From: Dryomyza anilis
Lineage: Eukaryota; Arthropoda; Insecta; Diptera; Dryomyzidae
Direction of reading: 5' to 3'
Assembly (NCBI GenBank): GCA_951804985.1
Contig: OX638131.1
Span: 104,304,464 to 104,368,463 of the forward strand
DNA length: 64,000 bases
Shown one piece after another: positions 1 through 64,000 of the stretch. Below the pieces are notes generated by a model that searched no databases, had not been told where the DNA came from, and was given only the letters and a program-made list of their open reading frames with translations. The position numbers and the translations under genes were made by a program. Each line of letters opens with the position of its first letter. Positions within the stretch are counted from its first letter, which is position 1.

Positions 1-1477
1 TTTTCAATGAAATCATCATGAAACGTTTCACGAGTATTTATGTCTCAAATTATAGCTGAATATTGAAAAAAATATATATATATTAAGAGTCATATTGCTG
101 TATATTTGCATTATAGAATTGCTGTATATTTGTATTAAAAATTTAATCGAAGGTTTCAAGACTAATCAGGCATTGAATCTTGATCTTAATTCAAACCTAA
201 ATAGATCTGGTATTTTCTGCAGCGCTATTTCTAAAATATCAACTACTAATTCTTCATTATCAAAAAAATGTTCTACTTCATCAGCTTCATGGGTTGTAGT
301 AAATTTTTAAGTTTCTTCCCTCCGTTCACCGTCCGTTCGGCGCATTTAGCGTCGAACGTTGCACTGAAGACTTCAATATTTATTGGCGCACAAAATGTTA
401 CGGTATTTTATGAAAGCGTGTGAAAATGTTTACGACACAAAGTGAAAAACCTGCGGTCATTTAAATTTGAATATTTAACGAAACTATTATGAAATTGGCG
501 CGAAAGGAGAGGGGGTCGATCACAAAACACACGCATGCACATGGAAATCGGGAAAAATTGAAAAAAATGCACTTTTTTACATACTTTAACATTAGATTAA
601 TTTAACAATTTTTGAAAATTGAATATTTTTTAACTTCTTTTACAACTTATTTTTATTTTTGTATTCTTTATTTTTTTTTTGTTTATTACAATGCAATTTT
701 TGTCTGATATTAAAATTTTTCTTTATGCAATTTTAAATTTTGTCAGTTTTCTGAGTTTTATTTTTTACAAATTATTTAAATAATTTAAAAACACATTTCA
801 TTAAATACATTATTTTTTAAATTAATTTCCGTTTTATTAATTTTTGTTCACAATACAATTCAAAAACACTATTTTTGCTTCCTAAGAAGATGTTGGATTT
901 ATTTTTTTGTATAGCAACTGCCGTGCGTGTGCTCACGTCACCGTCCAATGCAAAACCCGACGACAGACTGACTGGTGTCTATTGGTGGAAAATATGTTGT
1001 TCCTCGTCTATTCAGGCAGCAACGTCGTTGTTTGCCTGATGGCACTTAGCACGAAGAGCACATCGTCGCAAGCGGAAGTTGACGATTCGGCTTTTCGCAG
1101 TTGAAACTTCGAAAATTCATTTCTGAGCGAATGTTAACTTTCACATTTGTTTAAAGCATATTATGAAAGAGCACAACAAAATGTGCTCCTGAGAGAGCAA
1201 AACAGAGAGAGAGAAAGAGAGTCTGTGCGGCTGATAAACTGATAAGAATGAATTCGAATGAAATTTCGAATTATTTTCATTGAGTTGCTTCCAATATTTC
1301 AGAGAAAGCTAAAACTATTTTGTAAAGAGTAATGGGCAGCTGTTGTGCTCTATACAAAATAATACTCACCATAAAAATGTAAATAAGAATTAAAAAAAAA
1401 GTTTACTAAAAATTCAATTTTTATAAAAATTAAATTAATTACTAAAAAATTCTATTTGTCTCTAGAAATTATATATT
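1..1477. other. AT-rich unique DNA without a supported gene
   Basis: No open frame here has codon structure, a domain or splice context that I can support; the longest are about 70 codons and low complexity. Short GC-richer stretches (about 320-540 and 910-1240) sit between AT-rich stretches, as expected of insect intronic or intergenic DNA. From about 1400 the sequence grades into the 19-bp satellite that follows. Confidence 0.6.
1191..1222. repeat. GA-rich tract (GAGAG motifs)
   Basis: A short run of GAGAGAG, then ACAGAGAGAGAGAAAGAGAG. In flies GAGAG is the core site of GAGA factor (established knowledge), so this could be a regulatory tract. It could equally be a simple microsatellite; no nearby gene or promoter supports function. 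Confidence 0.4.
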
Positions 1478-2830
1478 TCAATAAAAATTCAAATTTTCAC
1501 TAAAAATTCAAATTTTCACTAAAAATTCAAATTTTCACTAAAAATTAAAATTTTCACTAAAAATTCAAATTTTCACTAAAAATTCAAATTTTCACTAAAA
1601 ATTCCATTTTTCACTAAAAATTCAATTTCTCACTTTAAATTCAATTTTTCACTAAAATTCAATTGTTCACTAAAATTCAAATTTTCACTAAAATTCAATT
1701 GTTCACTAAAATTCAATTTTTCAATAAAATTTAACTTTTCACTAAATATTAATTTTTCACCAAAAATTCAATAATTCACTAAAAATTCAATTTTTAACTA
1801 AAAATTATGTTTTTCACAATAATTCAATTATTTACTAAAAATTCAATTCTTCACTAAAAATTGCAATTTTCACTAAAAATTCAAATTTATACTAAATATT
1901 CAAATTTTCACAAAATATTCAACTTTTCACTAAAAATTCAATTTTTCACTTAAAATTCAATTTTTCACTAAAAATTCAATTTTTCACTAAAAATTCAATT
2001 TTTCACTAAAAATTCAATTTTTCACTAAAAATTCAATTTTTCACTAGAAATTCAATTTTTCACTAAAAATTAAATTTTTCACTAAAAATTAAATTTTTCA
2101 CTAAAAATTCAATTTTTCACTAAAAATTCAATTTTTCACTAAAAATTAAATTTTTCAATAAAAATTTAATTATTTAAAAATTCAAATTTCACTAAAAATT
2201 CAATTTTTCACTAAAAATTCAATTTTTCAATAAAAATTCAATTTTTCAATAAAAATTCAATTTTTCACTTAAAATTCAATTTTTCACTAAAAATTCAATT
2301 TTTCACTAAAAATTCAATTTTTCACTAAAAATTCAATTTTTCACTAAAAATTCAATTTTTCACTAAAAATTCAATTTTTTACTAAAAATTAAATTTTTCA
2401 CTAAAAATTCAATTTTTCACTAAAAATTCAATTTTTCACTAAAAATTAAATTTTTCAATAAAAATTTAATTATTTAAAAATTCAAATTTTCACTAAAAAT
2501 TCAATTTTTCACTAAAAATTCAATTTTTCAATAAAAATTCAATTTTTCACTAAAAATTCAATTTTTCAATAAAAATTCAATTTTTCACTAAAAATTCAAT
2601 TTTTCACTAAAAATTCAATTTTTCACTAAAAATTAAATTTTTCACTAAAAATTCAATTTTTCACTTAAAATTAATTTTCACTAATTATTCAATTTTTTAC
2701 TAAAAATTCAGATTTTCACTAAAAATTCAAAATTTTACTAAAAATTCAATTTTCACTAAAATTCTATTTTCACTAAAATTCTTTTTTTCACAAGAAAAAA
2801 AACAATTTTCATTAAAAATTCAAATTTTCA
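1478..2830 (+). repeat. 19-bp satellite array A1, unit TTTTTCACTAAAAATTCAA
   Basis: About 1.35 kb of tandem copies of a 19-bp unit, cleanest from about 1930 to 2660 and degenerate at both ends. Frequent variants change CAA to AAA or CACT to CAAT. An exact 60-bp block at 2101-2160 recurs at 2401-2460, so a 300-bp higher-order unit was duplicated. No coding content. The same unit recurs at 3.8-4.9 kb and 6.1-6.4 kb, and inverted at 8.85-10.1 kb. Confidence 0.95.
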
Positions 2831-3814
2831 CAAAAAAATGATTTGAAATTAAAATGAGAACCTAAAATAAAATTTAATTTAAATATAAATAAAATGTTCT
2901 GTAATATTTTATATATGTTAATAATATGTTCTTCGTGTTTTCTTTTTCTTTTTTTTTGTGATATTTTTTAACATACTGATATGATTGATACTCATACGAC
3001 CAATTGCTCAAGATTAGTTTTTTTGAAAATGCAAATTTTCATTCTCTAAGATTTCTTTGTTTCATAAAATTTATTAAATTTGAAATAATTAGCATTTTAA
3101 TAAATATTAAAAATACGAAATTTAGAATGCTACCTTCGTTTTAATGCCAACAAAGTAAATATTAATTTTGAAATTCTTTTACAAGTTATATTTAAAATAT
3201 ATGAAACATATATGCATCTTTTACATTTGCTTGCACTACTATAGTAAAAATTAAACATAAACTACGGCAAACAAAATAGTTATATAGAAAAAAATTACAA
3301 CTACAATATGTGACGCAAAAACACTGCATTATTAATACATTGGGAATTTTCGAAACAAAAAGTTGTTGAAAATTCCATTTGAATAATTCATGTGAACATT
3401 TAAACAATTGGCTCTGTTGTTGTTTTTGTTGCCGTTGTTGTTGTTTTAGTTGTTGTCAATGGCAGCATAACATTTAGATACACTAACAATGCTGACGCAG
3501 AGATCCCTAAGATACAAACACAAACACACACATGGCAACACACACACACAATCACTCATTCACTTATTCAGTACCAAACACAAGTATTCGGCAAACATTC
3601 AAATAAATAAATTATGTGTGGCCACCCGGTAATGTGTCAGCTCTGAACACGACTTGTCACAATTCGTGTTGCATAGGAGTCAAGCTGTTCGGCCGACCCT
3701 ACCCGAACCAAACCGACCTGAGTCGGATTACTGTCTTTGTGCATCTTGTGTACTACACAATTCAAATGCAGACGCATTACCCAGTGAGCAAATAAAAACT
3801 TTTTTCTGTTTTAA
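2831..3814. other. Unique DNA with GTT- and CA-rich simple repeats
   Basis: The region lies between two blocks of the same satellite. It contains a (GTT)n-like tract near 3417-3455, a CA-rich tract near 3519-3552 and a GC-richer stretch at about 3625-3735. Simple triplet and CA tracts are common in fly noncoding DNA. I see no gene: the minus-strand frame near 3192-3407 is AT-rich and featureless. Confidence 0.6.
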
Positions 3815-4885
3815 TTACTAAACTTTTTCACTAAAAACTTAATTTTTCTAAAATTCAAATTTTCACTAAAAAAAATCAAAAATTTACAAATAATTTACTA
3901 ATAAAATTTCATTTGTCACGAACAATTAAAATTTTCACAAGTAAAAAAAAATCACAAAATAAATTTTTCAATACAAATTAAATTTTTCACAATTTATCAC
4001 TAAAAATTTAAAATTTCACTCAAAATTCAATTTTTCACTAACAAAAAATCAATTTTTCACTAAAAAAAAAATCAATTTTTCACTACTAATTTATTTTTTA
4101 AGTAAAAATCCAATCGTTTAAAAAAAAAAACAAATTTTCACTAGTATTTATATTTTCTCACAAAAAATTAAATTTTTCTATTAAAAATTAATTTTTTTCT
4201 TAAATTCAAAATTTCCTATAAATTTATTAAAAAAAAAACATTTTTTTACCTAAAATTAAATTTGTCACAAAAAATTTAAATTTTCAAAAATTAAAAAACC
4301 ACAAAATAAATTCTTCATTTCAATTTTTCACCGCAAATTAAATTGTTCAAATATTATTCTTTTTTTTATAAAATTTCAATTTTTTACTTAAAATTAAACT
4401 TTTTGCTAAAATATTAAACCCACAAATTTAATTTTGGACTGAAATTAAATTTTTCACAACAAAATTCAATTTTTCGCTATAAATTCAATTTTTCACTGAA
4501 AATTCAATTTTTCACTAAAAATTCAATTTTTCACTAAAAACTAATTTTTCACTATAAATTAAATTTTTTACTAAAAATTCAATTTTTCACTAAAAATTTA
4601 ATTTTTCACTAAAAATTCAATTTTTCACTAAAAATTCAATTTTTTACTAAAAATTCAATTTATCACTAAAAATTCATTTTTTTCACTCAAAAATTAAATG
4701 TTCACTAAAAATTCAATTTTTCACTAGAAATTAAATTTTTCACTAAAATTTCAAATTTTCACTAAAAATTCAATGTTTCACTAAAAATTCAATTTTTCTC
4801 TACAAAAATCAATTTTTCACTAAAACAAATTCAATATTTCACTAAAAGTTTAATTTTTCACTAAAAATTTAATTTTTCACTCTAA
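3815..4885 (+). repeat. 19-bp satellite array A2 (degenerate to clean)
   Basis: Same unit family and orientation as the array at 1.5-2.8 kb. Between 3815 and about 4440 the units are strongly diverged, with many indels and A-runs. From about 4440 to 4885 the units TTTTTCACTAAAAATTCAA are clear. The gradient suggests an old edge and a more homogenised core. Confidence 0.9.
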
Positions 4886-6090
4886 ACTGTTTCACCAAAC
4901 TGTTTCGATATCGCAACGAAAATGTTGCGAAATGTCGAAGATTTTTTCCGATATCGATGCCATTTCTCGTAATGATAATATAGAAAAATTCGTACCAAAA
5001 CGGTCGGACGATATCGAACCGAGAATAAGAAGATTTCTCGTTAAGAGAATTATTTCAGAATCGAAGCGTTCTAGAAGCTCTTGACGACAAAATGGGGCTT
5101 TCTGATTGGTTTGATAAAATGCGTCATCTAATATGTCATCCGCAATGACTATAAAACAGAAAAAAACAAAAAAAACTGTCTTTACCTTTTTTTAATATGT
5201 CGTCCTTCGCATCATGGTCGGCACCATCGCATTAATATATTTCTTTTTCTATTGAATTTAATTTCGTAACACAATTACTTATAACCATCATCATTTTCCA
5301 TTGCATTTTATTTTCTGTCAGTTGCTCCTACTGGGTATTCTATATAAATTTGTCGTTTATTATTTTCATATTCAATTTCAATTTAAACAAAATAGTTTTC
5401 GAAAATGAGTCTACGAATTTAGGATGTGTTTTCATTTTTTTTTTATTTTTGAACGAAAATATTTCTGACATCAAAAACAAAAATAAATAAAAATAAAAAT
5501 TCAAATCTCACTATTTTCATACATTTATGTTTAATGAAATAAAGTGAAATTAACATATAAATACAAAAAAATACTGTCCACTCTATTTATTTTAAAAAAA
5601 AGTAAATACAGCCATAAAGAAAGGGTCACTGGACACCAGGTGACCTTATTTTTAAATCGGAAACGAGTCGCAATCATGAATTCTAACATTTATTAACAAA
5701 GAAACGAAAATCGTTGCTTTTATAATAATGAAATTGACCTAACTATTGTGGGCACTGACATTACTTGAACGCAAAAGGGTGTTCTAACTGTTCGGACCTG
5801 AATATCGTTACCAAAATTATATCCAGGAGACGAGAGCAGGCATGTACCTGAAAGGAGGTACAACTGAATGCGAAAATCTTTAAAAATTAGTTTCGATATA
5901 ACAACGAGATCAATGTTTTTTCTCATAGACAGTTCAGAAACCTTCTAAACAATTGAATACAAAAATCATTAAAATTATCGTTATTATTAGTTTCGATATA
6001 ATAACGAGATCGATTTTTTTTCTCGAAGCCACTTCGAGAATTGTTCGATACACTGGAGGCTCCGAGTCGTGGTATACTGGGTGCTTTACT
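4886..6090. other. Unique DNA with clustered GATATCG motifs
   Basis: No gene is visible. The palindromic core CGATATCG or close variants occurs several times at 4905-5015. A block with AGTTTCGATATAA then AACGAGATC occurs at about 5888 and again about 102 bp later at 5990. A small imperfect hairpin (GGTCACTGG, ACA loop, CCAGGTGACC) lies at 5624-5645. The right part ends with TGGTATACTGGGT at about 6068, a sequence nearly repeated at about 39145. This may be a decayed mobile element, but I cannot define both ends. Confidence 0.45.
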
Positions 6091-6370
6091 AAATAATAAA
6101 TTGTTTACTATAAACTCAATTTTTAGACTAAAAATTCATTTTTTTTCAGTTAAAATTCCATTTTCACTACAAATTCAATTTTTCACAAAAAATAAAATTT
6201 TTCACAAAAAATAAAATTTTTCACAAAAAAATAAAATTTTTCATTAAAAATTATGTTTTTTACTAAAAATTATGTTTTTCACTAAAAAAAAAAATTTTTC
6301 TCTCAAAATTAATTTTTCACTGAAAATTATATTTTTTGCTTGAAAATTATATTTTTTCCCTGAAAATTTA
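6091..6370 (+). repeat. 19-bp satellite array A3 (short, degenerate)
   Basis: About 280 bp of TTTTTCAC(T/A)AAAAATT-type units in the same orientation as the arrays at 1.5-2.8 and 3.8-4.9 kb. Units vary in length and many end in AAATTATG rather than AATTCAA. Flanked on the left by the GATATCG region and on the right by AT-rich unique DNA. Confidence 0.8.
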
Positions 6371-8845
6371 ATGTTATATTAATAGGATGCATACTTTTAG
6401 TACAATAATATTAAAACTATTAATAAAATAGTTCGTTTGTACAATAAATAATGCTCCTGTTAAATAAAATATTAAGACCTACAAATATTAATTGCTGCGT
6501 GTTTATATTTTTATAATGTAGTCGAATAAAGTTTTATTTCAATTAAATATTTTCCAGATCAAGAAATAAATCTTATAGAATTTTAGTAACTTTAATGCAT
6601 AATATACATATATTAAATTAATAAAAATTAAAATTAACATATAGAAAATCACACATAACGTTATAAAGATAATACCATATTTAATGCAACATATTTACAA
6701 TAATTTAGCATGTCTTTATTTAGTCTTGAGTCGACTGCCAAAAAGTAGAATTGATGTATACTGTATTTTCATTAATAAATAAAAAAAGTTTATGTATGAT
6801 GTTTGTTTTATTAATCAAATTAAATGCTTTCACAAAAAAGTGCTTGTTTCAAAATGTAGATGTTTACAAAAAAATGCATGGAACTATTTAGTGAAAAGTA
6901 GTAGAATGACGCACAAAACGAACCAGTTTGTGTATGTCACATTGTGAGACGTGTATTATTATAGGAGAAAAAACATTAAATCAATAGTATTTATATCTTT
7001 AACAATATCTTTAACAATTTAACAATATTGAAATAATAAATTTAATAGTACTGAACTTAACAAAATACCATCAAATTAATTTGAAAACTTTTGAATTAAT
7101 ATAAAAAAAATAATTAATACATGAAGCCTAACATCAATGGTACTTCAATTAAGTACTTAATGGGACATTTTCTTCAGAGTGTAGGGACTGGCATATACAT
7201 CAAGTGGTGAATTCCTATTTGGTCAGTTGTATAAAAGTTCAACAGTACAAAATGTGATTTCAGACATATACAGGTAATTGACACCTTCAACGTCTGACGC
7301 ATAAATTTGCATAAACAGCAGCAGTTTGTCGGAGAAATAACTTCGGAGAAATGAAATATTTTTGCTGTTAATTGACCATATAAAATTTGTTTAGGTAAAA
7401 ACAATTATTTAATTCAATTAGAAAATAGACAAAATTTGGATTATTTTATAAGTTTTCTGAAAACTGTGATTGACAAAATTGTTGGCATATTATTTTTGAT
7501 AGATTTTAAAAAGCTTTTTTCCTTTTGTTTAAATATACTTATCTATAATTATCTCTAAATGATAACTTGCTGTATACTTTCTGCAAAACATCAATTTATC
7601 TGTGAGTTTGACAGAAATAAGCCTCAACTATTTTAGAAAAATGTAACTTTATAAGCTCTGTAATTCAAGGACATACCTTGCACAACAGATCATGCATCAC
7701 ACTGTAACAAGGACACGACAATTCAACGCATGATATTCGCATCAAACAGCAATTGTTGTCTTAATCACCTGTATATAAATCACAGAAAAATAATGTGGGT
7801 TACAAAAAAGAACAATGAAATAACAATATGCTTTGAAATACCATGGAACCACACAAAACGATGGAGATGAAAGAACTGTAAGAAGAGAATAATGGGCGCG
7901 AAGACAAGAACCAGCAATAGAAACCATAGAACAAAGTGCGGCAGGCAGTAAATTGGATCAGATAATGGGGCTATTGCCATGGGTAAACAAAAGGCATAAA
8001 GGCAAGTGTCTCAAATAAGGGGGAAAATACACGGTAAGGCGGCACAGTGTGTCCTGGCAAAACAGCAAAGGAAAGTGTAACAATTGAAAGCCATGTGCCG
8101 AGATGATGGAGAAATTCACGAGAAAAAAAAAATTCAGTATTCTGCAGTAGAACCTACTCGAAATCGAAACTCTCGAAAACAACAATTTCCAAAATGGTAT
8201 CATTTTCATTGTAGCGTCGGACTTATTGACTGGTTTGTGGTAAACGGAAACCTTTGCTTGGGTTTGTTAACTTGAATGGTTGGCCTATCAGCATCGACAT
8301 CATCATCATCGGCATCATAAATGGCGTTAAAAGCCATTTCAACTTAAATTGAAATGTATACGCGAAATATTTCTTTGATTTTTGTTGCAGAATCGTACAA
8401 TGCGCACTACAGCAAAACCAAAAAGAAAGAAAAAATGTTGGCAAAATCACCAAAGGTAAAGTGGCCTTAATCGTAGTCGAATTTATGAAGGACTCTGTAG
8501 GTCGTTACGCTTTGTTTACTCTTTCGCTAAAGTAAAGCATGATATTGGTTGTGTATTTTTTCTGATATGGTATAGTATGTGATTCCATTTGAAGGGCAGT
8601 ATGTAATAAAAAAAATGTAATGGCCTCACATTAAGCATGATTTTGATTTAGATGTTTTTTTAAGCTGCCTGAATAATTGTGCGGGCTACTAAAAATATAA
8701 ATGTAAAATTGAAAGACATTTGATGGCTTAAATGGTATGTAAATAATTTATGGAAGATCTTAAAAGTCATTAAAGACTTTGATTAATATTGATAAATAAG
8801 AATCACATAAATATGGTACACAAATAATTGGAGATGAATTAGTGA
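6371..8845. other. AT-rich unique DNA, no supported gene
   Basis: 6371-7700 is extremely AT-rich. 7700-8460 is more balanced and carries several 60-85-codon frames on both strands (for example minus 7958-8209) that overlap, disagree in frame and contain no recognisable domain. I treat them as chance frames. No RNA gene or transposon terminus was found. Confidence 0.55.
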
Positions 8846-10125
8846 AATATTTACATAATTTTTAATAAAAATTTTAATTTTTAGTAAAATTTCAATTTTT
8901 AATGTTAATTATAGTAAAAATTTTAATTTTTAGTGAAAAATTGAATTTTTAGTGAAAAATTGAATTTTTAGTGAAAATTTGAATTTTTAGTGCAACATTG
9001 AATTTTAAGTGATAAATTGAATTTTTTGGTGAAAAATTAAATTTTTAGTGAAAAATTGAATTCGTAGTGAAAAATTGAATTTTTAGTCAAAAATTTAATT
9101 TGTAGTGAAAAATTGAATTTTTAGTCAAAAATTTAATTTTTAGTGAAAAATTTAATTTTAGTGGAAAATTTAATTTTCAGTTAAAATTTAATTTTTAGTG
9201 AAAAATTGAATTTTTTTTTGAGAAAATTGAACTTTTATTCAAAAACTGAATTTTTATTGAAAAATTGAATTTTTAGTGAAAAATTGAATTTTTATTGAAA
9301 AATTGAATGTTTTAGTAAAATTGAATTTTGTAGAATTTTAGTAGAATTGAATTTTTAGTAAAAAATTGAATTTTTTAGTGAAAAATTTAATTTTTAGTGA
9401 AAAATTGAATTTTTAGTGAAAAATTGAATTTTTAGTGAAAAATTGAACTTTTATTGAAAAATTGAACTTTTAAGTGAAAATTTTAATTTTTAGTGAAAAA
9501 TTGAATTTTTTAGTTAAGAATTGAATTTTTAGTAATAAATTGAATTTTTGGTGAAAAAATTAATTTTTGGTGAAAAATTAAATTTTTGGTGAAAAATTTA
9601 ATTTTTGGTGAAAAATTGAATTTTATTACTGAAAATTTTAATGAATGTTTAGTTAAAAATTGAATTTTTAGTGAAAAATTGAATTCTCAGTTAAAATTTA
9701 ATTTGTAGTGGAAAATTGAATTTTTAGTGAAAAATTGAATTTTTAGTGAAAAATTGAATTTGTTGAGAAAAATATGAATTTCTAATTTAAAATTTAATTT
9801 TTAGATAAAAATTGAAGTTTTATTGAAAAATTTAACTTTTATTACAAATTGAACTTTTAGTGAAAAATTTAATTTTTAGTGAAAAATTTAATTTTTAGTG
9901 AAAAATTAAATTTATTGTGAAAAATTGAATTTTTAATGAAAAATTAAATTTATTGTGAAAAATTGAATTTTTAATGAAAAGATGTATTTTAAGTGAAAAT
10001 TTAATTTTTAGTGAAAATTTGAATTTTTAGTGAAAAATTGAATTTTTAGTGAAAAATTGAATTTTTAGTGAAAAATTTAATTTTTAGTGAAAATTTAAAT
10101 TTTTAGTGAAAAAATTGAATTTATA
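8846..10125 (-). repeat. 19-bp satellite array A4, inverted orientation
   Basis: About 1.28 kb of tandem TTGAATTTTTAGTGAAAAA, the reverse complement of the unit in the arrays at 1.5-6.4 kb. The cleanest runs are near 9220-9480 and 10010-10100. Variants include GTGAAAAATTTAATTTTTA and TTGGTGAAAAA. Its opposite polarity makes the 1.5-10.1 kb interval a large imperfect inverted-repeat arrangement. Confidence 0.95.
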
Positions 10126-12400
10126 TAATTTCCTGATATAATTAATGATTTTAAAATAATATTTTTTGTCAATATTTGAATTATAGTAAAAACAAATTAT
10201 TTAAAATTGAATTTTTTAAATTCCATTTTAGAATTTGTCTATTATTTTTAATATTTAATAATCCAATAATAGTAAAAGTGCTTTGAAATTCATATTTCAT
10301 ACATATTTCATATGACCTGCTAACATTAAGCACTACATTTTGCACTCATGCTAAAAGTCAGTTCTAATATCAACGTCGTACTCTGCAAGAAGCATTTCGT
10401 CAAAATCTCACTTATCGCATGAATACTAAATGACGGCAATCGTGCTGCACATTAGCATAAATAAATCCGAAGGACTCTATCTGGCATCGAATGTGCTAAT
10501 GCGAGCACATTATCGAACGTGTGGAGAGTCGGTCGTACGACGCTATAGTAAAAGCATTGCCAGGCTAAAGGAAAAATAAAATTAAAACGTAAAACCTAAT
10601 AAAAGGAAAGAAATAAAAAATGATTTATAAAAGAGTTCAAATGCATCAATAAAAGATTGCCATGCAAGGACATTCGAATTCGAACAACAAATAAAATAAA
10701 CGTAAAAAATTACCAAAATTTCTACACAAAAAACTGCATTTTCTTTCTATTTGCTCAACACTTGCAAAGTAGGGTTTTAGCCAAATTCTGCTATTTTATT
10801 TTTAGATTTCTTCATTTACATTCTAGTGACTTTTATATATAAAATTGATAAATCCCCAAAAAAAAAAAGAAAAGTATATCTATAACATGCCTTGAGAATA
10901 ATTGTCACTTGTCAGTCTGTTTTCCATTTCCTCTGCCATTTGTGTGCCATTTTAGCGCTAATACAATGTGTTCAATAAGGCTTTTATCGCATTCGCAGTT
11001 AAATCCAGCATGTTCGCATTCAATTTTACTACGTTTTTTTTTTTTGTTATTCTCATGGTTTTCTTTTTTTCCCATCTTCACTTTACTATCAATTTTCTTC
11101 ATCGCTGTCTTAGCGCTGTTCAATTTCTTGTTCAAATTGCAATTTTTATTTCCATGTTTCGGTTGCTACCACAGCTGATGTTGCTGCTGGCTGCTACTAC
11201 TACTGTTTTCCGTCAGCAATACGCTGTGCTGTGCGAGCGACATTGGCAGCATAATCTACCCGTTGGATTTATATTTTTTTCACGTTATTTTTTTTTCTTT
11301 CTTATTTTTTATTCTTACTTCTTTTTAAGCTGGTAATTTTCTTGTTGATAATTTAACTTTTGTCACATCCTTGAGTCTAACACTGCTTTTGTCAGTGCCC
11401 TTAACAGTGGCACCATCTTGTTTTACGCTTATCTAAATAGTTTACTAATCGCTGCAATTTCTTGGATAGGTTGCAAGTACTACAAGTACTTCTGGCTTAA
11501 AATGGCTGCTGTGTATTTGCAGCAGAAACTAACAGTCAGGGAAATTTATTTTTTTAGTTTTTCTCTTCGATATTGTATATAAATGTAGAAAATGTTTAAA
11601 TATTATAAAGTAAGTCCAACTACTACAAAAAAATACATATATCTTTAATTTTAAATTATAGCTAAACGGAATTCTTAATAACCAATTTTCTGGACAAGGT
11701 TATGTTAAAATATGCATTTCTTATACACCCTATATCTTAACTTTATATTATTTTTCATATCTTGTGAGTCGATATTCAAAGTAACAAAAAAAAAATATTT
11801 TGAGTGATTTTTTTTTATATTTAAATTTACACATATTTTTTTTTAAATAACACTTGTAAATTAAAAATTTAAATCTTAAGTAAAAGAAAAATAAATATTT
11901 GAAAAGTTTTCATTAATAAATTTAAAAAAGTCGATTTCTTAATTGAGACATTTGTCATTTACTGCTAAAAGTCTCGTTGAGTTAATCGAATGTTTAATCC
12001 AATTACTTGAGTTAAACCATCCATGCAATTTGTCTATTTGTTGGCCACATTAAAGTCTTTTATATTTTATTTAATTTTTTTGTGTTGCTCATACGTTTTA
12101 TATGCATTTTGCTACAATAGCAATTTGCTTGTGGTAAATGCATGATTCTAATCGGCAGCACGATTTTCACATTTGAAATAAAACAATCTCTGGCACTGAT
12201 TATATTGTCCTCTGTATGCGAGCGCAGAACATCTGTAAAATAGTTTTTTTTTTTTGCGACTTTTTCATATGTGTCGCATTCTTGAATTTGAGTTATTTTA
12301 GGAATTTCTTGCATGTAAAAAATATTTTGCATAGTTTTTCATTTCTTTCATTTTTAAATGGTTAAATAATTTGAATATATTTGTCTTTTGCGGCATTAAA
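10126..12400. other. Unique DNA with T-rich and triplet-rich stretches
   Basis: GC-richer islands are at about 10320-10560 and 10900-11540. The latter includes a GCTGCTGGCTGCTACTACTAC-like triplet tract at about 11185. The 122-codon frame at 10968-11336 is made largely of runs of T (poly-Phe) and has no domain, so I do not call it a gene. 11540-12400 is AT-rich and featureless. Confidence 0.55.
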
Positions 12401-12913
12401 ACGATAAAATTTGAACTCAAAAACTATATAAGCTATATAAAATAAAGATAAAAAATTGAATTGAAGAATAAAATTCATCATATTGATGAACATTTTATTT
12501 CTGTTGCTTTCTGAGTGAGGGATCATTAAATTGAGAATTCATGGTCTCCACAGACACTTTGTCAAATTAATAAACAGTTGGTGAGTTATTCATTAAATTA
12601 ATGAATAAATTTATCACATCTGTAGGTTTGTAGTAATTTAAATTATGAATTATACATCTATATAATAAATCATGGTATCAAGAACTAGTGTTTCAAATTA
12701 TGTATATTATAATTAGTTTTATTCATATTATAGTAATTATAAATGAAAACTGCTAAACTGAAGAATACTTTTAAAATCAAACATTAAATTGATGAATGAA
12801 TTCATAATATTTTGTAATAATTAATGTAATAAGTTATTCGTCAATACAATGAATCATGGTGTACAGAACTAAAATATTCAAAATGATTTTCCTTATTTTA
12901 TGTGCATTATGTG

Positions 12914-13743
12914 CACAGAAAAAAATTCTTCAATATGATGAATTTATTCATAAATATTATGAATTTTTCCACCATCTACCATATTCATCATATTGATACC
13001 ACCGTTCATTAAATGATATATTAATGAATGCATTCATTATATATATAAACAAAATATTCAATACAATGAATTTGAATTCTCATATTGATGAAATTGTTCG
13101 TAATAGTTTTTGAAAATAAAAAAATAATAATTAGAAAAAAAAGTGTTGTAAAGATTGTATGTAAAAAATAACAGTAAAACAATTTTCCGAAATAAATTTC
13201 GGACAAAGAAAAAATTGTTTCGAAAAAAATATCCGACAAAAAACAAAATTTCCAAAAAAAAATTCTCCAACAAATTTTATTTTTGGAATTTTTTTTTTAT
13301 TTAAATATATATTTTTATTAATAAAAAGTTGTAATTATAAATAAATATATTATAAAACATTTTACTAATTTATGCATGTCGAGCAAGCATTATATAAGAA
13401 ATAACATACAAGCCCTACTTGAGAACTGTGAAGTACGGCAAAAAATGAAGAAAAAAAAATGTTTTGAAATAAATTTGGTTTAATGAACAGCGTTCTTCAA
13501 TATGATGAACATATTATGTTGTATTTTATATTTTGGTTCTTTAATATGTTCAAACGTATTCTTCACATACAGTTCATCATATTGAAGACCACTTTTTCGA
13601 CAGTTACCAAGCGTTCTTCATATTTGTGATAGCATTCATAACATTGATGGCATTAATCATTATTATTATGAATGGTTCTTCAATACAATGAATCATGGTT
13701 TGAAGAACGGAATTCATCAATATGATGTACATTTTTTTCTGTG
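12914..13743. mobile_element. Candidate inverted-repeat element with CACAGAAAAAAAT ends
   Basis: The left end at 12914 begins CACAGAAAAAAATTCTTC and continues into ATATGATGAAT. The right end at 13743 is, on the other strand, CACAGAAAAAAATGTAC continuing into ATCATATTGATGAAT. Roughly 30-bp ends are therefore inverted copies with a few mismatches. The interior is AT-rich with no transposase. I see no convincing target duplication, so the limits are provisional and a MITE identity is inference. Confidence 0.4.
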
Positions 13744-13884
13744 GAGTTATAAATATAATGTGATGAATTATACATTTCTCAAAAACACCGACATATTCTA
13801 AACACTTGTAGGGTTTTTATCAAATTAATGATTGAATTTATATTATTGCTGTTTCACAGTCATTAATCACCATGCTTTTGTACA

Positions 13885-14530
13885 AGAAATTCTTTAAAAT
13901 GGTATAACTTATGCTATGTCTTTTGTTATAATTAAATTAAAGTGTTCATTAATGTGATGAATCGTGTCCTTCGTAGAAAATTCGAAAACTAATTAAAAGC
14001 ATTTCAGTCATTCATAAAATTGATGAATGTATTTCTAAAATTAATGAAGGTGAATTATTAATATGTAGTCTTTCATATAATAAACCATTTTAAGGTTTCT
14101 CATAATTTTTAATTTAAGTATTATTAGAAACCTCATTAAATGAAAAAACTATTTTTCATTAATCATAAAATTGATGAATGAATGCAATGCATTGAAAAAT
14201 AAATATAACATTTTATATGTCTTTTGTTATAATAAAACTAAAGTGTCTGCGAAGGACACAGTTCAGCACATTAGAACCGTGTCCTTCGCCGACAATTCGA
14301 GAAATAAAATAAAGTTTTAAGTTATTCATAAAATCGATGAATGTATTCGTCAAATTAATGTTGATCAATTTTTAATATGTAGTCTAAAATAATAAGAGAA
14401 ACATGAAAAAAGATACATTATATTTTTTTTGTTTCTCATATTATTTAATTTTAGTATTACTAGAAACTTCATTAAATACAAAAAAAACTATTTTTCATTA
14501 ATCATCAAATTGAAGAATGAATTCATTAAT
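13885..14530. repeat. Two tandem ~310-bp diverged units
   Basis: Ordered blocks recur with an offset of about 300-315 bp. They are ATGTCTTTTGTTATAA (13915 and 14217), CGTGTCCTTCG (13964 and 14278), AATATGTAGTCT, AGAAAC(C/T)TCATTAAAT and ACTATTTTTCATTAATCAT. Two old tandem copies are the simplest reading. A hairpin sits at the junction (arms 14249-14264 and 14274-14289). Confidence 0.65.
14249..14289. other. Hairpin, 16-bp arms
   Basis: Arm GCGAAGGACACAGTTC (14249-14264), nine-base loop, arm GAACCGTGTCCTTCGC (14274-14289). The arms pair at 15 of 16 positions. It is much more GC-rich than its surroundings, so it is unlikely to be a by-product of AT richness. Function unknown. Confidence 0.6.
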
Positions 14531-14650
14531 GTTATAAAGTTTTTAATATTATAAAGTATTCACTAAAATAATGAATAACGATTTGATGAACAAAAATCTT
14601 GAAAATGATGGATACTATTTTCTATATTTTGTAATTATAAATGAAAAGTG

Positions 14651-15411
14651 TGCATTATTTATTTTGACTTTTTTCTGTGTAAATAGTCCTGACATTATAC
14701 ACGATTATTTGATAATATTTACTCCCTGCATTTGAATGATTATGAACGGCACTATAATCGTGTGTGTGTCTCTATCTCTCTCCCCTGTATATCTTCGGCA
14801 AATACGAAGCAATAATATTTAATCAAAGGATAACAATATGGCCTGATTCAGGTCCTTTGTGTGTATGTGTGTGGATGATGTGCGAATGCAACAAATGAAA
14901 CTAAAATCAAATTAAATTGAATTTAATGCAACGCATTGCAAAGTAATTGTGTCAGATAGAGAAAGCAACTCTGAAGATAAAGTGATATTGTGCGTTGGCA
15001 GGATATTCTAAAGGATATATATGGCAGTGAGTCAATGTATTTGTGGGCGATGTGTTAATAAGCGGATGTGCGTGAAAACGGAAATGCGTGCATACTGACT
15101 GAATTGAATGCATTGATATCGTGTAGTAGGTTTCATTTAATCAAGTCTATTTGCAGTGACACTTTGTTGGCTGCGATTAATAATTTAATTAAATTACATA
15201 AATTGGGTGACAGGTGACAATAAATGCACTTTCATGGATGCTTTCCGATTGAATGATTTCAAATGCACAATACAAATGAGACTTTGTGACATTTTGCTTG
15301 GTAAATCAAAATCGAATTAAATAAAGCAAACTATACAAATTGATCGGGTTATTATTAGGACTGATTTTATATTGTTTCAGTTAATTATTCCTATTTACAA
15401 AAAATATTATA
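14651..15411. other. Unique DNA, no supported gene
   Basis: Contains a GT/CT-rich tract (about 14758-14790) and GTGTGTATGTGTGTGG (about 14859). It is otherwise mixed-composition insect noncoding DNA. No open frame of note. Confidence 0.55.
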
Positions 15412-15419
15412 TTTTTCCA

Positions 15420-17008
15420 TATGAGGCGCTCAGCGCCAAAACGGCCTAATCCACATTGCTAAAAATATTGAGCTGAGTATGCAGTTCGATTCGAAATTAT
15501 TAAATCTATAAGTCTGTAAGAGTGGCTAAGTTTTACAAGCTTTGGTTGTACTCTGGTAAGCGATAGTTTTTTTTGGCATTTCATAAAATTAAAAAAATGT
15601 GAATGCCAAAATGGCCTAAGTCACATATACCAGATTAATGTATATAAAATTTTATATTCTGTTGATAGGCCAAATTTATTTAATTGTTTAAACACATTAA
15701 TAAATGTTAGCTTTTACCATAATATGCATCTGCAAGCATAATAATAGTTAGGCACTAAAGTCCTGAAGATCTTAGACCGAGCTCTCTCACCATTTGAGCT
15801 GTGCTGATTGTTATATTTGTACTGTATTATCAAATCCGGCGAGGACATAGCTTTTCATGAAAGTGTTTACTCTCAGAGGTTTGCGATTGTCTACCGAGAG
15901 GTACCGCGGTATAGATTTTTTTTTCTAAGAAAAGATTTACTTAGTAGTCCCAGCACAGATTTGAACCTGTGTTACGGGACCTTTCGGCACGCAGTTCAGC
16001 GAACTAGACTCTGAGCTACGGATCTGCATAGTACATATCAAAATTCAACGAACAGTTTGCTGATGTTCTGTAAATTTCTTAAGCAGCCCATAATATGTTT
16101 ACATGAGAATAAAATGTGACTAACATAAATCAAAAGTAGAATACAAATCGGCTAAGAAATGTACATAAGTATTTGGCGAAATCTGCTAGATCTGGAATGC
16201 TGCTTTTACTTTTGATATATTGAATACTTCGTCAACTCCGGTCTTATCTACAGGAATGGCCTATTACAAAAGACAATTATGGACTATATTCATGATGGTT
16301 TCAAGAGAACCACAAGAAATAGGATCTTGCATTATCCATTATTTAAAAAACTATGTTTATTAATGATTTAAAAAATTGCATCATTGGAAAAATACAAAAA
16401 TAGAAATGGAATGGATAAATATTTAATGGCTTCGATTTGAAAGCAAAAACGATATAAAATAAAATTTAAGTATTCCAATAAGGAAGAGGACTTGTTCAAA
16501 GAATTGGACATTTCAAAAAGAAATTCATCCCAATTGGTTTGGATTCCCTGTACCCAAACGGAAGACATACTGATGAAATTAAATATTAAGATCAACAAGA
16601 ATTAAAAGAAAATATTCATTTAATAATTGATTGAAAACAAATTCTCAAGCAAAGATGTTGCTGCATGAATGATTATCTACAATATATAAAATTATAAGAT
16701 AATATAAAATTATTACATTTCCAGACATAATTGGCCTAACAAGCAGTTTGAAACAAATTTTTTAAATTTTAATGAATGCCAAAGTGGCCTAACCCACATT
16801 AACTTTTTTTAGCATGTATTTTAATGTTTCTTTTTTATATATCAGTGTTCTTGTTACTATTATTAGTATAAAAATATGCCCCAACATCTAATTTATCTAA
16901 AATACAACGAACCAAAGCGTTTTAAAATATGATCATTTACATTTTTCTGTTTTCTGAAGTTCAAAATTTTGTGGGTTAGGCCGTTTTGGCGCTGAGCGCC
17001 TCATATAG
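15420..17008. mobile_element. Nonautonomous inverted-repeat DNA element (1.6 kb)
   Basis: The ends are 37-bp inverted repeats differing at one position: 15419-15455, beginning ATATGAGGCGCTCAGCGCC, against 16970-17006. The terminal motif contains its own small palindrome GGCGC-TCA-GCGCC. An 8-bp direct repeat TTTTTCCA lies at 15412-15419 and 17009-17016 and may be the target duplication; it is T-rich, and would leave a few unmatched bases at the right end. Copies of the inner terminal motif, GCCAAAATGGCCTAAG and GCCAAAGTGGCCTAAC, recur inside at about 15603 and 16779 in direct orientation. No transposase frame is present. 8-bp duplications occur in hAT and P families, but the termini do not let me assign one. 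Confidence 0.75.
15735..16021 (-). mobile_element. tRNA-derived SINE, full-length copy, minus strand
   Basis: Read on the minus strand, the element starts CCGTAGCTCAGAGTCTAG (box A-like, pol III). It then has GCCGAAAGGTCCC and a T-arm-like segment ACACAG-GTTCAAAT-CTGTG with box B core GGTTCAAAT. The body includes TCTATACCGCGGTACCTCTCG in part and GCACAGCTCAAATGGTGAGA, and the end is GTGCCTAACTATTATTATG. A 7-bp direct repeat ATCTGCA flanks it (15728-15734 and 16022-16028). The same body recurs on the plus strand at 49790-50071, which shows it is a dispersed repeat and not a tRNA gene. It sits inside the inverted-repeat DNA element and therefore inserted later. Confidence 0.85.
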
Positions 17009-17016
17009 TTTTTCCA

Positions 17017-19290
17017 ATTTCTAAATAACTTTTAATTATATTATATAATATATTTAAAAGTCGTTAGTTTTAAGAATTTGCACTTCATTTATTGTTAAAA
17101 TATTTATCAATATTTTGCAATAGTTTGTTTACTAATTTACCACAAATATTTAATAGTTACAAAAAAAAATGTTTTGCTCAACATAGAACATAGAATATCA
17201 TATTCGATCTGTACATTAATGTTACGAACCCATTCATCAATTTGATGAACAACTTAAAAAGTGTTCTTTTATTTGAAGATGTGACTGAAGATGAAACTAA
17301 TAATTACAAGAAACCTCAAACATATGTTTAAAATTAATAACTACATAAAACTCGTTTACAAAAACACTCATCAATTTCATGAACGAGTGAAAAAAGTTTT
17401 TATTTATTTAAATCATTTTCCGCAAATAGCTCGTTTCATCACAGAAAAAAATATCTCTTCATATATTGATTAATTGTATTGAGAACAATTCATTTTTAAT
17501 GATCACCAAAAAAAAAAAAAACATCAATCAATTTTATGAACCCATTCATCAATATGATGAATAACTAAAAAAATTGTTGTTCAATTTAAAGACTACGTTT
17601 CATCACATTAATGAATAAATACATAAAACACAACTTATGTCATCATATTGAAGAATGTTTTTCATCAAACCAAATTTCAATCGAAAAATTTATTTCTTCA
17701 TTAATTCATCATTCTCAATTGTTTTTTGTTTACAAATTAAAAAATGATTTGTAATATTTTTATATATTAATAAAATAATTTTTGTTTTCGGTTTTTTTTA
17801 TATCGAAATTAGTAATTATTATTTTTATTTCCACAAAAATAATTTTTTTCAGAAAAACACTTTTTTCAGACAATATTGTTTTCCTTAAAAAAAATTTTTT
17901 TACGACATATAAATTTTTTTTCGAAAAAAAATAATTAATTCTCTTTTGTAAAAAAGCTTTTTATCGACAATTTTTCTTTTTTTTCAGAAAAATATTTTTC
18001 CGATATTTTTATTTTTTTTTTTTGAAAAACAAATTTTAATTTTAGACAATTTTTTTCTTAAAAAAAAGCTTTTTTTACATATCATCATTTTTTTTTTCAT
18101 ATTCCACGTCAAACCGGGCACTTAGAAGATTTACAATTTTTGATTTCATTGAAACTTTGCACTTATGTACTATGTCGAAAAATATTTTACATGTGTTTCA
18201 TGTTTTACAAAAAAAAAAAAAAATATTGGTATTGGTACCTCATAATAAATTCAAAAATTTCGTTGAAATTAAATGTTTTGCATACAGATAAATTGCTGTA
18301 GCACATGAACGATACATTTAAAATTGAACAATTTGATCTCATTTTAAAGGTAATGAATTCATCTTACTAATGGTTTACTCGTTTTAAAACTTATGATACA
18401 AAGATAATTAGAAATGATTGTCCGAAAGTTTCAAACCCGATTTTGGAGTAGCACATAATTTTTAAAAATTTAAATTTAAAAATAAATAATTTAGCGCTTA
18501 CTATTTTAAAACTTTTTATTTTCAAAAAAATGTAGTTTTTTTGACGTTTGAACGGCGTCAATATATTAAAATAAGTTCAAAATTGAACATATGGTTCACG
18601 TGCTACAGTAGAACGTGAATGTAAAAGTTGAATATCGACGAAATCTTTCAATTTATAAAGGTGTAGAACTTCCAGAAAAAAAAGTCAAATAATACGTATC
18701 AAATATGTCTGTAAAATTTTAAAAAGATTGAAGCTCATAAAATCATTTTTGCCGAAAAACGCCCAGTTTGACGTGGAATGGTTGATACATATTTTTTTTG
18801 TTTCGAAAATTATTATTTTGTTTTTTGTAAAAAAAACTTTTATTTAAGAAAATTTTTCTGAAAAATATAAAAAACATTAAAAAATATGATTTAAATTCAA
18901 TGAATGAAATGATGTATCTGTTAATTGGGAAAAATTCATAATACTGATGAATAAAATTGTAATATCGAAGAATTTTTTCTATGTATATTCGTTCGTTCAG
19001 TTTTCTTTCATAAAACTTTTACTATTTCTACATAAGTTTTACGATTATGCATCATATTGAAAAACAATTCATAATATTTATTATTATGAAACCATCAATT
19101 CTATGAATTCGTTAATAACATTAATGAAAGTTTACCAAGTATTAATCTGTTTGACAGAATGCGTGGATTACAATTCATCACATTGATGAACACAAAAGAA
19201 AATTAATAAATACAAGACACGTAAAAAAATGTACATCATTTTTATGAATTTTGTTATTCAAACCAATTTAACATGTGATGAATAATAATT
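17017..19290. repeat. Second block of the TTCATCA...TGATGAA palindrome field
   Basis: The palindromes recur at about 17230 (CATTCATCAATTTGATGAAC), 17543 and 19177, with CACAGAAAAAAATAT at about 17444 resembling the terminus at 12914. The block resembles 12.4-14.65 kb. The 15.42-17.01 kb element may have inserted into one continuous field (inference). About 17720-18100 is poly-T/poly-A rich with TTTTTTTTCGAAAAA-type segments. Confidence 0.5.
18101..18779. mobile_element. Inverted-repeat element with ATTCCACGTCAAA ends
   Basis: Left end ATTCCACGTCAAACCGGGC (18101-18119); the right end (18761-18779) is its reverse complement with one mismatch (CTGGGC). Just inside the left end is GATTTCATTGAAACTTTGCAC. 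The element at 47.48-47.89 kb has similar termini and the same inner motif, so this is a family. There is no transposase frame in 0.68 kb, so it is nonautonomous. No target duplication was found and the superfamily is not assigned. Confidence 0.65.
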
Positions 19291-20308
19291 GTTATTTGTT
19301 TAAAAATACACTGATACAAATTTCAATTAAATGTTTATAATTTGAAGATTAAATTTTCTTATGTTATAAAACGCTTTTATGTACAATAATCATGATATTA
19401 ATGTTCAAATTGAACACGTTAAAGTTAAATGTGTATAACGTAAAAATATGTATAATGTAAAAAAATTTCATACTGATTTCTAATTCATAATTACAGCTAC
19501 TTAATATGTATTTGCAGCCATTTTTGTTAATGTAACTATTTTGTGTAATTATTTTTTTATTATGTAATTAATTATAGTGCAAATTACGCAAATCTGTTTA
19601 TAAATAAATACTTCACAGTGATGACAGCATAATTTCCAATTTATCTTTCGCACTATTACTATCTTCAGCATAATTTTTATAACCTCTGTCAGTAGAGTTG
19701 TCTACGCCATCTAACATTACTGACTTCTCTACTCCCATTAATATCGTCTCTACCATCATAGTATTCTCTATCATTACAGCAAATCTTTCTGTCATCACTA
19801 CATTCTTTGCTTTCATATCACTCGCTCAATTTCCAATTGCTTTATCGTCACTTTCACATTTAAAATCATTTACTATTAACTATTATCACAGTCTTTATAA
19901 CTATCCTACATCAGTCCTTTCCTATATCGCTGTCTTTCCTCTCATCACTTTCCTACTATTAAGTACATCACAGAAACCATTTATCTACTACTAAGTACAT
20001 TGTCATTATGTTTCCATCCTCCATTTTAAAGTTTTGCGCGATATAACGCTGTTTTTGACCAACAGCTGCATAAAGTTCTTAACTTAATTTGGAACATTAA
20101 CGTCTGCATTTATTGTGACACTTCGTTGCTGTGATAAGTTTTTTATGTGATGTATTTTATATATATATTTAATTCGTTTAGTACAGACGGTGTTTTGTGT
20201 TAATTCGAAGTTACAAGTTGACTGACATTTATAGAATAAACAAGAAAACTTCAAGCTATAAAAATTATCATTGGAGTTCTAGAAGTAAAATTTACTAAAT
20301 GTATTTTA
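19291..20308. other. AT-rich DNA with a pyrimidine-rich ATC/TATC stretch
   Basis: 19612-20010 is rich in TATCAT, CATCACT and CTATC on the plus strand, an imperfect simple-sequence region. Frames on both strands (19698-19994 plus, 19613-19816 minus) follow from it and contain only low-complexity Ser/Thr/Ile or Met/Glu-rich translation. No gene supported. Confidence 0.5.
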
Positions 20309-20339
20309 TCCTATTAATATAATAAATCTGTTTGTTCGT

Positions 20340-21180
20340 TTGTACGTTTGTACGTTTGTACGTTTGTTCCGCTTCTCCGTCTAAGCGGCTGATCCGATTT
20401 CCTTGAAATTTTTACCACAGATGCGGTATGGTCTGGAAGGAATGATAGGCTATATATGGGCGGGATTGGACAAAGGGGCGTGGCACCTCCCATACAACCT
20501 AAACTTTCAATACGATATAACTCGGCACTTTCACCACCTACGAACATGAAACAAAAAACTCAAATACAAAAAAAAAATTAAAAAGAAAAAAGCAAAAGCA
20601 AAAGCACAAAACAAAACAAAAGCAAAAATACAAAAACAAAAGCAATCACGTTTGTTCCGCTTCTCCGTCTAAACGGCTGATCCGATTTTCTTGAAATTTT
20701 TACCACAGATGCGGTATGGTCTGGAAGGAATGATAGGCTATATATGGGCGGGATTGGACAAAGAGGCGTGGCACCTCTCATACAACCTAAACTTTCAATA
20801 CGATATAACTCGGCACTTTCACCAGCTACGAACATGAAACAAAAAACTCAAATACAAAAAAAAAATTAAAAACAAAAAAGCAAAAGCATAAAACAAAAGC
20901 AAAAATACAAAAACAAAAGCAATCACGTTTGTTCTGCTTCTCCGTCTAAACGGCTGATCCAATTGTCTTGAAATTTTTACCACAGATGCGGTATGGTCTG
21001 GAAGGAATGATAGGCTATATATGGGCGGGATTGGACAAAGAGGCGTGGCACCTCCCATGCAACCTAAACACGATATAACTCGGCACTTTCACCAGCTACG
21101 AACATGAAACAAAAAACTCAAATACAAAAAAAAAATTTAAAAACAAAAAAGCAAAAGCACAACACAAAACAAAAGCAAAA
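20340..21180 (+). repeat. Three tandem ~280-bp units inside Helitron H1
   Basis: Units beginning at TGTTCCGCTTCTCCGTCTAA recur at about 20365, 20653 and 20930. Each contains GGCTGATCC, TTGAAATTTTTACCACAGATG, GGGCGGGATTGGACAAAG, CGTGGCACCTC and AACTCGGCACTTTCACCA. Each ends in a run of CAAAAGCAAAAATACAAAAA-type sequence. The third unit has a 10-bp gap near 21069. The minus-strand frames of 77-85 codons follow from this repeat and are not genes. Confidence 0.9.
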
Positions 21181-21254
21181 ATTCAAAAACAAAACCAATC
21201 ACATAAAACCACAATCCAAACTAAATGAAAAACAAAAAAAGCAAAGAAAAAGAA

Positions 21255-22235
21255 AAACAAACTCACCACACTAAAACTAACCAAACTAAAACTCACACCA
21301 CTAAAATTCACCACACTAAAACTCACCGCACTAAAATTCACCACACTAAAACTCACCACACTAAAACTCACCACACTAAAACTCACCACACAAAAACTCA
21401 CCACACTAAAACTCACCACACTAAAACTCACCACACAAAAACTCACCACACTAAAACTCACCACACTAAAACTCACCCTTAAATTAACCACACTAAAACC
21501 CACCACACTAACCAAACAAAAACTCAACATTCTAAAACTCACCACACTAAAACTCACCACACTTAAACTCCCACACAAAAATTCAACACACTAAAACTTA
21601 CCACACAAAAACTCTCCACACTAAAACTCACCACACTAAAACTCACCACACTAAAACTTTTCTTACAAAAACTCACCACACTAAAACTCACCACACTAAA
21701 ACTCACCACACTAAAACTCACCACACTTAAACTCACTACACTAAAACTCACCACACTTAAACTCACCACACAAAAATTCAACACACTAAAATTCACCACA
21801 CTAAAACCCACCACACTAAAATTTCACCACACTAAAACTCACAACACTAAAATTCACCACACTAAAACTCACCACACTAAAATTTACCACATTAAAACTT
21901 ACCACACTAAAACTCACCACACTAAAACTCAGCGCACTAAAATTCACCACACTAAAACCCACCACACTATAATTAACCACTCTAAAACTCACCACCCTAA
22001 AATTCACTACACTAAAACTCACCACACTAAAATTTACCACACTCAAATTTACCACACTAAAACTCACCACACTAAAACTCACCACACTAAAACTCACCAC
22101 ACTAAAACTCACCACAATAAAACTCAACACACCAAAACTAACCACAATTAAACTCACCACTCCAAAATTCACCACATCTAAACTCACCACACTGAAACTT
22201 ACTACATTAAAATCCACCACACTAAAACTTCTACT
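21255..22235 (+). repeat. 15-bp minisatellite ACTCACCACACTAAA in Helitron H1
   Basis: About 65 tandem copies of a 15-bp unit, with variants ATTCACCACACTAAA, ACTCACCACACAAAA and ACTTACCACATTAAA. A 15-bp period keeps every frame open, which explains the 80-134-codon Val/Ser- or Thr/His-rich frames on both strands. These are artefacts of the repeat. Diverged pieces of the same unit occur at 27.44-27.75 kb. Confidence 0.95.
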
Positions 22236-22594
22236 GGGAAAAACTTTACGGGGAAGAATTCTACGGGAAAGAATTCTACCGGGAACAATTCTACCGGGAT
22301 GAATTCTACGCTGAGAATTCTACGGGAAAGCGTTCTATGTGGATTTTATGGGGAAGATTTCTACTGGGAATAATTCTGCGGAGAAGCGCAGTCTGAGAAA
22401 AAATTGTCTTTGAGAAAAGTTGTTTTGGCGGAGAATTATTTGGTTACCACATTTATAAAACCAATAAAAAAAATTTCAACAGCTAAGCACGAGCCCCTCA
22501 TATAAATAATAAAATGTTTTTTATATTAATAAAATCGCTCCATATCTTTGAATTCAGAAAATCCTGGCTCGAGTCGTGCACGGGTCCAGCTAGT

Positions 22595-23689
22595 AATAAA
22601 TATATATCATTCATAAACAAATATCATTTGAATTCATTTGAAAAGTACTCTATGTTTCAAAAAAAAAAAAAAACAATTTCAAAATAGTTTGAATGAGAAT
22701 TTTCTTACAAAATTCGATAGAAATTTTTTGATCTAATAATTTAATTTGTATATTTATTATTTCAATGATGAAGTAGAATTCTTCGAAATTATTGATTTTG
22801 CTTTCGATTTTTTTATGTGTTTTAAAACAAACCATTTCAAGTTTAATTTCTTAATACTGACAAATTGTTCTTCCAATCAGGTATGTTGCAGTTTTCAAAA
22901 AAAAATTGAATTAAATTTTAAAATATCAAGAATTTATTTTCCAAGTTTCATTCCTTCCAGTCAAATCCAGCGGTTTAAATTAATTTGAAAAATATTTCTT
23001 TCTTTGACTGGAAATTTTCATACAACGTTATTTCGAAAACTGAAACATGTTTCTTTATTAAAAATTAATTCAAATTGTATATACTAAATTTTAAAAATTA
23101 TTATTTCAAATTTAAAATTTATATTTTTTAGTTTTACGCATGTTGTCAGTGCATTGAAATCTTTGCCATAAAACTTTATTTCACACAGCAAGTTAGTTTA
23201 TGGTGCAAGGAAATCATTTTCGCAACTTGCAACTTTTATGCAACAGAGGGCGCCACTCTTGCGTTCTTTGGTTGTGTTGCAACATCTGTGGCCAGGCCAA
23301 ATGTTTGTTCGCCTCCGCACATCGCCTCTGAAATGCATTGCATCGCATCGTATTGTTACTGTTACTGCTCCAGTGGCACAAAACTTGAAACTGGTTGGTA
23401 CTAGAATTGTTGCCAGTCTCGTTGGCAGCCTCAATGCCATTTTGCATTTTCCGTTTCCAAAATGTTTTTGTATATTTTGTGGTCCTGGTTGACGTTGCAT
23501 TTTGTTGTTATTAAGTTTAACTTGCCACACGGAAATAGTTGCCTTCCTTGCAGCTAGCTACGCCAAATGGCCAGACCAGAGACCAACTAATATTGCTGGA
23601 GAGATTTTTTGCTGGCAGCTGCGTTTTAGGTAATAAGAGAAAATTAGTAGTTTTTTTTTTAATTGGAAATATTTATTTAATATTTTTAA
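22595..23689. other. Unique DNA with a GC-richer island
   Basis: 22600-23150 is AT-rich. 23190-23630 is the GC-richest unique stretch nearby and holds open frames on both strands (minus 23198-23530, plus 23238-23492). They overlap antisense, share no recognisable domain and have no splice context I can confirm. A conserved noncoding element or a buried exon are both possible; I cannot decide. Confidence 0.4.
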
Positions 23690-25107
23690 ATTTTTCAATA
23701 TAAATAAAATATTCAACTTAAACTTAAATTTTTCAATTAAATTCGAGTTTTTCAGTAAAAATCAAAATTTTCAATTAAAAACAAATTTCGCAATAATATC
23801 AAATTTATCAATTAAGTTAAAAATATTCAATCAAAAATAAAAAATTGTAAAAAAAATCGAAATTTTCAATTAAAAACTAAATTTTCAATTAAAACAAAAT
23901 TTTCAATATAAATCGAATTTTTCAACAAAAGTAAAATATTCAATATAAATAAAATTTTACAAAATTTACATATTTTTCAATTAAAATTTTCAAAATAAAA
24001 ATACAATTTTTCAATTTAATATTTTTTTTTTTAATTAAAATAAAAATTTTCAATAAAAATTGAAATTTACATAAAAATGGAAATTTAAAAAAAAATATAT
24101 TTTTAATATAAATAAATTTTTTTCAATATAAAAACAAATTTTTCTGTTAAAAAAAGTTCAATTAAAATTAAAATTTTCAATTAATATTAAAAATGTTGAA
24201 ATAAATCTCAAATATTCAATTAAATTTAAAATCTTTAATATAATTCGAATTTTTGAATAAAAATCAAATTTTAAAATTAAAATTTTCAATAATAACATAA
24301 TTTTTCAATAAAAATTAAAATTTTCAAAAAAAAAATAAAATTTTTAATTTAAATAAAATTGCTCAGAATTTTTTTTAGAAAAAATCAAAATTTTCTATTA
24401 AAATCAATATTTTTAATATTTTAAATCAAAAAAAAAATATATATATATATCGATTTATTTTTTAATAAAAACCTAATTTTCAATTAAAATTAATATTTTC
24501 AATGAAAAAAAAAATTAATTAAAATCAACTTTTTCAATTAAATAAAAATGTTTAATTGAAACTGAATTTTACAAAAAAAAATCAAAATTTTTAATAAAAA
24601 TTAAAATTCTCATTTTCATTAGAAATAAAAATGTTACAGTAAAAAATAAAAAAAAAACAATTAAAATCAAAACTTTTAATATATAGCGAATTTTTGAATT
24701 AAAATGGAATTTTTCAATTAAAATTTACAATGAAAATAATAATTTGCAATTACTTAAAATAAAAATTTTTAATTATTAAAAAAAATGTTTGAAAAAAATT
24801 TATTTTACATTAAAATAATTTTCGAATTAAAATCAAAATTTTCAATTAAAATCAAAAATTTTAAAATCAAAATGTTCAATTAAAATCAAAATTATCAATT
24901 AAAATCAAAATTTTCAATTAAATCACAATGTTCAATTAAATCACAATGTTTAAATCGAATTTTTCAACAAAAATAAATTTTTTTCAATTAAAACCAAAAT
25001 TTTCAATCAAAGTAGTTTTTTTCAATACATCAAATGTTTCAATCAAAATAAAAAATTTCAATTAAAATTAAAATTTTAAGTAAAAACTAAAATTTAAATT
25101 ATAATAA
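23690..25107 (+). repeat. 19-bp satellite B, unit TTTTCAATTAAAATCAAAA, left part
   Basis: Degenerate tandem units of about 19 bp with many A-runs; the clearest are at 24840-24960. The unit is related in length and layout to satellite A (TTTT-CA-xT-AAAA-TCAA). The array is interrupted by a Helitron-like element at 25108 and resumes at 26921. Confidence 0.85.
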
Positions 25108-26920
25108 CCTATATATATATAAAAATGAAATGTCCTGCCAGAGCATCACGGGAGAACCAATCGACGGATTTGCCTGATTTTTTTTGTGTTTTGTGAAGTT
25201 TATGAAAAAAGAAAAGTTGGAAAAACCCAAAGTAAAATCGAGAAAATCTAAAAAATCTAAATTTACCTTAGGAACATGAAATTTTGACAGGGTGTTGATT
25301 TCCCGACGTGAGAGTGCACTACGAAGGGATTTTTTTTTTTAAATTCGCCTCATAAGGTACAAAAATGGGCGTGCAAAACTTAACTTTTAATTTAAAATAT
25401 CTGTATAAGATAGCCACAGTCATAAAATTGGGCTCAGTAATGTATTTTATTGTTGTTTATATTTTTGCTAAATGTAGGCGGAATTTGATAAAGGGTATGT
25501 GGTTCTTCCCATATAACCATAACTTTAAAAATGCTATAACTCCTGACCAGAGTTATGAAAATAGAAACAAAGGTTCATATTAAAAAGTAGAATCGTCACG
25601 TAGAATGTGGGCGGGATTGCATAAAGGGGATCGGCACCTTTCACATAAGAAAAACATTAAAAAATACTATAACTCCTGACATACTAAGAATAGAGTTATA
25701 AAAATTAAATCAAATGTTCATATTTAAAACTCCGATAATCACGTAGAATATGGACGGGGTTGGACAATGGGCCGTGGCACCTCCCATACATAAAAAAATT
25801 AAAATTGCTATTACTCTTTACCTACTAAGAGCAGAGTTAACAAAAAAAAATGAATCAAAAGATTATATTAAACATTGTAATCGTCACGTAGAATCAGGGC
25901 TGGAAAATAAATCCGGTTTTTTTTAAATCCACTCCACCAAATTTTTTTGGTTTTTATTGGATTTTATTGAATTTTGTATTTAATTATTTATATATAACAT
26001 AATTTCGATAGGATTTATCGGTTAGTTATTACTTGCCACCCTTTCGATTCCAAGAACTGCTAAATAACATCTGTTTAAAAAAAAGATTCTTTGTGGAAAA
26101 ATTTACCATCGTGGATCTGGAAGCCGTTTTCTTCTATATACCGAATTAGTCATATGGACGAGAAAATGAAACGGTCTAAGTGTCTGATCAAATCTATTTT
26201 GAATGTCGTCTTTAACACGGCAACTCTTCAGAACCTATTAGATTCTATTAAAATTGGCATAGAATTGACTTCAATTAAATCAATAGTTTCGGCGACTACA
26301 TCATTTAATTATTTGGATCTACATAAAGGCATAAGTTGGGTAATATGTATGTTGGCTAATATAATATATGAATCATTTCCTTACCATCTTCAGAAGAGAT
26401 TTCATTCAGCAGTGGTTCAAAAAATTATTTTCGATTTGGTGGTTTACAATAAATTCTTTAATTTTCAATATATAAATTGTACTTTGAAAACCACAAATAT
26501 ACTTATTTCCTAAATTATAAGTCGAAAAATGTACAAAAATCAATAAAATCAAAAAAATCCAAAAATCGTGATTTTTTTTAAATGGATAAATTCAGAAAAA
26601 AACCGGATGGATTTTTGGGAGTGGAGACCCTGCGTAGAATTTGGACGGAATTGGACAATGGACCGTGAACCTCCGACATAACAAAAATTTTAGAAATGCT
26701 AAAACTCCTGACTTACCGTCTTAGTAACGAAACAAATCGAAAGAAATGATCATTTTTTATAAATTTTGAGCGGGATTGGGAAAAGGGGCATGTCACTATA
26801 TTCAATGTGGGCGTACATGTATCCACACTTTAAAAACGATATATGTAGTTTTACAATTACAAAAAATTTTACAATTACAAATTACAAAGCACGGGCGAAG
26901 CTGTGAACGGGTCCAGCTAG
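25108..26920 (+). mobile_element. Helitron-like element H2, interrupted by a hAT element
   Basis: The 5' region CTATATATATAAAAATGAAA is a common insect Helitron head, although the expected TC is CC here. The 3' end has an imperfect hairpin GCACGGGCGAAGCTGTG, then AACGGGTCCAGCTAG, then T. The last 10 bases match Helitron H1 (20.3-22.6 kb). The body has tandem ~145-bp units with CGTAGAAT at 25599, 25742 and 25887, containing GGGCGGGATTG and CTATAACTCCTGAC. No Rep/helicase frame. It lies inside satellite B, which continues on both sides, so it inserted into an existing array. Confidence 0.75.
25895..26632. mobile_element. hAT-type element (738 bp) with 8-bp target duplication
   Basis: Begins CAGGGCTGGAAAATAAATCC and ends GTGGAGACCCTG. 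The short terminal match is CAGGG/CCCTG, and ATCCGGTTTTTTT recurs inverted near both ends. A perfect 8-bp duplication CGTAGAAT flanks it (25887-25894 and 26633-26640). CAGGG ends with an 8-bp duplication are the hAT hallmark. The 140-codon frame at 26091-26513 might be a decayed transposase piece, but I recognise no catalytic or dimerisation motif. It inserted into the Helitron-like element H2. Confidence 0.88.
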
Positions 26921-27365
26921 TGTTCAATAAAAAAACAATTTTTCAATACAATTTAAATATTTCAATTAAAATCAACAATTTTAATTAAAATGTAAATTTT
27001 CAATTAAAATCAAAATTTTCATTTAAAATCAAAATTTTCATTTAAAATCAAAATTTTCACATTATATCAAAATTTTCATTTAAAATCAAAATTTTCATTT
27101 AAAATCAAAATTTTCACATTATATCCAAATTTTCAATTAAAATCAAAATTTTCACTTTGTATCAAAATTTTTAATTATATCACAATTTTCAATTTAAATC
27201 GAGCTTTTCAACAAAAATCCAATTTTTAAATTAAAATCAAAATTTTCAATAAAAATCAAAATTTTTAAGTAAAAGCAAAATTTATATTAAATTCAATTAA
27301 TATAAAATTGTTCAATTAAAAACCCAATTTTTCAATAAAAATCAAGTTCTTTAGATACTTTCAGT
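26921..27365 (+). repeat. 19-bp satellite B, right part
   Basis: Resumes immediately after the Helitron end with TTTTCAATTAAAATCAAAA-type units. A variant block containing TTTTCACATTATATC recurs at about 27056 and 27112. Same orientation as the left part. Confidence 0.85.
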
Positions 27366-27800
27366 TATAACATCAATATATAATGAAATTAAAAAAAAAA
27401 AAAAAATAATTAATTAAAATTTTAATTTGAACTCATTTCGTCTCATCGTACTACAACTTACCACATTCTAGTCACCACCTTAACTTATCTCCCTTAACCT
27501 CAGCACACTAAACCTCACCAGTTCAAAACCCAACACAGTAAAATTCACCGCAATAAAACTAAACAATCTCAAACTCACCAAACTTTAATTCATATTTTTT
27601 TTTTAAATATTTAAATATTGTAAAAATTAAAATTTTTTAATAATGCACCAGTCGAAACTATACTCACCACACTAAACCCATCATGTCATAACACAGCACA
27701 CTAAAAATCTCCACATAAAAAACTCTCCACACTCAAACTCACCAAACTTTAATATTTATATTTATTTTTATAATTTTTGAATATTTTAAAAATTACAAAT
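27366..27800. repeat. Decayed copies of the ACTCACCACACTAAA minisatellite
   Basis: 27440-27590 and 27640-27760 contain scattered CACCACACTAAA, ACTCACCAAACTTTAAT and TCTCCACA motifs in an otherwise AT-rich stretch. The segment ACTCACCAAACTTTAAT followed by a T-rich run occurs twice about 170 bp apart. This suggests an old relic of the internal repeat of Helitron H1. Confidence 0.55.
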
Positions 27801-29190
27801 ATTTAATTTTTAACACAATTTTACTAACATTTTTGCCACGTACCATTTTTGAAAATTTTATTGCAGCAACATCTTGCAGCACTTCCTGTTTTTCTTTATT
27901 AACAAGATCCACTTAATTCCTTGCTAATAGTTGAAAATGTGCTGATATGCATTTTAGTTACTTATTTATTTATTACATTTATATTCATTTATATTTGGCA
28001 ACAATAAAAATAAGCAACAAAATATTATTTTGCAGAATATGGCAAAAATACTTTAACCCTTTCTCACTCACACTATATAATTCACACATGAACTCATGAA
28101 TGCAAAATTTGTTGACTACAATGTATTTCTACAACCTTCTACATTCTTACTGAATACGAGGGCGGACCAAAGTTGGCGCCTGAATACCAACCAACCAACC
28201 AACAAGTTTTCCAATTTGCGTAACTTCCTTCGACGCGCACATTCAGATAAATATTTTTGTTGCGTTGTTCGAAAAGATTTTTGTATATAATTTGCAAAGT
28301 TAAAATTGTTTCCGTTTATCAACAGTTGGTGGCAATTTCAAAATAAAAAAAGGACATGTCACGCAGAAACGACAGTGTTTAAATTAAGGGGCTTAGTTTG
28401 CATTAGGAATTACAAAAAAAAGACATGTACAAAGTTTTTGAACTTTACAATATACTTTATAATTGGCGATAATTATGGAGATGTTAAATACAAATAAACG
28501 AAACGTTAAGGATGCCAAATGTAATAAAAGTTTTTTTAGTAATACCTACTGTTCGGGACCCGAACATTTGGTCCATCGAACCGGATTCCCATAAACACCT
28601 ACAAAATATCTTTCAATTTTAATGTTTTATTAGAGAAAATTTAGTGTTCAAATTCAACTTATTTAATATTTCCAATTTTCAAAACTATCAATTACTATCA
28701 AACACTTTTAATAGTTTTCAATTTTAATAGTTTTCAAACAAATCTTTTATAATTACTACCCAATGAAAGTGCAAACTTTTAGCCAATTTTTCGCAAATTC
28801 TTAGCAGTTGACAGCGCTATGCTCAATGTGTTAACTTTTTGCAAAAAGTTAACAATAGTGAAAATGAAAGTGCTCACAAAATGAAACAAATGAAAATTAT
28901 GAACAAAAAAAAAAAATACTAAAACCAGAAACAAAAAATTATTGGCAGCAGAAAGTTTTTTAATGGAAAAACTTGCAGAGCAGAAGTTTTTGATATTCAA
29001 GAAATTATTAATTGAAACTTAGAGCGAGAATTAAAATAGTTTTAAGGTTACTGAGAATGTAGTAAGGTCAAGTGAAAAGGTTTCTAAAATGGCTAAACCA
29101 TGATAATAAGATATAAAATTGATTAATACAATATTTGCAAACTAGTTTAATATTATTTTTACAATATTTAATAAATTGTTATACAAGGTT
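27801..29190. other. Unique AT-rich DNA, no supported gene
   Basis: A few 60-70-codon frames overlap on both strands (e.g. 28096-28322) without domains. A perfect small palindrome GTTCGGG-A-CCCGAAC is at 28552-28566. Nothing else stands out. Confidence 0.55.
28552..28566. other. Perfect 7-bp inverted repeat with 1-nt centre
   Basis: GTTCGGG, A, CCCGAAC. It stands out for its GC content in AT-rich DNA and is followed closely by CATTTGGTCC and ATCGAACCGG, a looser inverted echo. It could be a dimeric protein-binding site; no other support. Confidence 0.4.
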
Positions 29191-29199
29191 TATATAATA

Positions 29200-30530
29200 T
29201 TTATGAATTATTTATATATTATTTATACATTACGCAAACAGTATTAATACAAAATTCATAAAACATTTATACAAAATGTACACAACATATACACAATATA
29301 TGTACAATATTTATACAATATTGATAAAATATACATGCAGTATTTATACAGTATTTATACAATATTTTTACAATATTTATAAAATCCTTATACAATATTT
29401 AAAAAATATTTACACAATATTTTTACATTATTTATACAATATTTTTACAATATTTATACAACATTTGTAGAATACTTAAACAAAATTTATACAAACTATT
29501 TCACAATACTAATACAATAATTACATCTATATACAAGTTATACAATATTCATACAATAAGTACACAATATTTACGCAATATTTGTACAATATTTACACAA
29601 AAATTATAGAATACTTATACAATAAACATATAATACTTATACAATATTTATATAATTTTTAATATTTGTACAATAGTCATACAATATTTATACAATATAA
29701 TACAATATTTGTACAGTATTTATACAATATTTATACAATATTTATTCAATATTTATACAATACTTATACAATATTTATACAATATTCATTAATTATTTAT
29801 ACAATATTTGTACAATATTTATTCAAAATTTGTAAAATATTTATATATTATTTATACCATATTTATACAATATTTTTATAATATTTATACAATGCTCATA
29901 AAATATTTATACAATATTTATATAATATTTGTACAATAGTCATACAATAATTATACAATATTTATACAATATGTGTACAATATTTGTACAATATTTATAC
30001 AGTATTTACAGAATATTTATGCAAATTTCTTTAAATAATTATACAGTATATATACAATATTTATACAATATTTATACAATATTTATACAATATTTATACA
30101 ATATTTATATAATATTTATACAATATTTATACAATATTTATACAATATTTATAAAGTATTTATACAATATTTATACAATATTTATACAATAATTATACAA
30201 TATATATTAAATTTTTATACAATATTTATGTAATATTTAATATTTGTACAATAGTCATACAATAATTATACAATATTTATACATTATTTATACAATATTT
30301 ATACAATATTTATACAATATTTATACAATATTTATACAGTATTTACAGAATATTTATGCAGTTTTCTTTAAATAATTATACAGTATTTATACAATATTTA
30401 TACAATATTTATACAATATTTATACAATATTTGTACAATATTTATACAATATTTATACAATATTTATACAATATTTATACAATATATATTAAATTTTTAT
30501 ACAATATTTATACAAAATTTACAAAATATT
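29200..30530 (+). repeat. 12-bp satellite C1, unit ACAATATTTATA
   Basis: About 1.3 kb of dodecamer repeats, diverged on the left and nearly perfect at about 30050-30190 and 30280-30480. A variant block GAATATTTATGC, then T/A-rich sequence, then TAAATAATTATACAG occurs at about 30011 and 30348, indicating a roughly 337-bp higher-order duplication. The 12-bp period keeps frames open and gives Tyr/Ile/Asn/Phe-rich frames that are not proteins. Confidence 0.95.
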
Positions 30531-31885
30531 TATAAAATAAAAATGAAAATTTCTTCAGATATATATTTTTCTTAAATTGTATTTTTTTGTTTTTTTCATT
30601 AATAAATTTTAATATTCAAATAATTATTACAAATGCATTAAAATAGTATAAACCACATAGTAAATTTACAATTATAACACAAACAAAACATAAATATCAA
30701 ACACAAATAATATAAATTTTATCAAGAGCAATCAATATACATGTCCTAACAAAACAGCACCAGAGGCACTTGTGCTGTCGACAAAATTTAACAACACCCT
30801 CGGGTCTATTTGGAATATGCTTTCTGACACTTAGCATAATGAAGGCAAACTGTTATATTTACGCACAATACAAATGATAAATTGTTTCAAAGAGCCGTAT
30901 TGATATTATGAGTATCTTTTGTAAATTCATAAAATAATTGACAGTAAAACTTTTGACATTTACAAAGGCACAATCGTATTAAAATCATTGACAGCTCTGG
31001 AAATGGGGCCAGCCACTCACTATACTAAATTTTGTTAGGTGACAAATTTTCAAATAACTTGAACTAACCCTATCTACAAATTACTCTTCGATGAATAAAA
31101 GTTATAAACTTGCAGGTTTGTAAAACTTTTCGCTCCTGAAATAATAATTTTTGCAAAAAATTCAGTTGCTCCATCTCCACATCTACACAGTAACTTCTTA
31201 AATTTTATTGTTGTAATAAATTATGTGCTGTATCGCGGTCACCCAATAAAGTTGTTGGCAAATCAAAAAACCAAAAAAAAAAAAACCTCACCGAAATGTT
31301 GTCGTGAAATCCATGAAATTTACTCATCAACAACATCATTAACAAGTTTTTTGTTGTGGGCTCGTAAAATATAAGAAAAGTTTTTGGAAAAGTATTGGAA
31401 AAGTATTTTCAACTCAGTAATACCCACTTAAAGTGTGGGTCATGAGCATAGTTTGTTGTATGGCTGATTATAATGATGTTGCTGCTAAAAGATGCTGATT
31501 TTGCTGCGAAAGTTGTTGATAATGATGACGTTGGCATTGCTAATGATGCTGTTCAAGTTAGATGAATCACCCCTCGCCCGCTTTAATGATGCCGATGATA
31601 TTAATTCACTTAATAAAGTGTAATCCGAGCACGCAAATCAGATTATGCCAAAAAATTCAAAAAAATACTTGAGACTTTCTTTTCCGTTTTGACTTTATTC
31701 GAAAAGTTTAGTTCATCTGTTTGACAGATATATATTTTTTTGTTTGTACTGCGTTGATGAAATAAGTTGGCGGTGGCGAAGCTTTAGAAAAAGTTTACTT
31801 ATGCATTGTAAATGAGTATTTTTTTGTATAAATCATTGAAAGATTTGATGGTAAAATAGTCATTCTAATCAAATTATAAGTAATT
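30531..31885. other. Unique island between 12-bp satellite arrays
   Basis: Mixed-composition noncoding DNA (30720-31800 is the most complex part), including GATGATGACGTTGGC and GCTAATGATGCTG triplet-like runs at about 31510-31550. No open frame of substance. Confidence 0.55.
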
Positions 31886-32660
31886 AATTATAAAATACTC
31901 ACACAATATTTATTTACTATATTTACGACATATTTATACAATATCTATACAACGCATATACAATAATTATTCAATTTTTTACAATTTTAATAGAATAGTT
32001 ATACAATATTTATACAATAGTTCTAAAATTATTCTACACTATTTATACAACACTTATACAAAATTTGTACCATATTTATACGACATTTATACAATTATTT
32101 GTAAAATATTTATAAAATATTTATACAATAGTTTTACAATTTGTATAAATTATTTATTCAATATTTATACAATAGTTTTACAATATTAATACAATATTTG
32201 TACTATATTTACACAATATTTAAGCAATATTTATACAATATTTATACAATATTTATACAATATTTATACAATATTTATACAATATTTATACAATATTTAT
32301 ACAATATTTATACAATATTTATACAATATTTATACAATATTTATACAGCATTTATACTATTTTTATACAATATTTATACAATATTTTCACAATATTTTTA
32401 CAATATTTATACAATATTTATACAATATTTATACAATATTTATACAATATTTATACAATATTTATACAATATTTATACAATATATATAAAATATATATAC
32501 AAAATATATACAATATTTATATAATAGTTGTACAATATTTATACAATAGTTATACTGCATTTATACAATATTTATACAGCATTTATATTATATTTATACA
32601 ATATTTATACTATATTTATATTATATTTGTACAATATTTATAAATTATGTGTACAACAAT
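31886..32660 (+). repeat. 12-bp satellite C2
   Basis: Same dodecamer ACAATATTTATA and same orientation as the array at 29.2-30.5 kb. A homogeneous core lies at about 32225-32480 with degenerate edges. The 127-codon frame at 32141-32524 is the translation of the repeat. Confidence 0.95.
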
Positions 32661-34640
32661 ATTTTAGCAGTATGTAAAACATTTTGGAAAACAATTTCTG
32701 TCATATATTTTTACAATATCAATGTTTTTTTATAAAGATTTTAACCAATCGTTTTGCAGTTTATCAAATTGTTTAAATGAAAAACATTTATATAGTAAGC
32801 ATTACATATAAAAACACATTTCCTCAAACTGCCATTACCATCCTTACTACTTTGCTAGTTATCTACCGTTCTTGGAGACCACTTAAACTAACTTCTTAAA
32901 TATTTATATTAAATGTAGGTACCTGCACAATTACGTGCCTCATCTGCAATAATTTTATGCTGTGCTACGTGTACTAGTACTTACTACCACTAATCATTCG
33001 ACAATTTTGCCAAATGCATATATAAAATGTGCCAAGATGTTTACCGAAAACAAAAAAAAAAACAGAAAAAACAAGTAGCACATGTCAAAGCAATATTAGA
33101 AAAAATAAAAATAATCGAAAAAAAAACAACATTTAATGAGTTCTGGTATTCATATTTACAAGCAGATTAGAACACAAAATGGAAACGACAAACGGAAATG
33201 GAACTCGGTGTAGCGGAAAAGCACATTATTGGGGAAACAGAAAAACAGAAATATAAAACCTTGACCACTCCGACAGAATATATACCTACAACATTTTTAT
33301 AAGGTCACGTGTCAAATGAGCAAAACGTGTATTTGCTATGAATATTTGCTATGAATATATTTTGTTGAGTGGGTAATGGATAACAAAAGGGAACATTTCT
33401 ATAAAATTTAATAGAAAGTAATATTATTTAAATATTAAATTTGTAAATTAATCTAAATTGAAGAGTTTTGTTATTTTTTCTCAAGTTTTAGAGATATTGC
33501 ACATTTTTCGATTATTTTTCTATTTTTTTAAGTTAAAAATACCAACAGAAGAAAAGAATGAAACAGCATTTAATACAAAATATGTATAAACCCACCATTT
33601 ACAAACACCACTTGACATTTTCTCAATACTCATTGCACACTTCTGGGGAGGCGCGCCCAATTAACCCTGTCAATTGTAAAGCAGTTGCATATTTTAAGGG
33701 CGCCAACGAAGGCTGCCACTAATTTCCTGCTTGAGCGCCTGCACGCATGCAGCAAAATACAAAAAAGAGACCAACCAAAACCATTTAACAATAATTACAC
33801 GGATTCCAGGTTATGGGCCAAAGGAGACGAACGGACAACAGCTAACGGCCGCAAAGAAAATCCACTCAACGCGCCGACGAAGAGCCCGTGGCACTGAGAG
33901 CGAAAACACTTAATTCTAATTAGCATTGCGCCTAAAATGCCACACCACAAAGTGGCTGACGAGTGGCAAATAAATACGAACAAAAAAATTAAACAAGATA
34001 TACAAAAAAATTAACAAAAAAAAATCTAAAAGAATATAAAAAAATAAATATAGGAAATACAAAAAAACACGAAAAATAAAAAAAAAATAAACCACCGTCA
34101 ATCGTTGTAATTTTTATGAGCTAATTATGTTGTTCACATCGCTGTTACACTTGATGATGAAAAACTTATTCTGCCTTTCAACTCACACAGAACGCTACAA
34201 CAACCAAAAGCATATTGTATATAATTTGCATTAATTAGTCGGAAATTCGCGTAATTTTATGTATTATTTTATTTTGTAAAATGAATCCATTCTGGAGGGG
34301 TAGGGCCTCATTAAACTGAAGCTGGAGACGCATGGAATTATTTGAATACCGCGGTCCAGCAGTTTATGCGGCGCATTTTAAGTTGGTGAAACATTTAAGT
34401 GGCTGCTTACGTTTTAATCGCTGTCATGGTTATGGTTTATAAGTGCGCTGACTTTCAGAAATGATTTTGATTTGCTCAAAGCCAGGGAGACTGTATTGAG
34501 TATTTTTAGCTTATTTTTGAATGGTTTTTTTTTTTGTTTGTTTTTAAAGAATAATTCTTTGAATTTCTAATGATTTTTTTCGACCACAATTTTGCACATT
34601 TTAAGCTGCATGTTAGATTTTAATTTATAAGAATCTTAAA
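32661..34640. other. Unique island with a GC-richer centre, no confirmed gene
   Basis: 33600-33960 is the most complex part and holds overlapping frames on both strands (33685-33897 and 33731-33913 plus, 33795-33983 minus). None shows a domain or a confident splice junction, and the antisense overlap argues against coding. 33960-34100 is A-rich. Confidence 0.45.
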
Positions 34641-34644
34641 CTAA

Positions 34645-35455
34645 GCAATATTTATAAAATATGTATGCAATATTTATACAATACTTATACAATATTTATA
34701 CAATATTTATACAATATTCATAAAATATTTATACAATATTTATACAATATTTATACAATATTTATACAATATTTATACAATATTTATACAATATTTATAC
34801 AATATTTATACAATATCTATACAATATTTATGCAATATTTATACAATATCTATACAATATTTATATAATATTTATACAATATTTATACAATATTTATACA
34901 ATATTTATACAATATTTATACAATATGTATACAATATTTATACAATATTTATACAATATTTATACAATATTTATACAATATTTATACAATATCTATACAA
35001 TATTTATACAATATTTATACAATATTTATACAATATTTATATAATATTTATACAATATTTATAGCATATTTATACAATATTTATACAATATTTATACAAT
35101 ATGTATACAATATTTATACAATATTTATACAATATTTATACAATGTTTATACGATATTTATACAATATTTATACAATATTTATACAATATTTATACAATA
35201 TTTATATAATATTTATACAATATTTATAGCATATTTATACAATATTTATACAATATTTATACAATATGTATACAATATTTATACAATATTTATACAATAT
35301 TTATACAATGTTTATACAATATTTATACAATATTTATACAATATTTATACAATATTTATACAATATTTTAACAATATGCAATATTTGCACAATATTTATA
35401 CAATATAATAAAATATTTACATAATTTATAAACAATATTTATACAATATGTACAT
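34645..35455 (+). repeat. 12-bp satellite C3
   Basis: The most homogeneous block of ACAATATTTATA. A marker variant TTTATAGCATATTTATAC occurs at about 35058 and 35223, followed each time by ACAATATGTATACAA and ATGTTTATAC. This shows a ~165-bp internal duplication. Confidence 0.95.
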
Positions 35456-35609
35456 AATTAGTAAACAAGATAAATTCTGCTAGATTTTGAGAAGTTAATT
35501 TATTGACTACAAATATTTCGTAGTCAGGCTGCGCAACGAAGGTTTTATTTTTTTGGATTTTTAACCCATATTTCAAGCAAAGCTGTTCATTTTTGTTTTT
35601 CCCGTTATG

Positions 35610-37085
35610 TTTTTCCCCATTTTTTTTTTGCTATTCTGATGATTTTGATTTAGATTTTCCTTTTTTGCATTTTTTTATTTCTTTGCTTCTGTTTTATTTT
35701 GATTTTGTTTTTAAAATTGACTTTTTACTTTTGCTTAAATTTTTGGGGGATTTGTGTTTTGCTATTGTTTTTGTGTTTTAAATTTTGTTTTGTGTATTTT
35801 TGTTTTTGATTTTGTGTGTTTTCTTCGGTTTTTGTGATTTTGCTTTCGTGTTTTTGCTATTTTTATTTTTGTTTTGATATTGTATTTTTCATTTTTTTTT
35901 TGTTTTTGTATTTTTGCTTTTATTTTGGTTTTTTTTTTTGTTTTCTGTGTTGCTTTTGTTTCTGAGTATTTGGTTATGATGTTTTGCCATTTGAGTTTGA
36001 GTTTGTGCTTTTGTTTTTTTTTTTTTGTTTTTTGATTAAAATTTTGCTTTTATTTTTATGTTTTTGATTTTGCATTTTTTCCTTTTTTTTCTTTTGTTTT
36101 TATGTTTTTATTTTTTTAATTGTGTATTTTTGTTTTTACTTTTTTTTTTTTTTTTTTTTTTAATAGTATTTGCTTTTGTTTTTGTGATTTTGCTATTGTT
36201 TTTGCGTTTCTGTTTTTTTCTTTGTATTTGTTTTTCCCTCTGTTTTTTTTTGTTTTTATTTTGCTGTTGTTTTTATGTAATTGCTTCTGTTTTGTGCTTT
36301 TGATTTTTTTTGTGTATTTGATTTTTGCATTTGTTTTTATCTATCAGATTTTATATATTTTTTTTTTATTAGAATTTTTTGTTTTGTCTTTCCTTTTTTG
36401 CATTTTTTATTTCTTTGCTTCTGTTTTATTTTGATTTTGTTTTAAAATTGACTTTTTACTTTAATTATTTGTGGATTTGTGTTTTGCTATTGTTTTTGTG
36501 TTTTAAATTTTTTTTGTGCATTTTTGGTATTTGTATTTTTGATATTTTTTGCGTTTTTGATTTTGTGCTTTTCTTCGGTTTTTGTGATTTTGCTTTTATG
36601 TTTTTGCTATTTTTATTTTTGTTTTGATATTGTATTTTTTTCTTTTGTTTTTGTATTTTTGCTTTTATTTTGGTATTTTTGCTTTTTTTTCTGTGTTGCT
36701 TTTGTTTCTGAGTATTTGGTTATGATGTTTTTGCGATTTGATTTAATGCTTTTGTTTTTTGATTTAAATTTTGCTTTTATTTTTATGTTTTTGCGTTTTT
36801 TCCTTTTTTTCTTTTGTTTTTGTTTTTATGTTTTTATATTTTTAATTTTGTATTTTTGTTTGTACTCTGTTTTTTTTTAATTGCTTTTGTTTTTGTGATT
36901 TTGCTATTGTTTTTGCATTTTTGGCTTTTTTTTTGTATTTGTTTTTCCCTCTGTGTTTTTTTTTTTGTTTTTTTATTTTGCTGTTGTTTTTATTTAATTG
37001 CTTCAGTTTTGTGCTTTCGATTTTGTTAGTGTGTTTGATTTTTGCATTTGTTTTTGTGTTTCTGCTTTTGAATTTTTTTTTTGTT
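35610..37085. repeat. Two ~720-bp direct copies of the T-rich body
   Basis: CTTTGCTTCTGTTTTATTTT occurs at 35681 and 36413. GTTTTGCTATTGTTTTTGTG and TTTGGTTATGATG recur at similar offsets. TTTTGCTGTTGTTTTTAT then TAATTGCTTC occurs at about 36260 and 36975. Offsets are 710-735 bp, indicating a segmental tandem duplication within low-complexity DNA. Confidence 0.75.
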
Positions 37086-37139
37086 ATATTAGATTTTTTT
37101 GTTTTTTCTTCTTAGCTGGTGTAATTCCCAAGTTATAAC

Positions 37140-37863
37140 CACGGTTGCCACTCGGAATGAATTTTGCCTACCAGAATTACCCAAAAAAGTTACCGAAAAG
37201 TTACCAATTTTTATAAATATATTTTTTTTATTGAATAAATATAAATTAACATGAGGCTCCAACGGCTGATGGTGGGCTGGTAGACTAAAATACGGAAACT
37301 CGTCATATCTCATTCAGAAATTTAAACCTTTACCTATTTTAAAAACTATGGAGAATTGTTCTTAATTTGTGATATAATTTTTTTCTTCTATCATGTTAAG
37401 TTGTTAAGTTTTTAAGTTATAAATTAAAGAAAATGTAAAAATAATTTCGCTTACACGCTTTAAAAAAATAACGAATGTATTCTTTTATTTAATCTGTAAC
37501 TTAGTCATGTAGAAAACCAGAAACTTTAAACTCAAAGAAACTCAAATTTAAAATAGAAATAATGACGGCTTTAATTTACAAAATAATAAAACAAAGCGCA
37601 GTGTTGCATAATAATTCACTTGAGACTTGCTAATAGAGATACCTCTGTTATATATTTTCTACTTCTATTTTCATTTCACATAATAACAATGCAATTTCTC
37701 TAATATTCGATTCAATAAGACTACGAAAATTAAATATTTATATATTTTTAAAATATTTAATTTATTATTTTCCTAACGAAAAGTTACCAAAATGATTAAA
37801 AAGTTACCAAGCTGACAAAAAGTTATCAATTTTGGTTGTAAGTTACCAAGAGTGGCAATCATG
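37140..37863. mobile_element. hAT-type element (724 bp) with 8-bp target duplication
   Basis: Begins CACGGTTGCCACTC and ends with the reverse complement of CATGATTGCCACTC. A perfect 8-bp duplication GTTATAAC flanks it (37132-37139 and 37864-37871). Repeated AAAAGTTACC blocks lie in both halves, inverted relative to the ends. No transposase frame, so nonautonomous. Removing the element restores a Helitron-like context (AGTTATAA next to AAAGTTTAGGTT), which confirms the boundaries independently. Confidence 0.9.
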
Positions 37864-37985
37864 GTTATAACGCGTTAAAAGTTTAGGTTATGTAGCATAT
37901 GTCACCCTACGGACTATATATAAGCTTGGTGCAAAATTTCAGTCAAATTTGTTCAGCGCCTTCGAGCCAAGAATAAGTAATCATA

Positions 37986-38770
37986 ATGATTTGGTTTTTA
38001 TTCATTATATATGAGTATAGTAAAAATCAATAATTATGATTAATGTGATAAAATCATGCGTATGTGTACTCAGTTTTATGAACAATTTATTTATAAGTTA
38101 TGAGTAATTGGAATTATTTTTGGATTACATTTTATGATTTATTATTCATAATTAAAATTACATACATGCGCATGTTTATTCAGTTTTATGTACAATTTAT
38201 TTATAAGTTATGAGTAATTGGAATAATTTTTGAATTGCATTTTATGTTTTATTATTCATAATTCGTGATTAAAATTTCATACATTGTGTCAAATATCCGT
38301 AGGTTTCAGATGGAAAAACAAAATAAATTATGCACAAAAAAATGAAAAATGTCATATTTGAAAATGTAATGAGCCAGACAAAGGAAACGATGTTTACAAA
38401 TAAGTAAAAATATTAAGTCTGTTAAATTTTGTATTTCTTTTCAAATGACAGAATTTTCACATTAATCACTCACTTAAATTGTTTTTTGACTGGAGCTACG
38501 CTGTGGTTTGTCTCGATTGACGTGAATTGCGCATATTAATTTATTAAAATGCAATAAGCAACGAAAGTTATGAATAATTATTCATAATTTCGATTTTTAT
38601 GATTAATAATAAAATTTATGAATCCTATTCATTATAAATACTTAGTGATTTAGAATTTTTATCCATGAATTTTGCATTTTTTTTAATATTATACAAAATT
38701 CATGAATATAATTCAAAAATAAAAAAATTCGAAAGAAACATGTTTAATAAACGCATCAGTAAACAATTTT
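37986..38770. other. Very AT-rich DNA with a 110-bp tandem duplication
   Basis: CAGTTTTATG(A/T)ACAATTTA then TTATAAGTTATGAGTAATTGG occurs at 38071 and 38181 (offset 110 bp), covering about 38050-38275 in two copies. The rest is ATTATTCATAATT-rich. No gene. Confidence 0.7.
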
Positions 38771-39160
38771 CTCCGTGTACATACAAGAAGAATTGCTCTT
38801 ACCTAGTCTAACTTCAATAAAATGGTTCGATCTCGTTGCTTTCTCGATTCTAATTTTTAAAAATGTTCGTACATTCAAATTCTTTGACAACATACGATAT
38901 TTAAACATTTATAAAATCGATTTCGTAAACATTTTTGCAGCAATCTCGAACTTTAATCATTTTTGTTCTTCGATATCGTTCCGATTTCGAAAAACTTCTC
39001 GTATCGAGAAAACTTCGACAGAACGTTCCGGTATCTACCTACCATCTAGATCCAATTTGACGCTCGATATCGTTACAAGAACGGGTCCGATATCGTGTGA
39101 TTTCTCCATCTACTCGCAATGATCTCGAAACGATATCGATGCGAATGGCATACTGGGTAG
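38771..39160. other. GATATCG-rich segment, possible decayed mobile element
   Basis: CGATATCG or GATATCGT occurs at about 38970, 39063, 39088 and 39130. The segment ends TGGCATACTGGGT, which differs by one base from TGGTATACTGGGT at about 6068, where another GATATCG-rich segment ends. The plus frame at 38775-39122 (115 codons) has no recognisable domain and I do not call it a gene. Confidence 0.4.
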
Positions 39161-39779
39161 TTACTTTTTTGTTACATAAGCATATAATATCTACACATCA
39201 AGTTTAATTGTTCTTAGTTACTATTGACAGACAAACCAACAAATACATGGCGGTGGCAGACGGAAAACGGAAAAAAAAACCTACTGGCGTATTCACTAGC
39301 GTATTCGCTAAAATTTTACAGACAGGATCGAGACAGAGCAGCATACAGAAATAACAGAAGTTATACGCATAGGTGTTCTTTAAATTTTGGGAAGAAAACA
39401 GCAACCATATTTTCGATACCTAAGACATTATCCTCTGAATTATCAAGAATAATTGCTCTTAGTTGCTTTTTTGATAACTAAGTGATTCTGTTTCTTAAAG
39501 TCCAGAATGTTTCCGTTTTGCTGTATATCACTCTGTATTTTTCTTGATTTTTTGTGGATTTAAATTTTTCCTTCCTCCATGTGGTCGGTGAAGTATCGGT
39601 TGTTTGACAATATATCGCACAGCATTTATTCTGTGCGAAAATCAGGAATTTCTGTTTAAGGAAAAAAAACAAAATTAAAAAAAAATAATACAACCAATAA
39701 TCAACAATTCTAAATAACCGGTACCTGACGATTCCGCATAGTAAAGCGTTTTTCAATAAGAGCGCTACAAAAGTTTTTT
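39161..39779. other. Unique DNA, no supported gene
   Basis: Frames of 66-92 codons overlap on opposite strands (39204-39481, 39478-39756) without domains. The last 40 bases carry an extra partial copy of the following hairpin's terminal sequence (GTTTTTCAATAAGAGCGCTA). Confidence 0.5.
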
Positions 39780-40085
39780 CAAGGGTTTTTCAACAGAGAC
39801 GCTACAAAAGTAGAGCGACAGGGACAGCAAACGACGTCATATTTCTGGCCGCTCTTTTGAAATTTATCTTCAGTAAGGTTTGCCATTTCATGATGGAAAG
39901 ATATACGAGCCAAAAACGAGTCGAAATTATTAAAATTTACTACCGAAATTCGAATTCGTATATCTTTTCATCATAAAATGGCAAACCTTACTGAAGAGAA
40001 ATGTCAAAAGAGCGGCAAGAAATATGGCGTCGTTTCCTGTCCCCGTCGCTCTACTTTTGAAGCGTCCCTGTTGAAAAACCCCTTA
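39780..40085. mobile_element. Foldback hairpin element, ~128-bp arms
   Basis: The left arm 39780-39907 and right arm 39956-40085 are inverted copies at roughly 90% identity, with a loop of about 48 bp. Matching landmarks are GTTTTTCAACAG, AAAAGTAGAGCGAC, AAACGACG, GCCGCTCTTTTGA, CTTCAGTAAGGTTTGCCATT and AAAGATATACGA. The arms are GC-richer than the flanks. Such near-complete palindromes are typical of foldback MITEs. No target duplication was clear; TTAA follows the right arm and TCAA precedes the left. Confidence 0.8.
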
Positions 40086-41269
40086 ACCTACCAACCAAAA
40101 ATTCAAAAAAATACAGTAAAATAAAATATATTAAATTTCAAATTGCTTCTATTTCGATGAATATACTATACAAATTTAATTTTTAAAGTGTTTCATTAGA
40201 AAAAAGTGTTTTTTTTACGTTGGCAGTTCTTACAGCAGTATTTTTCAAGTCACAGCGCAATTAAAAAAAAAATGAAAAACAAAGTTTTGATTTTAGTTTG
40301 TGCCTGAAGGTACCAGTTGGCTTTTAGGGGTGAAATAAACTCAATGCTTTTTAGATAAAATACAATTTTCACATTTGAGATAGTCATTAAGTTAGTTTTT
40401 AAATAATTGAATTGGACATTTCGTTGTCAGAATCAAAAATATGTTTATATTCATGTCCTGAAAATATTTAATAAAAAATGTTTATATTATAAATAAATAA
40501 AAATGTGTACTAAAATAAGTAATTAAAAATATAATTTCACAAAAACAATGTTAAAATAAACGAATAATACAATTGCTTTGTAAGTTTTCATATATATCGC
40601 ATCAAGCAACAAACATTAAAATGCAGCCAACACTTTTGAACATAACTCAAATCCGTAACATGAGCAGAAATAATTTATAGCGCAATAATAAATATGAGTT
40701 TAAAAATAAATTTGAACAAAAACTATTACACAAAAAATATGAAAAAAAAAACAGAAAATCCTCCACAAAATCGACAACATATAGCAAAAAACATAATATG
40801 TGATTGTGTGCAATGAAACATGTGTTTAAAAATTAATATTAAATGTAAAAAAATATGAAAAAATATAATAACAAAAGGTAAATAATTTATAGTTGTTCAA
40901 GTTATGTGAAATAGTAATGTGTACCTGATGCTATTTACAATTTATACATTGAAAAATTAAAAATACATAGTTTTTTTGCCTCAAACATATTAATGCGCGC
41001 AATAATTCAATACAACAGGAAATGTACAGAGCCAACTATGAACGGAAAAATCCTTTTATTTATTTTTTATTTTATTTTAGGGTCGAAGCACGTATTTCTT
41101 TGTTAAATAGCGGTGCAACATATGTTCCAAAAATATGGCCAGTATTTCGATATAGTTGTCGTAGTTTGAGTGGCAAATAAAATCGAATTGATTTTTGATC
41201 TGCAAGATATTTTAGTAGTAATTTTTTTTTTTTTGTTTTAGGGCACCTTAATCCAGCACCATTTAGCCC
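40086..41269. other. Very AT-rich DNA, no gene
   Basis: Long A/T runs, no open frame and no inverted termini found. Confidence 0.6.
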
Positions 41270-41273
41270 TTAA

Positions 41274-41568
41274 CCCTTTTCGCATGTGTCCACTTGACAC
41301 AAAGGTTACCGGTCACAGCTGTTCACATACTTTCCATGAACATTTTTTTTTGTAGTTTCGAATTGTTGCCTTTTTAAAGGCAGCCCTTTTTTGTAAGTGC
41401 TCCGGCAGCTTTCTCATTGAAACGCATAAAACTCATTGTAATTGAATTTTAAAAATAATTTTATTTGCCGAACAAATGTAGCATATATGTGTTAGGTACC
41501 ATGTGGAAGCTTCATTTTTTCAAGTTTTTTTTATTTTATTTTCAGTAAGTTAGAAATATTTTACAGGG
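41274..41568. mobile_element. Possible piggyBac-type MITE
   Basis: A TTAA at 41270-41273 is followed by CCCTTTTCGC and a nearby palindrome TGTGTC-CACTT-GACACA. At the other side ACAGGG is followed by TTAA at 41569-41572. piggyBac-family elements insert at TTAA, start CCC and carry subterminal inverted repeats (established). Only CCCT is shared by the two ends here, so the call is weak. Confidence 0.3.
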
Positions 41569-42452
41569 TTAAGTGGATAAACAAAAATACCTTTAAAAAC
41601 TTTAGGCAAAAATTAACTGAGTTAGAGGTCTTTATTAGTATCTGGGAATTCAAAGGACTATTGCTAGGTGATATCGTATAGAAAAAGGTAATCATTTGTT
41701 TTATAATATTTTAAAATAATAGTAAAAATACTAGCGCAGTATCAGCGAAATTTTTCATTTTTTTTTTTAAATTTATTTTGTGTTGTGTTCTTTTGTTTTT
41801 GCTATTGTATTTTTCATTTGATTTTGTGTTTTGTATTTTTTTTTCTTTGATTTTGAATTTATGTGTTTATTTTAGTTGTTTTTGCTAGTGTTTGTGTTTA
41901 TTCTTTCGATTTTGGGTTTATGTTTTTTTTTTGTTTGTGTTAGGTTTTATTAACGTGTTTACTTTTGGATTTTCTATTTGATTTACTTTAATTTTTTATT
42001 TTCATTTTGTTTGTTTTTCTTCGAATATTCATTTTGTTTTTTTCTTTTCTTTTGTTTTTTTTTTCATTTTTGTTTTTTTTTTATTATTATTATTTTGAAT
42101 TTGGGTTGCTTTTATTTTAATTTTTTTGTTTTTTTTTTTTTTTTTTGCTCTTATTTTTGCTATTGTGTTTATTTGAATTTTTATTTTTGTTTTTGTGATT
42201 TATTTGTTAATTTCATTTGTTTTTGTGTATTAAGATTTAAGAGTTTTGATTTTTTTTTGTATATATATATTTTTAATTTTTTATTTCCATTTTGGGTTTA
42301 TACATTTTTTTTTGTTTTAGCGTTTTTATTAGTTTTTTGCTATTTTGATTTTCTTTTGAATTTTATCTTTTGATTTTAAGTTTCTGTGTTATTGAATTTT
42401 ATTTTGTGTTTCATTTTTTTTTTATTTTGATTTTCGTTTTATATATTTTCGT
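41569..42452. repeat. T-rich low-complexity DNA
   Basis: From about 41740, mostly TTTTGTTTTTGATTTTG-like sequence similar in style to 35.6-37.1 kb. Phe-rich frames here follow from T-runs. It may be another eroded copy of a CAAAAG-type repeat on the opposite strand (inference). Confidence 0.55.
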
Positions 42453-42797
42453 TTTGAGATTAGAGAATCACCCAAGTGCGTCATTGGAACTTTTATTAGT
42501 AAAATCTCTTCCATTGGGATTAGAGAATCACCCAAGTGCGTCATTGGAACTTTTATCAGTGGAATCTCTTCCATTGGGATTAGAGAATCACCCAAGTGCG
42601 TCATTGGAACTTTTATTGGACGAATCTCTTCCTTTGGGATTAGAGAATCACCCAAGTGCGTCATTGGAACTTTTATTGGACGAATCTCTTCCATTGGGAT
42701 TAGAGAATCACCCAAGTGCATCATTGGAACTTTTATTGGATGAATCTCTTCCATTGGGATTAGAAAATCACCCAAGTGCGTCATTGAAACTTTTATT
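42453..42797 (+). repeat. 60-bp minisatellite, 5-6 copies
   Basis: Units of exactly 60 bp, nearly identical. Each contains TTGGGATTAGAGAATCACCC, AAGTGCGTCATTGG, AACTTTTATTGGACGAATC and CTCTTCCA. Sixty is a multiple of three, so frames stay open on both strands (plus: repeating Glu-Asn-His-Pro-Ser-Ala-Ser-Leu-Glu; minus: repeating Met-Thr-His-Leu-Gly-Asp). These frames are read straight out of the repeat and begin in T-rich DNA. A clearly related 60-bp unit forms the centre of the hAT element at 61.1-62.7 kb. Confidence 0.95.
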
Positions 42798-43690
42798 TTT
42801 TGTATTTTTGTTTTATTTTTTGATTTTTGTAGAAGCTATTAGATTTTCATTTGGAGTATTAAATTCATTTGAGTATGAAATTTGTTGTTCAGCATGCTGT
42901 CAATTTGTGTCTCTCTGAACGATCAGATTTTCAAGATATATACCTTAAATTATTTGGACTATATTTTACTTTAACATTTGTTACGCTGTTATTAACAGTA
43001 ATTTTTGAATTCGCCTCTGTTATTAACATAAAATGTTAATAACAGAGGTTATTTTTAACAGACCTCTGTTATTAACGTTTTGTATGATTTCGCCGTCCGC
43101 TAACTTCACACAAGTGTTTTTGTTTTTTATTTTCATTTTGAGTTCAAATGAAATAAAAAAAGCAAACACTTTTTTATTTCTTTCTGTACTTTTACTTTTA
43201 CTTTCGCTTTAGTTTAAGTTTTTAGATTTTTGTATTTTTTTTTATATTTCTATTGTTTAAGTTCATTTTTGTTTTAATTCTTTTGTTATTTTCTTTTAAT
43301 TTTTCCTATTGTTTTTTTTATATTTGTTTTCCCATACATTTTGTTTTTTTTTTTTTTTTGTTTTTTATTTTCATTTTGAGTTCATGTTTTTGCTTGTTTT
43401 ATTTTTTTTTTTATTTTTTTTTAGTTTTAGTTTTTTAGTTCTAGTTTTTAGTTTTCAGATTATTTATTATTTTTTTTTTTTTGTTTTGTGTGTTTTCTTT
43501 TGCATTCCTTCTAACATTTGTTTTTAAATTTCTGTGTTTTTGATATTGTCTTTGTGTTAATTTAGAATTTTTATTTTGATTTTTCTTTCTTTTTGCTCAA
43601 TTTTTTTATTTTATAATTTAGGGTTCAAGTTTTTTTTTTTTTTGCTGTAGTTTTTATTTTGATTTCTTGTTTTTGCTCAAATTGTTACTA
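42798..43690. repeat. T-rich low-complexity DNA with an embedded hairpin
   Basis: 42798-42960 and 43100-43690 are T-rich with Phe-rich spurious frames. Between them at 43014-43048 is a perfect GC-containing hairpin, listed separately. Confidence 0.6.
43014..43048. other. Perfect 16-bp hairpin CCTCTGTTATTAACAT
   Basis: CCTCTGTTATTAACAT (43014-43029), AAA, then the exact reverse complement (43033-43048). A third direct copy of CCTCTGTTATTAAC is at 43063-43076, and CTGTTATTAACAG lies upstream at about 42986-42998. GTTAATnATTAAC-like palindromes are HNF1/POU-type homeodomain sites in animals (established), but that match is only suggestive. Confidence 0.75.
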
Positions 43691-44583
43691 CTCAGTTTTG
43701 AAGAATTACATTTAAACTAGAAACGCATCAAAACAACAACCAGAAAGAATGTTTTTCTTTCTCTTTTAGCTGGTCTGCCACTTCTCCCTGTGTAGCATCA
43801 CAACGTGGAAATTTATCATTTTTTGTTGTGCCTTCTGTGCGTTTTTAGTGTTTTCTGTCCTTCGACTTGGTTGAAATCATTTATTTTATTGCTCAATTCA
43901 TGTTGCTTGTTATCCGTGCTGTAATTTCTGTGAATTTCTTAGATTTCTTTCTTTTTTTCTTTATTTTGTTTTTTTTTTCTGGTTATAGTTGTAACATCTA
44001 TTTCTTCATGTTGCTGGCACTGGCGCTGTTGTTGCTGCTGCTGTGTATGTTGCAGCTTATGCTCTTAAATGAATGTTTATTGCAATGGACATGTTGTCGT
44101 CCACGTTGTAGTTGTTGTCCACAAAATTGCTGTTGCTACATTGGATTTCCATTGTATGTAGTTTTTACTCGAAACGGCCTCTGGTGATGGTGTCTGGTAC
44201 CTTCGAATGCCTGAAATCAGGCGTGTATATTTTTCTTTTTTTTTGGTGACCGTCTTTGGTTACAGTGCGTTCTGATTGTTTTTCAGAGGTTCTTTCTTTT
44301 TTTTATTCCGTGTAATTTTTTTTTTACATTATAGAAATAATTTGTTTTTTTTCCTATATTTTTTATGGCAATGTTTTGCTCCTCAAATTGTCTTTCTTGC
44401 TTTCGTCTGGTCGATAGTTAGAATGCAATCAACGTCTAATGAGATTTTATACTGTCCTTGTTTACCGCCCTGGTATTATTTGTACATTTCTTTTTTTTTA
44501 CTAAATTGATTTTTGGCCAATTGCATCGATATTTATTTGTGGAACTACATGTGCTACGGAAACCAACAAAATTAGCCACCTTG
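43691..44583. other. Unique island with GCT/GTT triplet tract
   Basis: Around 44010-44060 a CTGGCGCTGTTGTTGCTGCTG-like tract occurs, typical of fly noncoding and coding DNA alike. The frames at 43867-44187 and 44276-44509 cross T-runs and have no domain. No gene supported. Confidence 0.5.
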
Positions 44584-45061
44584 ATGAATTATGAATTATG
44601 AATTATGAAATATGAATTATGAATTATGAATTATGAATTATGAATTATGAATTATGAATTATGAATTATGAATTATGAATTATGAATTATGAATTATGAA
44701 TTATGAATTATGAATTATGAATTATGAATTATGAATTATGAATTATGAATTATGAATTATGAATTATTAATTATTAATTATTAATTATGAATTATGAATT
44801 ATGAATTATGAATTATTAATTATGTATTATGAATTATGAATTATGAATTATAAATTATGAATTATAAATTATGAATTATGAATTATGAATTATAAATTAT
44901 GAATTATGAATTATGTATTATTAATTATTAATTATGAATTATAAATTGTGAATTATGAATTATGAATTATGAATTATGAATTATGAATTATGAATTATGA
45001 ATTATGAATTATGAATTATGAATTATGAATTATGAATTATGAATTATGAATTATGAATTAT
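44584..45061 (+). repeat. Heptanucleotide array (ATGAATT)n
   Basis: About 68 copies of a 7-bp unit. The central part (44766-44945) carries variants TTAATTA, TAAATTA and GTATTAT. The ends are nearly perfect. It directly abuts a different heptamer array at 45062. Confidence 0.97.
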
Positions 45062-45789
45062 GTTAAATGTTAAATGTTAAATGTTAAATGTTAAATGTTA
45101 AATGTTAAATGTTAAATGTTAAATGTTAAATGTTAAATGTTAAATGTTAAATGTTAAATGTAAAATGTTAAATGTTAAATGTTAAATGTTAAATGTTAAA
45201 TGTTAAATGTTAAATGTTAAATGTTAAATGTTAAATGTTAAATGTTAAATGTTAAATGTTAAATGTTAAATGTTAAATGTTAAATGTTAAATGTTAAATG
45301 TTAAATGTTAAATGTTAAATGTTAAATGTTAAATGTTAAATGTTAAATGTTAAATGTTAAATGTTAAATGTTAAATGTTAAATGTTAAATGTTAAATGTT
45401 AAATGTTAAATGTTAAATGTTAAATGTTAAATGTTAAATGTTAAATGTTAAATGTTAAATGTTAAATGTTAAATGTTAAATGTTAAATGTTAAATGTTAA
45501 ATGTTAAATGTTAAATGTTAAATGTTAAATGTTAAATGTTAAATGTTAAATGTTAAATGTTAAATGTTAAATGTTAAATGTTAAATGTTAAATGTTAAAT
45601 GTTAAATGTTAAATGTTAAATGTTAAATGTTAAATGTTAAATGTTAAATGTTAAATGTTAAATGTTAAATGTTAAATGTTAAATGTTAAATGTTAAATGT
45701 TAAATGTTAAATGTTAAATGTTAAATGTTAAATGTTAAATGTTAAATGTTAAATGTTCAATGTTAAATGTTAAATGTTAAATGTTAAAT
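45062..45789 (+). repeat. Heptanucleotide array (GTTAAAT)104
   Basis: 728 bp, 104 units, essentially perfect, with only isolated variants (GTAAAAT near 45160, GTTCAAT near 45755). It begins in exact phase with the preceding array, GAATTAT then GTTAAAT. Such purity implies recent expansion or an assembly-sensitive tract. Confidence 0.97.
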
Positions 45790-47476
45790 ATTTAATAATA
45801 AATGATAAAAAATTAATAAATGTGGACCAAAAAAAAAAAAAATATTGCAAAACCAACAAAACGTTAAATTAACTTTAATTAACTTGTAATAAACGCAAAC
45901 TTACAGCATGAGTACAAAAAGAAAATTGTAATAACAACAAAAAAATACTGTTCAAAACTTATTTAAGTGGATTTCTTTACTTTAACGATTAAGTTGAAGT
46001 ACGCGTCAAATAGAAAATCCTGCAACTTGACATCTCAACATGAAGCTCCCACTTATTTACATACCAAAGAGGCAGCAAATAGGTTAAATGCACCCCAACG
46101 GAAAGTATCTGTAATATGTATAAAATCCTTAACGGAACTAGGTTTCAACAACGAAACCTTTAAACTTTCACATAACCTAAAACAGCCAAAGAACTCGAAT
46201 GTAGTAGAATCTTTACGCAGAAGGATTCATCGACTGCACAAGGAATCCCCGAACGCAGCAGGCATCACCGAACACATCAAGCAACGACCCTTGAAATGTT
46301 GTTATTTATTCTACTTTTTCATATTTTTTTCTTCGTCTTTAGCCACCCCCAACCCATTCGATAAACAAACGACAGCAAATGGGCGAAAGAACTGTGCAGC
46401 AAAGTTTGTTTTCTTGGAAAACATTAAAAGAAACGCAAATTCCCCGAAGTTGTTTAAGCAACACTGTCAAAGATAACATTAACACTGACATGCCTCAAGG
46501 GACGGCAGTGTGAAAGCACGAGCACAAATCAGACACCGAGTAACAGAGACAACGTAGTGATAAATGCAGAGGAAGAGACCGACAGGCAGTCAGAAAGAGC
46601 GAACGAAGAGATAAACAACAGAATGTATTGCAAACATATGTTATGGTTGATTGAGTTGTCGTATGCTAAATAGTAGGAGTCGTGATATGGCAGAGATGAA
46701 AACTCTAGACGGTATGTAAAGACTATTACGGGAAACAGTATTGTGTTCAGGACAAACAGAAACTTCAGATCAAGTTTAATGTTTGGAGAGATAATTGCGA
46801 CAAACAAAAAATATATTTGCATTAGAATATTTGAGAATTTTATATTTCATTTTAAAATTGTACAATATATTGTAAATATAATGCTCATATTTAGTTTTAT
46901 TAGTTTCAACAAACAGTTGAATTTGTACAATTTTATGATAATCAATAAATACTTGCTGTCAAAACAGAAATATTTACCACAAACGAATTATATGTTTTAG
47001 TGTAATGGAGAAATTATACAAATTGCATTATATTAAAAAAGAATAACGTTTCATTTACATAGCCTTGTACAAAAATAAAACTACACAAAAATATAGGTAG
47101 CGCATTATCAAGATCTTTGTTAAGTAAAGCCGATTAGAACCAGTGAATATTTTTCACAGAAAATCTACTCCACTTCAGTTCGTACGTTGTTTTTACTATG
47201 TCGAAAAAAAATATGTCCCCCTTGGAACACATTCACATGCTGTTTTATCAATCTCTATAACCAGAATACCGCAGTGGTTTTAGGCTGTTGCTTTGATGGA
47301 TTGCCGCCTTTGGCAATGAATACAACATGTTTAGTACTTTCATGATTTAAATCAGTATACAATAATAACATAGAAGAAAACAATATTATTAAGGCAAGTA
47401 TTTTTAAAATGTCACATTCATAAATCTTATTTGTTTAAGTTTTTATTATCTATACCAAATTCATATTCGATATATG
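45790..47476. other. Unique DNA with an unassigned long open frame
   Basis: A plus-strand frame of 169 codons spans 45967-46476. Its product is Lys/Asn/Ser-rich with a hydrophobic run encoded by T-rich DNA (about codons 112-124), and matches no family I recognise. No splice sites, upstream promoter or coding bias sets it apart. It is the longest non-repeat frame in the window, so it could be an exon fragment or lineage-specific gene, but chance is more likely. The rest is AT-rich. Confidence 0.35.
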
Positions 47477-47887
47477 GGCCATTCCACACCAAATCGACCA
47501 GCGGTTGAAACTCATCTTCTTCGATTTCAATGAAATTTGCACAACTGATAAAGGGTATCTGCATTGATCATTTTTGTTTTATTTTTTCGCTCACTACTTC
47601 AAATTTACAAAAAATAGGCCAAAAATCACTTTTATATGGTTGTTCATATTTCAATATCTCTTTAAGTTGAAAATCAGAAACTCCGTTGATGGCTCATTTT
47701 AAAGCTAATAGAACAAGCTTTCATCATTTTAAGAGATATTTAAATATAAACAACCATACAAAAACCATAAACACCCAAAAAAAATGGTCAGTACATATCT
47801 GGATACCCTTTATCCGTTGTCCAAATTTTATTGAAATCCAAAAGGTAAAATCTCCAAATTTATTTTTTTTGGTCGATTTGGTGTGGC
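47477..47887. mobile_element. Inverted-repeat element with CCACACCAAATCGACC ends
   Basis: The left end GGCCATTCCACACCAAATCG runs into ACCA; the right end (47870-47886) is the reverse complement of CCACACCAAATCGACCA. Inside the left end is GATTTCAATGAAATTTGCAC, nearly the same as in the element at 18.1-18.8 kb. ATAT-type sequence flanks both sides, so a target duplication cannot be defined. The right end lacks the outer GGCCATT. No transposase frame. Confidence 0.6.
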
Positions 47888-48053
47888 ATATATACAGATA
47901 TGTTTTTGAGATTTCATATGACACATAGTTTTAGAATTTCTATTAATATTCAGAAGTCTGTCTTAATCTACTTTAAAATTTAATTATATTTATATTAATA
48001 TCTATCGATATTTGCATAATATTCCGTAAAGAGTTACACACTTTCCACTTTTA
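47888..48053. other. Short AT-rich spacer
   Basis: Lies between two mobile elements. The final TA (48052-48053) is the left target-site copy of the Tc1/mariner element. Confidence 0.6.
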
Positions 48054-49340
48054 AGGACTGCGTCGAATAAAATTGTCCGTTACATATCTTCCCATAATGT
48101 GCTATTGCAAGATTCAAATTAAAAAAATTTGATCATAGTAGCTCTGAATTAAATGGCAGAAAAAAATTTGTGTCAGTTATAGTCAATACAAAATTTATTT
48201 AACGCGAAAATGGCAAACGAAGTGGAAGTGCGAGAAAATATAATTAAAATTTTTCAAAAAAAACCTAGTTGGTCTTTTAAAAAAATTGTCAAAGAGGTAG
48301 GGGCTAACCCTAAGACCATTTCTCGCGTTATCAACCGCTTTAAGGAAGACCTGAGTATTGATCGGAAGAAAGGTTCTGGTAAAAAAAGGCCCACATGATC
48401 GTGAAAAGTCGAAGAAGATTGTGAATATTTTAAAGAAAGATCCAAGCATATCCGGAAGGAAATTGGCGAGAAAGGCGGATTGCTCAGAATCTTTCGTGCG
48501 CAGGACTAAGAAAGAAGCTGGGCTAAAGATGTACAAGGTCCAAAAAGTTCCGGATAGAAATGCCGTCAATAATGAAACCGCAAAACAACGAGCTAAAAAG
48601 CTGAACCAAGATTTTTTTAAAAAATTCGATTGCTACATAATGGACGACGAAACTTATGTTTTAGCGGACTTTTCTCTGCTACCTGGGCAGGAATTTTATA
48701 CAGCTGATTCTAGAGGAAATGTCGCTGAAAAATTCAAATAAAAAAAATTACAAAATTCCCAAAGAAATTCCTTGTTTGGCAGGCAATTGCAGTTGTGGAA
48801 AAAGGAGCAGCTCATTCGTGACATCGGGTACAATTAATAGCGAAATATATGTGAAGGAATGCTTGCAAAAGAGATTGCTTCCATTTTTACGCCAACATGA
48901 AGTGTCCACATTTTTTTTTGGCATGACCACGCTTCAGCAAAACGGCCTTAGAGTGGATACAACAAAATGCATTGATTTTGGTGCCTAGAGAAGCCAATCC
49001 ACCAAACTGTCCAGAACTCAGGCCGATTGAGAGATACTGGGCTTTAGTAAAAAGGGAGATGAAGACAACAAAAAAAGTGGCCAAAGACTTTCAAGACTTT
49101 AAAAGAAAGTGGTCTTCAGCAGCTGTGAGGGTGTCGGACACTACCATTACAACATTAATGGAAGGGGTTCCGGAAAAATTAAAACTTTTTATTAAAAAAT
49201 ATTAATTTCTGTTTTTTTATATTTTTTTTTAAATCTAAAAATAATTTGCAAAATAAAATATTTTATTCTATAATAATTCGATTACTAGATTTCTATATTT
49301 TTTCATTTTTGTAGCGGACAATTTTATTCGACGCAGTTCT
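48054..49340 (+). mobile_element. Tc1/mariner-superfamily element, 1287 bp
   Basis: The 31-bp terminal inverted repeats differ at two positions. The left starts AGGACTGCGTCGAATAAAAT; the right, on the other strand, starts AGAACTGCGTCGAATAAAAT; both run on through TGTCCG. A TA dinucleotide lies on each side (48052-48053 and 49341-49342), as expected for this superfamily. Length and a single central transposase are typical. The termini look intact while the transposase is broken, so this copy could be moved only in trans. Confidence 0.93.
48210..49205 (+). pseudogene. Tc1/mariner transposase, frameshifted
   Basis: Starts at ATG 48210. The first frame (to 48398) encodes a helix-turn-helix (SWSFKKIVKEVGANPKTIS). 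A second frame (about 48381-48738) has GPHDR, a second helix-turn-helix (ISGRKLARKADCSESFVRR) and the first catalytic block MDDETYVLADF (Asp at 48643-48648). A third frame covers KFPKKFLVWQAI (about 48745-48785). The next gives CSCGKRSSSFVTSGTINSEI (about 48790-48850), then WHDHAS (second Asp codon 48925-48927). The last frame, to 49205, carries NPPNCPELRPIERYW, with the catalytic Glu at 49029-49031. About five frameshifts are needed, most in A- or T-runs. The nucleotide distance from second Asp to Glu fits DD34E after a 1-nt loss or DD37E after a 10-nt loss. The latter agrees better with the shortened ASAK segment (inference). Confidence 0.92.
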
Positions 49341-49342
49341 TA

Positions 49343-49779
49343 AATAAATAATTATTATTTTTAATAGATTGCTTACAAATAACTCGGAAACGTTTATCTA
49401 TTTGTCTATAACTGCGATGTCTATAGATGCTAAGTATTATTTTGCCATATATTAACCGAAACATTTTAAATTTTAATCGATTTTTTTTTTACGATGGTTT
49501 CGTAAATGTTACAAAATCATTTTCCCAAAATGAAAACGATCCATCATTACGAAAATTTCGATCATATTGCAAAAATTCCTATTGCTGTATATTATACTGG
49601 AAGTATTTTACTCGAAATATTATTATTCTGTCCATTCTGGTTTTAATATATATACGAACATTTTAAGAAATAATTTTTGTATAATAAAAGCTATTTGAAA
49701 TTATAAATCTTTCTATCATTTTACAAAATATTTGTGTATTCGTGTCTATTTAATTCAAAATTTGTAGTTTTACATATTC
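49343..49779. other. AT-rich DNA at the start of a TTTCGTAA-rich field
   Basis: Contains CGTAAATGTTACAAAATC and TTACGAAAATTTCG. The 79-codon frame at 49427-49666 has no domain. Grades into the field described for 50.1-52.25 kb. Confidence 0.5.
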
Positions 49780-49789
49780 ATAGTAACGT

Positions 49790-50071
49790 AGTTTGGACTA
49801 CGAGCCGAAAGGTCCCCGGTTCAAGCCTGGACTGGGGCTAACAACATCTTTTCATAGAAACATTTTTTCTATACCGCGCTACCTCTCGTCAGTAAATGAC
49901 AAACCTACGAGAGTAAAACCATTGCCTATGAAAAGCTCTCACCCGCCGTTCGGATTCGGCAATAAACTGTAGGTCCCACCACTTTGAGTACAAATATAAC
50001 ACGCACAGCTCAAAATGGTGAGAGAGCTCGGCCTAAGTTCTTATAGAGCTGTAGTGCCAAACTATTATATT
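49790..50071 (+). mobile_element. tRNA-derived SINE, 5'-truncated copy, plus strand
   Basis: Starts AGTTTGGACTACGAGCC, lacking about the first 18 bases (box A) of the minus-strand copy at 15.7-16.0 kb. It then has GCCGAAAGGTCCCC, GGTTCAAGCC (box B-like), TCTATACCGCGCTACCTCTC, GTACAAATATAACA and GCACAGCTCAAAATGGTGAG. The end is AGTGCCAAACTATTATATT. A perfect 10-bp target duplication ATAGTAACGT flanks it (49780-49789 and 50072-50081), as expected for LINE-driven insertion. It has no coding capacity; the 80-codon frame from 50015 is incidental. Confidence 0.88.
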
Positions 50072-50081
50072 ATAGTAACGT

Positions 50082-52250
50082 TATTAATAGTGGATTCGTA
50101 CAAAATACGAAGTGATATGCGTAGTTTTACGAAGCAATTCAGGTATGTCACTATTTCAACTATTTTCGCATATTATAGTATTAAATTATTTTTTTCATTT
50201 TTCTACTTATTTGGCATTTATTTACTTATTTATTTATTTCTTAATTTAATTATATAAATATTTATATATTAATTTTCTCATTTATTTGTTCATAATATAT
50301 TCGAAATATTTCAGGCATAACTTTTAGGAATAATTATTGTAACATTATATATTTCGTAACTTTACAAAGCCTCAAAATTGCAATTTTTCATTTTATGTAT
50401 ACGTATATTTTGTATCTTAATGAAAATGTCTATTTCGTGAACAACTTCACTAATGATCACAGAAAATTCACCAATTTAATTCATAAAAGATTAAGTGGCT
50501 TCTCGAATTTGGTACGATTTTATTCATAGATTTCTGCCACGACTGATTTTTATGAACTGATAATTAGTTAAACATATATTTCGTAACATTACGAAAATTT
50601 ATTTGTATTATTTATGAATTTGTATGTGAATCACTCAGAAAAATATAGGATTCATTTTATACATCATAGCTATACGAAGATTCATTCTTACTGCTTTTTT
50701 AATTATTTCGTAAATAAAGTTTACGAATGATTTTTGTAAATTACGCAAATAATACAGCACAACAACAAAAAAATTATTAGCTCTCTAAGTATGATTTTAT
50801 GATGAACGTCAAGATTCTATTTATTACCTCATACACAATTTTTTCAGATGTCTCAAGTTTTTAAGTTATTTCGTAAAAGAAATATATGACAATTCTCGTG
50901 TTTTTCTACATATGTTGGTCTTAAACTTTTTGCATTTCATAACTATAAAAAGTTCAACTGTACCATATACGAAATGTATTACTTAATAATGTTCGTAAAA
51001 TAATCTAATATTATTATATTTTGTAAGTTTACGAAAAATTAGTATTAACGAAAAGAGTTTGCTGAATCACTTTCATTAATAATATTCTTAAATAGATTTC
51101 TTAAATCGTAAAAGATTTCGTAAGTTTAAGAAGTTTCTTCGAATTAAGTAGACATTTATACTTTAATCATTTTTACGAATGATATTCGCAGATTTCATCA
51201 AAAAATCAGTAAATATAATTTGTAATTAAACGAAAATGCATTCATACGTATGTGCCATTTTTTCTTTTTTTTCCTACAATTTTATTACCTGTTTCTTATT
51301 TATAATTTTACGAGGGTTACCTTTTGGTGAAATCAAAAAAAATATTACTTCGTAAGTTTACGAAAATTCACTCGTATTACAAATGATCTATTTCAAAGAT
51401 CACTTAATTTTTTTATAATTTATTAAATTTCATATATTAATATATTTCAAAACTTTGCGAAAGGCCATCTGTACAATATACGTAATAATTAATGAATTAA
51501 TTCTTGTTCTTCGTAAAATATATATGAATATTATATCTGTTTGTCACTTTATGAAGGTTCATTCGAATTATGTGCAAAATATTTTGTAAGACATTTTTAT
51601 TTTTTATTAAATTTCGTATATCATTATATTTGGCAACATTACGAAAGACCATAATAAACAAAATATTAATCAATAGTCATCGTAAAATAACGAATAATAT
51701 TTTATTTTGTAACTTTCATTCATACAAAACATGACTTATTTTTCGTTTCTACATACTATTTTTAAACATTTTTTCGAAGCCTATTTTTATGAAAGTTTTT
51801 GTTGAAATGAAAAAATTATAATATTTCGTAACTTTACAAAAGTTTATGCATACTAGAAATGAATTATTTCGAAAATTATATAATGTGTTTAATAATTTGT
51901 TAAACTTCGTATATTATTATTATGTTTCTTTACGAAAGTATAGCTTATATTAAATTGGTTTTCATAAATTAAAAGATGGTTTTCGTAAAATATACGAGTA
52001 ATATTATGTTTCGTAAGTTTTCGAAACTTATTTCATACTATATATGAAAAAATATTTCGTGCATTAATTTCATGTAAATTTATAAAAATGCACTAATATT
52101 TTTCGTAAATTTATTTCGTAACTATACGCAAGTTTAATTGTGCATATTTGAACTTGGATTTTATTACGAAAGAATTTCGTAAATTACACTTAATAAATTT
52201 AGGAAAATTTCAATTATTTTTTTGCTATTATTTTCGAACTCCTTTCACAA
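50082..52250. repeat. TTTCGTAA...TTACGAAA palindrome-rich field
   Basis: TTTCGTAA(C/G)TTTACGAAA-type inverted motifs recur at about 50338, 50578, 51349, 51829 and 52007. Many half-sites (TTCGTAAAAT, TTACGAAAG) lie between. Longer similar contexts (TACGAAAATTCACTCGTATTA and relatives) suggest diverged copies of one ancestral repeat rather than chance. No fixed period. No gene. Confidence 0.6.
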
Positions 52251-53584
52251 ATATTTTCTGAGTGCATCGATGTATTGTTTATCCCCTAACTGTTAACCTT
52301 AACACACCTTTTGCAATTATTAACACTATGTTAACCACATTCATCAATACACATTTCCATTAAATTGCTTTTCCTCGAAGTCCTTATACCTCAGCCAGCA
52401 ACCAATGATCTGTCACATTATTCTCCTACCAGCACCATGACTATTTCTATCACATTTCAAATCATCACTATATTCAATACAATGAAAACATTAATACTGC
52501 AAAAAAAATACCAAAGTCATTGCATGAAGTTGTTGTCTGCATTGAAACCAAGTTTTCAATTCATTGCCAACTCATTGCAGTGCCATCCTTTTATTCCGTC
52601 GTTCATTCGTTCAGTCATTCATACATGGAGGATGATGCATTTTCATTTCCGTTTCCTGTTTGCATTTTACATAAGTATGCGACGGGGGGGATTTTTCTTT
52701 TCTATTTCATGCGGATTCGAATGCGGATTCATCTTGAAATTTCTGCACATTGAAGTTTAGTCTTTTGTGCAAAGTTTTTCTCAATATTTGTGCATGTTCC
52801 GCTTTAGTAGTAGTTTTTTCGAGATTTATTTCAAAAAATCAAATAATTTTTCTATTGCTTTTTTTTGTTGACAGTCACTAATGTCATGTTTATTTAAAAG
52901 TTTCACCATTAAATTTTTACGCTCACTAAGCTGTGGACTTGGAAAGTTCGAAAACAAATACAAAAACCCGAATTGAAGAGGTGACAGCACTACTGCCGCA
53001 GTCAGTTTAACTTTTCTTTTGTTGGGGAGTTTGAATTGAAAAATTTTGAAATAAAAAAAAGCGATGATCACAAAAGTTGCACAACCGTATTATTTGAGTT
53101 TACAACAAGTCGAAAGATATGCAGTTGTTTCTGCAGATGTTTAAACATTTTATTTTAGTGAAATAAATGTGATTGTTTTTGAAGAGTTTTGAGCAATATT
53201 AAGCTATATTTTGTACAACAGAAATTTTGATATGTGCAATATCGAAATGTACAATTTTGAGTATATGAAAAAATATTGAAAGCAATTTTAACAAATTGTT
53301 CAATTAAAGTAATACTTTGTATTTTTTATAGTTTCAGGTAAACCTATCACTGTTTAAATATTTTCCGTTTTGCATAAAGTATTTTATTGAGTGTGTAACA
53401 ATGCGCAATATCAAAAACAATATAAAAGAGTTCACAGCTATTTTTGAAAATAATAAAAATTAATGCAAAAACTGACATAAATTCAGCTGCAGTATTTGTA
53501 CACATTTCTGCATATTGATGTTGGAGTATAAATGCATTTTGTTTACCATAAAACCGTATTTATACTATACATTCGTATTATTAT
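52251..53584. other. Unique DNA, no confirmed gene
   Basis: 52270-52760 is GC-richer and holds overlapping plus-strand frames (52365-52760, 131 codons; 52520-52753). Neither has a recognisable domain. The sequence includes TTCATTCGTTCAGTCATTCA simple repeats. 52800-53580 is AT-rich and featureless. Confidence 0.45.
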
Positions 53585-55630
53585 TATTATTTTTTTGATT
53601 CGAATTTTCCTAAGAAATTTCATACTTTTACTAAAATTTCATATTTTTACTTAAATTTAGTATTTTTCGAAAATTTTGTATTTCTACTAAAAATTTCGTA
53701 ATTTTACTGGAATTTCGTATTTTACTAATCATCTCATATTCTAACTGAAATTAGTAGTTTTTCTAAAATTTCGTAAATATACTAAAATTTCTACTTAAAT
53801 TTAATTTTGTTTAATTAAAATTTAGTATTTATACTCAAATTTCATATTTTTATTAACAATTTTGCTCAAATTTCGTGATTTTAATGTGATTTCGTACTCT
53901 TACTAATATTTCGTAATTTTTCTCAAATTTCAAATTTTTATTACCGTATTTTATTCAAATGTCTTATTCTTTACTAAAATATCGTATTTTACGAATATAT
54001 CGTATATTTAAAAAAATATCATATATTTAGGAAAATTTCGTAAATATACGAAAATAGCGTATATTTACGAAAATATCGTTTATTACAAAAATATTAATGT
54101 TATTTATTTCACTTCGTATCGTTTGCGTATATGCGTATTTCATAAAAAATGTACACTATAAAGCTTACAATTTTTACGAAATACGAATATACGCAGTAGA
54201 TACAAAGTGAAATAAATACCCTTAAAGTTTATTTAGAAAATTTCATATTTTTTTACTAAATTTTCAATTTTTACTGAAATTCTTTAATTCTGCTATTTAA
54301 TTTTTAACTAAAACTTCGTAGGTTTACTCAAATTTTGAATTTTTAATTAAATTTTGTATATTACTCAATAATAATAATTTTAATAAAGTTTTACTTATAC
54401 AAATATTTCATATTTTTACTAAAATTAAAGTTTGTACTTAAATTTTGTACTAAAAATTTCGTATTATTACTAAAATTTTGTATATTACTCTAATTTCGAT
54501 TTTTTTTATAAATCTTATGTTTTATTTAAATAACGTAATGTTACAAAAATTTCGTTTTTTTACTAAAACTTCATTTTTTTTTAACGAATGTTTCGTATAT
54601 ATGTGAAAATATCGATTTTTACGAAAAGTTCGTATAATTACGAAAATTTCTATTTCTGGCTAAAATTACGTATTTTTATTATTAATTTTAAATCGTATTT
54701 TTTATTTACATAAACTCTTATATTTACAACAACAGTCAACAGTCAAACAGACAAATTTCTTCATATTTCTTATACTTGTGAAAATATCGTTTTTTACGAA
54801 AAGTTGGTATGATTACGAAATTTCTATTTTTGTCTAAAATTACGTATTTTTAGTATTAATCGTATTTTTACAAAAATAAATTGAATATTTACAAAAACTC
54901 TTAAATTTATTAAACATTCGAATTTCTTTGACGAAAGTTTCGTATATTTTGTAAATATATCGTTTCTTACGAACATTTTTTATGATTACGATAATGTCTC
55001 TTTCTTTTTAACTATTGATATGTATTTTAAATTTTATTTTTACAAAAAAAAAAATTAAATATTTACAAAAACTCTGATATTTACTAAACAATCGTATTAT
55101 TACGAATATTTTTATCAAAAATTCTTAATTTTTCTAAAAACTCGTATTTTCATTTTAAATTGTATTTTTACAAAAACAATCAAATATTTACATAAACTCT
55201 TATTTTTACTAAACAGCCAAATTTCTTCATATTTCTTATATTTGTGAAAATGTTGTTTTTTACGAAAAGTTCGTATGATTACGAAATTTCTATTTTTATT
55301 TAAAATTACGTATTTTTAGTATTAATTAGAATTTTAAATCGTATTTTTCCAAAAAAAAACAAATATTTACAAAAACTCTTAAATTTATTAAACGGTCGAA
55401 TTTCGAAAATTTTGTAAATATATCGTTTTTTACGAACATTTTTTATGATTACGATAATCTCTCTTTCTTTTTAACTATGAATTTGTTATTTAAATTTTAT
55501 TTTTACAAAAAAAAAAAATATACAAAATCTCTTATATTTACTAAACAATCGTATTATTACGAATATTTTACCAAAAATTCTTAATTTTCTAAAAACTCGT
55601 ATTTGTAATAAATTCAGAATTCAATAAAAA
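53585..55630 (+). repeat. Diverged 19-20-bp satellite D1 (TTTTACTAAAATTTCGTAT)
   Basis: Degenerate units of about 19-20 bp. From about 54735 a higher-order structure appears: blocks AAATTTCTTCATATTTCTTA, TTTTTTACGAAAAGTT, ATGATTACGAAATTTCTATT and TCTTTCTTTTTAACTAT recur with an offset near 460 bp (54735-55155 and 55200-55605). A 54-bp-arm hairpin is embedded at 54099-54219. Confidence 0.75.
54099..54219. mobile_element. Hairpin with ~54-bp arms, possible tiny MITE
   Basis: The left arm 54099-54152 (TATTTATTTCACTTCGTATC, GCGTATATGCGTATTTC) pairs with the right arm 54166-54219 (GAAATACGAATATACGC, GATACAAAGTGAAATAAATA). The loop is about 13 bp. Several mismatches are spread along the arms. It differs from the flanking satellite, so it may be an insertion or a local inversion. 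Confidence 0.6.
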
Positions 55631-56640
55631 AAAAAAGTATTTTTAAATAACATTGCGAATTTTTACAAAACATTTATATTTGACTACGAATTGAAATGCT
55701 AATTTAAAAATTATAATTCGCTTAAATTAATTACACTTTTTTTACATTTTAATGAGAAAATATTCTGTACAAAACCATTTATTAAATTGACATATACAAA
55801 GAAATATTTTTGATAATATTTTCAATATATCACTCGTGATAAATATGCTCGAACAATTTAAAAACGTGTTGCTGAAAATTAAAAAAAAAATACAAAAACG
55901 GTTTGACTACAACAACAGCATTTAAAGCAAAACTTTTAAATATTGAAATGTTGTGTAATTTTAAAACAGTTCGAAATATATATCTCACAAATTTACTCTT
56001 AACTATAACAAGTCTTCGAATTATGATTAGATAAAGACAGAAAAAAATGGAACTGTGCATGATGCTTTTCTATATGCGCAACAACATCTAATGATTGCCG
56101 ACATTTTTCAACAACTGTCAACACAGGTCGCAATGACAGCAATGACAATAAAAATAAAACAAAATATAATACCAAAGAAATGAAACTCGTAAAAAATCTG
56201 ACAAACATAACATTATTTCAACAAAAAAATAACAACTAAGCAAAGCAAAGAATTCTGACAACGTAATCAAAAAATACTCAACCGAATTAACTACAGATTC
56301 GTCACTCGAACACCCAACAATATGTTTTCCATGGATTCCATGGTTTGTTCTATGGTCCAACCAAATAGTCATTAATCTCAGATGAGGACATCAGCATGAC
56401 AGGTACAGAATAGAAATTGTTTGGAGAACAAAAAAAAAATAAAAGAAATGTTTTTTTGTTAGACTTAAATTGTTCAAGGAATGGTATCAATAATGATGTA
56501 ATTTTTAGCAAATAAATACGATTTTAAATTGAATTTAATGGAATAGAAAAATACATAAATTGGTATTAAGTACCAGTTAGGTAGTATAAATGTTATAAAT
56601 TTAAACGGTATACAGTCAAATCATACACATTTTTAACAAA
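55631..56640. other. Unique DNA, no supported gene
   Basis: Minus-strand frames at 55830-56060, 55999-56208 and 56118-56372 overlap each other in different frames and are hydrophobic or low complexity. 56270-56400 is the most complex stretch and contains the palindrome CCATGGATTCCATGG. Confidence 0.5.
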
Positions 56641-58480
56641 AAATTAAATTTTAACTAACAGTAATACTTTTACTTAATATACGTGTTTGTACACTAAAGA
56701 TTCGTATAATAATAAAATCCTATTTATATGAAATATTCATGTTTATACTAAAAATTCATATTTTAAATAAAAATTCTTAATTTTATTAGATATTTGTGTT
56801 TTTTACTAAAAAAAAAATCGTAAACATACTATTTTATTCTAAAAATTCGTATTTATTCGTATTTTTATAAAAAAAAAATTTACTAAAAACTCGTATTTTA
56901 CTAAAATTCGTATTTTTACTAAAAATTCGTATTTTTACTAAAAACTAGTATTATTTCCTTAAAACTATATAATAATTTCTCTCTTATAACTCGTATTTTT
57001 ACTAAATATTTGTATTTTTAATATATAATCATAAATCGTATTTTTGCTTAAAATTGGTATTTTTACTCAAATTCACATTTATACTCAAAATTCATATTTT
57101 TACATAAAATTCATATTAATGCTAAAAATTCGTATTATTACTAAAAAAAATCGTATGTCTACTCAAAAATCGTATTTCTACTCAAAATTCGTATTTTTAC
57201 TCAAAATTCAAAATGTATGCACAAAAATCGTATTTCTACTCAAAATTCGTATTTTTACTCAAAATTCGTATTTTTACTCAAAATTCGTATTTTTACTCAA
57301 AATTCATATTTTTACTCAAAATTCGTATTTTTGCACAAAAATCGCATTTCTACTCAAAATTCGTATTTGTACTCAAAATTCGTATTTTTGCTCAAAATTC
57401 GTATTTTTACTCCAAATTCATATTTTTACTCAAAATTCGTATTTTTGCTCAAAATTTATATTTTTACATAAAATACATATTAATGCTAAAAATTCGTATT
57501 ATTACTAAAAAAAATCGTATGTCTACACAAAAATCGTATTTCAACTCAAAATTCACATTTTTACTCAAAATTCACATTTTTACTCAAAATACATATTTTT
57601 ACGTAAAATTCATATTAATGCTAAAAATTCGTATTATTACTTAAAAAAATTGTATTTCTACTCAAAATTCGTATTTTACTCAAAATTCGTATTTTTGCTC
57701 AAAAATCGTATTTCTACTCAAAATTCGTATTTTTACTCAAAATTCGTATTTTTACTCAAAATTCGTAGTTTTACTCAAAATTCGTATTTTTACTCAAAAT
57801 TCGTATTTTTGCTCAAAATTCGTATTTTTACACAAAATTCGTAATTTCGTATATTTACTTAAAATTCATATTTTTTTACTCAAAATTCGTATTTTTAATC
57901 AAATTTTGTATTTTATTCAAAATTCGTATTTCTACTCAAAAATAGTAAAGTATTGTTTATTAAAATTCGTATTTTTACTCAAAATTAGTATTTTTGCTCA
58001 AAATTCGTATATATACTTAAAATTTGTATTTTTACTTAAAATTTGTATTTTTACTCAAATTTTGTAATTTATTCAAAATTCGTATTTTGACTATAAATTC
58101 GAATTTTTTTTTAAAAAAATCGAATTTAACTGAAACATACGAATTTATCTAAAATTTAAACGAGTAAATTTATACTAAAAAAAATAACGCGTATTTTTAA
58201 AAATTCATTATATACTAAAATTTAAATTTTTAAAATTCGTATTTTTTCTAAAATTTCTACTTTTTTTTTTTTTGCTAAAATTCGAATTTTTCCAAAATAG
58301 TCCTATTGTCACCAAAAAAAATCTTATTTTTACTCAAAATTTGTATTTTTACTAAAAATTTGTATTTTTACTAAAAATTAGTATTTTTACTAAAATAGTA
58401 AAAAAACTTCGTATTTTTACTAAAAAATTCGTATTTTTACTAAAAATTCGTACTTTTACTAAAAATTTGTATTATTAAAA
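56641..58480 (+). repeat. 19-bp satellite D2, unit TTTTTACTCAAAATTCGTA
   Basis: Best preserved at 57160-57850, with diverged edges. A marker block CATATTAATGCTAAAAATTC then GTATTATTACT occurs near 57113, 57477 and 57612, so longer blocks have been duplicated. Because 19 x 3 = 57, the repeat yields long frames with a 19-residue periodic product (Phe/Tyr/Ser/Lys/Ile-rich). These are not genes. The unit is alignable with satellites A and B. Confidence 0.93.
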
Positions 58481-59780
58481 AATCATGAATAGAAAAATTT
58501 TAAAATTTTGAAAAATTAATACTTGATTAACTTCAAAACTAACTAATTAACGAACTGCAAAATTTTAAGAGTTCGTCTCATTTTACAAATACTAAATAAA
58601 AAATATTTAATTTGTTAATTTAGTGCTTTGATTTGCAATAAATTATACACATTTTTGCAGCAACTTTTTTCCCATATATACTCCCATGTCGGAAGTTCAA
58701 CTTTTGCACGGTTTTCATCGCATATGCGGATGCGTTACTCAATTTGAGTTGAATTCAGTCATACCACTTTGGTACGAATTTTACATTTGTTGTTGTAAAA
58801 ATGTGAACCCTCTTTTTTTGAATTTTATTATTATTCATATTCATTTTGTCCCTTCCTGCCACTATATTCGCTTGATGCGCTATGCTGTAAAATGGCGCCA
58901 AACGGATGCTGCGGTTTTCATAACAGTTTCGAAAATTGTTGAAAGTTGTGAGATTCAACAGATGCACCGACTGAGTGACTGGCTGCATCCGACAACTATG
59001 AGGAGTACAATAATAAAAATAAAATCAACAACAGCAATGACAACAGCAACGGCAACAGCAGTAGCAGCAACATTATCTACAGCATTAACATTTTAATAAA
59101 ATGCACAAAAAAATAAAATAAATTTAAATATGTTTGCGTTCATTTAAATCCAGCTGTCGAATTATTTGCTTGAATGCACACTTTTGGAAAGTTATTGTTG
59201 CTGTTGCGACTGCTGTTTTTGCTGTTGTTAACTGCAATGGTTGCTATTGCTACGACAAGCAGTCACAGCAACAGCTTTTATTTCCGCTATTTTGATTTTT
59301 TTTTAGTTTAGTTTAGTGCTGTGTTTTAGTAGTTTTGTTTATATTGCTGTTGATAAATCATTAAGTAAAATAATTTAAATATGCAGATTGTAATTAGCAT
59401 GGAGTACGTTGTACTAATTTGATCTATTCCAAAATGTATTTAAAATTTAAATTAAACATAATTAAACTTGAAATTTAAATTTTGAATTTAAAATTATATT
59501 TTCTAAATGTAATTTTTTTTTTTAAATTGCACTAGTAAATCGTGTAATAAAACTCTTTTAAAAAATCAAAAATGTCTCCAATTCAGCTGTCGAATTTACT
59601 TCACTTTTGGCCTTAACAATGGCTATTATTCACTTTGGCGTATCCGTTCGAATTCATACTTTTTGCAGTATTCTTCAGAAAGCAGTATTTTATTTAATTT
59701 TTTTGTTACTTTATCGATTAGGCAAGCATATTGTATTCAAAGTAGAAAGATAAAGAAAAAATAGACAAAATTAGGTGACA
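58481..59780. other. Unique island with CAA/CAG and GCT/GTT triplet tracts
   Basis: 58690-59095 carries a 136-codon plus frame whose 3' part (59020-59090) is an ACAGCAACGGCAACAGCAGT-type triplet tract giving Thr/Ala-rich translation. A complementary GTTGCTGTTGCGACTGCTG tract is at about 59198. Antisense frames overlap. No domain; I do not call a gene. Confidence 0.45.
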
Positions 59781-60003
59781 CAGGGTGTTTTAGAAAGAAA
59801 GAATATTACTGAAATAACCTTGTCAAGAAAATTGCTCATAAAGTATAAGCTGTCTATAAATGAATATCAATTGTACACCCATATTTTAGATAATTAAAAA
59901 ACCTTCCAATGGTTTAACACATCTTTGAAACAGATGACTTTTTTCTTCATTTATTTATAGACAATTTTCATGACTAGGTAATATACATTTCTGAAATACT
60001 CTG
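59781..60003. mobile_element. Candidate 223-bp MITE with CAGGGTGTTT ends
   Basis: The left end CAGGGTGTTTTAGAAA matches the right end, which on the other strand is CAGAGTATTTCAGAAA. Similarity continues inward (ATATTAC, GTCA..GAAAATTG, GTCTATAAAT), with an ~18-bp insertion in the left arm. TA follows the right end but not the left. CAGGGTGTTTC-type ends occur in Tc1/mariner MITEs (family knowledge), so the family is inferred. Confidence 0.5.
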
Positions 60004-60059
60004 TATCTGCAATTGGGTTAAAAATTAGACATTACTATTTTATATTTTCGTATTATTTT

Positions 60060-60860
60060 TGAGTCACCGAACGACCCCCTGAATTATTGACAATGTTCAA
60101 TTAAACATTCTGTACAAGCCGTAGGTACCATATGTGGTATGAGTAACATTTTCAATATTAATATTTAAATATTTATAAAATTAAATACAGATTTAATATT
60201 TTAAATTAGGACAATTTGAATGGAAAAATATCGTTTTTATTTCGAAATTTCTAAAAATGACATTGAAAATCGGAATTTGAAAATTTTCCGATTTTAAATG
60301 AATCCTCTTAATTTTAATTAAATTTTTTAATTTTATAAGGTGAATCTTAATATTCAATATTAATTGAATATCTAAATTACATAATATTTATATGAATTAC
60401 ATACAATATGAAAAAATCATGCATATTTTAATTTCATTTAGAGAGATTTTAAATCTAATTTTAAATCTAATTGAAACAATTTTCATTTTTGGTACCACAT
60501 GTGGTATGAGTAACATTTTAAATATCAAGATTTAATTATGTAAAACTTTGAAGCAAATAGTCAAATAAATCAGTAAATAAAACAAATTAAATAAAGTTTC
60601 AGCATTCTCATTTTAAATTGGGGTATTTTGAAAAACATAGCATTTGAAATACATAGTTGTATTTAGAAATTTCTTAATATGAAATGAAAAAATATTTTTT
60701 ATAGTAAATTTTCCTATTTATAAGAAATCTTAATATTTTAATTGTAATTTTATATTTTTTTATATGGAAAGTCTAAATATCAGTTGTAATTTTACCAATT
60801 TTTATTTTAAAAAAGCTCATATTATTGTTTTATCCCCTAAAATATAAATTTTTATTTTCG
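60060..60860 (+). repeat. Two diverged ~365-bp tandem units with an E-box motif
   Basis: GTACCA(T/C)ATGTGGTATGAG then TAACATTTT is at 60125-60152 and 60492-60519. Downstream blocks keep order: TTAAATTAGG/TTAAATTGGG, TATTTCGAAATTTCT/TATTTAGAAATTTCT, GAATCTTAATATT/GAAATCTTAATATT. A third copy of the motif is at 62758-62784, beyond the hAT element. Confidence 0.65.
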
Positions 60861-61104
60861 CGTGACTACGATTCGCTTGCAGTAACCTCTTCTAAAATTG
60901 ATATCAAATATTTTACAAGATTCATTCGATTCGATCTTTGAATAGAACGTTTGTTCAATATTTTTGTCTTGTCAACCATATTTCATAGACAAAAATTTCA
61001 ATTTTTTTTTTTACTTTGTCACTTTTTTTACTTTGTTTACTTTGTCAAAATAAACTCTCAAAACAAACGTACTCAACATGAATCAAAAATTGTAGTCACA
61101 CGTT
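60861..61104. other. Short unique AT-rich spacer
   Basis: No features recognised except the left target-site copy that follows at 61105-61112. Confidence 0.5.
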
Positions 61105-61112
61105 ATTCAAAC

Positions 61113-62658
61113 CAGAGACGGGACTAATTCATTATTTTTCAAATTAAATTTGTTCATGAATTGAAATTGCTTTCAAATAATTTCATTTCTATTTATTTAA
61201 ATGGCATTTGAAAAAAGTATTTCAATTCGAAAAATATTTCATTTGAATTGAGTAAACAAATTCCAATTCAAAAAAATTTGAAGTGAAATACTTTTATTCA
61301 ATTCAAATTTTTGAAATTGGCATTGATCAATTTCAATTCAACAAACATGAATTGGAATTGATCAATTCTATTTAAAATACAAAAGCATTGATATTGAAGT
61401 GGCACGCACCACATTTTGGCTTGAATGTATTTCAATGGCACAGAATTGCATCCAGATGCATCATGGGATATTTTTCGGTAAATCTGTTGCACCCGGGGCC
61501 AGCATATTTGAATCTGTTTTAAGGGGCATAGATACGCATCTAGTTGGATCATTCGAAATTTTTGGTTGAATATATACCAATTAGCACAAATTCTTTGGCC
61601 AAAACCCACTGCGCACTTTTTTTTGGAACATTGGTTCCATTGGGATTTGGCCAGAACCCAAGTGCGTCATTGGGCATTTTTTTGGACAAATTAGTTCCAT
61701 TGGGAATTGGCCAGAACCCAACTGCGTCATTGGACATTTTTTTGGACAAATAGGTTCCATTCGGATTTGGCCAGAATCCGCTTGCGTTATTGGACATTTT
61801 TTTGGAACAATTGGACGCAGTTGGGTTCTGCCCAAATCCCAATGGAACTAATTTGTCCAAAAAAATTCCCAATGACGCAGTTGGGTTCTGGCCAATTCCC
61901 AATGGAACTAATTTGTCCAAAAAAATGCCCAATGACGCAGTAGGGTTCTGGCCAAATCCCAATGGAACCTATTTGTCCAAAAAAGTTCCAATTACGCACT
62001 TGTGTGCTTCTGTAATCTCACTGGAACAGATCCATCCAAAAAAGTTCCAATGACGCACTTGTGTGCTTCTGTAATCCCACTGGGACAGATTCATCCACAA
62101 ATGTTTCAATGACGCACTTGGCTGTGAATCTATGCCCATTGGAACAGACGCACATAAAATTCCAATGTCGTACTTGAATGTAATCTCTGTCCATTTGAAC
62201 AGATGCACCCAAAAACTTCCAATGACGCATCAGGATGTGAAACTGTGTACATTGTAACAATTTCAACCAAAAATGTCCAATGATGCATCGGAGTGCGAAT
62301 TTCACATGGAAATTATCACCACTTGAACTTTTACTGCAGGGAGCTCTGCTAAAACTAAAATTAATTCAAATAAATTCAATTCAATTCAAATCAATTCAAT
62401 TCATAAATTTTTTGATGGCATTGAGTATTTCTAAGCAATAAGTTGAATTGAGTATTTATAATTCAATTTTTTTTAATTTGAAATACTTTGTTTAATTTAT
62501 TTCAAAACAAATTTGAATTGAAATAAAATTTCAAATTTATTTATATTTTTTTTGAAGTGAATTACTTTGCTTCAATTCTAATTTTTTATTTTTGAAATAG
62601 AATTTGTTTTGCTCAATTCAATTCAAAATCAATTCTCAATTACAAAGTCCCGTCTCTG
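61113..62658. mobile_element. hAT-type element (1546 bp) with palindromic minisatellite core
   Basis: The ends CAGAGACGGGACTAATTC and, on the other strand at 62658, CAGAGACGGGACTTTG share 13 terminal bases. A perfect 8-bp duplication ATTCAAAC flanks the element (61105-61112 and 62659-62666). CAGAG ends and an 8-bp duplication are typical of hAT. Subterminal zones (61130-61390 and 62340-62640) are rich in CAATTCAA/TTGAATTG. The core is a head-to-head array of 60-bp units (listed separately). No transposase, so nonautonomous. The layout resembles Drosophila foldback elements, whose long inverted repeats are built of short tandem repeats. Confidence 0.92.
61405..62310. repeat. Palindromic 60-bp minisatellite inside the hAT element
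   Basis: Plus-oriented units end near 61811. The three at about 61632-61811 are nearly identical, containing TTCCATTGGGATTTGGCCAG, AACCCAAGTGCGTCATTGG and TTTTTTTGGACAAATTAG. Minus-oriented units start there: three close copies (61812-61990), then five increasingly diverged ones to about 62305. Outer plus units (61405-61630) are also degraded. Units keep a ~60-bp period, so many frames of 69-137 codons appear on both strands; they are artefacts. Confidence 0.93.
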
Positions 62659-62666
62659 ATTCAAAC

Positions 62667-62808
62667 GATATTCAAAATCCGATAACAACGGGAAATACAT
62701 GATCGAGGAGTTAATTTTTTCAATTTCATTTTGAGAAGTCTACAAATGTAATTTGTTGGTGCACGTGTGGTATGAGTAACATTTATATATTACAAATCAC
62801 AAATCACA
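62667..62808. other. Spacer with third copy of the GTGGTATGAGTAACATTT motif
   Basis: 62758-62784 reads GGTGCACGTGTGGTATGAG followed by TAACATTT, containing the E-box CACGTG. It is followed by ACAAATCACAAATCAC, then the octanucleotide array. Confidence 0.7.
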
Positions 62809-64000
62809 AATAAATTAATAAATTAATAAATTAATAAATTAATAAATTAATAAATTAATAAATTAATAAATTAATAAATTAATAAATTAATAAATTAATA
62901 AATTAATAAATTAATAAATTAATAAATTAATAAATTAATAAATTAATAAATTAATAAATTAATAAATTAATAAATTAATAAATTAATAAATTAATAAATT
63001 AATAAATTAATAAATTAATAAATTAATAAATTAATAAATTAATAAATTAATAAATTAATAAATTAATAAATTAATAAATTAATAAATTAATAAATTAATA
63101 AATTAATAAATTAATAAATTAATAAATTAATAAATTAATAAATTAATAAATTAATAAATTAATAAATTAATAAATTAATAAATTAATAAATTAATAAATT
63201 AATAAATTAATAAATTAATAAATTAATAAATTAATAAATTAATAAATTAATAAATTAATAAATTAATAAATTAATAAATTAATAAATTAATAAATTAATA
63301 AATTAATAAATTAATAAATTAATAAATTAATAAATTAATAAATTAATAAATTAATAAATTAATAAATTAATAAATTAATAAATTAATAAATTAATAAATT
63401 AATAAATTAATAAATTAATAAATTAATAAATTAATAAATTAATAAATTAATAAATTAATAAATTAATAAATTAATAAATTAATAAATTAATAAATTAATA
63501 AATTAATAAATTAATAAATTAATAAATTAATAAATTAATAAATTAATAAATTAATAAATTAATAAATTAATAAATTAATAAATTAATAAATTAATAAATT
63601 AATAAATTAATAAATTAATAAATTAATAAATTAATAAATTAATAAATTAATAAATTAATAAATTAATAAATTAATAAATTAATAAATTAATAAATTAATA
63701 AATTAATAAATTAATAAATTAATAAATTAATAAATTAATAAATTAATAAATTAATAAATTAATAAATTAATAAATTAATAAATTAATAAATTAATAAATT
63801 AATAAATTAATAAATTAATAAATTAATAAATTAATAAATTAATAAATTAATAAATTAATAAATTAATAAATTAATAAATTAATAAATTAATAAATTAATA
63901 AATTAATAAATTAATAAATTAATAAATTAATAAATTAATAAATTAATAAATTAATAAATTAATAAATTAATAAATTAATAAATTAATAAATTAATAAATT
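62809..64000. repeat. Perfect octanucleotide array (AATAAATT)149, runs off the window
   Basis: 1192 bp, exactly 149 units with no variant seen, continuing past the window edge. Its true length is unknown. The lack of any substitution implies very recent expansion or conversion, or an assembly that overlays identical copies. Confidence 0.97.

Follow-up and report, generated by a model that had tools for sequence, protein, structure and literature searches.

A young hAT transposon family with head-to-head 60-bp repeat arrays in Dryomyza anilis

The window analysed here is a 64,000-nucleotide stretch of the 656.6-Mb, 69-contig genome assembly of the fly Dryomyza anilis. Near one end of the window is a 1,546-bp element (61113-62658) bounded by perfect 13-bp inverted ends, CAGAGACGGGACT on the left (61113-61125, plus strand; the exact 13-mer later counted across the genome) and AGTCCCGTCTCTG on the right (62646-62658, minus strand). 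The element is flanked on the left (61105-61112) and on the right (62659-62666) by an exact 8-bp target site duplication, ATTCAAAC. Units of 60 bp run on the plus strand up to 61812 and on the minus strand beyond. An initial annotation had described hAT-like ends, an exact 8-bp duplication and a switch from plus to minus units near 61811, and all of these features are confirmed, with the switch falling after base 61812. A comparison of the window with Rfam at the gathering threshold gave no match.

Inward from the left end, a largely AT-rich subterminal region carrying TTCAATTC-type repeats (61126-61432) leads to two degenerate plus-strand units. The outermost, X1 (61433-61489), is nearest to right-arm unit A (z 8.8), and X2 (61521-61578) is nearest to right-arm unit B (z 6.9, with 6.6 for A and 6.1 for E). 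These are followed on the plus strand by an outer left unit at the type G position, which is 50 nt long in the window copy (61588-61637), by two left-class (L) units of types C and F (61638-61757), and by the central unit M (61758-61812). The minus strand opens with left-class units adjacent to the centre (61813-61964), one partial (61813-61844) and two full, and continues through the fused unit J (61965-62023) and the right-arm units H, B, D, A and E (62024-62308) to an AT-rich right subterminal region (62317-62645). The possibility that the two subterminal regions represent one long ancestral inverted repeat was not adopted: the inverted comparison scores 60, above all 300 shuffles (maximum 48), but the direct comparison reaches 56.

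The inverted arms at 61618-61787 and 61815-61984 show 90% complementarity across a 27 nt spacer. When folded as single-stranded DNA, the window array has a predicted energy of -177.6 kcal/mol, compared to a mean of -50.5 (sd 4.0, n=100) for shuffled sequences. With its long inverted arms made of tandem repeats and able to fold back, the element joins the foldback-like elements, which form a structural class and not a clade.

Other repeats are found in the same window. About 150 bp past the element, the octamer AATAAATT is repeated in 149 copies with 100% matches (62809-64000), up to the end of the window. Several 19-bp AT-rich minisatellite arrays with related units (ACTAAAAATTCAATTTTTC and its complement) are located at 1405-2837, at 8912-10122 and elsewhere. 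T-rich DNA at 42454-42797 contains 5.7 copies of a 60-bp unit related to that of the element, with 94% matches. Just one match to the 13-bp end lies closer to this array than the window element does; it is at 39794 and has 3 mismatches, which is chance level. The array is either a remnant or an independent minisatellite. There is also a 128-aa open frame at 48355-48741, which by eye looks similar to part of a Tc1/mariner-type transposase.

The window element belongs to a young hAT transposon family. It has many copies in the genome, and the array lies inside the duplications in all 36 complete ones. These are the window copy plus 35 of 38 further loci, namely those whose paired ends are bordered by identical 8-bp duplications. 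The 38 were the loci that matched the window copy best and are not a random sample. Three loci (L020, L021 and L026) that lack an end pair with matching duplication were left out of the counts, as were L001-L008, which duplicate the window and loci L009-L015. Both ends are exact in 31 of the 36 copies, and the other five have one mismatch in one end. Across the genome, the exact 13-bp end occurs 134+138 times, against 0+2 for the reversed control, and 22-mer ends with at most one mismatch occur 148 (left) and 150 (right) times, against 0 for the controls. The list of exact ends as far as C6:44.6 Mb contains 91 left ends and 100 right ends. Pairing them yields 64 elements of 908-8,254 bp with a median of 2,032, and 27 left and 36 right ends find no partner. 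At C3:42979878-43005446, five right family ends are spaced about 5.4-6.7 kb apart with one listed left end, apparently because the element was amplified in tandem there along with its surroundings.

All 36 complete copies carry the plus-then-minus array if weak, partial unit calls within the subterminal regions are set aside, and in every one the right arm ends outward in B, D, A and E. The number of inner units varies, such that the arms range from 1.5 to 24 plus units and from 7.4 to 19.6 minus units, and the 36 copies comprise 33 distinct array sequences and 31 distinct unit-type strings. The terminal 300+230 bp nonetheless have a mean identity of 99.2% (minimum 98.1%, gaps not counted). 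Five copies (L017, L024, L031, L038 and L041) are identical over their terminal 530 bp, yet possess 4-12 plus and 8.4-19.6 minus units. Of the 36 duplications, 24 have T at position 2 and 29 have A at position 7, a frequency of 0.74 with both strands pooled. These raw counts, from an AT-rich host, resemble the Hermes pattern nTnnnnAn (PMC10368747).

A copy bearing a transposase gene, L077, was found through the spacing of the family ends. Starting from transposases was unproductive, in that 30 loci matching Pfam hAT transposases (L047-L076, from 150 of 495 candidates scored) showed no end pair at 3 or fewer mismatches within flanks of about 1.5 kb. L077 spans 6,556 bp (C1:24036228-24042783), has window-type ends and is flanked by the 8-bp duplication CTATAAAC. 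Compared with the 36 copies, it is on average 99.2% identical over the left 300 bp and 99.4% over the right 230 bp, gaps not counted. In the orientation of the window element, it consists of left units, M, three minus units, a minus-strand transposase gene and a right array. The three minus units after M have a left-class look, with the two nearer the gene diverged. The right array, in unit names assigned by eye, begins with a 35-nt partial unit and continues with V, P, Q, H, N, O, m, H, A and E; units B and D are absent from it. L077 is the one transposase-bearing copy that was read whole. Other genomic matches to the main exon are found on C3 (99%), at C1:75371591 (69%, with stops) and on C6 (80%, partial, with stops). 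The C3 match is accompanied by an exact left end on the side where one is expected, but the listed exact ends include no right one for it. The match at C1:75371591 is accompanied by an exact right end and by a unit of the left class, each on its expected side.

The gene in L077 has five exons with GT-AG introns that join in frame to encode 533 aa. The best homologue of this protein has an E value of 1.2e-123, and the named homologues among the best 120 listed are mostly from insects, including some labelled as 'HAT C-terminal dimerisation domain-containing'. A profile built from 23 family sequences matches Hermes structures (E 5.8e-16), whereas a search of solved structures with the L077 transposase as a single sequence gave no match, Hermes included. 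An upstream exon encodes a BED finger (L077:1866-1994) that scores 25.0 bits against a Pfam cut-off of 20.6. No Pfam hAT domain reaches its cut-off in this transposase. The dimerisation domain falls below its cut-off for the last exon (12.3 versus 21.4 bits) and is absent from the matches listed for the 533-aa protein, and four of the 23 aligned family members match it at E 0.01 or better. Given the profile match to Hermes, this shortfall probably reflects limited sensitivity and not the failure of a defining trait. L077 itself is broken, since the BED exon is followed by an in-frame stop and an insertion of about 1.5 kb. The insertion carries a 15-bp repeat, AAACTCACCACACTA (about L077:2190-3290), that recurs in the window at 21259-22229 beside a 288-bp tandem repeat; the sequence bearing it looks like a separate mobile element, presumably Helitron-like. 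The family combines 8-bp duplications, an nTnnnnAn-like pattern, a hAT-type transposase between the same ends and a BED finger. The view of the window element as a foldback-like palindrome with hAT ends, first taken from the window alone, is now backed by a transposase-bearing copy and by the Hermes match.

Comparison of the arms reveals how the gene-less copies are put together. Left-class and right-class units can be told apart by 8 diagnostic sites, and by this measure the left arm and the centre are left-class in all 36 short copies. The minus arm shows a single switch from left to right class in every copy once the outermost units A and E are set aside; these two read mixed at the diagnostic sites, with E left-class in L014, L022 and L046. 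Stray diagnostic sites also occur in other units of L015, L017, L035, L036, L038, L040 and L043. In 32 copies the switch is located within a unit, and these units are 58-61 nt long and represent 15 distinct sequences. In the other four (L032, L039, L042 and L046) it falls between units, where register is not readable, and the broken units of L046 lie one step farther out than its class switch. The window unit J illustrates such a joint. Its 48 nt at 61976-62023 are identical to right-arm unit m of L077 and its 20 nt at 61965-61984 are identical to a left-arm unit, the two matches overlapping in the patch TTTTTTGGA (61976-61984).

Because minus units of both classes flank the gene of L077, the short copies are most simply viewed as internal deletions joined via repeat homology, and such repeat-guided deletions probably arose more than once. 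The number of independent fusions is uncertain, since L077 and the left arms yielded no exact parents for several of the other fused units, and exchange between copies could spread or remake such units. We infer that the gene-bearing form came first, although events may have run in the reverse order, with a gene-less palindrome later acquiring a gene.

The initial annotation had also described a symmetric gradient in which units diverge progressively outward from the centre. This pattern is strong on the right arm and weak on the left. From the centre outward, the full units of the window copy differ from the core by 12 (the central unit), 1, 4 and 18 edits on the left, and by 5, 4, 13, 16, 21, 27, 24 and 21 edits on the right. 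The rank of each unit from the centre was compared with its mean divergence from the other units of the same copy by Spearman correlation, leaving out X1 (61433-61489) and X2 (61521-61578), which lie outside the called array. On the right arm, the mean correlation is 0.72 and exceeds 0.5 in 32 of 36 copies. For left arms with at least four units, it is 0.24 and exceeds 0.5 in five of 31, and removal of the central and outermost units changes these values only to 0.29 and seven of 24. The rise on the right arm is largely the switch between the two unit classes, which in L077 flank the transposase gene on opposite sides. The resemblance of X1 to A and, more weakly, of X2 to B suggests an old mirror symmetry between the outer units of the two arms.

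We consider it quite likely that the window element is a non-autonomous hAT member that lost its gene, had its arms fused in register and was moved in trans, and whose arrays continue to be remodelled. The ancestral gene-bearing form would have comprised an end, a plus left array, M, a few minus left-class units, a minus-strand gene, a minus right array and the other end. In the gene-less window form, a minus left-class unit would have been joined in 60-bp register to a right-arm unit at a short common patch, uniting both arms in one head-to-head palindrome. These fusions may be deletions that arose through template switching or single-strand annealing while the gap left by excision was repaired. 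Transposase supplied in trans would then mobilise the gene-less element and create the 8-bp duplications. Duplication or loss of several units at once within an arm would alter the arrays far faster than the ends change, and recombination between the inverted arms, presumably by inversion, would produce flipped centres.

A different origin, put forward in the initial annotation, is growth from the palindrome centre, whereby hairpin-primed repair or replication adds units at the tip and the innermost units are the youngest. The near identity of the inner units, common to both arms, speaks for such growth, as does the ability of the centre to fold. In addition, of 112 left-class units of the minus arm, 68 are closest to a unit of the plus arm, 32 to one of their own arm and 12 are tied, a count biased by the plus arm often being richer in such units. 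However, in the window copy M has diverged further than the units beside it, and its junction persists in 32 of 36 copies (at most 2 substitutions; forward in 23, flipped in nine, not found in four). Flipped centres can be claimed by tip growth, but they are also expected if inverted arms recombine. Sharing of units was compared in 75 pairs of unequal plus-arm length, drawn from 13 copies whose joints are of one kind. Within 3 edits, pairs share a mean of 3.1 units on the centre side and 1.8 on the outer side, and within 2 edits these means are 1.6 and 1.2, whereas 17% of random interior unit pairs lie within 2 edits by chance. At the stricter threshold, 40 of the 75 pairs share no centre-side unit, as growth at the tip would predict, partly because the central unit has two variants. 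Finally, an exact-repeat scan of 10 of the 36 copies found the longest exact direct repeats in the interior of the plus arm in five (L018, L019, L011, L022 and L041). These repeats are up to 252 bp and several units long, with offsets near whole numbers of units (3, 4, 9 and 10 units in L018). These data are better explained by unequal exchange or slippage within the arms than by growth at the tip, which lacks support in the 13-copy subgroup, the best resolved, and which we judge unlikely.

We regard it as very unlikely that the element captured an existing genomic 60-bp minisatellite and that its inverted layout is secondary. The related array at window 42454-42797, which lacks the 13-bp ends, is compatible with such a source. 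The old outer types, however, seem to be mirrored between the arms (X1 with A and, weakly, X2 with B), and the places listed for the core unit (40 of 312 candidates scored) include known family copies and several places with units in two orientations. Long near-perfect palindromes and arrays are in general hard to assemble, and an assembly artefact could be suspected on that basis. This is highly improbable given the exact target duplications in 36 of 36 copies and the identical arrays that recur at different sites with different duplications (L027, L028 and L029; L044 and L045).

The best conserved stretch among nine divergent, hand-chosen unit types is TGCGTCATTG (0.86 versus 0.56, permutation p 0.012), which is only suggestive of a conserved core. 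The arm repeats of Galileo contain sites for the THAP domain of its transposase (PMC3688188), and short subterminal repeats are bound by the BED finger of Hermes (PMC10368747). By analogy, the 60-bp units may be candidate binding sites for the BED finger of the family's transposase. It is possible, although doubtful, that the arrays are BED-site arrays with TGCGTCATTG as core that are required near the ends, and that the 60-bp register steers repair so that each gene loss founds a new mobile palindromic subfamily. If so, one parent would repeatedly yield non-autonomous lineages by in-register fusions while its ends stay constant.

Foldback elements are often known without a transposase, and Mutator-type elements make duplications of about 9 bp. 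A Mutator-type foldback was ruled out here by the 8-bp duplications in all 36 copies and the hAT transposase, and membership in the P superfamily with Galileo was ruled out because the transposase is hAT and not P-type. Two further elements taken into account were FB of Drosophila and TU of sea urchin. The closest counterpart found is gadMor-hAT-1784 of Atlantic cod, likewise described as a gene-less hAT-type element with two long (~600 bp) inverted tandem-repeat arms and reported at inversion breakpoints (PMC12368964). A hAT with such arms is thus already known, although the initial annotation did not recognise the architecture as that of a named family. The cod units are 167-169 bp, and no open reading frame is identified in that element (PMC12368964). 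In the D. anilis family the units are 60 bp, one form bears a transposase between the same ends, and joints between arm classes are present. Among the matches listed in a mostly open-access literature search, the cod element was the only other hAT foldback recognised.

Galileo, of the P superfamily, also has long foldback-like inverted arms, arm remodelling and gene-less copies, and some of its copies contain tandem repeats in the arms. Its duplications are 7 or 8 bp against 8 here, and its transposase is P-type with a THAP domain rather than hAT with a BED finger (PMC4168063, PMC3688188). Tetris of Drosophila virilis is another foldback with tandem repeats (TIR-220) in its arms and within-arm changes in repeat number, proposed by its authors as Mutator-type. 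It is reported to have 8-10 bp duplications and 220-bp units with no transposase found, and the same paper states that Mutator seems to account for most foldbacks (PMC4079207). The present family has 8-bp duplications, 60-bp units and a hAT transposase. Hermes resembles the present family in its hAT transposase with a BED finger, its subterminal repeats and its 8-bp nTnnnnAn duplications, but it has two dissimilar ends of ~450 bp, and the accessible text mentions no such arrays (PMC10368747). Its transposase is distant from that of L077, being matched by the profile and not by the single sequence. As far as the literature was searched, three features of the D. anilis family are new: a hAT foldback in its gene-bearing form, joints that keep the 60-bp register, and arrays that vary extremely although the ends are nearly identical. 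In this one genome the gene-bearing form of a hAT family occurs together with palindromes that lack the gene and with several different joints between the arm classes. The near-identical ends, enclosing 31 unit-type strings in 36 copies, offer a natural series in which the formation and change of palindromic arrays can be tested.
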